Origin: an uncultured Bacteroidota bacterium
GTDB taxonomy: Bacteria; Bacteroidota; Bacteroidia; Flavobacteriales; Flavobacteriaceae
Direction: 5' to 3'
Assembly: GCA_903842575.1 (NCBI GenBank)
Contig: CAIMMM010000006.1
Coordinates: 75,456-139,455, forward strand
DNA length: 64,000 nucleotides
A program made the translations under genes and the position numbers. Shown piece after piece: positions 1 to 64,000 of the stretch. Under the pieces are notes generated by a model. That model worked only from the letters and a program-made list of their open reading frames with translations. It ran no database searches and had not been told where the DNA came from. How positions within the stretch are numbered: position 1 is the first letter of the stretch; each line of letters starts with the position of its first letter.

Positions 1-423
1 GCAAGTTTTTTTGACTCTGCGTTCAGTTTTGGAATGATAAGAGGACAACATGTTGACTTAACCATTCTTGGTGCCATGGAAGTTGCCGAAAACGGTGACA
101 TTGCCAATTGGAAAATCCCGGGAAAAATGGTTAAAGGAATGGGTGGCGCCATGGATTTAGTTGCATCTGCCGAAAATATTATTGTTGCCATGATGCATGT
201 TAACAAAGCGGGGGAAAGTAAAATTCTAAAAAAATGCACCTTGCCCTTAACCGGTGTTGGCTGCGTTAAAAAAGTAGTAACCGAATTGGCTGTTATGGAA
301 ATCACACCAAAAGGATTTAAATTACTCGAACGTGCGCCAGGCGTTACTGTAGAACATATTATTGCTTCCACCGAAGCCGATTTGATTATTGAAGGAGAAA
401 TTACGGAAATGGTGATTGATTAA
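1..423 (+). CDS. scoB: 3-oxoacid CoA-transferase subunit B, 3' part
   Basis: This is the C-terminal ~140 residues of the beta subunit of succinyl-CoA:3-ketoacid CoA-transferase, which moves CoA between succinyl-CoA and acetoacetate. The frame is open from base 1, so the gene is cut by the window edge; the ATG at 34 is internal. Family-typical stretches are visible: IPGKMVKGMGGAMDLV, the LPLTG segment and the EITPKGF...LLE region. Family members are about 215-220 residues, so roughly 75-80 residues, including the catalytic Glu region, lie outside. The alpha subunit gene is expected just upstream. A hairpin terminator follows. Confidence 0.9.
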   Translation, partial: ASFFDSAFSFGMIRGQHVDLTILGAMEVAENGDIANWKIPGKMVKGMGGAMDLVASAENIIVAMMHVNKAGESKILKKCTLPLTGVGCVKKVVTELAVMEITPKGFKLLERAPGVTVEHIIASTEADLIIEGEITEMVID

Positions 424-442
424 AAATACTAAATAAATAAAA

Positions 443-478
443 ACCGCAAATTCTGAATGTAGAACTTGCGGGTTTTTT
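443..478 (+). terminator. Rho-independent terminator after scoB
   Basis: The arms CCGCAA-A-TTCT and AGAA-C-TTGCGG (444-471) pair around a six-base loop and are followed by a run of seven T. It sits 20 bases after the scoB stop and ends before the convergent gene whose 3' end is at 497. Confidence 0.8.
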
Positions 479-496
479 TATGTTTTAAAAGGAATT

Positions 497-1936
497 CTAG
501 AAAAACCAACTCGCCACAAAAATAGCGGTGATAACGCAAATTAAATCTACTAAAAGCATCGTTCCTAAAGCGTAACGGGTGTTTTTTATATTTACTGAAC
601 CAAAGTAAACGGCAATTACATAAAAAGTGCTTTCTGCACTACATTGAAAAATGCTGCTTAATCTTCCAGTTAAGGAATCGGCTCCAAAGGTATTCATCGA
701 ATCAATCAAAAATCCTCTTGATCCTGCAGAACTAAAAGGTCTAAGTAATGCCACCGGTAGCGCATTTGTAATGTCTTTCCCTACTCCCATATTAGAAAAA
801 CAAAAAGCTATCCAATTGCTAATAATTTCAAATAAACCACTGTTTCTAAATAACGAAATAGCTACTAACATCCCCAAAACATAGGGGAAAATAGTAACCC
901 CGGTTTTAATACCATTATTGGCTCCAGATACAAAGGCTTCGAAAACAGTAGTTTTCGCCTCGGCAAATTTTTTCTCTTTAATGAAGGAAAAAATCAAAGT
1001 AAAAGCAATAATTGCAACCAATATTAAACTCGAAAGATTAGAGGTGAAATAGTTTTTCCCAATTAAATCCAAATGGTTCACATACATCAACAAACCTATA
1101 ATTGCGGCTATTAATACCATCAAGGCTATTACCAAAGAAGCGCTTTTGAAATTGATTTTTTGTTTAATCCCCACGATAAGAAAAGCCGCAATGGTACCAA
1201 TAAAAGAAGTGATAATACAGGGCAGCATTACATCGGCAGGATTAGTAGCACCTGCAGCTGCACGGTAGCCAATAATAGAAGTTGCTATTAAGGTAAGCCC
1301 AGAAGCATGCAGGCACATGAACATAATTTGCGCATCACTCGCCTTGTCCTTTTCGGGATTTATTTCTTGTAAACTTTCCATTGCCTTTAAACCAAATGGC
1401 GTAGCAGCAGAATCCAATCCAAGGAAATTAGCAGCAAAATTCAAGGTCATATAAGATATAGACGGGTGATTTTTGGGAACACTTGGAAAAACTTTCACGA
1501 AAACAGGACTCAGTATTTTAGCCAATTTTCCTGAAGCTCCGGAAATGATTAAAAGTTCCATCAGTCCACAGAAAAAAGCCAAATACGCAATAAGAGGAAG
1601 GATTAAATCAAGTAACGTGTTTTTACAGGTTGGCAACAAACCATCCGATTTTTGAACACCACTATAAATTTTTACGGTTTTGTTTTTATAAACATAAGTC
1701 GTATCCGCATTGAGGGTATCCCTATTGATAATCATCGTTTGTTCCGGCGCTGTTTTGATGCTGTCTTTTATAAAAGCAGGAACCTGATTGATGTATTTTT
1801 CACTTAATAAAATAGGGTCGTCTTTCTTCCCATTTAATATAAAATCAATGGTGTAACTGTCACCAAAAAACAAATTAAACACTACAAATGCAATTGAAGA
1901 AATAAAAATAGCCAACCAAAATCTGCTCAATACCAT
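497..1936 (-). CDS. SpmA/SpmB-type fused nucleoside-recognition (Gate) membrane protein
   Basis: A 479-residue integral membrane protein with two Gate/nucleoside-recognition halves, matching a fusion of the spore maturation proteins SpmA and SpmB that is common in Bacteroidota, which do not sporulate. The first helix is at about residues 4-24. A soluble, probably periplasmic segment follows (25-105). The first Gate half has a family-like stretch NFAANFLGLDSAATPFGL at about 167-184. The second half begins near residue 325. The substrate is unknown; transport of a nucleoside-like or peptidoglycan-related solute is only a guess. It is probably monocistronic, since terminators lie on both sides. 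Confidence 0.8.
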   Translation of the reverse strand: MVLSRFWLAIFISSIAFVVFNLFFGDSYTIDFILNGKKDDPILLSEKYINQVPAFIKDSIKTAPEQTMIINRDTLNADTTYVYKNKTVKIYSGVQKSDGLLPTCKNTLLDLILPLIAYLAFFCGLMELLIISGASGKLAKILSPVFVKVFPSVPKNHPSISYMTLNFAANFLGLDSAATPFGLKAMESLQEINPEKDKASDAQIMFMCLHASGLTLIATSIIGYRAAAGATNPADVMLPCIITSFIGTIAAFLIVGIKQKINFKSASLVIALMVLIAAIIGLLMYVNHLDLIGKNYFTSNLSSLILVAIIAFTLIFSFIKEKKFAEAKTTVFEAFVSGANNGIKTGVTIFPYVLGMLVAISLFRNSGLFEIISNWIAFCFSNMGVGKDITNALPVALLRPFSSAGSRGFLIDSMNTFGADSLTGRLSSIFQCSAESTFYVIAVYFGSVNIKNTRYALGTMLLVDLICVITAIFVASWFF

Positions 1937-1973
1937 AATTTTCTTTTTTGTAAATGTAATTATTTATACTAAA

Positions 1974-2012
1974 AAAATTAACCCCAAATTCGCGAATTTG
2001 GGGTTAATTTTT
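1974..2012. terminator. Bidirectional terminator, perfect 30-bp palindrome
   Basis: Bases 1978-2007 are a perfect palindrome with a CCCCAAATT core arm. It is flanked by seven A on the left and six T on the right, so it can terminate transcription from either side. It follows the 3' end of the exonuclease gene (2024) and separates it from the SpmAB-like gene. Confidence 0.8.
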
Positions 2013-2023
2013 TGTTTTAATTT

Positions 2024-2737
2024 TTAAACATGAATTATCTCATCTTCAATCAACAAATCTTCCCGTCGTAATCGCAGAAAAATTTGAGCCACAGCAATGG
2101 TGTCTTTTTCACAATAGGTTACAATGCGGTCAATATCTTTTTCTACATAAAAAACATGTCCTACCTGACTTCCATCAATATCTCCTTTTGGAGAAGGAAT
2201 TCCGAGAATTTTGGTTAATAGTTTAAGGGAGGTGAAATGTTTGTAATCGCCAAATTTCCATAATTCCAAAGTGTCCAAGTGTGGGATTTCCCATGGTTTT
2301 TTCCCAAATAAATTCAGTTTTTGTGGGATAGCAATTTGATTAATTATCATGCGTCTTGCAATAAAAGGAATATCGAATTCTTTGGCATTATGCCCACATA
2401 AAACATGCTGCGGTTGATTGAAATGATTATTTAAAAGATGGATAAAATCATGAAGAATTTTCTTTTCATCACCAAAAAATGAAGTAACTCTAAAGTTACG
2501 AATGTCTCCTTTTATAATAAAATAACCCGCCGATATACAGACAATTTTCCCAAACTCAGCCCAAATTCCAGCTCTATCGTAGAAATCTTCTCCCGAGAAT
2601 TCCTCTTTGCGTTGGTATTGGGTTTTGAGTTCCCAAAGTTGTTTCATTTCATCATCCAATGCATTGAAATTTTCTTCTACTGGAACCGTTTCTATGTCTA
2701 AGAAAAGGATGTTGTCGAGGCGAATTTTATCTATCAT
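2024..2737 (-). CDS. Predicted 3'-5' exonuclease, DNA polymerase B-like (DEDD)
   Basis: A 237-residue stand-alone exonuclease of the predicted polymerase-B-like 3'-5' exonuclease family (DNA_pol_B_exo2). The DEDD metal ligands are recognisable: D14 and E16 in FLDIET, D122 in the GHNAKEFDIPF stretch, and D212 in YCEKDTIAVAQ near the end. There is no polymerase domain. It may trim DNA or RNA 3' ends during repair. The next gene upstream on this strand encodes an alkyl-transferase for DNA repair, about 78 bases away, so co-transcription is possible. The assignment to the family is firm, but the physiological substrate is unknown. Confidence 0.85.
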   Translation of the reverse strand: MIDKIRLDNILFLDIETVPVEENFNALDDEMKQLWELKTQYQRKEEFSGEDFYDRAGIWAEFGKIVCISAGYFIIKGDIRNFRVTSFFGDEKKILHDFIHLLNNHFNQPQHVLCGHNAKEFDIPFIARRMIINQIAIPQKLNLFGKKPWEIPHLDTLELWKFGDYKHFTSLKLLTKILGIPSPKGDIDGSQVGHVFYVEKDIDRIVTYCEKDTIAVAQIFLRLRREDLLIEDEIIHV

Positions 2738-2814
2738 AAGAATATCATTTAATTCAAAATTGACAACTAAATTAATAAAATTCTTTCAAATAAATAAAAT
2801 TATTACTCGAAAAA

Positions 2815-3285
2815 TTAAAATAAACTTTGCTGATTTGTAGGATTTTCGTGTTCTAACAGCCATTTTTTACGCCATAAACCGCCTGCATAACCTACGAGTG
2901 ACCCATCAGCGCCAATCACTCGGTGACATGGAACAACAATCCAAAGTGGATTTTTCCCATTGGCAGAAGCTACGGCGCGAATGGCTTTTACATCGCCTAT
3001 TTTTTTAGACAAATCCATATAAGAAATCGTTTTCCCATAAGGAATATTGAGTAATTCCTGCCAAACTTTTTGCTGGAAATCGGTGCCTTTTGGATTGAGT
3101 TTGAAACTAAAATCGGTTCTTGTTCCTTGAAAATAATCTAGAAGTTGTGCTGCTGATTTTTGTAAAACTGATGGAATTATATCAGACACAATTCCTTCAT
3201 CAAGTGCGGAAATTTCGGAAATACCCTTTTCATCACCAATGATTTTTGCAATTCCAAGTGGGGTCTTTATGTAGGCAGTTTCCAT
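2815..3285 (-). CDS. ogt: Methylated-DNA--protein-cysteine methyltransferase
   Basis: A 156-residue O6-alkylguanine-DNA alkyltransferase, which removes the alkyl group onto its own cysteine in a suicide reaction. The acceptor is C120 in the VVPCHRVIG motif. The DNA-binding helix-turn-helix with the RAVASANGKNP arginine-finger region precedes it. The N-terminal domain is short, as usual for Ogt. The protein ends in QQSLF, which resembles the QxxLF-type motif that binds the sliding clamp (DnaN). That is an inference from the motif only. Confidence 0.93.
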   Translation of the reverse strand: METAYIKTPLGIAKIIGDEKGISEISALDEGIVSDIIPSVLQKSAAQLLDYFQGTRTDFSFKLNPKGTDFQQKVWQELLNIPYGKTISYMDLSKKIGDVKAIRAVASANGKNPLWIVVPCHRVIGADGSLVGYAGGLWRKKWLLEHENPTNQQSLF

Positions 3286-3347
3286 AAATAAGAAGATTAA
3301 ACCGTAAAGTTCAGGGAGTTTTTAGCAAAGAACACAAAGAAGTTATT

Positions 3348-3737
3348 TTATTTTGAGTAAGAATAAATGTAACTTTCTAAAGCCTGCAATTCTTCGCTTG
3401 TCATTTCTTCGGTTATGGAAAAATTCGTTTTCATTATTTCATACTTACTGGGGTCAACGATGGGTTCGCTGTCTTCTTTAAGAAAAGAAACAATGCTGGC
3501 GTTTTGCTCTTTATATATTTTTGCGATTTCTCGCAAAGTTGGACCTATAACTTTTTGTTCTATTTGATGACAAGCAATACAATTCCCTTGTCCTTCAAAA
3601 AGTGTTTTCCCAAAAGCTATCGAATTTTCCTTGCTGTCTTTAAAAGATTTGTTCTCTTCTTTTTTGCAAGAAAAAAACACCAGAGAACTGGCCAAACAAA
3701 TTAATGGGAAAAAGGAAAACAGCATTTGTTTTTTCAT
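3348..3737 (-). CDS. c-type cytochrome lipoprotein
   Basis: A 129-residue small monohaem cytochrome c. Residues 1-24 form a lipoprotein signal peptide ending at Cys24 (FFSC), so the protein should be anchored to a membrane outside the cytoplasm. The haem-attachment motif CIACH is at 53-57, GPTL follows at 65-68, and M102 is a plausible axial ligand. It starts two bases after the hemB stop, so it is the last gene of the heme operon. It probably carries electrons in respiration, but the partner is not apparent from the sequence. Confidence 0.85.
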   Translation of the reverse strand: MKKQMLFSFFPLICLASSLVFFSCKKEENKSFKDSKENSIAFGKTLFEGQGNCIACHQIEQKVIGPTLREIAKIYKEQNASIVSFLKEDSEPIVDPSKYEIMKTNFSITEEMTSEELQALESYIYSYSK

Positions 3738-3739
3738 TA

Positions 3740-4732
3740 CTATTTGTTTAAAAGTAGCGCCGCTTCTTTAGCAAAATAAGTGGAAATCAAACTCGCGCCG
3801 GCACGTTTAATGCACATTAATTGTTCCATCATGATTTTATCGTGATCCAGCCAACCTCTCTCGGAAGCCGCTTTTATCATAGCATATTCTCCTGAAACGT
3901 GGAAAACCGTCACGGGAACATTCACGGCGTTTTTAACTTCGCGAACAATATCTAAATAGGCAATCCCTGGTTTTACCATGACCATATCGGCGCCTTCTTC
4001 TACATCCATAAGTGCTTCTTTGATGGCTTCTATGCGGTTGGCATAATCCATTTGGTAGGTTTTTTTGTCTTTCGGAATATCTGCATTATCTACAGGCGCA
4101 CTGTCTAAAGCATCGCGGAACGGTCCGTAAAACGCGGAAGCATATTTGGCAGAATAACTCATAATCCCCACATTGGAAAATCCGGAAGCATCCAATCCCT
4201 GACGCAAACGCAAAACTCTTCCATCCATCATGTCGCTTGGTGCCACAAAATCGGCACCAGCTTGAGCATGGGAAACGGCCATTTTTACTAAAGCTTCATT
4301 CGTACTATCATTTGCAATATCTCCGTTTTCGATGATCCCGTCATGGCCGTAAATGGAATATGGGTCGAGTGCCACATCTGGCATTACAATCATTTCTGGA
4401 CAAGCTGCCTTGATGGCTTTAATAGCGCGTTGCATAAGCCCATTGGGATTCCAAGCTTCTTTTCCTGTGTTGTCTTTTAAGCTCTCATCAACTTTTACAT
4501 AAATGTTTACAGCACGGATTCCTAAAGCAAATATTTCATTAACTTCTTCCACCGTCAAATCTATCGAACGGCGGTAAATGCCCACCATAGATGGGATTTC
4601 AACTTTTACGTTTTCGCCTTCTGTGATGAACATTGGGAACATAAAATCACTTGGGCTTAATGTCGTTTCGCGAACTAGGGAACGAATGCTTTCGTTGATT
4701 CTTAATCTTCTGCCTCTTTGTAGTGGGAACAT
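3740..4732 (-). CDS. hemB: Delta-aminolevulinic acid dehydratase (porphobilinogen synthase)
   Basis: A 330-residue, full-length enzyme that condenses two 5-aminolevulinate molecules to porphobilinogen. The two Schiff-base lysines are K196 (SYSAKYASAFYGP) and K254 (MVKPGIAYLD). The region that in zinc enzymes carries three cysteines reads DVALDPYSIYGHDG (119-132) here, without cysteine. This indicates the zinc-independent, Mg/K-type branch. It follows hemF after a 78-base AT-rich gap and precedes the cytochrome gene by two bases. Confidence 0.97.
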   Translation of the reverse strand: MFPLQRGRRLRINESIRSLVRETTLSPSDFMFPMFITEGENVKVEIPSMVGIYRRSIDLTVEEVNEIFALGIRAVNIYVKVDESLKDNTGKEAWNPNGLMQRAIKAIKAACPEMIVMPDVALDPYSIYGHDGIIENGDIANDSTNEALVKMAVSHAQAGADFVAPSDMMDGRVLRLRQGLDASGFSNVGIMSYSAKYASAFYGPFRDALDSAPVDNADIPKDKKTYQMDYANRIEAIKEALMDVEEGADMVMVKPGIAYLDIVREVKNAVNVPVTVFHVSGEYAMIKAASERGWLDHDKIMMEQLMCIKRAGASLISTYFAKEAALLLNK

Positions 4733-4810
4733 ATATTTTAGTTTAAAGTTTAAGATTTAAAGTTCGTTTAAACCCATTTAAAATTTATAATTCAACATTT
4801 AAAATAATCA

Positions 4811-5713
4811 TTAAATCCAATTTTTTGGATTCTCTAATACTTCTATTAGTTTTTCTTCTTCACTTCCATTTTCCGGATGATGGTCATAAACCCACTGTAC
4901 ATGGGGTGGTAAACTCATCAAAATACTTTCTATTCTTCCGTTGGTTTTAAGACCGAATAAGGTGCCCTTATCATGCACTAAATTGAATTCCACATAACGA
5001 CCACGACGAATTTCCTGCCACGTTCTTTGCGCTTCGGTAAATGGGAAATATTTTCTTTTTTCCACAATAGGAACATAGGCTTCTAGAAAACTATCGCCAA
5101 CTTCGGTTACAAAATTAAACCAATTTTCCATTGACATGGATTCGGTCTCTTTACAGTAATCAAAAAATAATCCGCCTATTCCACGCGCTTCGTTACGATG
5201 TATATTCCAAAAATAAGCGTCGCATTGTTTTTTGAATTTTGGATAAAACTCCAAATTGTGTTGATCACAGGCTGTTTTACACGTTTGATGAAAATGTTTT
5301 GTATCGGCTTCAAATAAATAGTAAGGCGTTAAATCCTGTCCGCCACCAAACCATTGCTGAATCACATTACCATTATCATCATACATTTCGAAATAGCGCC
5401 AATTAGCATGAACTGTTGGAACCATTGGATTTTTTGGATGTAAAACCAAACTCAATCCACAGGCAAAAAAATCAGCTTCGCCAACGTTGAACATTTTTTG
5501 CATGGCTTCGGGCAATTTTCCGTGCACTGCCGAAATATTCACACCGCCTTTTTCAAAGACTTGACCGTTTTCTATCACTCTCGTTCTACCGCCTCCACCT
5601 TCCGATCGTTCCCAAATATCTTCTCGGAATTTGGCAACACCATCAACAGCCTCCAATCCTTTGCAGATTTGGTCTTGAAGATTGAGTATGTATTGATAGA
5701 ATTTATTTTTCAT
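4811..5713 (-). CDS. hemF: Oxygen-dependent coproporphyrinogen III oxidase
   Basis: A 300-residue enzyme that oxidatively decarboxylates coproporphyrinogen III to protoporphyrinogen IX using O2. Family landmarks are SEGGGGRTRV (37-46), VHANWRYFE (101-109), GGGQDLTPYY (123-132), and the RRGRYVEFNL and GLKTNGR stretches near the C-terminus. Its start codon overlaps the hemE stop by one base (TAATG), implying translational coupling. Presence of the oxygen-dependent form implies aerobic heme synthesis. The oxygen-independent HemN is not in the window. Confidence 0.97.
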   Translation of the reverse strand: MKNKFYQYILNLQDQICKGLEAVDGVAKFREDIWERSEGGGGRTRVIENGQVFEKGGVNISAVHGKLPEAMQKMFNVGEADFFACGLSLVLHPKNPMVPTVHANWRYFEMYDDNGNVIQQWFGGGQDLTPYYLFEADTKHFHQTCKTACDQHNLEFYPKFKKQCDAYFWNIHRNEARGIGGLFFDYCKETESMSMENWFNFVTEVGDSFLEAYVPIVEKRKYFPFTEAQRTWQEIRRGRYVEFNLVHDKGTLFGLKTNGRIESILMSLPPHVQWVYDHHPENGSEEEKLIEVLENPKNWI

Positions 5714-6738
5714 TACTGATTATACTCTTTCACGGCGTCAATAAACGCTTTGGCATGATCAACAGGAATATTGGGTAAAATCCCATGTCCCAAATTCACA
5801 ATATATTTGTCTTTCCCGAATTCGTCAATCATTTCGTGAACCATTTTTTTAATAGTTGGAATAGGTGATAACAATCTTGATGGGTCAAAATTTCCTTGTA
5901 AAGTGATGTTTCCACCAGACAAATATCTTGCGTTTCTTGGTGAACACGTCCAATCAACTCCCAATGCCGAAGCCCTACTTTTTCCCATTTCTCCCAAGGC
6001 AAACCAACATCCTTTTCCGAAAACAATAACGTGCGTTTCGTCTGCCAAAGCTTCCACGATTTGGTTGATGTATTTCCAAGAGAATTCTTGATAATCAACT
6101 GGTGAAAGCATTCCGCCCCAAGAGTCGAAAATTTGAACGGCGTCAACGCCTGCTTTTACTTTTTCTTTCAAATATAAAATAGTTGTATCGGTAATTTTTT
6201 GTAATAATACGTGTGCTGCAACTGGATTTGAAAAACAAAATCCTTTGGCAGTATCAAAACTTTTAGATCCTTTTCCTTCCACAGCATAACAGAAAATTGT
6301 CCAAGGCGAACCTGCGAAACCAATTAATGGAACTTCATCGTTCAACATTTCTTTAGTCAATTTTATAGCATCCATTACATAGCCCAAAGTTTCTTGGATA
6401 TTAGGAACAATTACTTTTTCGACATCCTGAATAGTACGAATTGGATTGGGTAAAAACGGACCAACACTTTCTTTCATCAAGACTTCAATTCCCATGGCTT
6501 GTGGCACAACGAGTATGTCCGAAAATAAAATCGCAGCATCAGGAGCAATTCTTCTAATGGGTTGTACCGTAATTTCGGCTGCCAATTCTGGCGTTTGACA
6601 ACGTGTGAAAAAATCATATTTATCACGCAAAGCTATGAATTCCGGCAAATATCTTCCTGCTTGACGCATCATCCAAACTGGTGGACGTTGCACTGTTTCT
6701 CCTTTTAAGGCTTTTAGAAAAAGGTCGTTTTTGATCAT
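5713..6738 (-). CDS. hemE: Uroporphyrinogen decarboxylase
   Basis: A 341-residue enzyme that decarboxylates the four acetate side chains of uroporphyrinogen III to give coproporphyrinogen III. The N-terminal signature [16 protein letters not shown] and the GFAGSPWT stretch are diagnostic. I chose the second ATG (giving [13 protein letters not shown]), which aligns with the usual family start and leaves a ten-base gap after hemD. An in-frame ATG nine codons earlier (6765) would overlap hemD by 17 bases. It is the fourth gene of the operon and overlaps hemF by one base. Confidence 0.96.
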
Positions 6739-6748
6739 TTTGTTTTGC

Positions 6749-7414
6749 TTATTTAAATTCTTCAATTACCTCTAAAATTACCTCTTCAATAGATGGGCTT
6801 CCGGCAATTATTATATTTTTTGTAACTGTTGATAATGCTTCTGCTGTGGTTTCTCCGATGCAGAAACAAACTTCTTTTTTTATTTTATTTTCTGACAAAT
6901 AACTTTCAACCCCTGAAGGACTAAAAAACAAAATGCCTTCAACGATAGAATTCAGCTTATGTGGTGTCAAAATTGTTTCGTAAACTTGAATCTCATTGAA
7001 TTGAATATCCTCTTGTTTTAATGCTTTAGGCAAAGTCTCTTTTCGTAAATTGCCACTAAAGAAAGTATAACTCTCTTTGCTATAAATTAAGGTAATTATT
7101 TCTGCCAAATCGGAAGCATAATCAACATAAACAGCAACATTAAATCCATTTTCTTCTAATAATGCTTTGGTTTTTATCCCAACACAAAAAACGTTTTTCT
7201 TTTTTAAATCCTCATGTTTTACGTGAAGCAAAACACTTTGAGCTGCATTTTGACTTGTAAAAATTAAATTATCATTAATTGTTTTTATATCGAAATCGAT
7301 ACTTGACGTTTTGATAAAATCGGCTTCAAAAACTTCAAAATGAGCGCTTACTAATTCCTGCTTTTGATTGCTTGAAAGTATTTTTGTGGATGCTATTTTG
7401 ATTGGATTACTCAT
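6749..7414 (-). CDS. hemD: Uroporphyrinogen-III synthase
   Basis: A 221-residue enzyme that closes and inverts ring D of hydroxymethylbilane to form uroporphyrinogen III. The family is poorly conserved, but typical pieces are present: IIFTSQNA-like [12 protein letters not shown] in the first domain, [17 protein letters not shown], and [12 protein letters not shown] in the second domain. The one-base overlap with hemC and the position in the operon support the call strongly. Confidence 0.92.
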
Positions 7415-8334
7415 TATTTTTTTAAACTCTCTTTTATGTTTTTCATCAACTCAACTCCTCCATTATTTAAAATTTCTTGACCTAAATTGTATCCTAGTTT
7501 TTTCCATTCTTGAATAGGAACCGTTCTTTCAATTTCTATTTTTTGCTTTCCATCAATAGACAAGAGCACTCCTTTAAATAAAATTTCGTCTTCTCCAAAT
7601 GTTGCTAAAGCTCCAATAGGCGCAGTACAACCGCCTTCAAGTGTTTTTAAAAATTGTCTTTCTATGTAGGTGCAAATGTCAGTTTCGAGATCGTTTAATT
7701 CGGCAACAGCTTCTTTACAAAATTCGTCATTTTGCATGGCAAGTATAACCATGGCTCCTTGTGCCGGTGCAGAAATCATCCAGTCTAAATTTATAAAATT
7801 TTCTGGTTTTAAATTTATTCTTTCTAAACCAGCTGCGGCAAAAATAGCTCCATCCCAATTATTTTCTTTTAATTTTTGCATCCTTGTATTTACATTGCCG
7901 CGCAAATCTACAACTGTATGGTTTGGATATTTGTTCAACCAAAGTGCTTGCCTACGCAAACTTCCCGTTGCTATTGTTCCATTTGCTTCCAAAAAATCAA
8001 TATTATTTTTGTAAACCAATATGTCTTTTTCATCGGCTCTTTTTAAAACTGCTGCTTGTACCATTCCAATAGGCAGCGCCGTTGGAACATCTTTCATGGA
8101 ATGCACAGCAATGTCTATTTGGCCATTAATCATGGCAACATCAAGTGTTTTGGTGAAAATTCCTGTAATCCCTAATTCGTAAAGTGGTTTGTCGAGAATT
8201 ATATCGCCTTGAGATTTTACGGCAATAATTTCGGTGCTATACCCTAAATCGATTAATTTTTTTTGGACAGTATGTGCTTGCCAAAGTGAGAGTTCACTGT
8301 CGCGAGTTCCAATTCGTATAACTTTTTGAACCAT
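7414..8334 (-). CDS. hemC: Hydroxymethylbilane synthase (porphobilinogen deaminase)
   Basis: A 306-residue enzyme that polymerises four porphobilinogens into hydroxymethylbilane. Visible landmarks are IGTRDSELSLWQA at the N-terminus, AVHSMKDVP (76-84), TGSLRRQA, and the dipyrromethane cofactor attachment site C236 in LEGGCTAPIGA. Length is normal. It starts 45 bases after the hemA stop, and its own stop overlaps the hemD start by one base. Confidence 0.97.
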   Translation of the reverse strand: MVQKVIRIGTRDSELSLWQAHTVQKKLIDLGYSTEIIAVKSQGDIILDKPLYELGITGIFTKTLDVAMINGQIDIAVHSMKDVPTALPIGMVQAAVLKRADEKDILVYKNNIDFLEANGTIATGSLRRQALWLNKYPNHTVVDLRGNVNTRMQKLKENNWDGAIFAAAGLERINLKPENFINLDWMISAPAQGAMVILAMQNDEFCKEAVAELNDLETDICTYIERQFLKTLEGGCTAPIGALATFGEDEILFKGVLLSIDGKQKIEIERTVPIQEWKKLGYNLGQEILNNGGVELMKNIKESLKK

Positions 8335-8379
8335 TCTTTTTGTTTTTGAATCATTACAAAGATAATGTTCAATAAGTTT

Positions 8380-9684
8380 TTATGATAATGTTACGTGGTA
8401 TTTTTCTTCGATGATTGAAATTTGTTTTTTTGGCGTTGAAAATCCAATTTGAAATACTTTTTCAATAAACTCGATACTTTCGTCAACCGAAGTGTTTTCG
8501 TCTTTTAAATGACTTGCAAAATGATTAGTGATTTTTTGAATAATTCTGGAAGTAATTAATTCCGCCTGTTCTTCGTCGAAAGAGGATAGTTTTTTTCGTT
8601 GAAAAGTCATCTCACTAGCTGCAATATCATTCAATTTTGCTTTTAATGCGTGAATAGTTGGAGCAAATTTTCTGCCGTTTATCCATGTATTTAATTCTAA
8701 TTTCATGTCCTCTATGATGGCTTCGGCGGCAGGAATGTGTTGTTTTCTTCTTTCAAGAGTGTCGTCAGTCATTTGTGACAAATGGTCTAAATGAATTAAA
8801 GTTACATCCTCAATTTGTTGTACATCTGAACTCACATTTTTTGGAATAGATAAATCCAAAATCAATATTGGCTTTTTTAAATTCAGAATGGCTTTATCGA
8901 TAGTTGGATTTTGTGCTCCTGTTGCCACGACTAAAACATCTGCTTTTTGCAATTCGAGATGTAAATCAGAATAATCTTTTACAACCAAATTAAGTTTTCC
9001 TGCTAATTTTTCGGCTTTGTTTTTAGTTCTATTTATCAGCGTAATTTGCTCGTTTTTAGTGTGTTTTACTAAATTTTCGCATGTGTTTCTGCCTATTTTT
9101 CCTGTTCCAAAAAGCAAAATGTTTTTATTGCCGATGTTCTCAACATTTTTAATTATATATTGAACGGCCGCAAAAGAAACAGACGTTGCGCCTGAACTAA
9201 TTTCAGTTTCATTTTTTACTCTTTTACTGGCTTGAATAACTGTAGTAACCAATCTGTCTAAAAAAGCATTGATCAAGCCCAATGATCTGGACTCTTCAAA
9301 ACTATTTTTCATTTGCCCAATAATTTCAAAATCCCCAAGAATTTGACTGTCTAAACCCGTCCCAACACGAAACATATGAGTAATTGCTTCTTGGTTTTTA
9401 TACACAAATCCTACTTTTTGGAATTCTTCAACTGAACCATTGCTGTTTTCACAAATTAATTTTATTAACTGAAAAGGGTGTTCTGCATAACCATATATCT
9501 CGGTGCGGTTACAAGTTGATGTAACAATTAAACTCTCTATTCCTTCTTCTTTGGCTTGAAGTAATACATTTGTTTTGGATTTGGCGTCCAAACTAAATTT
9601 CCCTCTAACTTCTGCGTCTGCTTTCTTATAACTTAAACCAATGGAGTAGAAAGTTTTTGGTTTGGATGTGTTTTGGCTTTCCAT
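8380..9684 (-). CDS. hemA: Glutamyl-tRNA reductase
   Basis: A 434-residue enzyme that reduces glutamyl-tRNA to glutamate-1-semialdehyde, the committed step of the C5 heme pathway. The catalytic cysteine is C58 in TSTCNRTEIYG. The NADPH-binding Rossmann motif FGTGKIGRN follows near residue 193, and a dimerisation domain lies at the C-terminus. It is the first gene of the minus-strand heme operon. Its promoter must lie in the 223-base gap shared with the divergent AraC-type regulator. The next enzyme, HemL, is not in this window. Confidence 0.97.
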   Translation of the reverse strand: MESQNTSKPKTFYSIGLSYKKADAEVRGKFSLDAKSKTNVLLQAKEEGIESLIVTSTCNRTEIYGYAEHPFQLIKLICENSNGSVEEFQKVGFVYKNQEAITHMFRVGTGLDSQILGDFEIIGQMKNSFEESRSLGLINAFLDRLVTTVIQASKRVKNETEISSGATSVSFAAVQYIIKNVENIGNKNILLFGTGKIGRNTCENLVKHTKNEQITLINRTKNKAEKLAGKLNLVVKDYSDLHLELQKADVLVVATGAQNPTIDKAILNLKKPILILDLSIPKNVSSDVQQIEDVTLIHLDHLSQMTDDTLERRKQHIPAAEAIIEDMKLELNTWINGRKFAPTIHALKAKLNDIAASEMTFQRKKLSSFDEEQAELITSRIIQKITNHFASHLKDENTSVDESIEFIEKVFQIGFSTPKKQISIIEEKYHVTLS

Positions 9685-9708
9685 ATATAATTTTTCTAGT
9701 AGGCTTTA

Positions 9709-9716
9709 CAAAGTTA
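9709..9716 (-). promoter_or_regulatory. Bacteroidota -7 box, heme operon promoter
   Basis: On the minus strand this reads TAACTTTG, an exact match to the Bacteroidota -7 consensus TAnnTTTG. It lies about 25 bases before the hemA start. The -33 element is weak (ACTTTT near 9733-9738). Confidence 0.5.
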
Positions 9717-9907
9717 TAATTAACATTTTTATAAAAGTAACGCTAAAAGTGCTTTTTGTATCGCTCAATGATTTTAAATTTTAAATATAAATTTTAATGT
9801 AAAAAACACTATTTTTGTAATGAAATCAACCTTTTAAAAAACAAATTTATTGGATTTTTCTAAACAAAAAACTGATAATTGTCATATTATTAAAAAAAAA
9901 AGACGCA

Positions 9908-10783
9908 ATGAGTTCTCAAGATACTATAACCATTGAAAATGATTTTACCCTAATTCGGTTTCAAAACGACAGTAACAAAACCGTTGTTATTGACCGTCAG
10001 GTAGATATTGGGTTAATTCAATTTCATTTTGGATTAAAAGGAAGTGCAAAATTTATTTTCAATCAAGGGAATTATACTTTAGATTTAAAAGAAGAGAAAT
10101 CTTTATTGTTTTACAATCCGCAAAAAGAATTGCCTTTACATCTTGAAATTACTCCAAACTCATGGTTGATTACAATTCTTGTTTCAATAAAAAAGTTCCA
10201 CAGCATGTTTTCAACCCACTCCGAACACATCCCTTTTTTGAGTACCGAAAACCAAGATAAAAAATATTATGGTGAAGATAACATTAGTCCATCTATGGCA
10301 ATTGTACTCAACCAAATGTTTCATTATAATTTAAATCCCTCTATAAAAAATTTATACTATAAAGGAAAAGGATATGAATTATTGAGTTTGTTTTTCAATA
10401 GAAATGAAGACCCAAACGCAGAGCAATGTCCTTTTTTAATAGACGAAGAAAATGTTTTGAAAATAAAAAAAGCAAAAGACATTATTATTGCCAATATGGC
10501 CGAGCCGCCAGGACTGCAAGAATTAGCGGATCAAATTGGCCTGAATTTAAAGAAACTAAAAATAGGTTTTAAACAAATTTATGGCGATACCGTTTATGGA
10601 TTTTTGTTTGATTATAAGATGAATTACGCACGACAATTATTAGATTCCGGCTCGTATAATGTAAATGAAGTGGGCCTAAAAATTGGGTATAGCACCGGAA
10701 GTCATTTTATTGCGGCTTTCAAAAAGAAATTTGCCACAACACCCAAGAAATATTTAATGGCAATTAATCAAACACCTAAATAA
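9908..10783 (+). CDS. AraC-family transcriptional regulator
   Basis: A 291-residue regulator. The C-terminal ~100 residues (about 187-285) are a double helix-turn-helix AraC domain: LQELADQIGLNLKKLKIGFKQ is the first helix-turn-helix, and VGLKIGYSTGSHFIAAFKKKF is the second with its conserved tail. The N-terminal ~180 residues form a sensor domain of a kind seen in PchR-like regulators. It is transcribed divergently from hemA and lies between the two heme gene groups, so control of heme or iron genes is a reasonable inference. The ligand is not evident. Confidence 0.88.
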   Translation: MSSQDTITIENDFTLIRFQNDSNKTVVIDRQVDIGLIQFHFGLKGSAKFIFNQGNYTLDLKEEKSLLFYNPQKELPLHLEITPNSWLITILVSIKKFHSMFSTHSEHIPFLSTENQDKKYYGEDNISPSMAIVLNQMFHYNLNPSIKNLYYKGKGYELLSLFFNRNEDPNAEQCPFLIDEENVLKIKKAKDIIIANMAEPPGLQELADQIGLNLKKLKIGFKQIYGDTVYGFLFDYKMNYARQLLDSGSYNVNEVGLKIGYSTGSHFIAAFKKKFATTPKKYLMAINQTPK

Positions 10784-10846
10784 AATCACATTAATCCAAC
10801 TCTAAAAAAAGAAGTTTAAGTACTTTTATAAAAATTAAAAACACAC

Positions 10847-11860
10847 ATGAAAGGAGTATTATTAGTCAATCTTGGTTCGCCAGAAAGTCCAACTGCAAAA
10901 GATGTAAAACCCTATTTAAATGAATTTTTAATGGACAAATACGTAATAGACATTCCGTTTTTATTACGTGCCTTGCTGGTTAGGGGTATTATTTTACGAA
11001 CCCGCCCAAAAAAATCAGCGGAAGCTTATGCTAAAATATGGTGGAAAGAGGGCTCTCCATTGGTAATTATTTCGCAAAGAATGCATAAAAAAGTACAGGC
11101 TTTGAGTAATATTCCAGTGGCTTTAGCCATGCGTTATGGAACTATAACTATTTTAAAAGGATTACAAGAATTGAAAGACAAAGGTATAACCGAAGTATTG
11201 CTTTTTCCATTGTATCCGCAACATGCTATGGCCTCTACAACTACCATTTTGGTTTTAGCCGAAGAATTACGTCAGAAACATTTTCCCGAAATGACCTTTA
11301 CAACCGTCCCTGCGTTTTACAACAAACCCGGATATATTAAGGCTTTAGCAAATTCCATAAAAAAACATTTAGATACTTTTGAATATGATCATGTGTTATT
11401 TTCGTATCACGGAATTCCAAAACGTCATATTCGTAAAACCGATATTACAAAATCTCATTGTACCATTGATGGGTCTTGTTGCAATACACCGTCACCAGCA
11501 CACGAATTTTGTTACCGTCACCAGTGTTATGAAACCACAAAACAAGTGATACAGTATTTGGAAATCCCCGAAGGTAAATACAGCCAAACCTTCCAATCCC
11601 GATTGGCCGGTGACAAATGGTTAACGCCTTATACTGATGTGGAAATCAACAAAATGCCCGAAAAAGGAATAAAGAAATTAGCAGTAGTAACACCTGCATT
11701 TGTCTCGGATTGTTTAGAAACTCTAGAAGAAATTGCGATGGAAGCCAATCATCAATTCAAGGCACATGGCGGCGAGGAATTTATTGCAATTCCCTGTATG
11801 AATGATGACGATGAATGGTGTGAAACCGTTGCCGATTGGATTAAGGATTGGCAGAAATAG
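10847..11860 (+). CDS. hemH: Ferrochelatase (heme synthase) with cysteine-rich insert
   Basis: A 337-residue enzyme that inserts Fe2+ into the porphyrin. The catalytic His is H188 in FSYHGIPKRH, and the acidic motif SDCLETLEEI is at 287-296. After the HGIP motif there is an insertion relative to the E. coli-type enzyme that carries five cysteines (C205, C211, C212, C222, C227). This arrangement recalls bacterial ferrochelatases with an internal [2Fe-2S] cluster; the cluster is an inference. It may share regulation with the AraC gene 63 bases upstream. Confidence 0.96.
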   Translation: MKGVLLVNLGSPESPTAKDVKPYLNEFLMDKYVIDIPFLLRALLVRGIILRTRPKKSAEAYAKIWWKEGSPLVIISQRMHKKVQALSNIPVALAMRYGTITILKGLQELKDKGITEVLLFPLYPQHAMASTTTILVLAEELRQKHFPEMTFTTVPAFYNKPGYIKALANSIKKHLDTFEYDHVLFSYHGIPKRHIRKTDITKSHCTIDGSCCNTPSPAHEFCYRHQCYETTKQVIQYLEIPEGKYSQTFQSRLAGDKWLTPYTDVEINKMPEKGIKKLAVVTPAFVSDCLETLEEIAMEANHQFKAHGGEEFIAIPCMNDDDEWCETVADWIKDWQK

Positions 11861-11945
11861 AATTTTAATTTAAAAAAATTACACTAATTTCACACATTTG
11901 CAGGAACTTAATAATTAGTGCAATTTACGGTAACGTTAAAAACAT

Positions 11946-12491
11946 ATGGAATACTACAACTACATTAAATCGCTTCACCTCATTTTTGTCACCACATGGT
12001 TTGCGGGATTGTTTTATATTGTTCGTTTGTTTGTCTACCAAATTGAAGCCAATGACAAACCTTCCCCTGAGAAGGAAATATTACAAACTCAATATAAAAT
12101 AATGACCTATCGTTTGTGGTACATTATCACTTGGCCTAGTGCTTTTTTGGCAACACTTTTTGCTATTTGGTTGTTGCTATTAATGCCTGCTTGGTTGCAA
12201 ATGCCATGGATGCATCTAAAACTGGGATTTGTAGTTTTACTAATTGCTTACCAACTCAAATGCCAGCAAATCTATACTCAATTACAAAAAGACGAATTCA
12301 ATTACAGTTCTAATTTTATGCGATTATGGAATGAAGGCGCTACGTTAATTTTATTTGCCGTCGTGTTTTTAGTAATTCTTAAAAATGCTTTTGACTGGAT
12401 TTATGGCGTTATTGGGATTTTTGTTTTTTCGGGAGTTCTCCTGTTGGGTTTCCAATTTTACAAACGAATACGCAAAAAAAATAAGTCATAG
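11946..12491 (+). CDS. hemJ: HemJ-like protoporphyrinogen IX oxidase
   Basis: A 181-residue membrane protein with about four helices, of the HemJ/UPF0093 family, which oxidises protoporphyrinogen IX. Conserved features of HemJ are present: H11 in KSLHLIFVTTWFAGLFY, R27 in VRLFVY, K92 in WMHLKLGF, and RLWNE at 126-130. It lies 85 bases after hemH and no hemG or hemY is visible. It would therefore supply the step between HemF and HemH. CopD-family annotation is the alternative, but genomic context favours HemJ. Confidence 0.85.
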   Translation: MEYYNYIKSLHLIFVTTWFAGLFYIVRLFVYQIEANDKPSPEKEILQTQYKIMTYRLWYIITWPSAFLATLFAIWLLLLMPAWLQMPWMHLKLGFVVLLIAYQLKCQQIYTQLQKDEFNYSSNFMRLWNEGATLILFAVVFLVILKNAFDWIYGVIGIFVFSGVLLLGFQFYKRIRKKNKS

Positions 12492-12493
12492 CG

Positions 12494-13963
12494 ATGTTTA
12501 AGAACTTCAAAATATCAATGCTTTCTCTTCGAATTAGGATTTTCCTTTCGATGATTGTTTTGGTTTTGATAGCTTCCATTTTAATGGCTTCCATTTCGAT
12601 TATTCAGTTTAAAAATGAAGCCAAAGATTACCATCAGGAACGATTGGAACGCAAAGAAATGGCTATTAAAGCGCATATTAACTATGTGCTTTCCAACACA
12701 ACATATCCACTAACCGCCAATAATTTGGCTTTGATTTTTAAAGATAAAATCCACGAATTAGCACAAATTCACAATCTCGAAATCAATATTTATAGTCTGG
12801 ACGGGAGATTACTCAAATCATCCAAAGCCTCTTTTTCAATAGATAAAGTGTCGCCTCCCATTCCAAAATATATTTTAAAATTGGTCCAGTCTTCCATCGA
12901 AAAAAGATATGTGGACATTAAAAACATTGACGGTGTAAAAAACCGTTCTTCCTATAGTCAAATTAAAGACGAGAAATTTAAACCGCTTGGTATTTTGAAT
13001 TTGCCTTATGTTGAAGATGATGGCTTTTATGAAACCGAATTACAAAACTTCCTCATCCGATTAGGGCAGGTTTATGGATTTATGTTGTTGATTGCTTTTG
13101 CATTGGCGTACTTCCTTTCGAGTTATATCACTAAATCGTTAAAAACTATTTCGGATAAAATTAATGAAACTAATTTGAATCAAATCAATGAAAAAATAGT
13201 CATTGAAGCCAATAGCAAGGAAATTAATTTGCTGATAAATGCTTATAATGGAATGGTGGATAAATTGGAAGAAAGCGCTACTAAATTAGCCCAAAGTGAA
13301 AGAGAACAAGCTTGGCGCGAAATGGCAAAACAAGTTGCACACGAGATTAAAAACCCATTAACCCCAATGCGACTAACGGTTCAAAGTTTCCAACGGAAAT
13401 TTGACGCCAATGATCCTGAATTAAAGCAAAAACTCAACGATTATTCCAAAACTTTGATCCAGCAAATAGACACCATGAGTTCGGTGGCTTCGGCTTTTTC
13501 AAACTTTGCTTCAATGCCTGCGCAGCAAAATGAAACCTTGAATGTGGTCAATATTGTAGAATTGGCTTTGGATATTTTTAATGAAGATTATATTGTTTTT
13601 GAAAGAGATAAAGAGGAAATTATTGCCAAATTAGACCGAACACATCTCATTAGAATTATTACTAATTTAGTAAAAAACGCTACACAATCTATCCCCGAAG
13701 AACAAGAAGAAAAATTTGTGTTAGTTACAGTTCGTGAAGCCGAAAACAATGTGATTATTTCGGTAAAGGATAATGGATTAGGTATTGAAACAGAAAATAT
13801 TGAACACGTTTTCGAACCAAAATTCACCACCAAAACCAGCGGAATGGGTTTGGGTTTAGGAATTATAAAAAATATCATCGAAAATTACAAAGGAACTATT
13901 ACATTTGAAACAAAGCTTGGCAAGGGTACAACTTTTATTGTTACGCTTCCAATTGTAAAATAA
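12494..13963 (+). CDS. NtrY-like sensor histidine kinase
   Basis: A 489-residue membrane kinase. Helix 1 lies at about 15-38, an extracytoplasmic sensor region at 40-190, helix 2 at about 192-212, and a HAMP linker at 213-265. The HisKA domain has the phospho-acceptor H283 in VAHEIKNPLTPMRL. The ATPase domain has an N-box (NLVKNATQSI, 391-400), DNGLGI (426-431) and GMGLGLGI (450-457). It starts two bases after hemJ. No response regulator gene is adjacent, so it is an orphan kinase here. The signal is unknown. Confidence 0.92.
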   Translation: MFKNFKISMLSLRIRIFLSMIVLVLIASILMASISIIQFKNEAKDYHQERLERKEMAIKAHINYVLSNTTYPLTANNLALIFKDKIHELAQIHNLEINIYSLDGRLLKSSKASFSIDKVSPPIPKYILKLVQSSIEKRYVDIKNIDGVKNRSSYSQIKDEKFKPLGILNLPYVEDDGFYETELQNFLIRLGQVYGFMLLIAFALAYFLSSYITKSLKTISDKINETNLNQINEKIVIEANSKEINLLINAYNGMVDKLEESATKLAQSEREQAWREMAKQVAHEIKNPLTPMRLTVQSFQRKFDANDPELKQKLNDYSKTLIQQIDTMSSVASAFSNFASMPAQQNETLNVVNIVELALDIFNEDYIVFERDKEEIIAKLDRTHLIRIITNLVKNATQSIPEEQEEKFVLVTVREAENNVIISVKDNGLGIETENIEHVFEPKFTTKTSGMGLGLGIIKNIIENYKGTITFETKLGKGTTFIVTLPIVK

Positions 13964-13973
13964 AACAACTATT

Positions 13974-14756
13974 ATGAACTTCGAAAACCTCGTCATTACA
14001 AACCAAAACGGCATTGGACAAATCACCATCAATCGTCCTTCAAAATTAAATGCTTTAAATGTGGCAACAATCCAAGAACTCCATAATGCTTTCGAAAATT
14101 TGGATGAAAATTCAGAAATCAAAGTGATTGTTATTACTGGGGAAGGCGAAAAAGCGTTTGTGGCTGGTGCAGATATTTCTGAGTTTGCCCATTTCTCTAT
14201 TGAAGAAGGAGCGCAATTGGCAGCTCAAGGACAAGAATTGTTGTTTGATTTTGTTGAAAACTTAAAAACTCCCGTTATTGCAGCGGTGAATGGTTTTGCC
14301 CTTGGCGGCGGATTGGAATTGGCGATGGCCTGCCATTTCCGAATTGCTTCCGATAATGCTAAAATGGGTTTACCCGAAGTATCTCTTGGTGTCATTCCAG
14401 GTTATGGCGGAACGCAACGCTTACCACAATTGGTTGGGAAAGGACGAGCTATGGAAATGATTATGACGGCGGGAATGATTGATGCAGAAACCGCAAAAAA
14501 TTATGGTTTAGTAAACCATGTTGTGCCTCAAGCGGAATTATTAGAATTTACAAAAGGCATCGCTACCAAAATAATAAGGAACTCTCCTGTTGCTATTAGT
14601 AAAGCGATAAAAGCAATTAATGCTAATTTTAAAGATGGTGTAAACGGTTTTGATACCGAAATTAGAAACTTTGGGAAATGCTTTGGAACCGAAGATTTTA
14701 AAGAAGGGACAACTGCTTTTTTGGAAAAAAGGAAAGCAATTTTTAATGGCAAATAA
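13974..14756 (+). CDS. Enoyl-CoA hydratase
   Basis: A 260-residue crotonase-fold enzyme that hydrates trans-2-enoyl-CoA in fatty-acid or related degradation. The oxyanion-hole stretches are AGADISEFA and NGFALGGGLELAMA. The second acid-base region is LPEVSLGVIPGYGGTQRLP, with Glu at the expected place. Length is typical. It lies ten bases after the histidine kinase gene, probably in the same transcript, although no functional link is obvious. Exact acyl chain preference cannot be read from the sequence. Confidence 0.9.
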   Translation: MNFENLVITNQNGIGQITINRPSKLNALNVATIQELHNAFENLDENSEIKVIVITGEGEKAFVAGADISEFAHFSIEEGAQLAAQGQELLFDFVENLKTPVIAAVNGFALGGGLELAMACHFRIASDNAKMGLPEVSLGVIPGYGGTQRLPQLVGKGRAMEMIMTAGMIDAETAKNYGLVNHVVPQAELLEFTKGIATKIIRNSPVAISKAIKAINANFKDGVNGFDTEIRNFGKCFGTEDFKEGTTAFLEKRKAIFNGK

Positions 14757-14788
14757 ATCGTTTTCAATTAGGGCAAAACAACTCAAAA

Positions 14789-15433
14789 CTACTTTTCTCC
14801 TTCCCATTCAGCATAAAACTGCGAAAGGAAATTTTCCATGTATTTGTGACGTTCCAATGCTATTTTTTTTCCAGAATCGGTATTCATTTTATCCTTCAGC
14901 AAAAGTAATTTTTCGTAGAAATGATTGAGCGTTGGCGAATCTGAATTTTTATAAACTTCTTTGGACATATTTAAATTGGGCGTAATCGCAGGATTGTACA
15001 ATGCGCGATTTTTAAATCCCCCATAATTGAAGGTTCTTGCAATACCAATTGCGCCAATTGCATCCAATCGATCCGCATCCTGAACAATTGCGAGTTCTTT
15101 GGAGTAAAATTGCTGCCCGAAGTTCCCTCCTTTAAAAGAAATATTTTCAATAATTTTAATGACATGCTGAATAGTCACTTCGTCAACCTTTTCTTTTTCT
15201 AAAAAAATTCTGGCTGTTTTTGGACCAATCGTTTCATCTCCATCATGAAATTTACTATCGGCAATGTCGTGTAGTAAAGCACCCAATTTTACAACTATTA
15301 AATCACAATCTTCCTCTTGAGCAATTAAAAGTGCATTTTTATACACGCGTTCTATATGAAACCAATCATGACCGCCTTCAGCATTTTCTAATTGTTTTTT
15401 TACAAAAAGTATGGTGTTATCTATTATTGACAT
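14789..15433 (-). CDS. HD-domain metal-dependent phosphohydrolase
   Basis: A 214-residue protein with an HD domain of the YedJ/uncharacterised-hydrolase type. The metal ligands are H26 (GHDWFHIERV), H55-D56 (ALLHDIAD) and D119 (IVQDADRLDAIGAIG). The last motif is typical of this subgroup. It probably hydrolyses a phosphorylated small molecule or nucleotide; the substrate is unknown. It is convergent with the enoyl-CoA hydratase gene and lies 66 bases downstream of the desaturase gene on the same strand. Confidence 0.85.
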   Translation of the reverse strand: MSIIDNTILFVKKQLENAEGGHDWFHIERVYKNALLIAQEEDCDLIVVKLGALLHDIADSKFHDGDETIGPKTARIFLEKEKVDEVTIQHVIKIIENISFKGGNFGQQFYSKELAIVQDADRLDAIGAIGIARTFNYGGFKNRALYNPAITPNLNMSKEVYKNSDSPTLNHFYEKLLLLKDKMNTDSGKKIALERHKYMENFLSQFYAEWEGEK

Positions 15434-15446
15434 CTTTTTATGTTTA

Positions 15447-15470
15447 AAATCTTTTCGGCGGAAAGGATTT
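15447..15470 (-). terminator. Possible hairpin between desaturase and HD-hydrolase genes
   Basis: AAATCTTTTC pairs with GAAAGGATTT around a four-base loop, with one G-T pair. It lies in the 66-base gap between the two minus-strand genes. The T tract on the minus strand is poor, so it may be a weak terminator or a processing signal. Confidence 0.35.
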
Positions 15471-15499
15471 AAAGTCTTTACTTATTTTCTAAAAGTCTA

Positions 15500-16489
15500 T
15501 TATCGTATAAAAGCTGGTTCTACCCATTTAAAGACTGTAGACTCTGCGGGAATGATTAATCTTTCTGAAACTTTTGCCATTCGAGCCGGCAATTTCATTA
15601 GATAATCTCGTGCTTTTTCAGCTTCGTCTGTCAATCCAGATAGCTTATCGATTTCCCATTTTTCGATGAGTTTTTGCATGATATCCACATAATCTGCTGC
15701 CGTGTAAACACCTATTCGTTGTGCAGAATCTGAAAAGTTCAAGAAAGCAGAACTTATTTTTTCGCCTGATTCTCTCAAAAATTGGGCTGGCATAACTATT
15801 TTTTGTTTCATCATATAGTTGAAAGCCAATAACATCTCGCTTGGATCTACTTTAAAAATCTGATTTACAAATTCCGAATACGCATGATGATGACGCATTT
15901 CATCTCCAGCAATCATTTTGCAAATTTTTGACAGCTTTTTATCTCCATAATCTTTTGCGATTTGGGATACTCTATTGTGTGAAATATAAGTTGCTAATTC
16001 TTGGAAAGAAGTATAAACAAAGTTTTTATAAGGATCACGACCGGTGCCAATATCAAATCCATCAGCAATTAAATGTTGGGTTGTCATCTCAATTTCGCGC
16101 ATATTCACGCGACCTGATAAGTACAAATATTTGTTTAGCAAATCACCATGACGGTTTTCTTCCCCCGTCCAATGGCGCACCCATTTACTCCAACCGTTAT
16201 TTTCCATTTGTCCAACGCCATCAACATCCATTAACCATGCTTCATAGGTTGGCAAAGCTTCTTCGGTAATGGTATCTCCAACAAGTGTTACCCAAAAATC
16301 ATACGGCAAATCTTTGGCTATTTCACGTAATTCTTTTACTTCTTCAAAGAAATTCTCGTCTTCGGAATTGGGTAAGAAATCCGAAGGTTGCCAAATTTTT
16401 TCAACTGGAATTAAATATTGATCCACAAAACCATCGATTTTGTTTTCCAAAAAATGCATTACTTCTAAACGGACGTTATGTGTAGACAT
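15500..16489 (-). CDS. Acyl-[acyl-carrier-protein] desaturase, soluble di-iron
   Basis: A 329-residue member of the soluble stearoyl-ACP desaturase family (FA_desaturase_2). The di-iron ligands can be read: Glu near 76-77, E111 and H114 in EENRH, E164, then E197 and H200 in DEMRHHH. It introduces a double bond into an acyl chain carried on ACP. It starts seven bases after a PlsC-type acyltransferase, so desaturation and phospholipid acylation are transcriptionally linked. Relatives are best known from plastids and mycobacteria, but they also occur in Flavobacteriia. Confidence 0.92.
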   Translation of the reverse strand: MSTHNVRLEVMHFLENKIDGFVDQYLIPVEKIWQPSDFLPNSEDENFFEEVKELREIAKDLPYDFWVTLVGDTITEEALPTYEAWLMDVDGVGQMENNGWSKWVRHWTGEENRHGDLLNKYLYLSGRVNMREIEMTTQHLIADGFDIGTGRDPYKNFVYTSFQELATYISHNRVSQIAKDYGDKKLSKICKMIAGDEMRHHHAYSEFVNQIFKVDPSEMLLAFNYMMKQKIVMPAQFLRESGEKISSAFLNFSDSAQRIGVYTAADYVDIMQKLIEKWEIDKLSGLTDEAEKARDYLMKLPARMAKVSERLIIPAESTVFKWVEPAFIR

Positions 16490-16496
16490 TGATACT

Positions 16497-17231
16497 TTAA
16501 TTTTTTATTGATTCTACTATTGTTTTTTCTGTTTGCTGCAAAAGTTCATCAAATGAAAACTCGCTTACAGCTATTGGTTCGTGAATTATAAATTGCAATT
16601 TATTTCCTAAACCCATTGGAAAAGCCCCAAACTTAACCATTTTCCATGAATTATTTACGGTTATTGGAACAACATAAGCCGAAGATGCATATTTACACAA
16701 TATTTTTAATCCACTTTGTGCGAATTCTTTGGGTTCGCCATTTTTACTTCGGGTGCCTTCGGGGAAAATTACTGCCGAGCGTTGGTACTTTTCAATATAT
16801 TCCGAAAGTTCTTTAATTAAAGGTATGGCTTGCTTTGGATCTTTTCTGTCTATAAGTATGGAACCACCGTGTCGTAAATTATAGGACACACTTGGAATCC
16901 CTTTTCCCAATTCCTTTTTGCTCACAAACTTGGGATGAAAACGGCGCAGATACCAAATAATACCAACAATGTCATACAAACTTTGATGATTGGAAACAAA
17001 GATAATGGGAACGCCTTTTGGAATCCTTTCTTTGTTTTCAAAAGTATAGGTGGTGCCTAAAAGCATGGTGCAACGAGACAGAAAAAAGTTTAAATAATCA
17101 ACGCTTTTTTTATGCGCTTGGTAACCAAAAACATTGAAACAAACCCATTGAATAGGATGAAAAACAAACAAACACAATCCGAAGCACAGATAGTAGACCA
17201 CTGAAATAGGATAGGATATGAGTTTTTCCAT
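16497..17231 (-). CDS. plsC: 1-acyl-sn-glycerol-3-phosphate acyltransferase
   Basis: A 244-residue membrane-associated acyltransferase of the PlsC family, which makes phosphatidic acid from lysophosphatidic acid. The catalytic motif NHQSLYD has H82 and D87, and the substrate motif FPEGTRS is at about 155-161. A hydrophobic N-terminal segment (about 8-35) anchors it to the inner membrane. It is the first gene of a pair with the desaturase. A second PlsC-like gene lies at 24968, so the two may differ in acyl preference. Confidence 0.9.
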   Translation of the reverse strand: MEKLISYPISVVYYLCFGLCLFVFHPIQWVCFNVFGYQAHKKSVDYLNFFLSRCTMLLGTTYTFENKERIPKGVPIIFVSNHQSLYDIVGIIWYLRRFHPKFVSKKELGKGIPSVSYNLRHGGSILIDRKDPKQAIPLIKELSEYIEKYQRSAVIFPEGTRSKNGEPKEFAQSGLKILCKYASSAYVVPITVNNSWKMVKFGAFPMGLGNKLQFIIHEPIAVSEFSFDELLQQTEKTIVESIKN

Positions 17232-17391
17232 AGGGCAAAAATAGAGTACAAAAGTAAGGAATATGTTTTAAAAAAAGAATGAAATTAAAGGATAGCAAAA
17301 ATGTAAATTTTGTTTATAGATATGTTCATTTTCCTCATACACTATATGGCTTTTCAAATAAAATAAGAAAATTTTTATATTATTTTAATAT

Positions 17392-17416
17392 TTTGTAAAA
17401 ATATTCTCTATATTTG
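17392..17416 (+). promoter_or_regulatory. Promoter of the JAMM-motif lipoprotein gene
   Basis: An exact -7 box TATATTTG lies at 17409-17416. A TTTG is at 17392-17395, but the spacing of 13 is short. Transcription should begin near 17423, which supports the ATG at 17449 over the ATG at 17419. The 217 bases between the divergent plsC start and this ATG are otherwise AT-rich and featureless. Confidence 0.5.
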
Positions 17417-17448
17417 AAATGCTTCTAACACAAAACCAAACTTCGCTT

Positions 17449-18974
17449 ATGAAACATTATTCCAAAAAGTTAAACGTTTTTCTCTACATTTGTTTAGCAT
17501 TATTTGCTTACAGTTGCTCTGAAGAGAATGATTTTATTAAAAAAAAGAAAATTGATTTTGCAATAAAAGAAAAATCATTTAAAGAAGCATTAGGCATGCC
17601 CTTGTTCACAAATGCTTATAGCAAATTGGCGCAAAAACAGTTACATCAACCAATACAGAGTTGGCTAGAACGGCTCTTGAAGAGCAATTTGGATTTATGA
17701 TTGTGCCAGATGCTCCAGTTAAAATTATAACTAAAGAGGATGGAACGGTTTTTTTTACAATTCTAATTGAAAGAGATATAAAAGAAGATTTGAAATTTGA
17801 GAACCTAATTATGAAAGTTTTTAATGAGGAAACATCAGCTGCAATTTTTAAATATACGTTGACTGAAAAAGGTATAATTACACAAACTGGCGATTCTTCT
17901 ATAAAAGGCATCGATAATACCGTATTTACCGACCTAAATATTGAAGGCAAAATGTTTTTTAATTCTAATGGAGAAACTTGTTTTGATATAAGTGTTATTC
18001 TTTGCAATGTTGCTGACTGGAGAGATGCTGGGCATATAGCAACAGCTACGTGTTTTGCTTGGTTTAACAACCCGGCTAACCCCGGCTATAATCTTTATAT
18101 AGGCGCTAGTGTTGCTTGTATGAATCCTGATTCAGGAGGTGGAAGCGAAAGTGGAAGTGGTAATAATCCTGGCGGTACTTCAAGCAACAATCATGGCGGT
18201 GGCGGAGCAGGTAACGGTGGAAATGACCCATTAATTACAACGCCTATTTCTTGTAAAACTGGGAATTGTATTGAAGCTGATTTATCACATGACCCATGCA
18301 GTGAGTTAAAAAAAATGAAGAGCAATCCTGCTATAAATGCTGATATTCAAAGACTAATTCCGCTTATTCCTAACACATTTGATGAGAAAGGCGGATCAAT
18401 AGAGTTATCAACTACAGATTTTACAACTATAACCGCAATTCCTTCAACACCCTCAATAGAGCATCCAGATGGTATAGATTGGCCAAGAATACTAAACAGA
18501 ATTGGAATTAATCATATTCATACAAATACATCAAAATATTATGAAATGTTTTCGGTTCAAGATTTATATACAATATATCAATTAAGAATGAATTTTTCCT
18601 CTAACTTTTCAGCAATTGGTCACAATGCTGACGTATTTTTTGTAAATTTATCTGTTGGACCTGATTCTGATTCTGATTCAGGATATACTTATTCATTAAA
18701 AATTGACACATACAATGCTCAGGGTTTTAATTCTATTGGTAATATGGATGTTGATGAAATTGGTGAAAATCTCTTAAATGAGTATGCAGAATATGGAGCT
18801 CCAGATTCTTCTGGAGCAAAACATAATCTTTTGGCTTTACCTTTCTTGAAAGAAGCAACAAAATATGGATTGAAATTATTTAGAACAAAAACTAATGAGA
18901 ACAAATGGTCCGAAGTTGTTCTTGACGAAACTTCTCCTACTGGCACAACACTAATCCCTTGTAATAATCAATAA
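17449..18974 (+). pseudogene. Lipoprotein with JAMM-like motif, frameshifted
   Basis: The gene would encode about 508 residues but is split by one missing A in the run at 17633-17637. The first frame (17449-17700) gives a lipoprotein signal ending at FAYSC and then SEEND. The second frame, open from at least 17631 to 18974, continues as KTVTSTNTELARTALEEQFG. One extra A restores a single reading frame. The C-terminal part follows a Gly/Ser/Asn linker and contains HIHT...FSVQD, matching the H-x-H-x10-S-x-x-D metal-site pattern of JAMM/MPN proteases. It ends with LIPCNNQ. The frameshift could be mutation, phase variation or sequencing error. Confidence 0.7.
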
Positions 18975-18977
18975 ATT

Positions 18978-19568
18978 ATGAAAAACTTATATAAAATAGT
19001 ATTCCTATTAAGCTTTGTTTCTTGCAAATCACAAATAATCCCGCTATATCCGCTATCAGATTCTTATAGCACAAGTGGTGCTTATTATAATGATGACCAA
19101 TTAGATTTAAATAAATTTGTAGGAACTTGGCGATTTGAGAATGGTAGCAATTCTTTTACAGTAGTTTTACAAAAGAAAACACACTCCTTTAATACAATCC
19201 GAAATTGTTATTTTGATATGATAATAGGAGAATACGAATATATTGATGGGGCTACAACCATTTCAACACTTTCTAATATTAATAATGTAAATATTGGAGA
19301 TTTCGATCATAATATTAAAAACGGGTATTTATTGTTTAAACAAAGATCGGATTTGGATTTTAATATAATAGAGAACATCGGTGTAAGAGTGAAATTTGTT
19401 AATCCATTAAGACCTAATATTAGTGCTTATGTGAGGATAACATATCACACGGATGCAAATAATAATCCGTTTATAAAATTTCGCATAAGTATTCCGATGC
19501 AAATTATTGATGGACCATTAGATTTCATGATAAGTGACGAAGAATTTGTGATGATGAAAGTAAATTAA
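18978..19568 (+). CDS. Small secreted/lipoprotein-like protein, DUF6705-like
   Basis: A 196-residue protein with an N-terminal signal (LLSFVSCKSQ, with a possible lipobox Cys at 16). The stretch GAYYNDDQLDLNKFVGTW is shared almost position by position with the second protein at 20563 (GTYYQDDEFDFNPYIGTW). Both end in KVN. I recognise it as resembling DUF6705 proteins of Flavobacteria; function is unknown. It begins three bases after the lipoprotein stop, so the two form a cassette. Confidence 0.7.
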   Translation: MKNLYKIVFLLSFVSCKSQIIPLYPLSDSYSTSGAYYNDDQLDLNKFVGTWRFENGSNSFTVVLQKKTHSFNTIRNCYFDMIIGEYEYIDGATTISTLSNINNVNIGDFDHNIKNGYLLFKQRSDLDFNIIENIGVRVKFVNPLRPNISAYVRITYHTDANNNPFIKFRISIPMQIIDGPLDFMISDEEFVMMKVN

Positions 19569-19663
19569 ACCACAAAAACCAGCATCAAATGAAGCTGGTT
19601 TTTTTATATCATATTTGTTTATAATTCTTAAATATGGTCTTGTATTCACATCAAAAAAAGTAC
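19557..19663 (+). repeat. 107-bp direct repeat, copy 1 (cassette end)
   Basis: From AAAGTAAATTAAACC to TCAAAAAAAGTAC this segment matches 21145-21250 with few mismatches and one indel. It contains the last codons of the cassette gene, a terminator hairpin and a truncated promoter-like TTG stretch. It stops exactly where the transposase element begins. Confidence 0.85.
19574..19605 (+). terminator. Terminator after the first cassette
   Basis: AAACCAGC pairs with GCTGGTTT around a ten-base loop and is followed by a run of T. It lies inside direct repeat copy 1. Confidence 0.75.
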
Positions 19664-19665
19664 CT

Positions 19666-19719
19666 AGCTCCGCAAAGAGTTCCTTTGAAAAGCTCCGCAA
19701 ATGTCTCCCGACTTTGCGG
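19666..19719 (+). repeat. Left terminal inverted repeat of the RAYT element
   Basis: Two blocks are present: a 17-base outer block and a 23-base inner block whose flanking arms CCGCAAA/TTTGCGG can form a hairpin. The outer sequence AGCTCCGCAAA is repeated at 19691-19701. A T-rich run follows. Confidence 0.8.
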
Positions 19720-19752
19720 AATTTTTTTTACTTTTATTTAAATTTAAACGCC

Positions 19753-20358
19753 ATGAAAGAAGGATATGTTATCAGGGATCAAAACTTGCCTCATTTTTTA
19801 ACGGTAACAATTGTTGATTGGGTTGATGTTTTTTCAAGAAAAATCTATCGCGATTGTGTCATTGAATGTTTTGAGTATTGTATCAAAAAAAAAGGAATGA
19901 TTTTGTTTAGTTATGTAATAATGAGTAATCATATTCACTTAATTATTCAATCGAAAGATGGGAAATTATCTGATTTGATTAGAGACTTCAAGAAATTTAC
20001 ATCTAAAACTATTTTAGACAAAATTCAAACAGAGCCAGAAAGCCGTCGAGAATGGATGTTAAAAAGGTTTAAATTAGCAACAGAAAGTCATTCAAGAAAT
20101 AAAAATTATCAGTTTTGGCAACTAGGTAATCATGCTGAAGAAATCTATTCCGAAAAATTCATGTGGTCCAAAATAGATTATATTCATTTTAATCCTATTC
20201 GTGCAGGAATTGTTTTTAATCCTCAAGATTATATCTACTCAAGTGCTTCAAATTATGTTGATAGTAAAGGAATTGTTGATGTTGAAATAGTTCAAATACC
20301 AATTGTAAATGTTTTAAATGCTAATTCATTTGTAAAATATAATCGTTATGAAAAGTAA
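19753..20358 (+). CDS. REP-associated tyrosine transposase (Y1_Tnp)
   Basis: A 201-residue single-strand transposase of the IS200/IS605-related RAYT branch. The HUH motif is H60-I-H62 in MSNHIHLII. The C-terminal signature DYIHFNPIRAGIV holds the probable nucleophile Y143, and KFTSKTI between them is also typical. I start at the ATG that gives MKEGYVIRDQ, because the open frame upstream runs through the left terminal repeat. RAYTs usually act on the palindromic repeats at their own borders; here these borders are intact, so the element may be functional. Confidence 0.88.
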   Translation: MKEGYVIRDQNLPHFLTVTIVDWVDVFSRKIYRDCVIECFEYCIKKKGMILFSYVIMSNHIHLIIQSKDGKLSDLIRDFKKFTSKTILDKIQTEPESRREWMLKRFKLATESHSRNKNYQFWQLGNHAEEIYSEKFMWSKIDYIHFNPIRAGIVFNPQDYIYSSASNYVDSKGIVDVEIVQIPIVNVLNANSFVKYNRYEK

Positions 20359-20363
20359 TATTG

Positions 20364-20421
20364 CGCAAAGTCAGGAGACATTTGCGCAGCGCAGTGCTAA
20401 AAAAGAACTCTTTGCGGAGCT
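20364..20421 (-). repeat. Right terminal inverted repeat of the RAYT element
   Basis: Reverse complement of the left end: the 17-base outer block is exact and the 23-base inner block has one mismatch. The spacer between the blocks is longer and different (18 versus 13 bases). Confidence 0.8.
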
Positions 20422-20422
20422 G

Positions 20423-20545
20423 GGGAAACATAAGTTGTATGATAAAATTGGAGTTTATAAAGCTACTAATGCAATGCCAAATAAATGGAGTAGATTAACT
20501 CTTAATTCTAACAATAATATAATACTCGTACCTTGTCCAGAATAA
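20423..20545 (+). pseudogene. 3' remnant of a second JAMM-motif lipoprotein gene
   Basis: The frame after the element encodes about 40 residues (from KHKLYDKIGVYKAT to ILVPCPE). These resemble the end of the upstream lipoprotein: KLFRTKTNENKWS against VYKATNAMPNKWS, and LIPCNNQ against LVPCPE. The same kind of small secreted protein gene follows, as in the first cassette. The 5' part is missing and replaced by the transposase element. The open frame that begins inside the element at 20348 is fortuitous. Confidence 0.65.
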
Positions 20546-20562
20546 TTTTAAAAAGAAAAATA

Positions 20563-21156
20563 ATGAAAAAATATATAACAATAATATTAACGATAATTAC
20601 CGTTACCTGTTTCTCGCAAGTAACATCAATTGTCCCTCTTAATCATCCAATTGAAGTTAACATAACAAACGGAACATATTATCAAGATGATGAATTTGAT
20701 TTTAATCCATACATTGGCACATGGCAAGGAATTTGGGGCACAGGTATTAATGCGAAGACCTTTATATTAAAAGTAGAAAAAATTACTCAACATTTTTTTT
20801 CACAACCAGACAATGGTTATTATTATTCTGATATTTTAATTGGTAAATATACCGTTTTGGATGCAAGCGGATCAATTATTAATTCAACAATGAACGTAAC
20901 AAATCCAGATTTAGCAAAATTAATAAGTAAAAGGACTTTTGCTAATAGATGTTATTTTACATATAATGATACTGATTTATGCAACATTTATGGGACTGTT
21001 GGGTTGAAATTAGATATATCCAATCCAAACATTTTGAATTACATATATAGATATGAAGAGTTTTGGCTTTTGGAGGATTGTCCGTATTATGGGAGCCCAA
21101 ATGGTATTCCAATACCAATACCAACATTAGCAATTACTTTAACAAAAGTAAATTAA
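20563..21156 (+). CDS. Small secreted protein, paralog of the one at 18978
   Basis: A 197-residue protein with a Sec signal (MKKYITIILTIITVTCFSQ). It shares GTYYQDDEFDFNPYIGTW and the KVN terminus with the protein at 18978, but is otherwise well diverged. I start at the ATG of MKKY; an in-frame ATG-less extension upstream overlaps the remnant gene. DUF6705-like, function unknown. Four cysteines (two in the mature C-terminal half) could form disulfides. It is the second gene of the duplicated cassette. Confidence 0.7.
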   Translation: MKKYITIILTIITVTCFSQVTSIVPLNHPIEVNITNGTYYQDDEFDFNPYIGTWQGIWGTGINAKTFILKVEKITQHFFSQPDNGYYYSDILIGKYTVLDASGSIINSTMNVTNPDLAKLISKRTFANRCYFTYNDTDLCNIYGTVGLKLDISNPNILNYIYRYEEFWLLEDCPYYGSPNGIPIPIPTLAITLTKVN

Positions 21157-21250
21157 ACCACTAAAACCAGTTTCAAATGATGCTGGTTTTTTTATTCCAT
21201 TTTGTTTATAATTCTTAAATATCGTCTTGTATTCACATCAAAAAAAGTAC
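21145..21250 (+). repeat. 107-bp direct repeat, copy 2 (upstream of recA)
   Basis: This is the partner of 19557-19663. It includes the cassette gene end, a terminator hairpin and the upstream part of the recA promoter. Because it is the copy fused to recA, it is likely the ancestral junction. Confidence 0.85.
21163..21193 (+). terminator. Terminator after the second cassette
   Basis: AAAACCAG pairs with CTGGTTTT and is followed by a T run. It insulates recA from the cassette. Confidence 0.7.
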
Positions 21251-21258
21251 TATTTTTA
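21227..21258 (+). promoter_or_regulatory. recA promoter
   Basis: TTG at 21227-21229 is followed after 21 bases by TATTTTTA (21251-21258), a seven-of-eight match to TAnnTTTG. The recA ATG is 22 bases further. No LexA-type palindrome was recognised nearby. Confidence 0.5.
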
Positions 21259-21279
21259 CGAAAAACAAGAGCAATTTAA

Positions 21280-22296
21280 ATGAAAGAAAAAATGAGTTCA
21301 GAAAAAGAAGCCAAATTAAAAGCATTACAATTAACGTTAGACAAGCTAGACAAAGCCTACGGAAAAGGAACGGTTATGAAAATGGGCGATAAAGCCGTGG
21401 AAGAAGTGGAAGTAATTCCTTCGGGTTCTTTGGGATTGGATTTAGCTTTGGGCGTAAACGGCTATCCAAGAGGAAGAGTTATTGAAATATATGGACCGGA
21501 ATCTTCAGGAAAAACCACCTTAACTTTACACGCCATTGCCGAAGCTCAAAAAGCAGGAGGCATTGCCGCATTTATAGATGCTGAACACGCTTTCGACAGA
21601 ACGTATGCCGAAAAACTGGGCGTTGATATTGAAAATTTAATCATATCCCAACCTGATAATGGAGAACAAGCTTTAGAAATTGCCGAGAATTTAATTCGTT
21701 CCGGAGCGATTGATATTGTAGTAATCGACTCGGTTGCGGCCTTAACACCCAAAAGTGAAATTGAAGGCGAAATGGGCGATTCCAAAATGGGATTGCATGC
21801 CCGTTTGATGTCACAAGCTTTGAGAAAATTAACAGGGACCATTAGCAAAACGCATTGTACGGTTTTCTTTATTAACCAATTGAGAGAGAAAATTGGGGTC
21901 ATGTTTGGAAATCCAGAAACTACTACGGGAGGAAATGCGTTGAAGTTTTACGCATCAATTCGATTAGACATCCGTCGTTCCACACAAATAAAAGATGGCG
22001 ATAATGTACTTGGAAACCGAACCAAAGTAAAAGTGGTAAAAAATAAAGTGGCGCCACCATTTAAAGTTGCCGAATTTGATATCATGTATGGCGAAGGGAT
22101 TTCTAAAACAGGAGAAATTCTTGATTTAGCCGTAGAATTTGAAATCATCAAAAAAGCGGGTTCTTGGTTTAGTTATGGCGATACCAAACTGGGGCAAGGA
22201 AGAGATGCTGTGAAAGTTCTACTAAAAGACAATCCGGAACTGGCTGATGAATTAGAACAAAAAATTAAGAATTTGATTAAAGAAAATAATGCATAA
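21280..22296 (+). CDS. recA: Recombinase RecA
   Basis: A 338-residue, full-length RecA. It forms ATP-dependent filaments on single-stranded DNA and catalyses strand exchange. Walker A is GPESSGKTT (72-80), Walker B is in [12 protein letters not shown], and the L2 region [22 protein letters not shown] is complete. The first ATG gives [10 protein letters not shown]; the ATG at codon 5 is an equally plausible start. A hairpin terminator follows, so it is monocistronic. Confidence 0.98.
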
Positions 22297-22301
22297 CATA
22301 A

Positions 22302-22327
22302 AAATCACGTTAAAAGCGTGATTTTTT
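22302..22327 (+). terminator. Terminator after recA
   Basis: AATCACG pairs with CGTGATT around a seven-base loop and is followed by TTTTTT. It begins about six bases after the recA stop. Confidence 0.8.
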
Positions 22328-22385
22328 GCTTTTAGACGCAACCATTTTCTGAAATTTGTATCTATAACTAACAACGTTTGAAATA

Positions 22386-22790
22386 ATGAAAAAAATAATT
22401 TTATTGCTATTAGTTGCCATTACTATTGGATCTTGTTCCTTAAGCGACACCCCTGATAGAGATTTTGTTCTATTACCTGTTGAATCAGTAATGATGCCCG
22501 ATGCTTATACTGCTGGGAATATATGCCGTATTTTAGTAAAATATAGAAGACCAACACAATGCCATATTTTTAATGGTTTTTATTATGACATCAATGAGAA
22601 TGTCAGAACCGTTGCCATTCAGGCGGTAAAATTAAATCAAAGCAATTGCCCTTCTGATACGGAAAGTATATATGAAGTCCCGTTGGATTTTAAACCAACA
22701 ACTGCCGGAGATTATACCTTTAAGTTTTGGACAGGCGTTGACGCTAATGGTGTTGATCAATATTTAGTTTATGATGTAGTCGTTCAATAA
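22386..22790 (+). CDS. Putative lipoprotein of unknown function
   Basis: A 134-residue protein with a clear lipoprotein signal (MKKIILLLLVAITIGSC, Cys17), so it is probably membrane-anchored in the periplasm or at the surface. The rest is likely beta-rich and ends with a GDYTFKFWTG...YLVYDVVVQ pattern. I do not recognise a named family. It lies 15 bases before the ECF sigma gene and probably shares its transcript. Confidence 0.7.
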   Translation: MKKIILLLLVAITIGSCSLSDTPDRDFVLLPVESVMMPDAYTAGNICRILVKYRRPTQCHIFNGFYYDINENVRTVAIQAVKLNQSNCPSDTESIYEVPLDFKPTTAGDYTFKFWTGVDANGVDQYLVYDVVVQ

Positions 22791-22805
22791 TTAATAGTAA
22801 TTGCA

Positions 22806-23363
22806 TTGAGTTTAAATCAGCTCATATTAGATAGTCAGAAAAATGACCGTAAAGCTCAAGAACAATTATACCGATTATATTCGCCAAAATTGTTTGGGAT
22901 TTGCTTGAAATACTCACGCAATTACGCTGAAGCTGAAGACAACTTACAAGATGGATTTATATTAATATTTGAAAAAATTAATCAGTTTAGTTTTAAAGGT
23001 TCTTTTGAAGGTTGGATTAAAAGATTAGTCATAAACCACATTCTTCAACAGTATCGATCGGAAACATTTTTAAACTTAGTTGATGAAAATATTGCGCAAG
23101 AGGTTGAAATTGAATTTGACGAGGATGACATAACCATTGAGTATTTAATGTCTTTAATTCAAGAGTTGCCAAATAGGTACCGATTGGTTTTCAATCTTTA
23201 TGTTTTAGATGGATATTCCCATCAGGAAATTGCAGAAATGCTTGAGATTTCAACTGGAACATCAAAATCAAATTTGGCAAGAGCCAAAATGAATTTAAAA
23301 GAAAAAATAGAGAATAGAACTGATAAAAACAGTAAAAATACTAATTTCCCAAAAGCAAAATGA
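22806..23363 (+). CDS. ECF-type RNA polymerase sigma factor
   Basis: A 185-residue extracytoplasmic-function sigma factor. Region 2 is at about 20-90, with LYRLYSPKLFGICLKYSRNYAEAEDNLQDGF. Region 4 is at about 125-175, with LPNRYRLVFNLYVLDGYSHQEIAEML and the SKSNLARAK recognition helix. Translation probably starts at a TTG codon. The stop overlaps the next start (ATGA), which couples it to a membrane protein with an anti-sigma N-terminus, the standard sigma/anti-sigma pairing. Confidence 0.9.
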   Translation: MSLNQLILDSQKNDRKAQEQLYRLYSPKLFGICLKYSRNYAEAEDNLQDGFILIFEKINQFSFKGSFEGWIKRLVINHILQQYRSETFLNLVDENIAQEVEIEFDEDDITIEYLMSLIQELPNRYRLVFNLYVLDGYSHQEIAEMLEISTGTSKSNLARAKMNLKEKIENRTDKNSKNTNFPKAK

Positions 23364-24880
23364 GCGAGAATAAAAACATAGAAAGACTGTTTCAGGAAAA
23401 ATTTAAAGATTTTGAGGTCATCCCACAAGAAATAGTTTGGGATAACATTGAAGCGGAATTAGACAAGAAGGAAAAACGAAGAGTTGTTCCGTTTTGGTGG
23501 AAACTTTCCGGAATTGCTGCCGCATTACTAATTGGTTTTTTGATTGCAAATGCATTCTTTTTTTCTAACCTAACAGAAAAAAATAATGTTGTTAATCAAG
23601 AAAATAAAAATCCAGTTAAAACAAATTCTACGGATAAAGTTGTTCCAAATTCCATAAAAGAAAACACAGCTATTGTGACTTCGGACATAAAATCAACTGA
23701 CGATAAATCCGAACAAAGTTCTTTAAAATCGGCAACAAATCATTCGGAAAACAATAAGGGAATTGCTTATTCAAATGAAAAAGACAAACCCAAAAATACT
23801 GCTACGACTAGCATAAACCAAAAAAAATCAACCAACAATGCTGATTTAAATCAATCCACAATTGCTAGTAATGACCGCATAGTTTCAGCAAATTTGGAGA
23901 AAAAAGGAACAGTAATTACTAAAAATAATCTTGTTGAAAATCCTATTGAAAAAGCGATAACAAATCAAGAAAATTTAGTTTCAAAAGACATTCCTAATCC
24001 CAAAACTACTTTCGAAAATAAATCAACAGAATCATTTCATTCCAATGAATCCATTCTGGCTGATAAAGACATTAAAAATATTGACACAACAAAAATTGCT
24101 GTTGTGACCAATGCGCTGGAAGAATTGCTAAAAGAAAAAGAAGTTAAAAAGAAAGCTGAACCTAAATTAAATAGGTGGCAAGTTGCTACAACTGTTGCGC
24201 CTATTTATTTTAGTTCAACTTCTGGTGGCGGTTCTCCTTTGGATTCTAGATTTGAGTCCAATGACAAGGAATTTCAACCTAGTTTTAGTTATGGCTTGGG
24301 CGTAAATTATTCCCTCAATAAAAAATGGAGCGTAAGAACTGGCGTAAATGCATTAGCATTAGAATACAAGACGAATAATGTAGTCTTTTTTCAAACCGTA
24401 AATGCGCGTCAAATGGAACATGTAAAAAGCAATCTACAAGGTTCGATGATTGAAGTTGATAACAAAAACAACTCTGGTGTACCTGAACTAAATCTTAATT
24501 CGGAAGTTATTGAAAAATTTAACGGAAGTATCAATCAAAAAATAGGATATCTTGAAGTTCCAATTGAATTTAGCTATAAATTAATGGATAAAAAATTTGG
24601 TATTGATATGATTACCGGATTCAGTTCTTTGTTTTTAAATGAAAATTCCGTTTCTGTTTTATCAAGTGGCGAAACTATAAATATTGGAAGGGCTAATAAT
24701 TTAAATACTTTTCACTTTAGTGGCAATCTAGGAATTGGTTTTAGATATCGTTTTTGGAAAGCTTTCAATGCCAATGTAAATCCAATGTTAAAATATCAAA
24801 TGAATACTTTTAACTCCGATTCTGGTAATTTCAAACCTTATGCTTTTGGGTTGTATTCTGGAATTAGCTATACCTTTTAA
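23360..24880 (+). CDS. Dual-membrane-spanning anti-sigma factor with outer-membrane barrel
   Basis: A 506-residue protein with an unusual layout. Residues 1-47 are a cytoplasmic anti-sigma-like helix region (LFQEKFKDFEVIPQEIVWDNI). Residues 48-69 are one transmembrane helix, and 70-268 are a Ser/Thr/Asn/Lys-rich linker long enough to cross the periplasm. Residues 271-506 look like an outer-membrane beta-barrel ending in GISYTF with the terminal Phe. It overlaps the ECF sigma gene by four bases. This matches the dual membrane-spanning anti-sigma (Dma) design described in Bacteroides. The topology is inferred from sequence. Confidence 0.8.
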   Translation: MSENKNIERLFQEKFKDFEVIPQEIVWDNIEAELDKKEKRRVVPFWWKLSGIAAALLIGFLIANAFFFSNLTEKNNVVNQENKNPVKTNSTDKVVPNSIKENTAIVTSDIKSTDDKSEQSSLKSATNHSENNKGIAYSNEKDKPKNTATTSINQKKSTNNADLNQSTIASNDRIVSANLEKKGTVITKNNLVENPIEKAITNQENLVSKDIPNPKTTFENKSTESFHSNESILADKDIKNIDTTKIAVVTNALEELLKEKEVKKKAEPKLNRWQVATTVAPIYFSSTSGGGSPLDSRFESNDKEFQPSFSYGLGVNYSLNKKWSVRTGVNALALEYKTNNVVFFQTVNARQMEHVKSNLQGSMIEVDNKNNSGVPELNLNSEVIEKFNGSINQKIGYLEVPIEFSYKLMDKKFGIDMITGFSSLFLNENSVSVLSSGETINIGRANNLNTFHFSGNLGIGFRYRFWKAFNANVNPMLKYQMNTFNSDSGNFKPYAFGLYSGISYTF

Positions 24881-24938
24881 TGCTAGTTGGTTTAGGTTAA
24901 ATTAGTTAAGTGGTGTTATTGCTTTAGAGTAATAACGT

Positions 24939-24967
24939 AAAAGAGCGCTTTTGTAAAGTGCTCTTTT
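24939..24967. terminator. Bidirectional terminator between convergent genes
   Basis: AAAAGAGCGCTTT pairs with AAAGTGCTCTTTT around a three-base loop, with one G-T pair. T runs on the plus side and A runs on the other serve both convergent genes. Confidence 0.85.
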
Positions 24968-25708
24968 TTATTTTTTATAGCATTCTAATTGATTTAAAAT
25001 TACTTTTCTAACTGCATCTTTTATTATTTTTTTATCCTCTGATTTTTGATTCTTAGTTTCGAAAAAAGAATGAATTTTTACGCGCATTTCACCCGGACTG
25101 CCACTAAAAAAAGTGTATGAAAATCTTTCTTTATTGTCGGCAAAAGTAATAGGGACAATTGGTAATTCATGTTCCACTGCCAATCGGAAAGCGCCGTCTT
25201 TAAATTCATCCAGCAATATACTTTCGTCATAGGGAACTCCTCCTTCAGGGAAAATACAAATACTCAATCCTTGGTTTATTCTTTTTTGCGCTCTATCAAA
25301 AACCGCCATTCTGCTTTTTGAGCTGCTTCTGTCCACCAAAATACAAGTCCGTTTATAGAAAAATCCAAATAATGGAATCTTCGCCAATTCTTTTTTACCC
25401 ACAAATACAAACGGATTTTTTACTACACTAAGCATCAGCATGATATCTGTCATGGAGGTATGATTTGCAACAAACATATAACTTCCCTCCTCAACAAGTT
25501 CTTGCTCTTTTTCAACTTTAGGAATAAATCCCATTCCCAATAGAATGAATTTTGCCCAAATTCTCGCCATGATAAAAAAATAAGGATACCATTTTTCGGA
25601 AAGTATGGAAATAAAAAGAAACGGAAACATGACAATAATAGGAATCGCCATTAGAATATAAAACCAAATGCGATAAAGGGTCCAAAAAATAATTTTTACT
25701 ATTCTCAT
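24968..25708 (-). CDS. PlsC-family acyltransferase (second copy)
   Basis: A 246-residue membrane acyltransferase. The catalytic NHTSMTD motif has H83 and D88, the substrate motif FPEGG is at about 153-157, and VGKKELAKIP is also present. A hydrophobic N-terminus (about 5-36) anchors it. It is related to but clearly different from the PlsC at 16497 (FPEGG here versus FPEGTRS there). It could act on lysophosphatidic acid or another acyl acceptor such as a lysolipid. Confidence 0.85.
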   Translation of the reverse strand: MRIVKIIFWTLYRIWFYILMAIPIIVMFPFLFISILSEKWYPYFFIMARIWAKFILLGMGFIPKVEKEQELVEEGSYMFVANHTSMTDIMLMLSVVKNPFVFVGKKELAKIPLFGFFYKRTCILVDRSSSKSRMAVFDRAQKRINQGLSICIFPEGGVPYDESILLDEFKDGAFRLAVEHELPIVPITFADNKERFSYTFFSGSPGEMRVKIHSFFETKNQKSEDKKIIKDAVRKVILNQLECYKK

Positions 25709-25729
25709 GATGTCAAATGTAATGAAACA

Positions 25730-25761
25730 TGTGTAAATTTTAATACAAAGGTTTAACTTTG
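25730..25761 (+). promoter_or_regulatory. trpS promoter
   Basis: TGTG (25730-25733), 20 bases, then an exact -7 box TAACTTTG (25754-25761). The trpS ATG follows 17 bases later. Confidence 0.55.
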
Positions 25762-25778
25762 CCTTAAAATTTATTCCA

Positions 25779-26756
25779 ATGTCAAAAATATTAACGGGTA
25801 TTCAAAGTACAGGCACGCCGCATTTAGGAAATCTTTTGGGCGCCATAATTCCAGCTATTGAATTATCTGAAAAGCCAGCAAACGAATCGTTTTTATTCAT
25901 CGCCGATTTACATTCGATAACACAAATAAAAAACGGAAAGGAATTACGTCAAAACACCTACAGCACGGCTGCGGTATGGTTAGCATGTGGGCTGGATGTA
26001 GCTAAAGTTGTTTTTTATCGTCAATCGGATGTGGTCCAAACGGCTGAATTATCCTGGTATTTGAGTTGTTTTTTTCCTTACCAACGATTAACATTAGCCC
26101 ATTCTTTCAAAGATAAAGCCGATAGATTGGAAGACGTAAATGCAGGTTTGTTTTCATACCCCATGCTGATGGCTGCCGATATTTTACTGTATGACATCAA
26201 TTATGTTCCAGTTGGAAAAGACCAATTACAACACGTAGAAATCACTCGTGATGTGGCATCGCGTTTCAATCATCAAATGGGAGAAACCTTTGTAATTCCA
26301 GAATCGAAAGTTCAGGAAGACACTATGCTTGTTCCTGGAACCGATGGTCAAAAAATGAGTAAATCGCGTGGCAATATCATCAATATTTTTCTAGATGACA
26401 AAGCGTTGCGCAAGCAAATTATGAGCATTGAAACCGACAGCACACCATTGGAAGAACCTAAAAACCCTGATACTTGTAACGTTTTTGCCCTTTATAAATT
26501 GTTGGCCAACGAAGCGCAATTGCAAACCATGAAAACCAATTATGCCAACGCCAATAGCGATTTTGGTTATGGTCATGCCAAACAAGCCCTGTTTGAATTA
26601 ATCCTCGAAAAATTCAAAACCGAAAGAGAAAAATACAATTACTACATGAACCATCTTCCCGAAGTAGATGCCTTACTAAAACTAGGCGCTGCAAAAGCAA
26701 GTGTAATTGCTGATGGGGTTTTGCAACGAGTAAGAGAAAAATTGGGATTTGAATAA
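25779..26756 (+). CDS. trpS: Tryptophanyl-tRNA synthetase
   Basis: A 325-residue class I aminoacyl-tRNA synthetase that charges tRNA-Trp. The HIGH-equivalent is TGTPHLGN near the N-terminus, and KMSKS is present in GQKMSKSRGN. Length is normal for bacterial TrpRS. Its stop directly abuts the convergent dprA 3' end with no spacer, so termination must occur inside the neighbour. Confidence 0.97.
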   Translation: MSKILTGIQSTGTPHLGNLLGAIIPAIELSEKPANESFLFIADLHSITQIKNGKELRQNTYSTAAVWLACGLDVAKVVFYRQSDVVQTAELSWYLSCFFPYQRLTLAHSFKDKADRLEDVNAGLFSYPMLMAADILLYDINYVPVGKDQLQHVEITRDVASRFNHQMGETFVIPESKVQEDTMLVPGTDGQKMSKSRGNIINIFLDDKALRKQIMSIETDSTPLEEPKNPDTCNVFALYKLLANEAQLQTMKTNYANANSDFGYGHAKQALFELILEKFKTEREKYNYYMNHLPEVDALLKLGAAKASVIADGVLQRVREKLGFE

Positions 26757-27860
26757 CTATATTGACTCAAATAATTTCCCAGGCAAAGGTCTAATCACCC
26801 CTTTTAATTCCATGTTTAAAAGAATAGAGGAAATCCTGAAAATAGGAAAATCACATTCTAAGGCAATCACATCTAGCAATTGTTTTCCGTTTTTTTGAAG
26901 GTAGTCATAAATTTTTTGTTCGTCCATTTCAAGCGCAACAAACAGTTGTTTTTGGACGGACTTTGTTGCAATCTCTTCCAATTCCCAATTCAAAATATAC
27001 ACAATATCGGCAGCAGAAGTCAGTAAATTGGCGCGTTGGGTTTTGATTAAGTTATTACACCCCTGGCTATACTTGTCACTAATTCTTCCTGGTACTGCAA
27101 ATACATCTCTGTTGTAATCATTGGCAATCATGGCGGTAATTAAAGAACCTCCTTTTTCGGCAGATTCTATAACAATTGTCGCTTCACTCATACCGGCTAC
27201 AATGCGATTGCGACGCACAAAGTTTTCTTTATCGGGATTGGAATTACTCCAAAATTCGGTGAGAAAACCGCCATTTTCTTCCATTTTAGCGACATACTTT
27301 TTATGCGTTTTGGGATAAATCTGATTCAATCCATGTGCTAAAACACCTATGGTTTGCAAATTGTTATCCATCGCCGCTTGATGTGCTACGATATCTACGC
27401 CATAGGCAAATCCACTAACAATTATTGGATTGAAAACCGCTAAATCTTCAATGAGTTTTTTACAAAAATCCATACCATAGGAGGTAACTTGGCGCGTACC
27501 CACTATGCTTATCATCTTTCTGTTTTCAAAATTTATATTGCCTGAAGAAAAAAGCAAAACGGGTCCGTCAAAGCAATGTTTCAATCGATTAGGATAATTG
27601 GTGTCTTGGTAGTAAAAAACCGTTATTTTCTCGGATTCGATGTATTTTAGTTCTTGCTCCGCTTTTTCGAAAACAGTTTTATCTTTTAGATTATGAAGCA
27701 AAATTGAGCCAATTCCATCTATGGATTTTAAATAATTTGATTTAGATTTAAAAACAGCTTCGGCTGAACCACAATGATTTATGAGCTTTTTGGCAACAAT
27801 ATCGCCTACTCCTTCGATTTTTAATAACGCTAAAATGTGTAATAACTCTGTTGAATCCAC
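26757..27860 (-). CDS. dprA: DNA-processing protein DprA
   Basis: A 367-residue protein that binds incoming single-stranded DNA and loads RecA during natural transformation. An N-terminal helix-hairpin-helix-like region is followed by the Rossmann-like DprA fold with SIVGTRQVTSYG, VSGFAYGVDIVAHQAA and the RNRIVAGMSEATIVIE stretch. A winged-helix C-terminus (about 300-367) is also present. The start codon is GTG. It faces the divergent HU-SPOR gene 101 bases away. Confidence 0.95.
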   Translation of the reverse strand: MDSTELLHILALLKIEGVGDIVAKKLINHCGSAEAVFKSKSNYLKSIDGIGSILLHNLKDKTVFEKAEQELKYIESEKITVFYYQDTNYPNRLKHCFDGPVLLFSSGNINFENRKMISIVGTRQVTSYGMDFCKKLIEDLAVFNPIIVSGFAYGVDIVAHQAAMDNNLQTIGVLAHGLNQIYPKTHKKYVAKMEENGGFLTEFWSNSNPDKENFVRRNRIVAGMSEATIVIESAEKGGSLITAMIANDYNRDVFAVPGRISDKYSQGCNNLIKTQRANLLTSAADIVYILNWELEEIATKSVQKQLFVALEMDEQKIYDYLQKNGKQLLDVIALECDFPIFRISSILLNMELKGVIRPLPGKLFESI

Positions 27861-27926
27861 GTCTCTAATTTACTACACAAATTAATTGCTTTTTCTTGGA
27901 TTGTTAATAAATTATCTCATTATTTT

Positions 27927-27956
27927 TTTGCTGGTCGTAATGTTTTTCTAAATTTG
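27927..27956 (+). promoter_or_regulatory. Promoter of the HU-SPOR gene, close to the start codon
   Basis: TTTG (27927-27930), an 18-base spacer and an exact -7 box TAAATTTG (27949-27956). The ATG at 27962 lies only five bases beyond, so the mRNA should be leaderless or nearly so. Confidence 0.6.
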
Positions 27957-27961
27957 TTGCT

Positions 27962-28909
27962 ATGAAGATTGAAGACTCTATTTCCCAATTATTATACCGT
28001 TATCAATGTGTTACCGTTCCAGGATTTGGTGCTTTTCTGACCGAATTTCAGTCGGCGCAATTGCATGAAAGCTCCAATACCTTTTACCCACCCAAAAAAC
28101 TAATTTCCTTTAATCCTTATTTGAAAAACAATGACGGACTATTGGCCAACCATTTGGCACACGTAGAAAAAATTGGATACGAAGTTGCCGTAAATATTAT
28201 TCATGACCAAGTTACCACTTGGAAAAACAGCATTCAGGAATTGGGACCGTTTTCACTAAAAAACGTTGGGCAATTTTCATTAAATGCCGAAAGAAATTTA
28301 GTTTTTGTTCCTTTTGATCAATTGAATTATTTAAAGGAATCTTTTGGACTAGCTACTTATATTTCTCCTACTGTAAAACGCGAAAATGAAAAAGCTATAG
28401 TTGCAACTCAAGAGGAAGAAGAGGCACCAATACCTTTTATTGCAGAGAGAAAAAGTAATTATTCTTATTTAAAATATGCGGCGATTTTTGTGCTTTCAGT
28501 TGGAATTACCGGAAGTATTGGTTACAAATTGTATGATAATTATCTAACGCAAGTAGCTCAGGAAACACTAGTAGTAGAAACCAATGTTCAGAAAAAAGTA
28601 AATCAAAAAATTCAGGAAGCGACTTTTTTTATTGCCAATCCTTTGCCGGCGGTAACCTTGACTGTTGCCAATGAAAAAATGAATTATCATGTGGTTGCCG
28701 GTGCTTTTAGACAAGAAGCCAATGCCGAAAAAATATTTGAAAGCTTAACCAAATTGGGCTACAAAGCCCGAAGAATTGCGCCAAACAAACACGGTTTATT
28801 TCCCGTTTTATATGGAAGTTATGCCTCGCTTGCCGAAGCGCAAAAAGCGATGGACACCATTCAAAAAGTGCACAACCCCGAAGCGTGGTTGCTCATTGAA
28901 GAATTATAA
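27962..28909 (+). CDS. HU-CCDC81 and SPOR domain protein
   Basis: A 315-residue protein of a family typical of Bacteroidota. The N-terminal ~135 residues contain two HU-like domains (CCDC81 type; VPGFGAFLTEFQSA is diagnostic). A single helix lies at about 167-187. A C-terminal SPOR domain (about 236-315, with YHVVAGAFRQEANAEKI) binds septal peptidoglycan denuded of stem peptides. The layout links a cytoplasmic nucleic-acid-binding-like part with the division-site wall. Its exact role in division or chromosome placement is not established. Confidence 0.88.
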   Translation: MKIEDSISQLLYRYQCVTVPGFGAFLTEFQSAQLHESSNTFYPPKKLISFNPYLKNNDGLLANHLAHVEKIGYEVAVNIIHDQVTTWKNSIQELGPFSLKNVGQFSLNAERNLVFVPFDQLNYLKESFGLATYISPTVKRENEKAIVATQEEEEAPIPFIAERKSNYSYLKYAAIFVLSVGITGSIGYKLYDNYLTQVAQETLVVETNVQKKVNQKIQEATFFIANPLPAVTLTVANEKMNYHVVAGAFRQEANAEKIFESLTKLGYKARRIAPNKHGLFPVLYGSYASLAEAQKAMDTIQKVHNPEAWLLIEEL

Positions 28910-28950
28910 AATTTATCCCGAACTTCTCGCGATTTTTTATTTACAGTAAT

Positions 28951-28958
28951 TACCTTTG
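28951..28958 (+). promoter_or_regulatory. -7 box before the thioesterase gene
   Basis: TACCTTTG is an exact match to TAnnTTTG, ten bases before the ATG. The -33 element is not clear. Confidence 0.4.
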
Positions 28959-28968
28959 TAAAAAAGAT

Positions 28969-29478
28969 ATGACTCCAAAACATCCTTCGGAATCTTTGAC
29001 AATACTAACCGATTTAGTTTTGCCGAGCGAAACCAATCCCTTGAATAACCTTTTTGGCGGCGAATTATTAGCGCGTATGGACCGAGCTGCGAGTATAGCT
29101 GCACGAAGACATTCGCGTAGAATTACGGTTACGGCTTCGGTGAATCACGTGGCCTTTAATCGTGCTATTCCTCTTGGAAGTGTAGTTACTGTGGAAGCCA
29201 AAGTTTCCCGAAGTTTTAAAAGTTCCATGGAAATTTATTTGGATGTTTGGGTTGAAGACCGCGAATCGGGGATAAAAACCAAAGCCAACGAAGCCATTTA
29301 TACGTTTGTAGCCGTGGATGAAACTGGGCGTCCTGTGGAAGTTCCCGCTATTGTTCCCGAAACCGAATTGGAAATCCAACGTTTTGATGGTGCTTTGCGC
29401 AGAAAACAATTGAGTTTGGTACTTGCCGGAAAATTAAATCCTCATGAAGCCACGGAATTGAAGGCGTTGTTTGTGTGA
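28969..29478 (+). CDS. Acyl-CoA thioesterase, hotdog fold
   Basis: A 169-residue single-hotdog thioesterase of the YciA/BACH type, which hydrolyses acyl-CoA to free acid and CoA. The signature NPLNNLFGGELLARMDRAA includes the catalytic Asn/Asp region, and VNHVAFNRAIPLGSVV follows. It has its own -7 box and is probably monocistronic. Chain-length preference cannot be read. Confidence 0.88.
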   Translation: MTPKHPSESLTILTDLVLPSETNPLNNLFGGELLARMDRAASIAARRHSRRITVTASVNHVAFNRAIPLGSVVTVEAKVSRSFKSSMEIYLDVWVEDRESGIKTKANEAIYTFVAVDETGRPVEVPAIVPETELEIQRFDGALRRKQLSLVLAGKLNPHEATELKALFV

Positions 29479-29561
29479 TATTATAAATTGAAGCACGGAT
29501 GAAATCCGCACTAACATTTTAACATCTCTACAACCCTAAATTTATTACTTCCAAATAAATC

Positions 29562-29768
29562 ATGAAAACAAAACTAATAATAATCATCCCACAAATAATT
29601 TTGCTGATATTCTTATACTTTAATGATTACTTTTTAACCTTGAATATTGGCGACACCTATTATTTAATAAGCTACTTCTACATAGCTCTACTCGTATTCA
29701 TAGTAATAGACATACTTCTCCTTGTAATAAAAAAGAAAAACCAATTAAATCTTAATAATTATGAATAA
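29562..29768 (+). CDS. Small two-helix membrane protein
   Basis: A 68-residue hydrophobic protein with two predicted helices (about 4-21 and 34-58) and a basic tail KKKNQLNLNNYE. No family was recognised. It overlaps the next small gene by eight bases (ATGAATAA), which suggests translational coupling and a joint function. Confidence 0.55.
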   Translation: MKTKLIIIIPQIILLIFLYFNDYFLTLNIGDTYYLISYFYIALLVFIVIDILLLVIKKKNQLNLNNYE

Positions 29769-29886
29769 AACAATTAATGATTTTAGTTTGGGTTTAGTAT
29801 TGTGGCAATTAGTATTGCTAACAGTATTTATTTGTCTTGTTTATTTTGCAATTAAAATTTACAAAAAAATAATGAGTAAAAAATAA
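29761..29886 (+). CDS. 41-residue membrane peptide resembling the ATP synthase b N-terminus
   Basis: ATG at 29761 to TAA at 29886 encodes 41 residues with one helix (about 11-34) and a basic tail. The start INDFSLGLVLWQLV resembles INDFSFGLFFWQTL, the N-terminus of the AtpF protein at 40204 in this window, and lacks the long cytoplasmic stalk. It overlaps the preceding small gene and is followed by a terminator. Role unknown. Confidence 0.55.
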   Translation: MNKTINDFSLGLVLWQLVLLTVFICLVYFAIKIYKKIMSKK

Positions 29887-29888
29887 TA

Positions 29889-29922
29889 GAAAACCACAAC
29901 CTTAAAAAGCTGTGGTTTTATT
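29889..29922. terminator. Terminator between small membrane genes and envC
   Basis: AAAACCACA pairs with TGTGGTTTT around a twelve-base loop. T-rich on the plus side and A-rich on the other, so it can serve both convergent units. Confidence 0.75.
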
Positions 29923-31182
29923 TTACATCGACAACCAACTCTGCGGATTGTTATACGTAGTATTTTGAAGAATTAAGAATTTCAAAATTGTTTTTCCGGT
30001 ATCGCCATTGGTTCTAATTTGTCCAATGTTTTGCTTTGCCGAGACTTTATCGCCTTTGCTTACATTTACTCTACTCAAGTTTTGATACACCGTGAAAAAA
30101 TCCCCGTGTTGAATCATTACGGCTTTGTTAACGGGAGAAATTACAATAACATTGGTTACTTCTCCGCCAAATACAGCACGCGCATTGGATCCGCCTTCCG
30201 TTGTGATTTCCAAACCGCTATTGTGCACTATTAATGTTTTATAAATGGGATGCGGTTGATCTCCAAATCCCAACGTGATGGCGCCTTTTTCAACGGGCCA
30301 TGGCAATCTTCCTTTGTTGGCTTTGAAGTTATTGGCAATCAATTGCCCTTCGGGAGTTAATACAATTTTTGTGGAGGATTCCGTTGCCTTTGTGGAAGCC
30401 GCTGTCACCGATTTTGGATTGGCTTTAGCATTGGCAGCCGCTGTTTTTTTATTGGCAGCCGCAATTGCTTCTCGAATTAATTTTTCAATCTGACGGTCGA
30501 TAGCTTTCTCTTCTTGTTGCTTTTTCTTGATTTCGGCTGTAATTTTTCCTTTGTCTTTCTTTATTTGATTGGCAATTTTTTCTTGCTCTTTTTTCTCTTT
30601 CTCTAGTTCTTGTTTTTCCTTTTCGTTCTCTACAATTAATTTTTCTTTTGCGGTTTTTTGAACTACAATTTTATTGGTATAGCCTGTTAATTGAAAGGAT
30701 TTACTTTTAATTTCATCGGCTTGCATTTTTCTATAACTGGCATATTGTTTCATGTATTGTGCCCGTTTATAGGCTTGCAGAAAATTTTCAGAAGATAACA
30801 AAAACATCGCTCGGCTTTGCTCTGAGCGACTTTTATAAGATTTAGAAATCATCTCGGCGTAGTCTTTTCTTAATTCATCTAAATCGCGATTGAGCTGGTT
30901 GATTTTTATTTGGTTAACGTAAATGTCATTCCCCAAAAGTTTGGTTTGCTTTTCGGTAGTTTGAATTAATTTTTCCTTTAATCCAATCTTGTCTTTCTGA
31001 ATAATCAATTGGGTAACAATGGATTTTTCTTTTTTCTTAACTGATTGTAACAGCTCTTCTTTTTCGCGAATTTCTTCTTGGATTTTGGCTTTCCGCTCCT
31101 CTAATTGTTGCTGACTTGGCGGTTGACTCCACATTTGTGATGTTATACAAATAAAAATCAACGTTAAAATGAATTTTGGCAT
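29923..31182 (-). CDS. EnvC-like murein hydrolase activator (degenerate M23)
   Basis: A 419-residue periplasmic protein. A signal peptide (about 1-19) precedes a long coiled coil (20-245, rich in K/E/Q), and a C-terminal LytM/M23 domain (about 300-419) follows. The zinc ligands are not conserved: the usual HxxxD region reads HNSGLEI and the final HxH is replaced by KFLIL. It therefore probably activates amidases in cell separation, like EnvC, without cutting peptidoglycan itself. It is the last gene of the flippase-dut operon, 12 bases after the DUF4292 gene. Confidence 0.88.
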   Translation of the reverse strand: MPKFILTLIFICITSQMWSQPPSQQQLEERKAKIQEEIREKEELLQSVKKKEKSIVTQLIIQKDKIGLKEKLIQTTEKQTKLLGNDIYVNQIKINQLNRDLDELRKDYAEMISKSYKSRSEQSRAMFLLSSENFLQAYKRAQYMKQYASYRKMQADEIKSKSFQLTGYTNKIVVQKTAKEKLIVENEKEKQELEKEKKEQEKIANQIKKDKGKITAEIKKKQQEEKAIDRQIEKLIREAIAAANKKTAAANAKANPKSVTAASTKATESSTKIVLTPEGQLIANNFKANKGRLPWPVEKGAITLGFGDQPHPIYKTLIVHNSGLEITTEGGSNARAVFGGEVTNVIVISPVNKAVMIQHGDFFTVYQNLSRVNVSKGDKVSAKQNIGQIRTNGDTGKTILKFLILQNTTYNNPQSWLSM

Positions 31183-31194
31183 ATTGTAATTTAT

Positions 31195-31992
31195 TTATAT
31201 CTTATCAATAAATATTCTTTCGTAACCTTCCGGAACGCTATAAGGGAAAGTAACTTCTTCGTTAAAAGTTACCGATCTATAATCAATTGAAATGTTTGTT
31301 TTATCCTTTTTCTGAATGGCATTAATGTCCAAATGGGAAGGCATTAATGTGTTTGAAAATTCTTGAAAGTTGGAATAGTTCACTTCAAACATTTGCTCTT
31401 TTTGTGCTTGAATTATTTGCTGATCTTTGAGTAAAAATTGATCTGGTTCGAAGAAAAAATATTTTTCAGTTATGCTATCGTTATTGCTGAGTTTGTACAT
31501 TTTATTAATAATATCGTTTGTAAAAACACTTTTGCTTAAATCGTCTATTGCTTCACCTATTAATAGGTTTTGGACTTTGTTAAAATCTAAATCCGTACCA
31601 AGCCATTGACTTAGAGACTGATAATCTCCTTCAAAATACGTGTTGTTTATTTTTTCATAATACTTGACTTTATCTGGCGTAATAAGCGCTTTTGCAACCG
31701 GAAATCCTAAAACCCTAATAATGACAAGTATCTTTTCGTCCTTCTTAATTTTTATTTCGGCACTAACGCTTTGGGAACTTTTCTCATCTCTATATTTAGC
31801 ACCTGCACTAATATTTAATGTTGAAAATCCCTTTTTATTTTTATAATTATTTTCAATAATCTTATTTGAAGTCAATTTTTTATTGGCACTGCCTTCGCTC
31901 GAAATTGCTTTTGCCTTACATGACACGAGCGTTAGCGCACTGGCGAACCAAAGTAAAAAAACTAATATTGATACTCCTAAACACTTTTTCAT
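31195..31992 (-). CDS. DUF4292 lipoprotein, LolB/LolA-like candidate
   Basis: A 265-residue lipoprotein with a signal ending near Cys26 (LTLVSCKAK). The body is DUF4292. The order of strands and the stretches VLGFPVAKALITPDKVKYYEKIN and YQSLSQWLGTDLDFNKVQNLLIGE resemble the half-barrel lipoprotein carriers LolA/LolB. It is therefore a candidate outer-membrane lipoprotein receptor or lipid carrier; this is inference. It lies between a TPR protein and the EnvC-like gene in an envelope operon. Confidence 0.75.
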   Translation of the reverse strand: MKKCLGVSILVFLLWFASALTLVSCKAKAISSEGSANKKLTSNKIIENNYKNKKGFSTLNISAGAKYRDEKSSQSVSAEIKIKKDEKILVIIRVLGFPVAKALITPDKVKYYEKINNTYFEGDYQSLSQWLGTDLDFNKVQNLLIGEAIDDLSKSVFTNDIINKMYKLSNNDSITEKYFFFEPDQFLLKDQQIIQAQKEQMFEVNYSNFQEFSNTLMPSHLDINAIQKKDKTNISIDYRSVTFNEEVTFPYSVPEGYERIFIDKI

Positions 31993-32022
31993 TTATGCTG
32001 ATTTTATTTCAGAATTTCCGTT

Positions 32023-33372
32023 TTATTTTTTTTGGCTTAATATTAAGTCGTTGGCTTTCGAAAAATACATTTCTTTCTTTTTCATATCACCCAAACCGCT
32101 ATATGCCTGTCCTAATTGTATGTTGAAATTAATTTCTAAAGCAATATCATCAACAATGAAATCAAGACCCGTTTCCAATACATCAACAGCTTTTTGGTAA
32201 TTCTCCATCTGATTATTTCCCAAACCTGCATAATAATAAAACTCTGGTTGTGTTGGAAAAAAAGGAATCAGGTTATCTGCTTTTTGTGAGAGAACATCAA
32301 ATTGTTGCTTTTCGGTATAGGATTGTAATAAAATAATTTGCGTTTCAATATCTTCTCTAGCGTTTTTTAAATGCATTTCAAAATACTTAATTGCTTTGTC
32401 CCATTCTTTTTTAGAAAAGAAAAATTTCCCTATTTCTTTAGCAACATCTATCTGCTTATCATTATCAAAATAGGCAATAGCTTTATCTAAATCGGGTTCA
32501 TATTTTGGATTGTTTTTAGTAAAAATTAAAAACTCATTTAATATTCTATGTTTAATCTTTTGATCTATTTTTTTGCTTGACAAAACAACGTTCATAGCTT
32601 TAACGGCATTGTCGCCATCATTATTGTCCAAATGAAATTTAAATAAACTCACTTGTGCCCAATCAGATGTTGGGATTGCTATTTCCAATTTTTTAGCAAC
32701 TTCTAATGCTTTTTCTTCTTGATTGCTCTGCGAATACAAAAATATCAGCGCAATATAGTTGGATTCTTCTTTTGGAAATTTTTTAATCTGCTCTATAAGA
32801 TTAAATTTTTCTACGCTTTGATATTTAGAATCTTGCATAATTTGTGCTTTATACAATTCTCTTTTCTCTGATTTCCCAACTTTTTCGTTCAATTCATTAA
32901 TAAGGTCTAATGCTTTATCAAATTGAAGTGTATTCATATAAAGTGATGTTAAATCTTCCTTATAATCGGCTTTAAATTCTACCAATTTTTGGACAATAAT
33001 TATGGCTTGATTGTAATCTTGCGTATCATAGCAAACATCATATATTCCAACCCATGCCCATTGATTTTTAGGGTCAATTTTTGTGGCTTTGTCAAAGAAT
33101 TCGTAGGCTCTTTTATAATCTTTTTGATATAGATAATTTTTACCCAACTCGAAACTAACAACGAAGTTATTGGGTTGTAAATCATCGCATTTTTGTAATG
33201 CTGTGATAGCGCGGTCATAGTTTTCCATGCCTTTTTGTTTCAATGATTCGAAAAAAGAATCCTGAAATTCATCATTTGCTAAAGCCACAGCATCGGGTTC
33301 GGTTTGAGCTAAAAGCAAATTGGAATTGCAAAGTTGAAAAGCAAAAAAGAAAAAGAAAACTATATTTTTCAT
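32023..33372 (-). CDS. Tetratricopeptide repeat protein, secreted
   Basis: A 449-residue protein with a Sec signal (about 1-22) followed by TPR repeats over nearly the whole length. Recognisable repeats include DRAITALQKCDDLQPNNFVV, YKRAYEFFDKATKIDPKN, WDKAIKYFEMHLKNAREDI and YQKAVDVLETGLDFI. TPR arrays bind partner proteins, so it is probably a periplasmic scaffold. It is in the same operon as DUF4292 and EnvC-like genes, with gaps of 18 and 30 bases. No specific partner is known. Confidence 0.82.
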   Translation of the reverse strand: MKNIVFFFFFAFQLCNSNLLLAQTEPDAVALANDEFQDSFFESLKQKGMENYDRAITALQKCDDLQPNNFVVSFELGKNYLYQKDYKRAYEFFDKATKIDPKNQWAWVGIYDVCYDTQDYNQAIIIVQKLVEFKADYKEDLTSLYMNTLQFDKALDLINELNEKVGKSEKRELYKAQIMQDSKYQSVEKFNLIEQIKKFPKEESNYIALIFLYSQSNQEEKALEVAKKLEIAIPTSDWAQVSLFKFHLDNNDGDNAVKAMNVVLSSKKIDQKIKHRILNEFLIFTKNNPKYEPDLDKAIAYFDNDKQIDVAKEIGKFFFSKKEWDKAIKYFEMHLKNAREDIETQIILLQSYTEKQQFDVLSQKADNLIPFFPTQPEFYYYAGLGNNQMENYQKAVDVLETGLDFIVDDIALEINFNIQLGQAYSGLGDMKKKEMYFSKANDLILSQKK

Positions 33373-33390
33373 TATTAAAACTTCAAATTA

Positions 33391-34401
33391 CTACTCTAAA
33401 ACAGAATAATCGCCAATACTAATACTTGTAAAATTCCCATCAAAACTCGCATGATTTCCTATCATAGCATTATCCAATGTGGCATTTTTAATGTGTGAGT
33501 GATTTTGCACCAAACTATTTTTTATGCTTGCGTTTTGAACATGACATCCATCGCCAAGCGATACATTTGGACCAACAGTAGCATTAATTAAAATTACATC
33601 TTTACCAATATAACATGGAGGAATAATCATTGCATTTTCTAATTTGACGTCATAATCCACTAGATGCTCCCCATCGTTGTGTAAAAAGCCCAACATTCTT
33701 GAGTTGGTTTCAACGGTTACATTTTTATTTCCACAGTCCATCCACTCATCAACTTTTCCTGGCACAAATTTCATGCCTTTTGCCATCATTTGTTTAATCC
33801 CATCATTAATTTGATATTCTCCGCCGTGTATAATGTTGTTGTCTAGCACTAATTGCAATTCGTTTTTCAATACCGTTACGTCTTTAAAGTAGTAAATACC
33901 AATTACGGCAAGGTCCGAAACATACGTTGTTGGTTTTTCTACCAATTCCACAATTTCGTTGGCATCGTTTAAATTGATTACGCCAAAAGCTTCTGGGTGT
34001 TCTACTTGTTTTACCCAAATAACACTATCGGCAGTTGTGTCTAAATCAAAATCGGCGCGAATTAAAGTATCGGCATAAGCAATAACTGCCGGACCGCTTA
34101 AAGAATCTTTGGCACACATAATCGCATGACCCGTCCCTAAAGCTTCATTTTGATAATAAATAGTTCCTTTAGCCCCCAATTTTTGAGCTATTGCAATTAA
34201 TTCTTCTTCTACTTTTTTACCAAAACTTTCATGAATAATAAAAGCTACTTCTTCAATATCCTGATTTAATACTCCGGCTATATCTTCAACTAATCGATGC
34301 ACAATGGGTTTTCCTGCAATGGGGATTAATGGTTTTGGGATAGTTAATGTGTGAGGACGAAGACGTGAGCCACGCCCAGCCATGGGTACTATTATTTTCA
34401 T
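33391..34401 (-). CDS. Sugar-1-phosphate nucleotidyltransferase
   Basis: A 336-residue enzyme with an N-terminal nucleotidyltransferase domain and a C-terminal left-handed beta-helix-like tail. The activation motif is PMAGRGSRLRPHTLTIPKPL, with the GxGxRxxPxTxxxPK pattern; EYQIND and the VEKP motif follow. It forms an NDP-sugar from NTP and a sugar phosphate. Glucose-1-P thymidylyl- or uridylyltransferase and mannose-1-P guanylyltransferase are all possible. It lies in the operon with a polysaccharide flippase, so it probably feeds surface glycan synthesis. Confidence 0.85.
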   Translation of the reverse strand: MKIIVPMAGRGSRLRPHTLTIPKPLIPIAGKPIVHRLVEDIAGVLNQDIEEVAFIIHESFGKKVEEELIAIAQKLGAKGTIYYQNEALGTGHAIMCAKDSLSGPAVIAYADTLIRADFDLDTTADSVIWVKQVEHPEAFGVINLNDANEIVELVEKPTTYVSDLAVIGIYYFKDVTVLKNELQLVLDNNIIHGGEYQINDGIKQMMAKGMKFVPGKVDEWMDCGNKNVTVETNSRMLGFLHNDGEHLVDYDVKLENAMIIPPCYIGKDVILINATVGPNVSLGDGCHVQNASIKNSLVQNHSHIKNATLDNAMIGNHASFDGNFTSISIGDYSVLE

Positions 34402-34432
34402 TTTTTTGTTTTTAACTGTTTCCTTGATTTAA

Positions 34433-34460
34433 GCACTTCGACTGCGCTCAGTGTGACAAA
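34433..34460. repeat. REP-like intergenic sequence
   Basis: CACTTCGACTGCGCTCAG followed by TGTGACA resembles a short palindromic sequence I know as dispersed in Flavobacteriia genomes. It fills the 86-base gap between dut and the nucleotidyltransferase gene. There is no second copy in this window, so repeat status is from memory and unproven here. Confidence 0.4.
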
Positions 34461-34487
34461 CTGTTTACTGAGACTGAAAACGGCCAA

Positions 34488-34922
34488 CTACTTAACTCCA
34501 GTGCTTCCAAATCCGCCTTCGCCACGTGAGGTTTCAGACAATTCTTGAACTTCAATCCATTCGGCGCGTTCGTGTTTGGCAATAATGAGTTGTGCAATTC
34601 GTTCTCCGTTTTCTATAACGAAATCTTCATGGGATAAATTTACTAAAATCACCCCAATTTCTCCGCGATAATCGGCATCAACTGTTCCTGGAGAATTGAG
34701 AACGGTAATGCCTTTTTTGGCAGCGAGTCCACTTCTAGGCCGCACTTGCGCTTCATAACCAATGGGCAACTCGATAAAGAGTCCCGTTTTCACTATCGTT
34801 CGCTCTAATGATTTTAATACTATGGGGGCCAATAGATTTGCCCGTAAATCCATTCCTGCCGAGGCAATGGTCTCGTAATTGGGTAAATCGTGTTGTGATT
34901 TATTGATGATTTTTATGGTCAT
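34488..34922 (-). CDS. dut: Deoxyuridine 5'-triphosphate nucleotidohydrolase
   Basis: A 144-residue dUTPase, trimeric type, which hydrolyses dUTP to dUMP and pyrophosphate. The conserved motifs are [44 protein letters not shown] and the C-terminal GGFGSTG. Length is normal. It overlaps the flippase gene by one base, so a nucleotide-pool gene is embedded in an envelope operon. Confidence 0.96.
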
Positions 34923-36424
34923 TATTTTGTTGTTCTTTTTATAATTTTAAGTAAGGTTTCTTTTTCATTGTAATAAATGAAGTATAAAAAAATGGATAAT
35001 AATCCGATTTTTATGAAAAAATTTTCTCTAACATAGGGAAGGTAAAATGCAATCGCAGAAAACAAAACGCTTAATGATAAATAGGCGAAAATTCGTTTCA
35101 TGTCATAAGGAATAGGATATTGATTTCTCCCTAAATAATAGGATATAATCATCATACTGCCGTAGGCTGCTATTGTTGCAATGGCCGAACCATAATAGCT
35201 TATTAATGGGATTAATAAAAAGTTTAAGACCAATGTTACAATTGCGCCGACTATAGAAATATAGGCTCCAATTTTGGTTTTATCTATAAGTTTGTACCAA
35301 ACTGACAAATTGGTGTAAATACCCAGAAAGAAATTGGCAAACACGATTAGTGGAACGACTTTCATAGCATCCCAATATGTTTTATTATCCAATAATATCA
35401 GCTTTAATAAATCCGCGAAAACGATAACGCTAAGGGAAATAAATGATCCGAAAATAACAAAATATTTAGTTATTGTAGCATAGGTTTGAGGGGCATTTTC
35501 ATTACTAGCATGGCTAAAAAAGAAAGGTTCAATACCAAGCGAATAAGCGGTTCTAAACAAGACCATGAACAGCCCCAACTTATAACAAGCCGAGTAAGCT
35601 CCAACTTCAGATTTAGCAATACCTGCCGGAAGTAATTTCCCTAGAAGGATTTTATCAAAATGCTCGTTTACCGCAAAAGCTAAACCAGCAATTAAAATTG
35701 GCAAACCATACTGCATCATTCGTTTCCATATCACCTTATCTATTTCCCAATTAATAGTGAAATAATCAGGAGATAAAACAATAAAAGTCAATAAGCTCGA
35801 TATTAAATTAGCAATAAAAATGTAGCCTACCTGAAAGTTATTAATGTAAATGGACGCAAAAGTTCCATCCGGATTTGACTCAGCAAGGTTGGGCAAAAAC
35901 AGTAAAAAGAAAAAATTTAAACCTAAATTAACCGCTACGTTTCCTATTTTTATTGCGGCATAACGCATTGGTCGTTGATGCGCTCTGAGTTTTGAAAAAG
36001 GAATAACCACTAGGGAGTCTAAAACTAAAATCCAGATAGAATAGGTAATATATTGCACATCCACATTGGCGTAAAGCGCTAATGTATTTCTGGATAGCAA
36101 ACCTATAAATAAAAAAACTATTGAACTCCAAAATATAGAAATTGTAGCGGTAGAAACTACTTTTTTCTTATCTATTTCTGAATTGTAAAATCTAAAAAAA
36201 GCCGTTTCAAAACCATAGGAAAGAACTACGTTAAAGAAAACCATCCATGCTAAAACTGTAGTCAAATCTGCATAGTCAGCTCGGTTTGGGAGTACATTAG
36301 TATAAAGACGCACCAAAAAGAAACTCAACATGCGCGGAAGCACCATGGCCAAGCCATAAATGGCAGTTTGTTTGAAAAGATTTTTATATAAACTCAAAGT
36401 GACTTCATTAGTTATTGCAGACAA
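34922..36424 (-). CDS. Polysaccharide flippase, MOP superfamily (Wzx-like)
   Basis: A 500-residue membrane protein with about 12-14 predicted helices across its length, of the lipopolysaccharide/teichoic-acid export branch of the MOP superfamily. It starts with a soluble [33 protein letters not shown] region typical of Wzx-like proteins. It would move lipid-linked saccharides across the inner membrane. It lies six bases after a small lipoprotein gene. The main polysaccharide cluster is 18 kb away, so it may serve a different glycan. Confidence 0.85.
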
Positions 36425-36430
36425 AAATAG

Positions 36431-36919
36431 TTAATTTCTTGGTCTTGCTGATGGATAAGCAATAAGTTCTTTTTCTTCGATACCAACAATTTTGTAAAAC
36501 AAATTTTGTTTTTTTGTAGTGTATTCTAGAACCGCTTCATTAGGCAGCAAAGTGTATTTGGGGTTTTTACTAGATGCGGTTTGATCCTTATTCGAAATAT
36601 TATTGTTTAGAAGCAATTCTTTCTTGTTGGATTTTTGATAAAAGTAGGCCGCAATAACTGTGTCATTTAGTTTTTGACAAACCGCAACTTGGTTTTGAAA
36701 ATAAATTTTTTGAGGGATGATTTCACTTGATAATGGTTTTTTAAATTTAATAAAAAAGTTGGTTCCACTTCCCGTAAGTTCTTGTCCTCCAATCCATTTT
36801 TGAAAATAGATACTTTCTATTTCTTGGGGAAAGGCTACCGTTTTTTGTTTTTTTGTTGCGCAAAAGGACATGCATAAAACAACTGCAAAATAAAAATTTC
36901 CTTTAATTAAGTGTTTCAT
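36431..36919 (-). CDS. Putative lipoprotein of unknown function
   Basis: A 162-residue protein with a probable lipoprotein signal (Cys20 in LCMSFCATK). No family was recognised. The body looks beta-rich, with repeated short hydrophobic strands (ESIYFQKW, NFFIKFKKPL, KIYFQNQVAVC). It is the first gene of the flippase-dut-TPR operon and begins 214 bases beyond the atpG stop. Confidence 0.6.
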   Translation of the reverse strand: MKHLIKGNFYFAVVLCMSFCATKKQKTVAFPQEIESIYFQKWIGGQELTGSGTNFFIKFKKPLSSEIIPQKIYFQNQVAVCQKLNDTVIAAYFYQKSNKKELLLNNNISNKDQTASSKNPKYTLLPNEAVLEYTTKKQNLFYKIVGIEEKELIAYPSARPRN

Positions 36920-37027
36920 TATTTTTCTTGTTAAGGCAGCGCTCCTTTGTTTAAAATCGTAATAATTTATATTAAGTTAAGTTCTTTAACTTCCGATCTC
37001 ATTGCTGTGAAATTGGGTTAAAATTAC

Positions 37028-37062
37028 TAAAAAAAGAGGCACGCAATGCGTGCCTCTTTTAA
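37028..37062 (-). terminator. Terminator after the ATP synthase operon
   Basis: AAAGAGGCACGC pairs with GCGTGCCTCTTT around a three-base loop. On the minus strand it is followed by seven T. It lies about 70 bases after the atpG stop and closes the atp operon. Confidence 0.88.
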
Positions 37063-37133
37063 ATAATATTGAATTAAAACCATCCTTTCAATGCTTCGCC
37101 AATTTGAAGATTTGAAAAAACTTTCGTTTTTTC

Positions 37134-37994
37134 TTATCCTTTCAAAGCTTCTGCTCCACCAACAATTTCAAGGATTTCATTGGTAATAGAAGCTTGACGT
37201 GCTTTATTATAAGTCAATTTCAATTGGTTTCTTAAATCCGTTGCGTTATCTGTTGCTTTGTGCATAGCGGTCATGCGAGCGCCGTGTTCCGAAGCAAAGG
37301 AGTCTCTGATGGATTTGTATAATTGGGTACGTAATGATTTTGGAATCAATGTTAAAACAATTTCTTCTTTAGAAGGTTCGAAAATATAATCCCCAGTAGA
37401 AGCTGGTTTATCCGATTTTATTGGAGCCAATGGTAAAAATTGTTCCGTTTGCACGATTTGTGTAGCGGCATTTTTAAATTCATTGTAAACCACTTCAATT
37501 TTATCATAATCACCAGCAACAAATTTATCCGTTAGTGTTTGTGCAATTAGGGATGCATTATCAAAAGTTAAATCATCAAAAATCGGACTTTCATTAGCAA
37601 CAACCGAAAACGTTTTACTTAAAATATCGTTTCCTTTTTTCCCAATAGCAAAAACATCTACTTGTACGTCTGCATAAAATGCAGCACGAAGCTTTACTTC
37701 TTTAATTACGTTGGTATTAAAAGCACCGCATAAACCTCTATTTGAAGTTATTGCTACTAGTAACACTTTTTTGATTTCACGTTGTTTGGTAAATTCTCCT
37801 CCAGCATCTCCATCAAGAGTTGCAGAAAGATTTTGTAATAATTCCGTTAGTTTTTCGGCATAGGGGCGCATTGCTGTAATAGCATCTTGTGCTTTTTTCA
37901 ACTTTGCGGCAGAAACCATTTTCATCGCCGATGTGATTTGCATCGTAGATGAAACGGAAGTAATTCTATTACGGATTTCCTTTAAGTTTGCCAT
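37134..37994 (-). CDS. atpG: ATP synthase F1 subunit gamma
   Basis: A 286-residue central rotor shaft of F1. The N-terminal helix (LKEIRNRITSVSSTMQITSAMKMVSAAKL) and the C-terminal helix (ARMTAMHKATDNATDL) that form the coiled coil are clear. It is the last gene of the operon; the beta and epsilon genes, which follow gamma in many bacteria, are absent. An 80-base spacer with a 7-bp tandem repeat separates it from atpA. Confidence 0.97.
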   Translation of the reverse strand: MANLKEIRNRITSVSSTMQITSAMKMVSAAKLKKAQDAITAMRPYAEKLTELLQNLSATLDGDAGGEFTKQREIKKVLLVAITSNRGLCGAFNTNVIKEVKLRAAFYADVQVDVFAIGKKGNDILSKTFSVVANESPIFDDLTFDNASLIAQTLTDKFVAGDYDKIEVVYNEFKNAATQIVQTEQFLPLAPIKSDKPASTGDYIFEPSKEEIVLTLIPKSLRTQLYKSIRDSFASEHGARMTAMHKATDNATDLRNQLKLTYNKARQASITNEILEIVGGAEALKG

Positions 37995-38003
37995 TTGTTA
38001 TTG

Positions 38004-38031
38004 TTGTTGGTTGTTGGTTGTTGGTTGATGG
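38004..38031 (-). repeat. 7-bp tandem repeat in the atpA-atpG gap
   Basis: TTGTTGG occurs three times, followed by TTGATGG. The 3' unit and the stretch at 38050-38069 (ATCAACCAA and CCATCAAC) are complementary, so the spacer can fold into a hairpin in the mRNA. Confidence 0.65.
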
Positions 38032-38074
38032 CATCGGATTCCGACAATTATCAACCAATAACCATCAACTAAAA

Positions 38075-39652
38075 TTAATTATATTTTGCTGAAATTTCTT
38101 TAGCTGCTTTTTCTAAAACATCGGTAATATCATCAGTGAATTTACCTGCTTTTAAAGCATCTAATGTATCTCTGTTTTTATTATTCAAATATTCGATAAA
38201 GTCTTTTTCAAATTCCTTTACCTTGTTTACCGGAACACTTCTCAATAAGTTTTTAGAACCCGCGTAGATAATAGCAACCTGATCTTCTACTGTATATGGA
38301 TCATTAACTGCTTGTTTCAATATCTCAACGTTTCTTCTTCCTTTTTCAATTACGTTCAAAGTAACCGCATCCAAATCGGAACCAAATTTTGCAAACGCTT
38401 CCAATTCACGGAATTGTGCTTGGTCTAATTTTAAAGTACCCGCTACTTTTTTCATCGATTTAATTTGTGCATTTCCTCCCACACGAGATACCGAAATACC
38501 TACGTTAATCGCTGGACGAACTCCTGAGTTAAACAAATCTCCGTCCAAGAAAATCTGTCCGTCAGTAATCGAAATTACGTTAGTTGGAATATACGCAGAA
38601 ACGTCTCCAGCTTGTGTTTCAATAATTGGCAAAGCGGTCAATGAGCCACCTCCTTTTACAATCCCTTTTAATGAATCGGGTAAATCGTTCATGTTTTTTG
38701 CGATTCCATCATCCGCAATTACTTTACATGCTCTTTCTAATAAACGAGAGTGTAAGTAAAAAACGTCTCCAGGATAAGCTTCACGTCCTGGTGGTCTTCT
38801 TAATAAAAGAGAAACCTCGCGATACGCTACCGCTTGTTTTGATAAATCGTCATAGATAATCAAAGCTGGACGACCAGAATCTCTAAAATATTCTCCAATG
38901 GCTGCGCCTGCAAAAGGAGCATATACTTGCATTGGAGCTGGATCGGAAGCATTAGCAGCAACGATAATGGTATATGCCATTGCGCCTTTTTCTTCTAACA
39001 TTTTTGCAATTCCTGCTACTGTTGACGCTTTTTGTCCAATAGCAACATAGATACAAAATACAGGTTTTCCTGCATCGTAAAATTCTTTTTGATTTAAGAT
39101 GGTATCTATACAAACGGTAGATTTACCTGTTTGACGGTCACCAATAACCAACTCACGTTGTCCACGACCAACTGGTATCATCGCATCAATAGCTTTTACA
39201 CCTGTTTGTAATGGTTCGGTAACGGGTTGACGGAAGATTACTCCAGGAGCTTTTCTTTCCAATGGCATTTCGTATAAGTCACCACCTATTGGTCCTTTTC
39301 CATCAATTGGGAAACCAAGTGTGTTCACTACACGCCCTACCATTTGTTCTCCTGCTTTTAGAGACGCAATACGTTGCGTTCTTTTAGCTGTTGAACCTTC
39401 TTTAATTCCAGTTGACGGTCCTAAAAGTACTACCCCAACATTGTCTTCTTCAAGATTCAAAACGATTCCTTCAAGACCATTGTCGAATTCTACCAATTCA
39501 CCATATTGAACATTTGAAAGCCCATAAACACGAGCAATTCCATCTCCAACTTGAAGTACTGATCCAACTTCTTCTAAAGTAGCACCAGATTCAAATCCTT
39601 CTACTTGCTTTCTTAATATTGCTGAAATCTCAGCAGGTTTAATTTCCGCCAT
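38075..39652 (-). CDS. atpA: ATP synthase F1 subunit alpha
   Basis: A 525-residue subunit with a nucleotide-binding, non-catalytic site. The P-loop GDRQTGKST and the [17 protein letters not shown] stretch are diagnostic, and the N-terminal beta-barrel and C-terminal helical domains are complete. The gene follows atpH after 16 bases. Partner beta subunits must be encoded elsewhere, since atpD is not in the window. Confidence 0.98.
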
Positions 39653-39668
39653 AATTATTTATAAATAA

Positions 39669-40202
39669 CTAGTTACTTAATTCTCTTTTTAATACTTGTA
39701 ATCTGTTGGCAATAGAAGCATTGTATTGCTTATCGCCTATTCTTAAAATAAATCCGCCAATGATGGATGGATCTACAATGTTTTCAATAGTAATTTTTTT
39801 ATTGGAAAGCGTTGCAATTTTTGCTAAAACTTTAGCTTCTAAAGCCGCATCCATAGCAATCGCCGTAGTCACTTTAGCAGTTTCAACATTATTCAATTCA
39901 TCAAATAATTTATTGTATTCCGAAGTAATAGCTCCCAGAATCTCAAATCGTTTGTTTTCGAATAATAAACGGAAAAGACTTGTAGTTACAGCATTTACAT
40001 TTGCAAAAACTTCCAATAAAACCGATTCCTTTACCTCAACTTTTGTTGTTGGGTTTTGAATAAAAGTACTCAATTCTAAGTTTTCTTTTATTGTAGAACC
40101 GATAGTAGTCATATCCTTATTGACCGCTTGAGCAACACCTTTTGAGTTTGCGATATCAAGGATTGCTTTTGCGTAACGAATTGCTGCTCTTGTACTTGCC
40201 AT
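39669..40202 (-). CDS. atpH: ATP synthase F1 subunit delta
   Basis: A 177-residue OSCP-type subunit that links F1 to the peripheral stalk. The N-terminal RAAIRYAKAILDIANSKG helix and the C-terminal VDPSIIGGFILRIGDK stretch are typical. It starts one base after the atpF stop. Confidence 0.94.
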   Translation of the reverse strand: MASTRAAIRYAKAILDIANSKGVAQAVNKDMTTIGSTIKENLELSTFIQNPTTKVEVKESVLLEVFANVNAVTTSLFRLLFENKRFEILGAITSEYNKLFDELNNVETAKVTTAIAMDAALEAKVLAKIATLSNKKITIENIVDPSIIGGFILRIGDKQYNASIANRLQVLKRELSN

Positions 40203-40203
40203 A

Positions 40204-40704
40204 TTAGTTTAGTTTAGCATCACCCAACATTTTCTCAACCAATTTTGCTTGAGCTTCTTTGTTTGATAATTCGTCTTTCAATAATTTTTCAGCGATTTCA
40301 ATAGACAGACTAGAAACTTTTTCTTTCAATTCGGCAATAGCTGCATTTTTTTCGCTGTTGATGGCTGCTTTGGCTTGCTCAATCATTTTTTGACCTTGGA
40401 TTTGAGCATCATTTTTTGAATCAGCAATAATCTTTTCTTTCATTTCACGTGCTTCTTTCAACAAAGTATCACGCTCTAATCTTGCTTCTTGCAAAATACG
40501 TTGGTTATCCGATTGCAAATTTTGCATTTCTTTTTTTGCATTGGCTGCAGAAAGCAAGGCGTTTCTAATTCCGTCTTCTCTTTCATTCACTGCATCCAAA
40601 ATAGGTTTCCAAGCAAATTTTCTTAATAAGAAAATCAATCCTACGAAAATTAAAGTCTGCCAAAAAAACAATCCAAACGAAAAATCATTAATTAACTTTT
40701 CCAT
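40204..40704 (-). CDS. atpF: ATP synthase F0 subunit b
   Basis: A 166-residue peripheral stalk subunit with one N-terminal helix (about 10-28, SFGLFFWQTLIFVGLIFLL) and a long charged coiled coil (30-160). A conserved FAWKPIL sequence follows the helix. It is separated from atpE by a gap holding a strong hairpin. Confidence 0.95.
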   Translation of the reverse strand: MEKLINDFSFGLFFWQTLIFVGLIFLLRKFAWKPILDAVNEREDGIRNALLSAANAKKEMQNLQSDNQRILQEARLERDTLLKEAREMKEKIIADSKNDAQIQGQKMIEQAKAAINSEKNAAIAELKEKVSSLSIEIAEKLLKDELSNKEAQAKLVEKMLGDAKLN

Positions 40705-40745
40705 AATTATATATCTGTTTTAATACTGTATTATTTAATAATAAA

Positions 40746-40778
40746 ACAATAGTTACAACCAACCGTTGTAACTATTGT
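40746..40778 (-). terminator. Strong hairpin between atpE and atpF
   Basis: ACAATAGTTACAAC pairs perfectly over 14 bases with GTTGTAACTATTGT around a five-base loop. It lies just after the atpE stop on the minus strand, followed by a short T run. It may be a partial terminator or 3' stabiliser that raises atpE expression over downstream genes. Confidence 0.65.
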
Positions 40779-40786
40779 AATTTTTA

Positions 40787-40981
40787 CTAGTTTACTGCAA
40801 ACAAAGCTGCGAAACCAATACCTTCAACAAGCGCTGCTGCAATAAGCATCGCTGTTTGAATTTTACCAAAAGATTCTGGTTGGCGAGCAATAGCGTCCAT
40901 TGCTGAACCACCAATTCTACCAACACCAATTCCAACTCCGATAACTACTAACCCTGCTCCAACGATTTTAGGAATTTCCAT
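40787..40981 (-). CDS. atpE: ATP synthase F0 subunit c
   Basis: A 64-residue proteolipid with two helices. The glycine-rich first helix (GVGIGVGRIGG) and E53 in the second helix (AALVEGIGFAAL), the ion-binding carboxylate, are clear. Nothing resembling the Na+-type Gln/Thr ligands is seen, so it is probably proton-driven. It is short for the family. Many copies form the rotor ring, fitting with the hairpin after the gene. Confidence 0.96.
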   Translation of the reverse strand: MEIPKIVGAGLVVIGVGIGVGRIGGSAMDAIARQPESFGKIQTAMLIAAALVEGIGFAALFAVN

Positions 40982-41042
40982 AAAAATATGTATTAAAAAT
41001 TAAACATTCTTTGTTAAGGCATATGGCAAAAGCCATTAGCCA

Positions 41043-42188
41043 TTAGTGATGAGCTTCTTCTTCGTGATGATGCTCTTGTACTGCCGAACCAAAATAAAGT
41101 GCCGATAGTATTGTGAAAATATAAGCCTGTAAAAGGGCAACCAAAATTTCTATCATTGAAATTGCAAATGACAATACAAATGACAAACTGCTTCCTATCC
41201 AACTTTTGAAAATAAACATTAAACCAATTAAACTCATCAATACAAAGTGACCGGCAAACATATTGGCATACAAACGAATCATTAATGCAAAAGGCTTAAT
41301 GATTAAACCCATAAGTTCTATAGGCGCCAAAATGATTTTCATTGGCAATGGCACGCCTGGCATCCAGAATATGTGTCCCCAATAATTTCTATTGGCTGAT
41401 AAGTTTGTAATTAAAAAAGTGACAACCGCCAAACCAAAAGTAACCGCAATATTTCCGGTAACATTGATTCCTAGTGGTGTTAATCCAAAGATATTTAAAA
41501 ACCAGATAAAGAAAAACACGGTCAATAAATGGCTCATGTATTTTTTATAATGCTTTTCTCCAATGTTGGGAATGGCTATTTCGTCACGAACAAACAATAC
41601 AATAGGTTCGAAAAAGCGCCCTGCGCCAGTAGAAATACCTCCGTTTTTGGGAAATGATTTTGCCAAACCCGAAAACAATAAAAACATTAACAACGCTACA
41701 ACCATAATGCTTAGGACGCTTTTCGTAATTGAAAAATCTAAAGGGGCAACATTGGTTGGGTGATGTTCATCGCCGGTTAAAGTTCCTGAAGCATCTGTTT
41801 TATATATTCTTTCGTGGTGTAATTTGTAGAAATTCCCATTGGATTCGGCTACGGCTTCCCCATGATTGAATTTAGAAGAAGAAAAAACCTGTATTCCATT
41901 ATCCCAAAGGATTATTGGCAATGGAAAACCATAATGTGCTCCTGATTCTTTGTCTTCAAAAATAGAAAATTCATGTCCGTCAAGAACGTGGTGATTTTTT
42001 ACTTCCTCAATTTGTTCTCTAATTTTAGCTGTTTCATCTGCTGGTTCTGAAACTTTTTCTTTAGAAACAACTGCAGTTTCAGTAGTTGTTTTAGTAGTAT
42101 CTGAAACCGTGTTTGCGGCGCCAAATAATGGTAGACATGCAATTAAAAATACTATTATAATTCTAAGTGGTTTGTTTGAAAACACCAT
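41043..42188 (-). CDS. atpB: ATP synthase F0 subunit a
   Basis: A 381-residue membrane subunit that forms the proton half-channels. The essential Arg is in LMIRLYANMFAGHF near the C-terminal third. Compared with the ~270-residue E. coli protein, it has a ~100-residue N-terminal extension with a signal-like segment (about 4-25) and a charged, probably periplasmic region, as in other Bacteroidota. It ends in a His/Glu-rich tail (EHHHEEEAHH). Confidence 0.95.
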   Translation of the reverse strand: MVFSNKPLRIIIVFLIACLPLFGAANTVSDTTKTTTETAVVSKEKVSEPADETAKIREQIEEVKNHHVLDGHEFSIFEDKESGAHYGFPLPIILWDNGIQVFSSSKFNHGEAVAESNGNFYKLHHERIYKTDASGTLTGDEHHPTNVAPLDFSITKSVLSIMVVALLMFLLFSGLAKSFPKNGGISTGAGRFFEPIVLFVRDEIAIPNIGEKHYKKYMSHLLTVFFFIWFLNIFGLTPLGINVTGNIAVTFGLAVVTFLITNLSANRNYWGHIFWMPGVPLPMKIILAPIELMGLIIKPFALMIRLYANMFAGHFVLMSLIGLMFIFKSWIGSSLSFVLSFAISMIEILVALLQAYIFTILSALYFGSAVQEHHHEEEAHH

Positions 42189-42305
42189 ATACGTTGAATA
42201 TCTTAATTTTTACTTTCTGAAATTTGGTGCAAAAGTACAATATAAATTATTATATAAAAGTATAAGTTTTATTTTTTTTGGTGGTTTTGTCAATTTAGAA
42301 GACGT

Positions 42306-42704
42306 TTAATGCTTCTTGTTTAAGATTCTAATAGTTACAACTGTTTCTATTGCTAAAAAAACAGCAAATATGATAAAAAAGTTGATTTTCTGAATTGCAA
42401 CATTTGGATTTCCGCTATGCAAAATTGGAGATAAAACAGTATAAGCAATACCCATTTTAATGCACGTGACTAATAGAAAAACATAGCCAACATTTTCATG
42501 GCTTTTGTCTTTTACTTTTATCAAAATATAAAGTATAATTAACGAACAGATGCTGAAAAACCCATATATTGCTTCAACCGAAGTATGGAAGTTTTGAAAT
42601 TTAGGGTTATTGATGTTAAAATAAAAAAATAATTTATGTAGAAGATACGCGAAAATTGCAATTACAATAACTTCTAAAATGGGCTGATATTTTTTTAATT
42701 TCAT
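42306..42704 (-). CDS. DUF6168-like membrane protein in the atp operon
   Basis: A 132-residue protein with about four helices (roughly 8-28, 44-63, 70-92 and 104-127). I recognise it as resembling DUF6168, a Flavobacteriia-specific family. It lies between the AtpZ-like gene (2 bases upstream) and atpB (117 bases downstream), where other bacteria carry atpI. An AtpI-like role in assembly of the c-ring or ion supply is a guess from position. Confidence 0.7.
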   Translation of the reverse strand: MKLKKYQPILEVIVIAIFAYLLHKLFFYFNINNPKFQNFHTSVEAIYGFFSICSLIILYILIKVKDKSHENVGYVFLLVTCIKMGIAYTVLSPILHSGNPNVAIQKINFFIIFAVFLAIETVVTIRILNKKH

Positions 42705-42706
42705 GA

Positions 42707-42943
42707 TTATTCGTCCATTTTGTTTATCTCTTTTAACTGTCGATTGATATTGTAAAAAGCGATAGCAACACCTATAAGCGTTACGATTTTAATAAAAACA
42801 TTATTCGTGTTTGGGAATTTTTGATCGAGCCAATTGCCCAATAGTGAAAAAAGAAAAATAATTATTCCCATTTGTATGGGAATATTAATGAGTAACAACC
42901 ATTTATTATTAGTTCGCTTCTTCGGGTTTTGATTGTCCATCAA
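42707..42943 (-). CDS. AtpZ/AtpI-type membrane protein
   Basis: A 78-residue protein with two helices (about 17-37 and 47-66). The pattern of a basic N-terminus, then GIIIFLFSLLGNWLDQKF and IGVAIAFYNINRQ, is typical of the AtpZ family that accompanies AtpI in ATP synthase operons. Its start overlaps the bactofilin gene by 35 bases. The second Met is an alternative start. Confidence 0.75.
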   Translation of the reverse strand: MMDNQNPKKRTNNKWLLLINIPIQMGIIIFLFSLLGNWLDQKFPNTNNVFIKIVTLIGVAIAFYNINRQLKEINKMDE

Positions 42944-43313
42944 TTGTAATTTGCTTCACATTGGTTTTCATTACGCAACTTGCACTAAAATCAGCACCTG
43001 GTTCAACAGATAGTTTTCCGCAAATAACTTCGCCAATAATACTTGCTTTTGATTTGACATTGAGTATTTCTAAAACTTGTATTTTTCCTTCAAATTTCCC
43101 TTCAATATCCGCACTTTTACATAAAATATCCCCTTTTACGCTTCCTGCTGGACCAATAACGATTTTCCCTTTGGATTGAAAATTTCCTATCAAATGACCA
43201 TCTAATCTAAAGTCGGCAGGCGAATTAATATCCCCTTTTATGCTCGTTCCTTCAACAATTCTATTTGTTTTTCCTAAAAGATCCGTATATGATTTTGGGC
43301 TTTTTTCAAACAT
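42909..43313 (-). CDS. Bactofilin (polymer-forming cytoskeletal protein)
   Basis: A 134-residue bactofilin. Nearly the whole protein is the DUF583 right-handed beta-helix, with repeats such as GDINSPADFRLDGHLIGNFQSKG and GKIVIGPAGSVKGDI. I start at the ATG of MFEKSPKSY; the longer reading frame would overlap the upstream gene. It assembles into filaments near the membrane. It lies 7 bases after sprE and overlaps atpZ, so a cytoskeletal gene joins two other functions. Confidence 0.9.
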   Translation of the reverse strand: MFEKSPKSYTDLLGKTNRIVEGTSIKGDINSPADFRLDGHLIGNFQSKGKIVIGPAGSVKGDILCKSADIEGKFEGKIQVLEILNVKSKASIIGEVICGKLSVEPGADFSASCVMKTNVKQITIDGQSKPEEAN

Positions 43314-43320
43314 TTTGTTA

Positions 43321-46152
43321 TTATTTTTTAGGGTGTTCTTGATTCTCCGGAGATGGGGGTAATCCTGAGTTTTTTTCATCTTCGCTCTGCATGTCTTTTT
43401 TATTTTCTATTGAATTTTGACCCTCTTCTGAAGGTTTGTTTTCATTTGTTTGTTTATTATTTAAAGTAACCGGTTTTGGCTCAACTGCTTTTTCAAATGT
43501 ACCGTCCCAATTAGGTTTAGGAGCATTGTCATCAAATTTTCCTGCTAAATAATCCTCTATATTTTTTTTAATCTGAACAACCAAATAATTTTCTGAAGAG
43601 ATAATAATTGGTTTATCTTGAATTTTATAATCTTTATAATCTTTTAAAATTGCCGTAATCCCTTTGGCAAAATCTTCAGAATTCATTCCGTGAATTACCA
43701 CAAAATTATCCGTCATTGTATAGATGTCAAATGAAGTTGTAAGCTTGCCCAAACTTCTATCGGCAATGAATTTTTTAATTTTTTCTTGAAGAATTTTTGT
43801 GTTTTTATCTTCCAGACTTATTGCTTTATAGAGAATTTTCCAATTTGTAGAGTCATCAGTAGTCAATTGTAATGCTTCTAATTTGGGGATATTAACGGAC
43901 AGTAGCGTTTCGGCTTTTTTGCCTTCTTCGCTATTTATATAATTTAAAGCCACAAAATTAAGTGCTTTTTTGTATTCCCCCAATCCGCTTAATTTACCAA
44001 TTACATTTGCTTTTAACAATTCGAATTTCGGCACTAATTCCTCTCCTGTATATTTGTCTATTGCCAAAGTTAAATTAGCAAAAACGGCTCTGTATTCTCC
44101 ATTTTGATATTGTTTGTATAGGCTATCATATACTGCTTCGGGAGAATCACTTGAATTTGCAGATGTAGTTCCCGAGCTTAGTATTTGTGCATAACGAGAA
44201 TCTGGATATTGCAAAATGATTTTGGCTTTCATGGCTTCCGCTTTGTTTTTATCCAAGATCTCATAAAGCTTGTACAAATTATACATGGAAGGTAAAATTA
44301 ATCGCTCTTCGGGATTGTTTTTTAATAATTGTTCCAATTTATTAACTGCCAATTGGTATTCTTTGAATTTCTCTTTATAAATTACTCCTAGTTGATAATA
44401 AGCAAAATTTCGTTCTTTGCTTATACTGTCCATTTCTGTTTGAGATTTTGATATTTGATTTATGTAAAAATCGGAAGTGTATTTATCCTCTTCTTTAGCA
44501 TGCTCTTCGTCCTTTTTTTTCTCATCGGCAAGATCTTCCTTATTTCCTTCTTTGCTGTCTTCTTTGGTTTTTGTCAAAGAAGAAACTCTCCAATTGTCTT
44601 GCAAGGTCCTACTTCCCCAATTTTTCTTATATTCCGATTTACCTAAAGCAACTGTATTTGGATTATAAAAATAGAAATTACCCTCTTTCCCCGAGGAAAC
44701 AGGATTTGTATTTAATGATGAAGACATGTTCTTTTTACCAGAACTGTTTTCGCCATCTTGTGCGTTTAATTGATTTTCCGCCGATTCTTTGCCTCCGGTA
44801 TTTTCAGCTATTCGGGCTTGTTTTTGAGCTAATAGTAATTTTGTTTTGTCTTTCTTTTTGAGTTTTTCGATGTACTCATCATAATATTTAACTCTTTCGA
44901 TTTCCGACATATTAAACACCGAAATGATACTGTCATTTCTTTGCGCAATGCCTTCATATTTAATTACGTCTTCAAGATTGGCTCTTTTTTTAGTTATTAA
45001 ATTGAACTCTCTAGTACGTGGTTGTAAATACACTAAAGTGCTATCAAAATATTTTTCTGCCATAACATATTTGGCATTATTGAAATAAATGTCAGCAATG
45101 TTTCTATAATTAGAAGCTATTAAATACGTATCGGAAGTTTTCTTTTTTAATGAAGTATTGTAATGTTTATTGGCTTGTTCGAAGTTATTTTGCTTGCCAT
45201 AAAACAATCCCATTTGATGATGCAACACATCCAAATAAGGGCGATTTTCCCTATCTTCTAACAAATCTCTAAATTTTTTCAGGAAAGCAATCGTATCTCC
45301 TTTTTCAAAATCAAAATATTGGGCTTGTCTCGCATGGGCTTGAATTACATATTGTCTAGCCGATTTCCTATTCATATTAATAACCGATTGATACATCACA
45401 AAAGCACTGTCTTTGTAATTCAACTCTTCATAAAGTTGGGCAAGAATAAATCGATATCTTGCTTTTTCTTCGTTAGATTTTGAAAATTCTGTAGCGATTT
45501 TTAATTTAGAAACGGCACTGTCTTTTTCTTCTAAATTCAAGAATGCCTGTGCTAAAGTGGCATTGGCATCCGCAAAAATTTGATCTTTAAATTTGATTTC
45601 TTTTAATAATTTATTGAGGTTATTTACCGCTAATGCATCATTGTCTAAACGCATATTGGTTTTTTCTCTCCAAATTTTTACTTCGTAAATTTTATCGCTT
45701 TTTGGATATTTGTACAAAACATAGTTAAAAGCTTCAAGTGCAGGAACAAATCTTTGATCGTAGTATCTTGCTTTTCCAAGCATTAGATGCGCTTCATCCA
45801 TTTGAGGATTTTTCTCCGAACCTTTAATGTTCATGGAATGTTTTTGAATAGCTTTGATGGATTTGGTTTCTGCACGGTCAAAATTGGCATTTTTATTTTC
45901 TCCTGGCAGTAGTTTTTCTTCTGAAACTTGCATTCTTTCTACAGGAATTCTTTCCCAAAAATTGTCGTGATATTGAGATTTTAAATCTGCAATGCCTTTG
46001 TCTAGTGCAATTCCACCGTTATACAAAATATTGTATTTAGTGCTTAATGCATGAGTGTTTCTAGAAACAAAATTGTTTTTTTTGACAGAACAGGCAATCA
46101 AAAGAAATAAAAATCCTAAAAAAAATAAATATTTTATAGTATTGGTTTTCAA
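43321..46152 (-). CDS. sprE: SprE/PorW-type gliding and type IX secretion lipoprotein
   Basis: A 943-residue lipoprotein (lipobox LLIAC, Cys21) with many TPR repeats (for example YPKSDKIYEVKIWREK, YKEKFKEYQLAVNKLEQLL), a charged low-complexity section (about 455-570) and a Pro/Glu-rich tail. The N-terminal NTHALSTKYNILYNGG region is characteristic of SprE/PorW, which is required for type IX secretion and gliding. Translation probably starts at TTG. It begins the operon that continues into bactofilin and atp genes. Confidence 0.85.
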   Translation of the reverse strand: MKTNTIKYLFFLGFLFLLIACSVKKNNFVSRNTHALSTKYNILYNGGIALDKGIADLKSQYHDNFWERIPVERMQVSEEKLLPGENKNANFDRAETKSIKAIQKHSMNIKGSEKNPQMDEAHLMLGKARYYDQRFVPALEAFNYVLYKYPKSDKIYEVKIWREKTNMRLDNDALAVNNLNKLLKEIKFKDQIFADANATLAQAFLNLEEKDSAVSKLKIATEFSKSNEEKARYRFILAQLYEELNYKDSAFVMYQSVINMNRKSARQYVIQAHARQAQYFDFEKGDTIAFLKKFRDLLEDRENRPYLDVLHHQMGLFYGKQNNFEQANKHYNTSLKKKTSDTYLIASNYRNIADIYFNNAKYVMAEKYFDSTLVYLQPRTREFNLITKKRANLEDVIKYEGIAQRNDSIISVFNMSEIERVKYYDEYIEKLKKKDKTKLLLAQKQARIAENTGGKESAENQLNAQDGENSSGKKNMSSSLNTNPVSSGKEGNFYFYNPNTVALGKSEYKKNWGSRTLQDNWRVSSLTKTKEDSKEGNKEDLADEKKKDEEHAKEEDKYTSDFYINQISKSQTEMDSISKERNFAYYQLGVIYKEKFKEYQLAVNKLEQLLKNNPEERLILPSMYNLYKLYEILDKNKAEAMKAKIILQYPDSRYAQILSSGTTSANSSDSPEAVYDSLYKQYQNGEYRAVFANLTLAIDKYTGEELVPKFELLKANVIGKLSGLGEYKKALNFVALNYINSEEGKKAETLLSVNIPKLEALQLTTDDSTNWKILYKAISLEDKNTKILQEKIKKFIADRSLGKLTTSFDIYTMTDNFVVIHGMNSEDFAKGITAILKDYKDYKIQDKPIIISSENYLVVQIKKNIEDYLAGKFDDNAPKPNWDGTFEKAVEPKPVTLNNKQTNENKPSEEGQNSIENKKDMQSEDEKNSGLPPSPENQEHPKK

Positions 46153-46240
46153 AGTAAAACGTTTTTAATATTAACTCAAAAAAGCTAATTATAGTATAAC
46201 TAACGGGTAAAAATACGTTTCTTTTTGATATGGAAAAAAA

Positions 46241-46939
46241 TTAAACAGCAAAAAATGCTTCTAATTCTTTTAAAGTTTCGGGAGAAGTTTGGATGTCCTT
46301 CACAATTTCGCCTTTATTTAATACCACAATTCGGCTACAAACCTCAACGGTGTGCACTAAATCATGGCTTGAAACTAATACGGTGACATTGGGATCCTCA
46401 GATAAATCTTTGATGATTTTTTTTAATCGATTCACAGTTGTCGGGTCCAGATTTGCAAAAGGTTCATCCAAAATTACTACTTCGGGATTGCCAATTAAAG
46501 CAGCGATAATACCAACTTTCTTTTGATTTCCTTTGGATAAATCACGAAGATATTTTCTGTTTTGAAGTATTTCACCATTAAAAAATTCTTCGTGTTTGGA
46601 TAAAAGCATGTCCACATCGGCTTTATTTTGATCACGCAAATCGCCAATAAAATAAAAATATTCTTCGGCGGTTAAATACCCAATTAGAAAACTCTCGTCA
46701 ATGAAAGCTGCCGTGAAAGGTTTCCATGTTTCACTTGTATTTACTCGAATTTTATTCGTTTTTATATACCCTGTGCTTGGCTGAATTAAATCGAGAAGTA
46801 AGCTGAAAAAAGTTGTTTTTCCAGCTCCATTATTTCCAACTAATCCAAAGCTTTGTCCTTTTGGAATATCTAGATTTGAAATATTTAAAACTTGAATTCC
46901 TGCAGTATATGTTTTTGAAAGATTGCTTACTTGTATCAT
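46241..46939 (-). CDS. ABC transporter ATP-binding protein
   Basis: A 232-residue ATPase. Walker A is GNNGAGKTT (about 35-43), the signature is LSKGNQKKVG, and Walker B is EVVILDEPFANLDP with the D-loop. It resembles the DUF5687-associated ATPases of Bacteroidota. It follows the DUF5687 membrane gene after 40 bases, and together they form an ABC transporter of unknown substrate. Confidence 0.92.
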   Translation of the reverse strand: MIQVSNLSKTYTAGIQVLNISNLDIPKGQSFGLVGNNGAGKTTFFSLLLDLIQPSTGYIKTNKIRVNTSETWKPFTAAFIDESFLIGYLTAEEYFYFIGDLRDQNKADVDMLLSKHEEFFNGEILQNRKYLRDLSKGNQKKVGIIAALIGNPEVVILDEPFANLDPTTVNRLKKIIKDLSEDPNVTVLVSSHDLVHTVEVCSRIVVLNKGEIVKDIQTSPETLKELEAFFAV

Positions 46940-46979
46940 TTTTTAAAAAGTTTGAAATTTTTATATATAAAATTTAACG

Positions 46980-48452
46980 TTAATTCTTCTGTTTATAAGC
47001 TGCAATAGTTGCATATTTTTCTGATTTGTAGATTTTCTCTATTAATTCAAATACTTTATTCCTAAAAGCAAATCCCAAGACTCCAGCAGAAGCAACAAAA
47101 ATTAATCCTGTTTCAGGACTGTAAACATAATAACCTAAGGCATATAAACCCATTGGCAATAACAATTTTGGTAATGAAATCAACATGGTTCTTACATTAA
47201 ATGCTTGCTTATTACCAAAAGCTCCTTTGGCTTGAGATAAATCTATTGGGGTTTTTACAAAGGCTCCGGCCAATAAAACTAAATGTGAATTCACTCCTAT
47301 ATTAAAAATCGCTCCAACAACAATTAGCATATAAATCTGCCAACCAAAATACAAATAAAAGGAAGCTATGATTGTTGAAATAACCGTAGCGATAACCATC
47401 AACCACCATTTTGAACTCAAATATTCTTTGTATTGAATGTTTTGGCTCATCATCAATTGGTAATATGAACTATCCCAACTTGGTACAAATTGTCCAAACG
47501 TGAAAAGGAAACCCCCTGTAACAAATATCCCGGCAAACACTTGCATTGCTGGACTTTGATAGGCTTCAATAGAATTGGTAAAAAATAATAAACCATAAAA
47601 GATGAAAACCACACTCATTATTAAAGTCGTTCTTGATCGTTTGTTTCTTCTTAATAATCGAATGTCATTTTTTAGGAAAGTCCCTAACGTCCCAAATTGG
47701 TTTAACCACGTATAATTTTCGGTTTTGGCTTCATCGCTTTTTTTGGCTAAACCCGTATCAATATTCAGATTGCTTTTGAAATGCATGAAGGCAAAATAAA
47801 ACAACGCAATAGCTAGAAGTATTGGGAAAACGAAAACAAAATTAGTCGTATAAAAAGACTGAAAAAAGGGTCCGGTATATGCTGTAATGTCGAAAAAATT
47901 ATAATATTGGGACAACGCAACACAAGCAATAATTAAAAGTACAGGGTAGAAAAAACTGTCTTTGTTGTTAATTAAAACGTTGGTGAAATTATTAGCATAA
48001 ATCATCGCCATAACTCCCAAATGCCATAACAAAACATGAGCAACCGAATAGCCATTCATTAGCAATACAATAGTAAACGGAATAAAGAAAAAAGCATGAA
48101 GCAAGTTGAAGAAAGAAATCCCTGTTTTCCCCAATGTAAAATGCACAATGGTATTACGTTTTATGGGCAAGGTTAACAAAGGCTTTATGTTCATTACCGG
48201 CATTTTTTGAAAAAAATAACGAATAACTAAATCCCCAAGAAAATAATAAACAATAAATTTATTAATGGTTATTAATGGTTCCAAATGGGCCTCTTCTTTA
48301 ATCAAAAAGAAAACGCCAACTCCGGCCAAAGTAAAAATAGTAATAAAATATAAAGCCACCAATCCCATTATGATTTTCATGGCAATGTTAGTCCCTAAAC
48401 TTGCAGAACGAATAAAAGATTTCCATTCAAGAATAATGAAATGTTTGAACAT
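46980..48452 (-). CDS. DUF5687 family membrane protein (ABC permease)
   Basis: A 490-residue protein with about 12 helices, opening with MFKHFIILEWKSFIRSAS, typical of DUF5687. It probably serves as the permease for the ATPase downstream. A MNIKPLLTLPIKRNTIVHF stretch is a family landmark. The substrate is unknown. Confidence 0.82.
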   Translation of the reverse strand: MFKHFIILEWKSFIRSASLGTNIAMKIIMGLVALYFITIFTLAGVGVFFLIKEEAHLEPLITINKFIVYYFLGDLVIRYFFQKMPVMNIKPLLTLPIKRNTIVHFTLGKTGISFFNLLHAFFFIPFTIVLLMNGYSVAHVLLWHLGVMAMIYANNFTNVLINNKDSFFYPVLLIIACVALSQYYNFFDITAYTGPFFQSFYTTNFVFVFPILLAIALFYFAFMHFKSNLNIDTGLAKKSDEAKTENYTWLNQFGTLGTFLKNDIRLLRRNKRSRTTLIMSVVFIFYGLLFFTNSIEAYQSPAMQVFAGIFVTGGFLFTFGQFVPSWDSSYYQLMMSQNIQYKEYLSSKWWLMVIATVISTIIASFYLYFGWQIYMLIVVGAIFNIGVNSHLVLLAGAFVKTPIDLSQAKGAFGNKQAFNVRTMLISLPKLLLPMGLYALGYYVYSPETGLIFVASAGVLGFAFRNKVFELIEKIYKSEKYATIAAYKQKN

Positions 48453-48539
48453 GTTGGTTGTTTTAGGTTTTAAAAATTAGTTTATAAATGTAGTAAAATG
48501 TTACAAATGTTTTGAAATTTATAAATCAGTATGATTTAT

Positions 48540-48547
48540 TATCTTTG
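48540..48547 (+). promoter_or_regulatory. -7 box before the ferredoxin-reductase gene
   Basis: TATCTTTG is an exact TAnnTTTG match, 16 bases before the ATG. A TTTG lies 25 bases upstream of it, longer than usual. Confidence 0.45.
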
Positions 48548-48563
48548 CAAAAAATAATACTAC

Positions 48564-49613
48564 ATGTCTTCCTTTTATAAATTACAAATCAAAGAAGTTA
48601 AACACGAAACTCCAAATGCGGTTTCTGTACTTTTTAATGTTCCCACCGAATTAAAAGCAAATTATAAATTCACTGCTGGACAATATATCAACTTGAAATT
48701 AACCCTCGACGGGAAGGAAATTCGTCGTGCCTATTCCATTTGTTCTTCACCCGATAGTGGTGATTTACGGATTGCTATCAAATCCGTGAAAAACGGAAAT
48801 TTTTCAAAATTTGCCAACGAAAATCTCAAAGCGGGCGATATTATTGAAGTAGGATTACCCGAAGGAAACTTCATTTTTGAACCTAACTTCACAAATCTAA
48901 AAAACTATGCAGCTTTTGTTGCTGGTAGCGGAATTACTCCCGTTATTGCTATTTTAAAAACCGTTTTGAAAAACGAACCTAATAGTTCTTTTGTATTGGT
49001 TTATGGCAATAAATCTCCGGATGAAACCATTTTTTATCAGGAACTTCATGACTTACAATTACAATATGTGGGTCGCTTTTTCGTGCATTATGTCTATAGT
49101 CAAGCCAAAGTGGATGGCGAACTTTTTGGCCGCATTGAAAAATCAACCGTTAATTTTGTGATGAACAATAAGCACAAAGAAAAAAAGTTTGATAAATTCT
49201 ATTTATGTGGTCCGGAAGAAATGATTAACCTGGTTTCAGGTGTTTTAAAGGAACATAATGTTGCGGATAAAAATATCAAATTTGAGTTATTTTCTTCTTC
49301 CAAAGAAAATGCAGCGGCCAGTTCGCTTGAAGGACACACAAAAATTACCATAATGGTTGATGATGAAGAAACCACCTTTGAAATGTCTCAAAAACAAACA
49401 GTGCTCGAAGCCGCTTTAAAACAAGGAATTGACGCACCTTATTCTTGTCAAGGAGGGATTTGTAGCAGTTGTTTGGCGCGTATTACTGCCGGAACTGCAG
49501 AAATGAAGAAGAATTCCATTCTTACCGATGGTGAAATCGCCGAAGGTTTAATTTTAACCTGTCAAGCACATCCGACCTCAGCGGAGATTTATGTGGATTA
49601 TGATGATGTATAG
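48564..49613 (+). CDS. PaaE-like 2Fe-2S ferredoxin/FAD oxidoreductase
   Basis: A 349-residue reductase with an FAD-binding barrel (about 1-105; RRAYSICSSP), an NAD(P)H domain (FVAGSGITPVIAILKT; CGPEEMI), and a C-terminal plant-type ferredoxin domain with cluster cysteines C295, C300, C303 and C333. Such reductases feed electrons to oxygenases or desaturases; PaaE of the phenylacetyl-CoA epoxidase is the closest type. The other paa genes are not nearby, so the partner here is uncertain; the soluble desaturase at 15500 also needs a donor. Confidence 0.88.
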   Translation: MSSFYKLQIKEVKHETPNAVSVLFNVPTELKANYKFTAGQYINLKLTLDGKEIRRAYSICSSPDSGDLRIAIKSVKNGNFSKFANENLKAGDIIEVGLPEGNFIFEPNFTNLKNYAAFVAGSGITPVIAILKTVLKNEPNSSFVLVYGNKSPDETIFYQELHDLQLQYVGRFFVHYVYSQAKVDGELFGRIEKSTVNFVMNNKHKEKKFDKFYLCGPEEMINLVSGVLKEHNVADKNIKFELFSSSKENAAASSLEGHTKITIMVDDEETTFEMSQKQTVLEAALKQGIDAPYSCQGGICSSCLARITAGTAEMKKNSILTDGEIAEGLILTCQAHPTSAEIYVDYDDV

Positions 49614-49651
49614 TTAAAATAAAGAGATCGCTTCCAACTATGGGCGTTTTT

Positions 49652-50695
49652 CTATTTTATGGAAGAAGCTATTTTTTCAACAATAGTTTCTGGAGAAATG
49701 GTTCGCATGGCATCTTCATATCCTTCCACTTTTTTATTTCCATATACTGACGTTGGCAAGAAAGGATATTGTTTTCTATCAGACAATAAACAATTTTCCA
49801 ACGGTTGATTGAAAGGCGCAAAGCCTGCATAAGGATGCGTTGCTCCCCAAAGTGTAATGGTTTTTACTCCAAGCATGGCGGCAATATGTGCATTCCCACT
49901 GTCCATAGAAAGCATAATGTCCAGATTAGAAATAAGCTTTAGCTCTTCTTGAAAAGAAATTTTACCCGCAATATTGATTACATTTTCTTTTCCTTTTGCA
50001 AGTATATTTAGCTTATCGATTTCTTTATTTCCACCACCCAAAAGAAAGATTTTATAGGCACTGTTATTTGCTAAATCGTCGATAATCCTTTGCATTAAAT
50101 CCTGAGGATATACTTTACTTTCGTACTGAGCAAAAGGAGCAATTCCAATCCATTTTAGATTGTTTTTTTCTCCTGAAATAAATAAAATGTCTTCCGATAA
50201 AATGTCTTTTTCTGGAAATTTAGGATGAGATAGATTTATTGTGAAACCAAGTTTTTGGAATGTAGCAACATGTCTTTGAATCATTGTTTTTAATGGTTCG
50301 AAAACTTTGTTTTGGGAGCGCGTCAGTGCTTTTTTTTCTGCTCTTCCTTTATCCGTAAAAGCAACTTTTTTTCCGCTTAAAGCAAATAAATTTCTAACTA
50401 TCTTGGAACGTAGTACATTGTGTAAATCGGCAACAGCATCAATATTCAATTGTTTTAAATCCCAGAATAATCTAAGCAGCCCAAAAAATCCTTTGTGACG
50501 CTTTTTTACATCAACCGCAAAGAAATTCATATTGGGTATCTCATCAAAAAAAGGTTTGAAAAAAGGACGCGTGACAAAAGTAATTTTGACATCCAGATTC
50601 TGCTCTGCAAAAGCCTTAATAACAGGAACTGTCATGGCAACATCTCCCATTGCGGAGAGTCGAATAACGGCAATATGTTTTATTTTTTTTGACAA
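49652..50695 (-). CDS. Glycosyltransferase family 9 (heptosyltransferase-like)
   Basis: A 347-residue GT9 enzyme. RLSAMGDVAMTVPVIKAF at the N-terminus, DMLMSMDSGNAHIAAMLG-like SNLDIMLSMDSGNAHIA in the second half, and TLWGATHPYAGFAP are typical. It transfers a sugar, probably heptose-like, to the lipopolysaccharide core. It is 14 bases after the DUF4254 gene, which commonly accompanies it. Confidence 0.88.
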   Translation of the reverse strand: MSKKIKHIAVIRLSAMGDVAMTVPVIKAFAEQNLDVKITFVTRPFFKPFFDEIPNMNFFAVDVKKRHKGFFGLLRLFWDLKQLNIDAVADLHNVLRSKIVRNLFALSGKKVAFTDKGRAEKKALTRSQNKVFEPLKTMIQRHVATFQKLGFTINLSHPKFPEKDILSEDILFISGEKNNLKWIGIAPFAQYESKVYPQDLMQRIIDDLANNSAYKIFLLGGGNKEIDKLNILAKGKENVINIAGKISFQEELKLISNLDIMLSMDSGNAHIAAMLGVKTITLWGATHPYAGFAPFNQPLENCLLSDRKQYPFLPTSVYGNKKVEGYEDAMRTISPETIVEKIASSIK

Positions 50696-50709
50696 AGTAT
50701 TGTCGGAGA

Positions 50710-51315
50710 TTATTTTTTTTTCTGATACAAAATAGGATTCAAATCATCATCATTGTACATTTTCATTTGTTTGTACACTTTCATGAATTTATCACCGTTT
50801 TCAATATCTGTCAACAAATCATCAATAGCAGTTGACAAATCGGTTCTTTGTTCCAATAAAACATTTAGTTTAACTTGGCATTTGTCTCTATGTTCTTGTG
50901 AAGCTTCAGCGCGATTAACTTCTTCATTCATGTGATAAATTTTCAGAGCCAAAATAGATAATCTGTCTATAGTCCAAGCAGGACTTTCTGAATTAATTTT
51001 GGCTGAAGGCTTTACCGTTATATGTGCATATTTTTGAAGAAAATAACTGTCAATATATTCCACCATATCAGTTCTTTCTTGATTGGAAGCATCTATTTTT
51101 CTTTTTAAAGTCAAAGCGGCCACGGGAGCAATATTGGGATCACGGATAATATCCTCAAAGTGCCATTGCACTGTGTCAATCCAATTTTTAAAATACAACA
51201 AATGTTCTATTTTTTCATTTGGATACGGATTATTTATGGGTTGATCTACGCTGTCATAAACGTGATAATCCTTAATACTTTGTTCAAATATAGAATAGGC
51301 AAATTTTGAAAACAT
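50710..51315 (-). CDS. DUF4254 protein
   Basis: A 201-residue cytosolic, mostly helical protein of the DUF4254 family. The stretches NWIDTVQWHFEDIIRDP and DRLSILALKIYHMNEE are family landmarks. Function is unknown. It precedes the GT9 gene in a two-gene operon, so a role in LPS synthesis or its control is plausible but unproven. Confidence 0.8.
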   Translation of the reverse strand: MFSKFAYSIFEQSIKDYHVYDSVDQPINNPYPNEKIEHLLYFKNWIDTVQWHFEDIIRDPNIAPVAALTLKRKIDASNQERTDMVEYIDSYFLQKYAHITVKPSAKINSESPAWTIDRLSILALKIYHMNEEVNRAEASQEHRDKCQVKLNVLLEQRTDLSTAIDDLLTDIENGDKFMKVYKQMKMYNDDDLNPILYQKKK

Positions 51316-51333
51316 ACATTTAAATTTTATTTA

Positions 51334-51341
51334 CAAATATA
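51334..51341 (-). promoter_or_regulatory. -7 box before the DUF4254 gene
   Basis: On the minus strand it reads TATATTTG, an exact match, 18 bases before the ATG. A GTTT lies about 20 bases further upstream. Confidence 0.45.
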
Positions 51342-51381
51342 GTTTTTCTACATTTACATAAACATACTAATTCCCATATTT

Positions 51382-52035
51382 ATGCATCTTCATTATATTT
51401 CCGAAAATAATAGTATCCTCAATCACTTTTTAGCGCAAATCCGAGATGTCACTATTCAAAAAGACAGCATGCGTTTTCGTAAAAATATAGAGCGTATAGG
51501 TGAAATTATGGCCTATGAATTGAGCAAAACGTTGGAATATAAAAACATTGATGTACAAACACCATTAGGCATAAAACACACTACCACTATTGCCGATCAT
51601 GTAGTTTTATGTTCTATTCTTCGCGCTGGATTGGCTTTGCACACTGGTTTTATGAATATTTTTGACAATGCCGAAAACGGTTTTGTTTCTGCCTATCGTC
51701 ATCATTATAATAACGACGATGCTTTTGAAATCCTAGTAGAATACCAAGCCGCGCCTTCTTTTGAAAATAAAAACTTAATATTAATTGATCCTATGCTGGC
51801 CACAGGACAATCTATTGTTGCTGTTTTACACAAATTGCATTTGGAACAAAAACCAAAAGAAATACACATTGCGGTAGTTATTGCTGCTCCAGAAGGGATT
51901 GCTTTCCTTGAAAAAAATCTACCCTCTAATTGCCACCTTTGGGTTGCGGCTTTGGATGAAAAACTCAACGAGAAAAACTACATCGTTCCTGGACTTGGAG
52001 ATGCTGGCGATTTGGCTTATGGAAGTAAGTTATAA
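51382..52035 (+). CDS. upp: Uracil phosphoribosyltransferase
   Basis: A 217-residue enzyme that makes UMP from uracil and PRPP. The PRPP loop is in LILIDPMLATGQSIVAV, and the uracil-binding tail VPGLGDAGDLAYG is at the C-terminus. It overlaps the convergent DUF6427 gene by six bases. Confidence 0.95.
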   Translation: MHLHYISENNSILNHFLAQIRDVTIQKDSMRFRKNIERIGEIMAYELSKTLEYKNIDVQTPLGIKHTTTIADHVVLCSILRAGLALHTGFMNIFDNAENGFVSAYRHHYNNDDAFEILVEYQAAPSFENKNLILIDPMLATGQSIVAVLHKLHLEQKPKEIHIAVVIAAPEGIAFLEKNLPSNCHLWVAALDEKLNEKNYIVPGLGDAGDLAYGSKL

Positions 52036-52950
52036 TTGAGAAAAGAAACAGAAAAAGGCCAAAATAACAAACAGAATTGAAACAATTTCCTGATACATTT
52101 TACTTTGCGAATATTCAATATTGCTCGTTGCCATAACGGATAAGGGCATAAAAGTAAATACTAAAATTGTACTGTTTTTTTCTGGTGAAATTAAAAAAAC
52201 AACAATCCCAATAAAAAAAGCAAAGATCATTTTTTTGAACGACGCTTGGAGAATTAAAGGCTTATTTGTGACCGAAAAAATCATCGAAAACACAAAGTAT
52301 AAAGCAGTTACCACATATACAGAAAGCGCAATGTTCTGATAATTATTGGTAAAATAATCCAATTGAAAATTCGTTTTTCTTTGTTCTAAAAAACAGGCAA
52401 TCCAAGTAATGTCAAAAATCATGGCCGCTAAAACTGAAATTGTTGCTATTACAAAAAAGGCAACAAAAGGCAACAACCAGTTTCTGTAATCTCTAGAAAC
52501 GTGAAATATTATTGAAATAAAAACCAAAAGAATAAAAAGAATACACCAAAAATGGAACAAACTTGCTACAAATATCCATATTGAAGCATCAAAAATTTTC
52601 TCTTTTGGCGATTTTAAGGATTGCAAAGAAATTAATCTTCGCATAGCCATCATTAGAAAGAAATTTGCCAAAAGTAATTTGAAATCATTAAAAAGTGAAG
52701 GAAAGAAAAGCAACAGTAATAAATAGAAAAGAATAGTATAACTACTGTTTTTGGTGAGTCCGTTCTTTTTTACAATGAAATTCACAACAAATAAAATCCC
52801 TAGCAAAACAGATAGAATTATCATTTTTAGACTAATGGCATTTACCCAATTACTATCTTGAAATTGATACATAAAAAAGCAAATCAATAAGAGGAACGCC
52901 ACTAAAGAATAATTTAATGGTGTAGATTTTCTAAAAAGGCTTGTTATCAT
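52030..52950 (-). CDS. DUF6427-like membrane protein
   Basis: A 306-residue protein with about ten predicted helices. I recognise it as resembling DUF6427 of Flavobacteriia, usually found beside upp and purD. It has no detectable enzymatic motif. It could be a polymerase- or transporter-like membrane protein, but this cannot be decided. Confidence 0.7.
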   Translation of the reverse strand: MITSLFRKSTPLNYSLVAFLLLICFFMYQFQDSNWVNAISLKMIILSVLLGILFVVNFIVKKNGLTKNSSYTILFYLLLLLFFPSLFNDFKLLLANFFLMMAMRRLISLQSLKSPKEKIFDASIWIFVASLFHFWCILFILLVFISIIFHVSRDYRNWLLPFVAFFVIATISVLAAMIFDITWIACFLEQRKTNFQLDYFTNNYQNIALSVYVVTALYFVFSMIFSVTNKPLILQASFKKMIFAFFIGIVVFLISPEKNSTILVFTFMPLSVMATSNIEYSQSKMYQEIVSILFVILAFFCFFSQL

Positions 52951-52970
52951 ATGGATATTTTATACATTTG
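52941..52970 (+). promoter_or_regulatory. Promoter of the DUF6341 gene
   Basis: TTG (52941-52943), a 19-base spacer, then an exact -7 box TACATTTG (52963-52970). It places the transcript start near 52977 and supports the ATG at 52997. Confidence 0.6.
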
Positions 52971-52996
52971 TGACTGTAAATATAACATTTTATAAA

Positions 52997-53230
52997 ATGA
53001 GAGCATTTTTCGAAGGTATACAAACTTTATTTGTAGATTTTTTATTTAAACCCTACGATTTATTACGAGAATTGGAATTAAGCAATTGGTGGTTGGCTAA
53101 TATAGTTAGTTGGACATTGATGATTGTTTGTGCATATTATATGGTTTATTGGTGCAAACAATTAAAGATTCACAAAGACACAGGCGAAGATAAACAAGAT
53201 ACATCGGCACATTCTTTCTTAACTAAGTAA
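52997..53230 (+). CDS. DUF6341-like small membrane protein
   Basis: A 77-residue protein with one helix (about 31-51) and a polar tail. It resembles DUF6341 of Flavobacteriia; the N-terminal RAFFEGIQTLFVDFLFKPYD stretch is the landmark. The ATG at 52997 is preferred because the promoter lies just upstream of it. Its 3' end overlaps purD by 12 bases on the opposite strand. Confidence 0.72.
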   Translation: MRAFFEGIQTLFVDFLFKPYDLLRELELSNWWLANIVSWTLMIVCAYYMVYWCKQLKIHKDTGEDKQDTSAHSFLTK

Positions 53231-54496
53231 ATCAAAGCCAATATCTTTTCTAAAATACATCTTATCAAAATGTAGCTTGTCTATGTTTTGGTAAGATTTT
53301 TTTATGGCCTCTTGAAAATTGTCGCCAAAAGATGTTACCGCCAATACTCTTCCCCCATTGCTAACTATTTGCCCGTTTTCCATTTTTGTTCCCGCATGAA
53401 AAACGATTGAATCTTCTACATTTTCTATTCCAAAAATAACTTTCCCTTTTTCATAATCTTCGGGATAACCGCCAGAAACAATCATAATTGTTGTGGCACT
53501 TCTTTCATCTATTTCTAAAGTAATCGTGTCTAATTTTTCATTTGCCACAGCTTGAAATAAAGCCACCAAATCCGATTTTAATCTTGGAATGACTACTTCT
53601 GTCTCTGGATCCCCCATTCTAACATTATATTCAATGACTATTGGTTCTCCTTTTACATTAATTAAACCGATAAAAACAAACCCTTTGTATTCTATTCCAT
53701 CTTTTTGTAACCCAGCAATGGTTGGCTTTACAATACGAGTTTCTATTTTTTCTAATAAAATTTTATCGGCAAATGGAACTGGAGAAACTGCTCCCATCCC
53801 ACCGGTATTTAATCCTGTATCACCATCTCCAATTCGTTTATAATCTTTGGCGGTTGGAAGAATTTTATAATTTTTACCATCTGTTAAAACAAAACAACTC
53901 AGTTCAATGCCGTCCAGAAATTCTTCAATAACCACTTTGGCACTCGCCGTTCCAAATTTGGCATGTACTAACATGTTTCTCAATTCGGTTTTGGCTTCTT
54001 CTAAATCTTGAATAATTAAAACTCCTTTTCCTGCAGCTAATCCATCCGCTTTTAAAACAAATGGCGGTTGTAGTGTTTCTAAAAATGCGCAACCTTTCTC
54101 TACCGTTTCGATAGTGAAACTATCATAAGCCGCTGTGGGTATACTGTATTTCACTAAAAATTCCTTGGCAAATTCCTTACTCCCCTCCAATTTTGCCCCC
54201 TGCTTTGATGGGCCAATTACAGGAATGTGATGCAGTGTTTCATTGTTTTTAAAAAAGTCATAAATTCCAAGTACCAAAGGATCTTCAGGACCTACCACAA
54301 CCATTTCTATATTCTCTTGAATAACTAACGTTTTTACAGCTTCAAAATCCAGAATATTAATAGTAACATTGATTGCGATAGCATCTGTCCCTGCATTCCC
54401 AGGAGCTACAAAAAGTTTTGTGCAAAGTGGGCTCTGAAGCATTTTCCATGCTAAGGCATGTTCTCTTCCGCCAGATCCTAATAGTAAAATTGTCAT
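53219..54496 (-). CDS. purD: Phosphoribosylamine--glycine ligase
   Basis: A 425-residue ATP-grasp ligase that makes glycinamide ribonucleotide in purine synthesis. GSGGREHALAWKM at the start, KADGLAAGKGVLI and the NVRMGDPETEVV metal site are all present. It is monocistronic here and divergent from the CapK-like gene. Beyond it lies the polysaccharide locus. Confidence 0.97.
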   Translation of the reverse strand: MTILLLGSGGREHALAWKMLQSPLCTKLFVAPGNAGTDAIAINVTINILDFEAVKTLVIQENIEMVVVGPEDPLVLGIYDFFKNNETLHHIPVIGPSKQGAKLEGSKEFAKEFLVKYSIPTAAYDSFTIETVEKGCAFLETLQPPFVLKADGLAAGKGVLIIQDLEEAKTELRNMLVHAKFGTASAKVVIEEFLDGIELSCFVLTDGKNYKILPTAKDYKRIGDGDTGLNTGGMGAVSPVPFADKILLEKIETRIVKPTIAGLQKDGIEYKGFVFIGLINVKGEPIVIEYNVRMGDPETEVVIPRLKSDLVALFQAVANEKLDTITLEIDERSATTIMIVSGGYPEDYEKGKVIFGIENVEDSIVFHAGTKMENGQIVSNGGRVLAVTSFGDNFQEAIKKSYQNIDKLHFDKMYFRKDIGFDLLS

Positions 54497-54626
54497 TGTG
54501 CTGTGTTGTTAGTTGCAAAGCAAAAATAGGTCGTTTTAAAAAGAATACGAAGAGATTCGAGTAAAAAGTTTGTGGTTTGTCGATTATCCTTTTCGTTTTC
54601 TTATTTTTGAACAAAATAGAATTCTA

Positions 54627-55940
54627 ATGTTGCATCTTTTCAATTTAACGCTTCAAATAAATGGTTTCCCAATGAAGGAAGCTACTGCCGAATTGCGTAA
54701 TATCTTATCCATTCCGGAAAATGATTTTGAAGAATTTGTAATTAAGAAAAGACTGGAAATTGTAGATTTTCACATGCTTAACAATGCTTCTTATAAAAAA
54801 TTGGTTGGAAAAGCAGCCTACAAAAACTGGGAGGAACTTCCAATAATGACAAAGAAAGACTTTCAGAAACCTTTAGCAGAAAGACTTTCTAAAGGATATT
54901 CTATTAAAAACGTCTATGTGAATAAAACTTCTGGTTCTAGTGGCAATCCGTTTATTTTTGCAAAAGATAATTTTTGTCACGCCCTAACTTGGGCAAATAT
55001 TATCAATCGGTTTAGTTGGTTTGGCATCGATTTTAATTCCTCTCTGCAAGCTCGTTTTTATGGAATTCCTTTAGATTTTATTGGAAATACGAAAGAGCGA
55101 ATTAAAGATTTTTTGAGTAAAAGATATCGTTTTACCATTTTTGATTTGTCTGATATTTTTTTAGAAAAGGTGTTGAAAAAATTTCGGCTGAAAAAATTTA
55201 TTTACATCAATGGCTACACGAGTTCTATTGTTCTTTTTGCCAAATTTTTAAAAGAAAAAAACATTGTCTTGAAAACAGTTTGTCCTACCTTAAAATGCTG
55301 CATAGTGACTTCGGAAATGCTTTTTGAGGAAGACAAAATACTCATGGAAAAATATTTTGGTGTTCCAATAATCAATGAATATGGTGCTTCCGAATTGGAT
55401 TTAATAGCTTTTCGAAATTTAAATGGCGAATGGCAAGTGAATTCCGAAACACTATTTGTAGAAATTTTGGATGACCAAAACAAGGTGCTTCCCAACGGGA
55501 AAGAAGGTCGTGTTGTGATTACTTCTTTATATAACAAAGCGCATCCTTTTATTCGCTATGATGTTGGCGATGTTGGGATTTTGGACGAAAGAAGCACTTT
55601 TAAAAACCCACTTTTAAAAAAATTAATTGGACGAAGCAATGATATTGCCATTTTGCCAAGTGGCAAAAAATCACCGGGATTGACATTTTATTATATTACC
55701 AAAAGCATCATTGAAGATGATGGAAATGTGAAAGAATTTGTTATTAAACAAACCAAAATAGATGCTTTTGACATTGACTATGTAAGTCAAACTGCCCTAA
55801 CCAATACTCAGATTCAGCATATTGAAAAAGCCATAACTACCTATCTCGAAACAGGTTTAACTTTTACTTTCACCCGAAAAGAAAAATTAGAAAGAAGTAA
55901 AAGCGGAAAATTGAAACAATTTATTTCATTGATAAAATAA
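54627..55940 (+). CDS. CapK/PaaK-like adenylate-forming enzyme
   Basis: A 437-residue protein of the phenylacetate-CoA ligase / coenzyme F390 synthetase group (CapK). The ATP-binding loop is NKTSGSSGNPF (about 105), and the NEYGASELDLIA and FIRYDVGDVG motifs of this group are present. I start at the ATG of MLHLFNLTLQ. In surface polysaccharide loci CapK relatives may activate an acyl or amino acid for glycan decoration. It starts the locus and is 12 bases before a glycosyltransferase. Confidence 0.8.
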   Translation: MLHLFNLTLQINGFPMKEATAELRNILSIPENDFEEFVIKKRLEIVDFHMLNNASYKKLVGKAAYKNWEELPIMTKKDFQKPLAERLSKGYSIKNVYVNKTSGSSGNPFIFAKDNFCHALTWANIINRFSWFGIDFNSSLQARFYGIPLDFIGNTKERIKDFLSKRYRFTIFDLSDIFLEKVLKKFRLKKFIYINGYTSSIVLFAKFLKEKNIVLKTVCPTLKCCIVTSEMLFEEDKILMEKYFGVPIINEYGASELDLIAFRNLNGEWQVNSETLFVEILDDQNKVLPNGKEGRVVITSLYNKAHPFIRYDVGDVGILDERSTFKNPLLKKLIGRSNDIAILPSGKKSPGLTFYYITKSIIEDDGNVKEFVIKQTKIDAFDIDYVSQTALTNTQIQHIEKAITTYLETGLTFTFTRKEKLERSKSGKLKQFISLIK

Positions 55941-55952
55941 ACTAGTAAACCA

Positions 55953-57137
55953 ATGGAAGATATCCTAATCATATCCAATTATTACCCCCCAGAAAAGGGT
56001 GCTGCAGCAAATCGGATTGAGCAATTAGCCATAAAATTGAATCACAACAACTATAATGTTTTGGTGATTTGCCCTTTGGGAAACTATCCTATGGGTAAAT
56101 TATTTCCCGAGTATAAAGGTAAATTTTCAGTGACAGAAAAGCTCAAAAATATTATCGTGAAACGCCTTTGGATTTATCCTAGCGTTAGTAAAAACATCTT
56201 TAAAAGAGTGCTTTCTGTTTTGTCGTTTTCGGTTGGATTATTTTTTTATCTCTTGTTTTTTAAAACTCCAAAAAAAGTGGTTGTGCAATCTCCTCCTTTG
56301 CTTTTATCTTTTCTTTCTGTTTTTGCTCTTTCACTAAAGAACAAGAAAATTATTTTAAACGTTTCAGATCTTTGGCCTTTAGCAGCAATAGAATTAAATG
56401 CAATAGGGAAAGGGACCGTTTCCCATAAAATTTCGTTGTTTATGGAACGATTTATTTATAAAAAAGCAACGTTGATTTTGGGGCAATCCAATGAAATACT
56501 GATGCACATCGGTTCCTATTATCCTGATAAAAAAACGTTTTTGTACCGGAATTTTCCCGACCATCAAATCTCGGAAATTGCTTTAAAAACAGAAGAAAAT
56601 GGACCTATAAAACTATTTTATGCGGGACTTTTAGGTGTTGCGCAAGGTGTTTTTGAACTGTGTCAAAATATTGATTTGGAAGGGAAAAATATTGAGTTAC
56701 ATCTTTTTGGTGATGGTACTGAAAAATCTCAGATTGAAGAATTCATAAAACAACAAACACAACCGAAAATATTTTTTCACGGGATGTTAGACCGTAATGC
56801 ATTACACGAAAAATTGAACTCGTTTGACATTGCTATTGTCCCTCTTAAAACCAGAATTTACGGTTCGGTTCCTTCAAAAATATTTGAATACGGTTCTCTT
56901 GGATTTCCTATTTTATATTTTGGGGGAGGTGAAGGTGAAAATATTATTAGAGAAAACAATTTGGGTTGGGTAGCCGAAGTAGGGAACTATGCCGCTTTAA
57001 ATGAAAAACTATTTGAAATTTCAAAATTGAGCAAATCGGAATTGATATTGATGAAAAAAACGGTTTTTAAACAAGCTGATAAAGTTTTTAATCTTGATGT
57101 TCAAATTAAAGAACTAATTGAAAATCCCTTGTTTTAA
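55953..57137 (+). CDS. Glycosyltransferase family 4
   Basis: A 394-residue GT-B glycosyltransferase. YPPEKGAAANRIEQLA near the N-terminus, LILGQSNEIL before the linker, and the nucleotide-sugar motif PLKTRIYGSVPSKIFEYGSLG with its Glu are typical. It adds a sugar to a lipid-linked glycan on the cytoplasmic side. It follows the CapK-like gene after 12 bases. Its stop overlaps the convergent transferase gene by four bases. Confidence 0.86.
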   Translation: MEDILIISNYYPPEKGAAANRIEQLAIKLNHNNYNVLVICPLGNYPMGKLFPEYKGKFSVTEKLKNIIVKRLWIYPSVSKNIFKRVLSVLSFSVGLFFYLLFFKTPKKVVVQSPPLLLSFLSVFALSLKNKKIILNVSDLWPLAAIELNAIGKGTVSHKISLFMERFIYKKATLILGQSNEILMHIGSYYPDKKTFLYRNFPDHQISEIALKTEENGPIKLFYAGLLGVAQGVFELCQNIDLEGKNIELHLFGDGTEKSQIEEFIKQQTQPKIFFHGMLDRNALHEKLNSFDIAIVPLKTRIYGSVPSKIFEYGSLGFPILYFGGGEGENIIRENNLGWVAEVGNYAALNEKLFEISKLSKSELILMKKTVFKQADKVFNLDVQIKELIENPLF

Positions 57138-58501
57138 TACGCTTTTTCTTCGCCTTTTAAGATGTTAATTAAAGTTTGAATAATTATTTTAATATCTAAA
57201 ATCATAGACCAATTTTCAATATAAAAGACATCCAACTTTATACGGTTAACCATATCTTCTTCTGTTTCAATTTCGCCTCTAAATCCTTTTATTTGAGCCA
57301 ATCCTGTTATTCCGGGCTTAACATAATGTCTTACCATGTATTTTTTTACTTTACTCGCATATGCCTTATTCTGTGACCATAAGTGTGGTCTTGGACCAAC
57401 TACTGACATATCGCCAAATAAAACATTAAAAAATTGGGGTAATTCATCGATACTTGTTTTTCGCATAAACTTACCTGTTTTGGTAACTCGTGGGTCATTT
57501 TTTGAAGCCTCCTGTTCGGTACGTCCATTGAGTCGCATAGATCGAAATTTGTAGCAGTGGAATTCTTCTTCATCTAAACCTGGCCTTCCTTGTTTGAAAA
57601 ACACTGGTCCATTTGATTCTAATTTTATTAAAATGGCTAAAATTGGAATTAACCAAGAGAGGAAAAAAGTAATAACAAAGAGAGAAAAAATAATATCAAA
57701 GGCCCGTTTTATTCCCTTTATCAACGGCTCATGTAGCTGTGTTTTTTGAAGGGATAAAACAGGGAATAATTCGTAATAATCGATTTTTAGATTTTTAGAA
57801 AAAATTTCTTTTGTATCGGGGATGAATTTTATAGATTTTCTGTTTTCATCTGCAAAATCAACAATTTCTTTTAGTTGACCATCCGGTATTTCGTTAAGTG
57901 AACAATAAATTTCATCAACGTTTTTTTCAACAACAAACTGTTTTAAAGATTCTATTTTCCCTATTATCTCAGGATTTTCTTTTTTATCTGAAAAGAAGCC
58001 TAAAAAGCGGTACCCAAAATCAACTCTGCTTTCAAAAACCTCTTTTAATCGTATAGATTCTGGAGTATATCCAATGATAATTGCATTTCTAAAATTACTC
58101 CCTGTAATGATTCTGTACTTTTTAAGGTAATAAAAAAGCAAATATTTAAAAAACATTATCACCAAAAAACTACATGTACTAAAAACAGCAATTGCATTCC
58201 CGCTAAAAATAGCTTGTTTGGCGAAAGGGAAAAAAGCAATTGTAACTAATAAAAATAGTGCGGCTTGTTTTATTAATTTGGCAATTATTTCTACTGGTGT
58301 TGTAAATCTATATATCTCATAGAACTTAACGATATAGGCTATTGAAATCCATACAAAAGTTTGATATGAAATATATAAAAACGTATCTAATTTTAATTCC
58401 CTAAAGAAATATAAACTAAATATAGTGATGACTATTAGATCAATAATGATACTAATAGGCCTAATAAATTTCGAATATCTACCTGATTGGGGTGCCGTCA
58501 T
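57134..58501 (-). CDS. Polyprenyl glycosylphosphotransferase (WcaJ/WbaP-like)
   Basis: A 455-residue initiating enzyme that transfers a sugar phosphate to undecaprenyl phosphate. Four N-terminal helices (about 15-125) precede a CoA-binding-like domain (about 140-260) and the catalytic bacterial sugar transferase domain (about 265-455) with FFKQGRPGLDEEEFHCYKFRSM, KTSIDELPQFFNVLFGDMS and VGPRPH. It is the last gene of the minus-strand polysaccharide operon. Confidence 0.93.
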   Translation of the reverse strand: MTAPQSGRYSKFIRPISIIIDLIVITIFSLYFFRELKLDTFLYISYQTFVWISIAYIVKFYEIYRFTTPVEIIAKLIKQAALFLLVTIAFFPFAKQAIFSGNAIAVFSTCSFLVIMFFKYLLFYYLKKYRIITGSNFRNAIIIGYTPESIRLKEVFESRVDFGYRFLGFFSDKKENPEIIGKIESLKQFVVEKNVDEIYCSLNEIPDGQLKEIVDFADENRKSIKFIPDTKEIFSKNLKIDYYELFPVLSLQKTQLHEPLIKGIKRAFDIIFSLFVITFFLSWLIPILAILIKLESNGPVFFKQGRPGLDEEEFHCYKFRSMRLNGRTEQEASKNDPRVTKTGKFMRKTSIDELPQFFNVLFGDMSVVGPRPHLWSQNKAYASKVKKYMVRHYVKPGITGLAQIKGFRGEIETEEDMVNRIKLDVFYIENWSMILDIKIIIQTLINILKGEEKAY

Positions 58502-58504
58502 GTG

Positions 58505-59488
58505 CTAATGAATATAACTCTTAAAGTCTTTATGTTCCTCTTTTAAAAGTTCTTCCAGAGATAATGATTTGAAATATTCGTAGGTGATTTTCATCCCTTC
58601 TTCACGAGAAACCTTTGCTTCCCAATTTAACAGTGCTTTGGCTTTTGTTGTATCTGGTTGGCGCTGCATTGGATCGTTTATGGGCAACGGATGGTATACT
58701 ACTTTCTGGTCTGTTCCTGTAAGTTTTATGATTTCATCTGCAAAATCTTTAATGGTAATTTCGTTTGGATTTCCAATATTTACTGGGTAAACATAATCGG
58801 AATGCAATAATCTAAAAATGCCTTCAACTTGGTCGGTGACAAAGCAAAAAGAACGGGTTTGACTACCATCTCCAAAAATAGTTAAATCTTCTCCTCGTAG
58901 CGCTTGCCCAATAAATGCAGGGATTACACGTCCATCATTAAGCCTCATTCTTGGGCCATACGTATTAAAAATTCTAACGATTCTGGTTTCAACACCGTGA
59001 AAAGTGTGATACGCCATCGTTATAGATTCCTGAAAACGTTTTGCTTCATCGTAAACACCTCTTGGCCCAATAGTATTAACATTGCCATAATACTCTTCGG
59101 TTTGTGGATGAACTAATGGATCCCCATAAACTTCAGAGGTAGATGCAATTAAAATTCTAGCGTTTTTTACTCGGGCTAATCCTAAAAGATTATGTGTTCC
59201 AAGCGAACCCACTTTTAAAGTTTGGATTGGTATTTTTAGATAATCTATAGGACTTGCTGGCGAAGCAAAATGTAAAATATAATCTAACTCGCCTGGCACA
59301 TGTACAAATTTGGTTACATCGTGATGATAAAACTCAAAGTTTTGTAGTTTGAATAAATGCTCAATATTTTTTAAATCGCCCGTAATGAGGTTGTCCATTC
59401 CTATTACAAAATAGCCTTCAGCAATAAAACGATCACAAAGATGTGAACCTAAAAAACCTGCGGCTCCAGTAATTAATATTCTTTTCAT
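58505..59488 (-). CDS. UDP-glucuronate decarboxylase (UXS-like)
   Basis: A 327-residue short-chain dehydrogenase-type enzyme. The NAD-binding motif is GAAGFLG (8-14), and the active-site Y146 and K150 are in VYDEAKR. The [20 protein letters not shown] stretch is typical of UXS, which forms UDP-xylose. dTDP-glucose dehydratase is the alternative. It starts within the last four bases of the ligase-like gene. Confidence 0.86.
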
Positions 59489-60849
59489 AAAAATTTTTGT
59501 TCCATTCTTCTATCAATCTCTGCTGCGCTTGAATTAAAAATACAATACAATAGAGTAAAAAATACTATGCCTCTTTGCCTCCATAAAAATGATTCTGTCA
59601 AAAATAGACTTATCATTAGAATTGAGAAAGCAAAATGAATAAAATTTTTCGAAATTATTGCATTTCTGAGGTTAATAATCAACATAATTACTAATAGCAT
59701 AAAGCCAAAAACACCTAGTTCTGCGAAATTTTGGATGTATTGGTTGTGAAAATTTTTATTTTGATATCCTTCTTCTTTTTCATTTCCCATATAGAGATTA
59801 TACTGAATGGCTTTTTCTTTAATTTTTGGATAAGATGCATTAAGACCATAACCCGTTAAAAAAACCTTGTCTTCTTTTATTAATTCAAGGAAAATTCTAA
59901 ATTGATATACTCTAAAGGCGGTTCCTGGAAAATAATCGTTTGGTGTGAATAAATCATTAGACCAAGCTTCTTTTAGACTTACATAATGCACGCTATTTGG
60001 CATCCCTTCAATAATATTAGCGCTTATGCTTTTGTTGGTGTTTGTGTGAAATTCATTTTCAAACCGTTCTTTTATTCTTCCAACAGAAAAAATTAAACCT
60101 ACAATTAAACCAAATACAATTAAATTTCTCAACCGCAGTTTTTGAGCTGTTTTTGAAAAAAAGAAAACATAGAGCAGGACAAGAAATAGAAAAACTAAAA
60201 TGATGTTTTTTGAAGAAAGTAGTATTACAAATCCAAAAAGAACAATAGAAATTAAAGTATCCCATTTAGATTTTATAGTTTTTGTAAAAAAACAAAAAAA
60301 GGCAACGGATACAAAAACCGAAACATGAATAGCATTCAGTAATTTGGGGACTAAACCGTAATCATCATAATCTTCACCATGATAAAAAAACACCCTTGAA
60401 TCTTGAAAAGTTATGTATCGTATTAAAGCGCGTCCCAAAAAATAAATAACCAATAAAACGATAGAGTAACTAAAATGATTTATTATTTTTTGCTTTTGTT
60501 CTTCCGATAGCTTTTTCATTAACAAGAAAGAAATGGGGAGTAAAAATAATGGGCTTTCTTTTAATAATGCCGTTAAAGTGGTTGGTTTATCAATGGACCA
60601 AAAAAAAGAGATGGCCATTAAACTGTATAATAAAATGGGGGAAATCAAATTTATTTGGAAAGTGAAATTTTCTTTTTTGGATGTTATTAATGCTGTTAAT
60701 GCCAAAATAACAAGTGCTAAATTGTTAATAGCATAACTCCAAGGAATAGAAAATAACACTAAAAGTATTGGAACAAAAAGCTTATTGTTTGTGTTTTCTT
60801 TTTTTAGATTCAGAAAAACATTCTTCAAAAAGTTGTAGGTATTCTCCAT
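59485..60849 (-). CDS. O-antigen ligase/polymerase family membrane protein
   Basis: A 454-residue protein with about 11-12 helices, of the O-antigen ligase (Wzy/WaaL) family. A large periplasmic loop (about 270-365, with [18 protein letters not shown]) carries conserved residues of the family. It would join or polymerise glycan chains. Its start overlaps the end of the glycosyltransferase gene by 68 bases. No closer Met start is available. Confidence 0.82.
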
Positions 60850-61897
60850 TTATTTTATCCCAATTATATTCGTTTACAATCGCGTCAAAGTTATTTTGAA
60901 CTAATTGCAAGTTATCACTTTTTTTAATTGTATCCAGAATATTTTTCACCTCTTGTGGATTGGAGAAATAATGGGCGTTTTCTTTTAAAATTGCTTTGTT
61001 AAAATCGTTGTCATTTGCCATAATGAAAGCTCTTGATGCCATAGCTTCCAGCAAAGAAGGATTGGTTCCTCCCACAGAGTGACCATGAAAATATAGATTA
61101 GAAAAAAAGCGTAAATTATTTAAATGCTCTAAGTTATAAATTCCACCTAAAAAGAGAATATTGGGATGCAATTTATATTTGTTTTTTAAATATTCGCCGT
61201 ACTTTGTATTGTGTTTTCCAATTACTAAAATAGGCGTTTTGTCTTCATTAAGTGCAACACCGTCCAAAACCATCTCGAAATTATTTTCGGGTTCAAATCG
61301 GGCCATAATCATATTGTAGGAATCCTTTTCGAGATTGTATTCTTTTAAAATTGATACATCGGGATTTATAAAAGGATGCGCTCCGTAGGCAATATAGGTG
61401 GATTCTTTTTTATAACGAGTTTTAATGAATTTTTCAATTCCTAACGAATCAGAAATCAAATAATCACTGCTTGTTGTGGCTAATCGTTCGGCGAATTTTA
61501 AAAATTGTTGCACTGGTTTAGAATACTTTGTTCGTTTCCATTCTAAACCATCCATATTGGTAATGATGATTGATTTTTTTGGCAATAGAAAATACCAAAT
61601 AGAATTGCTAGTATAGCCTAACTGCAAGATAATGTCGAAATCTCTTTTTCGAGAATCCATAATACAATTGAAGTCATAAATGAATTGTCCAAAAGTTCCC
61701 AATTTATGCTCCGGATCGTATTGATGAAGAATGTTTACACCATTAAAGAATTTTTCTTGAAAAGGATGATTGTGTGAATTATAGACATATACTTCGTGTC
61801 CTTGCTCTACAAGATAAACTGAAAAAAATTCAGCAAATTGCTCAAAACCCCCGTAATAATTTGGGACACCACGGGTTCCTAATATGGCTATTTTCAT
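60782..61897 (-). CDS. DUF1972-type glycosyltransferase
   Basis: A 371-residue GT-B enzyme with the N-terminal DUF1972 motif ILGTRGVPNYYGGFEQFAE, found in rhamnosyltransferase-like proteins. The C-terminal domain carries YFHGHSVGGTNPSLLEAMA with the nucleotide-sugar Glu. It is in the polysaccharide operon; the added sugar may be rhamnose, but this is inferred from the family. Confidence 0.86.
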   Translation of the reverse strand: MKIAILGTRGVPNYYGGFEQFAEFFSVYLVEQGHEVYVYNSHNHPFQEKFFNGVNILHQYDPEHKLGTFGQFIYDFNCIMDSRKRDFDIILQLGYTSNSIWYFLLPKKSIIITNMDGLEWKRTKYSKPVQQFLKFAERLATTSSDYLISDSLGIEKFIKTRYKKESTYIAYGAHPFINPDVSILKEYNLEKDSYNMIMARFEPENNFEMVLDGVALNEDKTPILVIGKHNTKYGEYLKNKYKLHPNILFLGGIYNLEHLNNLRFFSNLYFHGHSVGGTNPSLLEAMASRAFIMANDNDFNKAILKENAHYFSNPQEVKNILDTIKKSDNLQLVQNNFDAIVNEYNWDKINGEYLQLFEECFSESKKRKHKQ

Positions 61898-61970
61898 GAA
61901 TTTTTATTACGTGTTGCAACTGTTTTTATCTCGTTGCAAACATAACAAATTGATTTGAATTTTTATAGGT

Positions 61971-63059
61971 TTACAAAACAGCTTTTTTGAATTGTTCTAC
62001 AGCCTGTTTCCAACTGAATTTGACCGCCATTTTTTCTCTTTTTTGGGAGATTTGTGTGTCTATTAAACCAATATCTATTTTGTTTTTCAGGTCTGCTAAG
62101 TCCAAAGGATTGAAAAGACAATCGTCAAAAAAATCAAAATCAGACATAGCAGTAGTGTTCGAACAAATGGTTGGGGTTTTGGTGGCCAATGATTCTAAAG
62201 GCGGAATACCAAAACCTTCTGCGATGGAAGGATAAATAGATAAATCAGCACCCCGAACCAACGATAGTAAATCTTGGGAATTGACTTTATTAAAGGAAAA
62301 AATGTTTGCTTTTATTTCTTCCGAAAGTGATGTATAATAGTCATTATAGACTTTGTTTTCTATAGCTTTATCACCAACAAAAACTAAGGTGTGATTTTTA
62401 TAATAGCCATTTTCAACAAACACTTTTAGTAATCGGTCGTGATTTTTTCTGGGCTCCCATCGACTAACATAAATAAAGTAGTTTGTAACTTTGAACTTTC
62501 CTTTTATTTCTTCTTTTACAAAAGCTTTATCATAATCTTCAAAATAAATGGGGTCAACTGCATTGGGCGTTATGGTAATTTCTGAGATCTTGAAATGTTT
62601 TTGGATTTGTTTTTTTGAATATTCTGAAACCGTCAAAACAACATCTGAATGTTTAGCACTAGCTTTAAATAGTAGCTTGTTTTTGATTTTATAAAGAAGA
62701 GGAAAAGAATCAGGGAAATCTAAAAACAATACATCGTGAATGGTTACGATGTATTTGCATTTTTTTATAGGAGGAACAATGTATTGAAAATGGGCATAAT
62801 CAATATTGTTTGTTTTTATTAATTTTGGAATGTCGAATAACAATCTAATGTATTTGTTTTTGGATTTATATTTTAAATAAATAACATTTACATGTATCCC
62901 AAAAACAGACTGCAAATTTTCAACATCAAATGCAGCTAAGAAAAAAGTTTTTCTTTTGTCTTTGATAAGTTCCTGATACAATCCTTTAATATAGCTTGTA
63001 GTCCCTTGAAGGTTTCCGTCAAAGACGTGACAGTCTACAAAAAAAAATTTTGCGCCCAT
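61971..63059 (-). CDS. Glycosyltransferase family 4
   Basis: A 362-residue GT-B glycosyltransferase. VHFQYIVPPIKKC-like HFQYIVPPIKKCKYIVTIHD, VSRWEPRKNHDRLLKVF and the PSIAEGFGIPPLESLA nucleotide-sugar motif are clear. It starts one base after the Wzy-like stop and precedes the DUF1972 glycosyltransferase by 73 bases. Confidence 0.88.
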   Translation of the reverse strand: MGAKFFFVDCHVFDGNLQGTTSYIKGLYQELIKDKRKTFFLAAFDVENLQSVFGIHVNVIYLKYKSKNKYIRLLFDIPKLIKTNNIDYAHFQYIVPPIKKCKYIVTIHDVLFLDFPDSFPLLYKIKNKLLFKASAKHSDVVLTVSEYSKKQIQKHFKISEITITPNAVDPIYFEDYDKAFVKEEIKGKFKVTNYFIYVSRWEPRKNHDRLLKVFVENGYYKNHTLVFVGDKAIENKVYNDYYTSLSEEIKANIFSFNKVNSQDLLSLVRGADLSIYPSIAEGFGIPPLESLATKTPTICSNTTAMSDFDFFDDCLFNPLDLADLKNKIDIGLIDTQISQKREKMAVKFSWKQAVEQFKKAVL

Positions 63060-63060
63060 T

Positions 63061-64000
63061 TCAATTTATTCTATTCTGATTATTAGTCTTTACATGAATT
63101 TCCCTGAAACAAATTAAAAGACCTAATAAAATAGATTTATTGTCTGATAAATTATATACACCCATAAAAACCCAATTTGAAAACATCAAAAAAACACCGG
63201 TACCTATAAGAAGTAAATTTATATTATTAACAATTTCAATGTTTGATTCTGTTTTCTTAAAAAGAAAATAAATTGAGAATAAATAAATAAACAATCCTAA
63301 TAGTCCTGATTTTAAAAAAATTGTCATGAATCCATTATGAAGAATAGAAATATATCTTAATTCCATATCTCCTAACCAAACTTTTTGTTTTAAATCAATT
63401 TTTGACCCTATTCCCTGGCCAAACAAAACAGAATTCATGCCGTCTCTGGTAATTTGCCTAACGGTCATTATGTTTTCATAGGAACGATAATTATCATTAA
63501 AATCTTTCCAATCGTCTCTATTAATTTTAGTTTTAAATGGTTCAATTGGGGCAATTTTTATTTTATACAATAATGCTTCAATCCCTTCACCATTTCTTTT
63601 CGGGTTGATATATAATATTGTTGAATAGCCTATTATGCTTACAATTATAACAGAAACTAAAATGGTTATGGCTCTTTTATTTATTTTGAAATATCCTTTT
63701 ATAGCTAAGAAAAGAATAATAAACTGAATGAAATTAGTTCTTGCAAGATACATAAATGCAGAAATCATAATGATTATAGTATAAAGAAGCGTTTTTTCTT
63801 TAGAAAAATTTAATTCAAATTTTTCATGAAAAATTAATATTATCAAAGCATAAACCTCAAAATCACTAAAATAACCTCCATAAAATCGGAGGTCATTAAC
63901 TGTTATTGCTTTAAAAAAAATCACACCGTAAAAAATTAAACAGAAATGAATAATAGCTATAAAAAAAGCAACGTGGGTGATGGATTGAAATACTTTTTCT
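63061..64000 (-). CDS. Wzy-like O-antigen polymerase, 5' end missing
   Basis: A hydrophobic protein of at least 312 residues, with about eight visible helices and a loop with FNDNYRSYENIMTVRQITRDGM. The frame stays open on the minus strand to the window edge, so the GTG at 63924 is internal and the gene is 5' truncated. A helix pattern and the SVLFGQGIGSK...VWLGDMELRYISILHNGFMTIFLKSG region resemble O-antigen polymerases. It starts the minus-strand polysaccharide operon as seen here. Confidence 0.75.
   Translation of the reverse strand, partial: EKVFQSITHVAFFIAIIHFCLIFYGVIFFKAITVNDLRFYGGYFSDFEVYALIILIFHEKFELNFSKEKTLLYTIIIMISAFMYLARTNFIQFIILFLAIKGYFKINKRAITILVSVIIVSIIGYSTILYINPKRNGEGIEALLYKIKIAPIEPFKTKINRDDWKDFNDNYRSYENIMTVRQITRDGMNSVLFGQGIGSKIDLKQKVWLGDMELRYISILHNGFMTIFLKSGLLGLFIYLFSIYFLFKKTESNIEIVNNINLLLIGTGVFLMFSNWVFMGVYNLSDNKSILLGLLICFREIHVKTNNQNRIN

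Follow-up and report, generated by a model that had tools for sequence, protein, structure and literature searches.

An ECF sigma gene that runs into the gene of a putative outer-membrane barrel protein raises the question of whether flavobacteria can link the state of the outer membrane directly to transcription, through an anti-sigma factor that spans both membranes, and which genes such a switch would control. We addressed this question in a window of Flavobacterium DNA, by which we mean the whole stretch of 64,000 nucleotides analysed, by computing gene order, protein architecture, a conserved promoter block and its genome-wide sites. We consider it likely that the locus encodes an autoregulated envelope-sensing switch of the dual membrane-spanning anti-sigma factor (Dma) type, with a small lipoprotein regulon.

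Gene order and conservation of the locus

A trio of genes occupies the plus strand at 22386-24880, immediately 3' of recA (21280..22296, plus strand), which gene-neighbourhood comparison identified as a conserved upstream neighbour and which lies outside the system. The ORF list gives a lipoprotein gene (LIP, 134 aa, 22386..22790, plus strand), an ECF sigma gene with a TTG start (185 aa, 22806..23363, plus strand) and a gene for a 506-aa protein (23360..24880, plus strand), a Dma-like anti-sigma factor predicted from AlphaFold2 and alignment to span both membranes. The neighbours that we take to be recA, plsC, trpS and dprA were named from their sequences. In Pfam, the sigma gene product matched Sigma70_r2 (1.9e-12) and Sigma70_r4_2 (3.5e-17). 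In a separate model search, the general sigma70-ECF model (3e-26) was the sole one above its own cut-off among 25 models listed. The start of the 506-aa gene overlaps the sigma stop by four bases (ATGA; 23360 against 23363), as the initial annotation had read it. The TTG start at 22806 is also found in several relatives, and may keep translation of the sigma gene low.

Using a profile-guided genome scan, we identified at least 381 relatives of the 506-aa protein, of which the best 80 were retained, from Flavobacterium, Winogradskyella, Maribacter, Flagellimonas, Mesonia and other genera. The sigma gene adjoins the barrel gene in all of these 80 best loci, with the four-base overlap in 42, and this adjacency exceeds chance. 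A lipoprotein gene lies 5' of sigma in 79 of the 80, the exception being L117, in which the gene was not found, and recA lies upstream in 79, the exception being L070, in which the contig ends before it. As the 80 loci are the closest matches, these counts describe this branch; within it, the lipoprotein that had been proposed as a third partner is encoded by a conserved third member of the locus. By BLAST, 29 of 60 related genomes matched the 506-aa protein, and the sigma gene adjoins in 32/32 loci taken from these genomes, its partner being barrel-less in four. One locus, L046, comes from another family; its lipoprotein gene has shifted to the 3' side of the barrel gene, still with the trio, and a neighbourhood check found no recA near this locus.

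A BLAST search of the source genome with the 506-aa protein gave a single match, the copy in the window. A second, weak match, to the Dma profile, on another contig (G000:C67:39614-40348) and in a frame of 251 residues, covers the N-terminal part only, and is perhaps an ordinary anti-sigma factor. A class-wide profile search matched 159 of 295 genomes, with many of the listed matches covering the N-terminal part only. We also noted that L063 and L090, labelled Rhizobium and Bifidobacterium, have flavobacterial gene order, and are probably mislabelled metagenome bins. Elsewhere in the window, two small secreted-type proteins, alike by eye (18978-19568 and 20533-21156), flank an ORF (19615-20358) that is presumably transposase-like.

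Architecture of the 506-residue protein and of the lipoprotein

We modelled the 506-aa protein in AlphaFold2 with 50 sequences, the window protein and 49 from the best loci. Residues 1-44 (23360..23491, plus strand) form a putatively cytoplasmic part with predicted helices at 4-18 and 24-35, of moderate pLDDT (block means 64-78), for which no Pfam match above cut-off was found. A hydrophobic membrane helix is predicted at 45-71 (23492..23572, plus strand), preceded in the aligned rows by Lys/Arg residues. Residues 72-272 (23573..24175, plus strand) form a tether that is mostly disordered, with pLDDT below 50 throughout 72-249 except at residue 200, and with a short helix (252-262) between the disordered stretch and the barrel. 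The C-terminal part (273-506; 24176..24877, plus strand) contains eight long strands within 273-505, with pLDDT of about 95, and ends in Phe in 50/50 aligned proteins. The model thus bears out the cytoplasmic part and single helix, the linker of about 200 residues (to close boundaries) and the Phe-terminated barrel at 271-506 that had been read from the sequence.

The barrel resembles OmpA, with a VIA Z of 15.5 to 9fzc_A (rmsd 2.8, 165 aligned) and a Foldseek TM of 0.71 by target length to 9fzd_A, and matches Pfam OMP_b-brl_2 near threshold (28.6 bits, cut-off 27). Searched against PDB sequences, the Dma profile gave matches over the helix and tether only (best E 0.0046). Conservation is uneven along the protein: across the 50 rows, mean identity to the window protein is highest in the cytoplasmic part (61%, 43-46 residues), followed by the barrel (46%) and the tether (21%, 168-321 residues). 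By a general chain formula, the tether would have a contour length of 60-116 nm and a relaxed end-to-end length of 10-15 nm, so that a crossing of the periplasm is possible.

We additionally identified three loci (L054:3083-5764, L060:4767-7733 and L061:2202-5498) in which a Dma-like N-terminus lies beside an ECF gene without a barrel. The anti-sigma proteins of these loci carry CarboxypepD_reg, TonB Plug, VWA and YfbK_C domains in place of the barrel, and their operons are without the promoter block described below.

For the lipoprotein, the lipobox Cys and cysteines 59 and 88 are invariant in 42 aligned sequences, and at least two acidic residues occur at +2 to +6 in 38 of them, commonly as C-S-x-D-D-D. 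In F. johnsoniae, SDDFE has been given as the signal for lipoprotein export (PMC5080379). From the acidic residues and the two further invariant cysteines, we suggest that the lipoprotein is probably surface-exposed, and the same two cysteines may form a disulfide. The lipoprotein model has a mean pLDDT of 91.3; the lipoprotein profile found no match among PDB sequences, and Foldseek found nothing in the PDB at E 0.001 or better, so we describe the predicted fold as a beta-sandwich from its strands alone.

The predicted promoter block and its genome-wide sites

A promoter search, which the initial annotation had proposed, revealed a conserved block amid unconserved flanks 5' of the operon: ACGCAACC, nTT, 13 bases and ATCT(A). 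In the window, this predicted ECF promoter reads ACGCAACC-ATT-N13-ATCTA (22336..22364, plus strand), 21 bases 5' of the lipoprotein ATG. Across 81 operons (the window and the 80 best loci), GCAACC is present 5' of every one, against 0.03 per 300 bases expected by composition; it lies at most 1 kb from sigma, except in L094, where it is found at -2806, right behind recA. ACGCAACC itself precedes 78 of the 81 operons, ACGCAACC-N15/16-ATC 77, the stricter ACGCAACCnTT-N12/13-ATCT 65, and the same pattern with the final A 51. When 80 sites were anchored on GCAACC, the preceding A and C were kept in 78 and 79, the TT in 74 and 75, and the second box retained its A, T and C in 74, 76 and 76 sites. 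From this conservation, we infer that the block is an ECF-type promoter used by the operon's own sigma factor. No earlier report of a GCAACC promoter was found in the literature searched, most of it outside subscription journals.

Elsewhere in the related genomes, CGCAACCnTT heads 12/12 divergent barrel-type operons, only seven of which have ATC at the expected spacing. Eleven of these operons have one or two extra genes between promoter and sigma, most with a lipoprotein or secretion-type start. The motif is missing from the 2.2 kb upstream of 4/4 barrel-less operons, two of which have a bare GCAACC. The sigma factors of these four are more distant (37-39% identical), and the contrast may therefore reflect the sigma subgroup and not the barrel.

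To predict a regulon, we searched 60 related genomes for ACGCAACCnTT-N12/13-ATCT, and found 57 sites, against three for the reversed pattern used as control. A lipoprotein ORF occurs within 250 bases of 30 of the 57 sites, compared with 47 of 929 ORFs and 33 of 4444 random positions. Five of the remaining sites precede SusC-like receptors, 12 precede another ORF and 10 have no ORF of at least 70 residues. About 20 of the 57 lack an explained target. Ten of the 30 lipoprotein sites are the operon itself and five are lipoproteins of divergent operons; an eleventh operon site (L188) was missed by the lipobox rule, and at two further operon sites, L176 and L160, the first gene is a different one. 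The 39 sites beyond operons comprise 15 at lipoproteins, five at SusC-like receptors, six in tandem pairs and 13 others.

In the source genome, a looser pattern gave four hits against two in the control. Besides that of the operon, one site (G000:C89; L151, L207) is convincing, lying 166 bases 5' of a SusC-like TonB-dependent receptor. Among the 10 of 30 SusC-like receptor loci with a readable start, the site lies at -164 to -167 in five, G000:C89 included, and is absent from the other five. Three of the latter (L245, L250 and L251) are MRSK-type receptors in genomes without a Dma BLAST match, and two (L244 and L253) are different receptors in genomes with one; L240 (G028) has the receptor site in a genome without a Dma match.

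Presence of the site follows presence of the protein within the genus, occurring in 20/26 genomes with a Dma match, weak and N-terminal-only matches included, versus 2/11 without (Fisher p 0.002). A profile recheck of the 11 BLAST-negative genomes found two weak matches, in G007 (a broken frame), which is one of the two BLAST-negative genomes with a site, and in G020 (the barrel part). In a class-wide sample, nine genomes of the same family gave 16 sites against none in the control, and 286 genomes outside it gave 14 against 14, which is chance level. In the search of 60 related genomes, three genomes of other families in the order have a site, and that of G038 precedes its operon.

Five loci from large Flavobacterium genomes (L269-L273) have no trio between recA and plsC, and carry two promoter copies 176-180 bases apart. 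The first copy precedes a non-coding stretch of about 110 bases with a terminator-like end, and the second precedes an ORF for a basic peptide of 34 residues, of which L269 has, by eye, a variant. No Rfam match was found for these small-RNA-like loci. The peptide matched in 4 of 60 relatives, three times at the recA-plsC locus and once, weakly, elsewhere.

Relation to known systems and a proposed mechanism

The Dma1/Das1 and Dma2/Das2 systems were described in Bacteroides thetaiotaomicron by Pardue et al., with an N-terminal anti-sigma domain, a membrane helix, a disordered tether and a barrel, in that order (PMC13088901). The domain order of the 506-aa protein is the same, in agreement with the Dma-type architecture that had been suggested for it, and the trio shares with both systems, as they are described there, the anti-sigma part, helix, tether, C-terminal barrel and adjacent ECF gene. 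The likeness is one of predicted architecture, compared by description. Both the trio and Dma2 have extra operon genes; the trio lies beside recA with the lipoprotein gene first, whereas the neighbours reported for Dma2 encode DUF4858/DUF4943 proteins and a reductase-like protein. In the same account, das2 ranks with the most strongly raised genes when dma2 is absent, autoregulation is suggested, and glycan sensing is proposed for Dma2 (PMC13088901).

A further parallel is found in Phocaeicola vulgatus, in which a sigma gene is followed, as here, by the gene of an anti-sigma protein that, by prediction, has an outer-membrane barrel and spans the periplasm (M0N98_03760/03761; PMC9308784). The pair is induced by the BcpT toxin, the sigma gene rising 33-fold, and three orthologues of NigD, a putative lipoprotein, rise on toxin; the trio is likewise linked to a lipoprotein, whereas the available part of the published description of the pair mentions none in its operon (PMC9308784). 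EcfO and its anti-sigma factor in Bacteroides fragilis, associated with oxidative stress, are cited there as a similar ECF pair (PMC9308784). In F. psychrophilum, seven ECF factors have been reported, several with overlapping expression conditions, and an ECF motif, SM6, has been mapped and tied to one ECF/anti-sigma pair (PMC9723704). Compared by description, the -10 box of SM6 is CGT and the trio promoter has ATCT(A) with GCAACC at -35, such that the motifs look distinct (PMC9723704). We found no report of a Dma in Flavobacterium in the literature searched, which lay mostly outside subscription journals. The design is thus already known from gut Bacteroides, and the trio adds the promoter block and the conserved lipoprotein gene.

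We weighed three other readings of the locus. The 506-aa protein could be an ordinary outer-membrane barrel whose long N-terminal export sequence is cleaved off, the sigma factor being regulated otherwise, but this is very improbable. The window protein has an A-N-A (63-65) that is a possible signal-peptidase site, and A-x-A falls at the helix start in some relatives (16 of 50 rows anywhere in 45-71). Near the helix end, however, A-x-A is found in the window protein alone, with the other 49 rows lacking it, and on this count the cleaved-signal-peptide reading was rejected. In addition, conservation is highest over the 44 residues N-terminal to the helix, which would be needless in an export sequence, and the ECF gene adjoins throughout the 80 best loci.

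Alternatively, the sigma/anti-sigma pair could be real and the promoter belong to another sigma factor, with the lipoprotein gene a bystander beside recA. The promoter is assigned by conservation, F. psychrophilum has several ECF factors with overlapping expression conditions (PMC9723704), and five genomes that lack the trio beside recA have kept the block at that place. We nevertheless regard this reading as unlikely: the -35 block heads all of the divergent barrel-type operons and none of the barrel-less ones, lies directly 5' of sigma in L117, where the lipoprotein gene is absent, and, as to the bystander, L046 keeps the lipoprotein gene together with sigma and the barrel gene, away from any detected recA. 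A third reading retains the architecture and changes the signal, with the barrel acting as a ligand-gated surface sensor of a glycan or other nutrient rather than of stress. The proposal of glycan sensing for Dma2 (PMC13088901) and the SusC-like receptors among the predicted targets are in its favour; against these, the locus is beside recA in nearly all of the best loci (79/80), and targets are lipoproteins at 30 of 57 sites and receptors at five, although some lipoproteins could serve uptake. We therefore consider a ligand sensor possible but doubtful.

A Dma-like mechanism remains the most likely for the trio. In such a circuit, the cytoplasmic part of 44 residues would retain the sigma factor at the inner membrane, on a chain that would pass this membrane once, form a flexible tether through the periplasm, and terminate in the outer membrane as an eight-stranded barrel. 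A barrel that is badly seated, or that is bound or disturbed from outside, would be the trigger, upon which the anti-sigma part would let the sigma factor go, by proteolysis or by conformational change. The freed sigma factor would transcribe from ACGCAACC...ATCT promoters, its own operon first, giving more lipoprotein, sigma and anti-sigma factor in a feedback, and after it the genes of a few lipoproteins and of the SusC-like receptor. The lipoprotein would serve either as an early output, or effector, of the switch or as a surface partner of the barrel. By analogy, the switch would be autoregulated, as suggested for das2, and would respond to envelope damage, like the P. vulgatus pair.

In favour of this mechanism, we counted the OmpA-type barrel, the tether length, the Lys/Arg cluster and the lack of a conserved A-x-A in the outer half of the helix, together with the gene order, the conserved promoter block, the excess of sites at lipoproteins, the co-occurrence within the genus and the Bacteroides and P. 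vulgatus precedents. Against it, we counted the moderate pLDDT of the N-terminal helices, the A-N-A of the window protein, the incomplete second box of the divergent operons, the more distant sigma factors of the barrel-less operons, the weak matches among the Dma-positive genomes, the sites without an explained target and the few hits in the source genome. Partial correlations of divergence in 44 operons, given recA and plsC, were positive for all six pairs, including sigma with the cytoplasmic part (0.45), sigma with the barrel (0.62) and lipoprotein with the barrel (0.59). Co-divergence thus does not set sigma and the cytoplasmic part apart from the other pairs, and, as the value for that pair is below that for sigma and the barrel, the expected interface is not singled out.

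We additionally put forward, as a conjecture that is improbable in its entirety, that the circuit gauges whether lipoproteins and barrels reach the cell surface. The operon lipoprotein, once flipped to the surface, would dock on the anti-sigma barrel, its arrival keeping the switch off. Failed export or barrel assembly would then free the sigma factor and raise surface lipoproteins and the SusC-like receptor and, in some genomes, a small RNA and the 34-residue peptide, from the same type of promoter.

As far as the literature found extends, proteins of the Dma design have so far been studied in gut Bacteroidales. With its promoter consensus, the widely kept locus beside recA offers a ready reporter, together with a predicted regulon and a lipoprotein partner that is itself conserved, through which sensing by this design becomes testable in harmless environmental flavobacteria.
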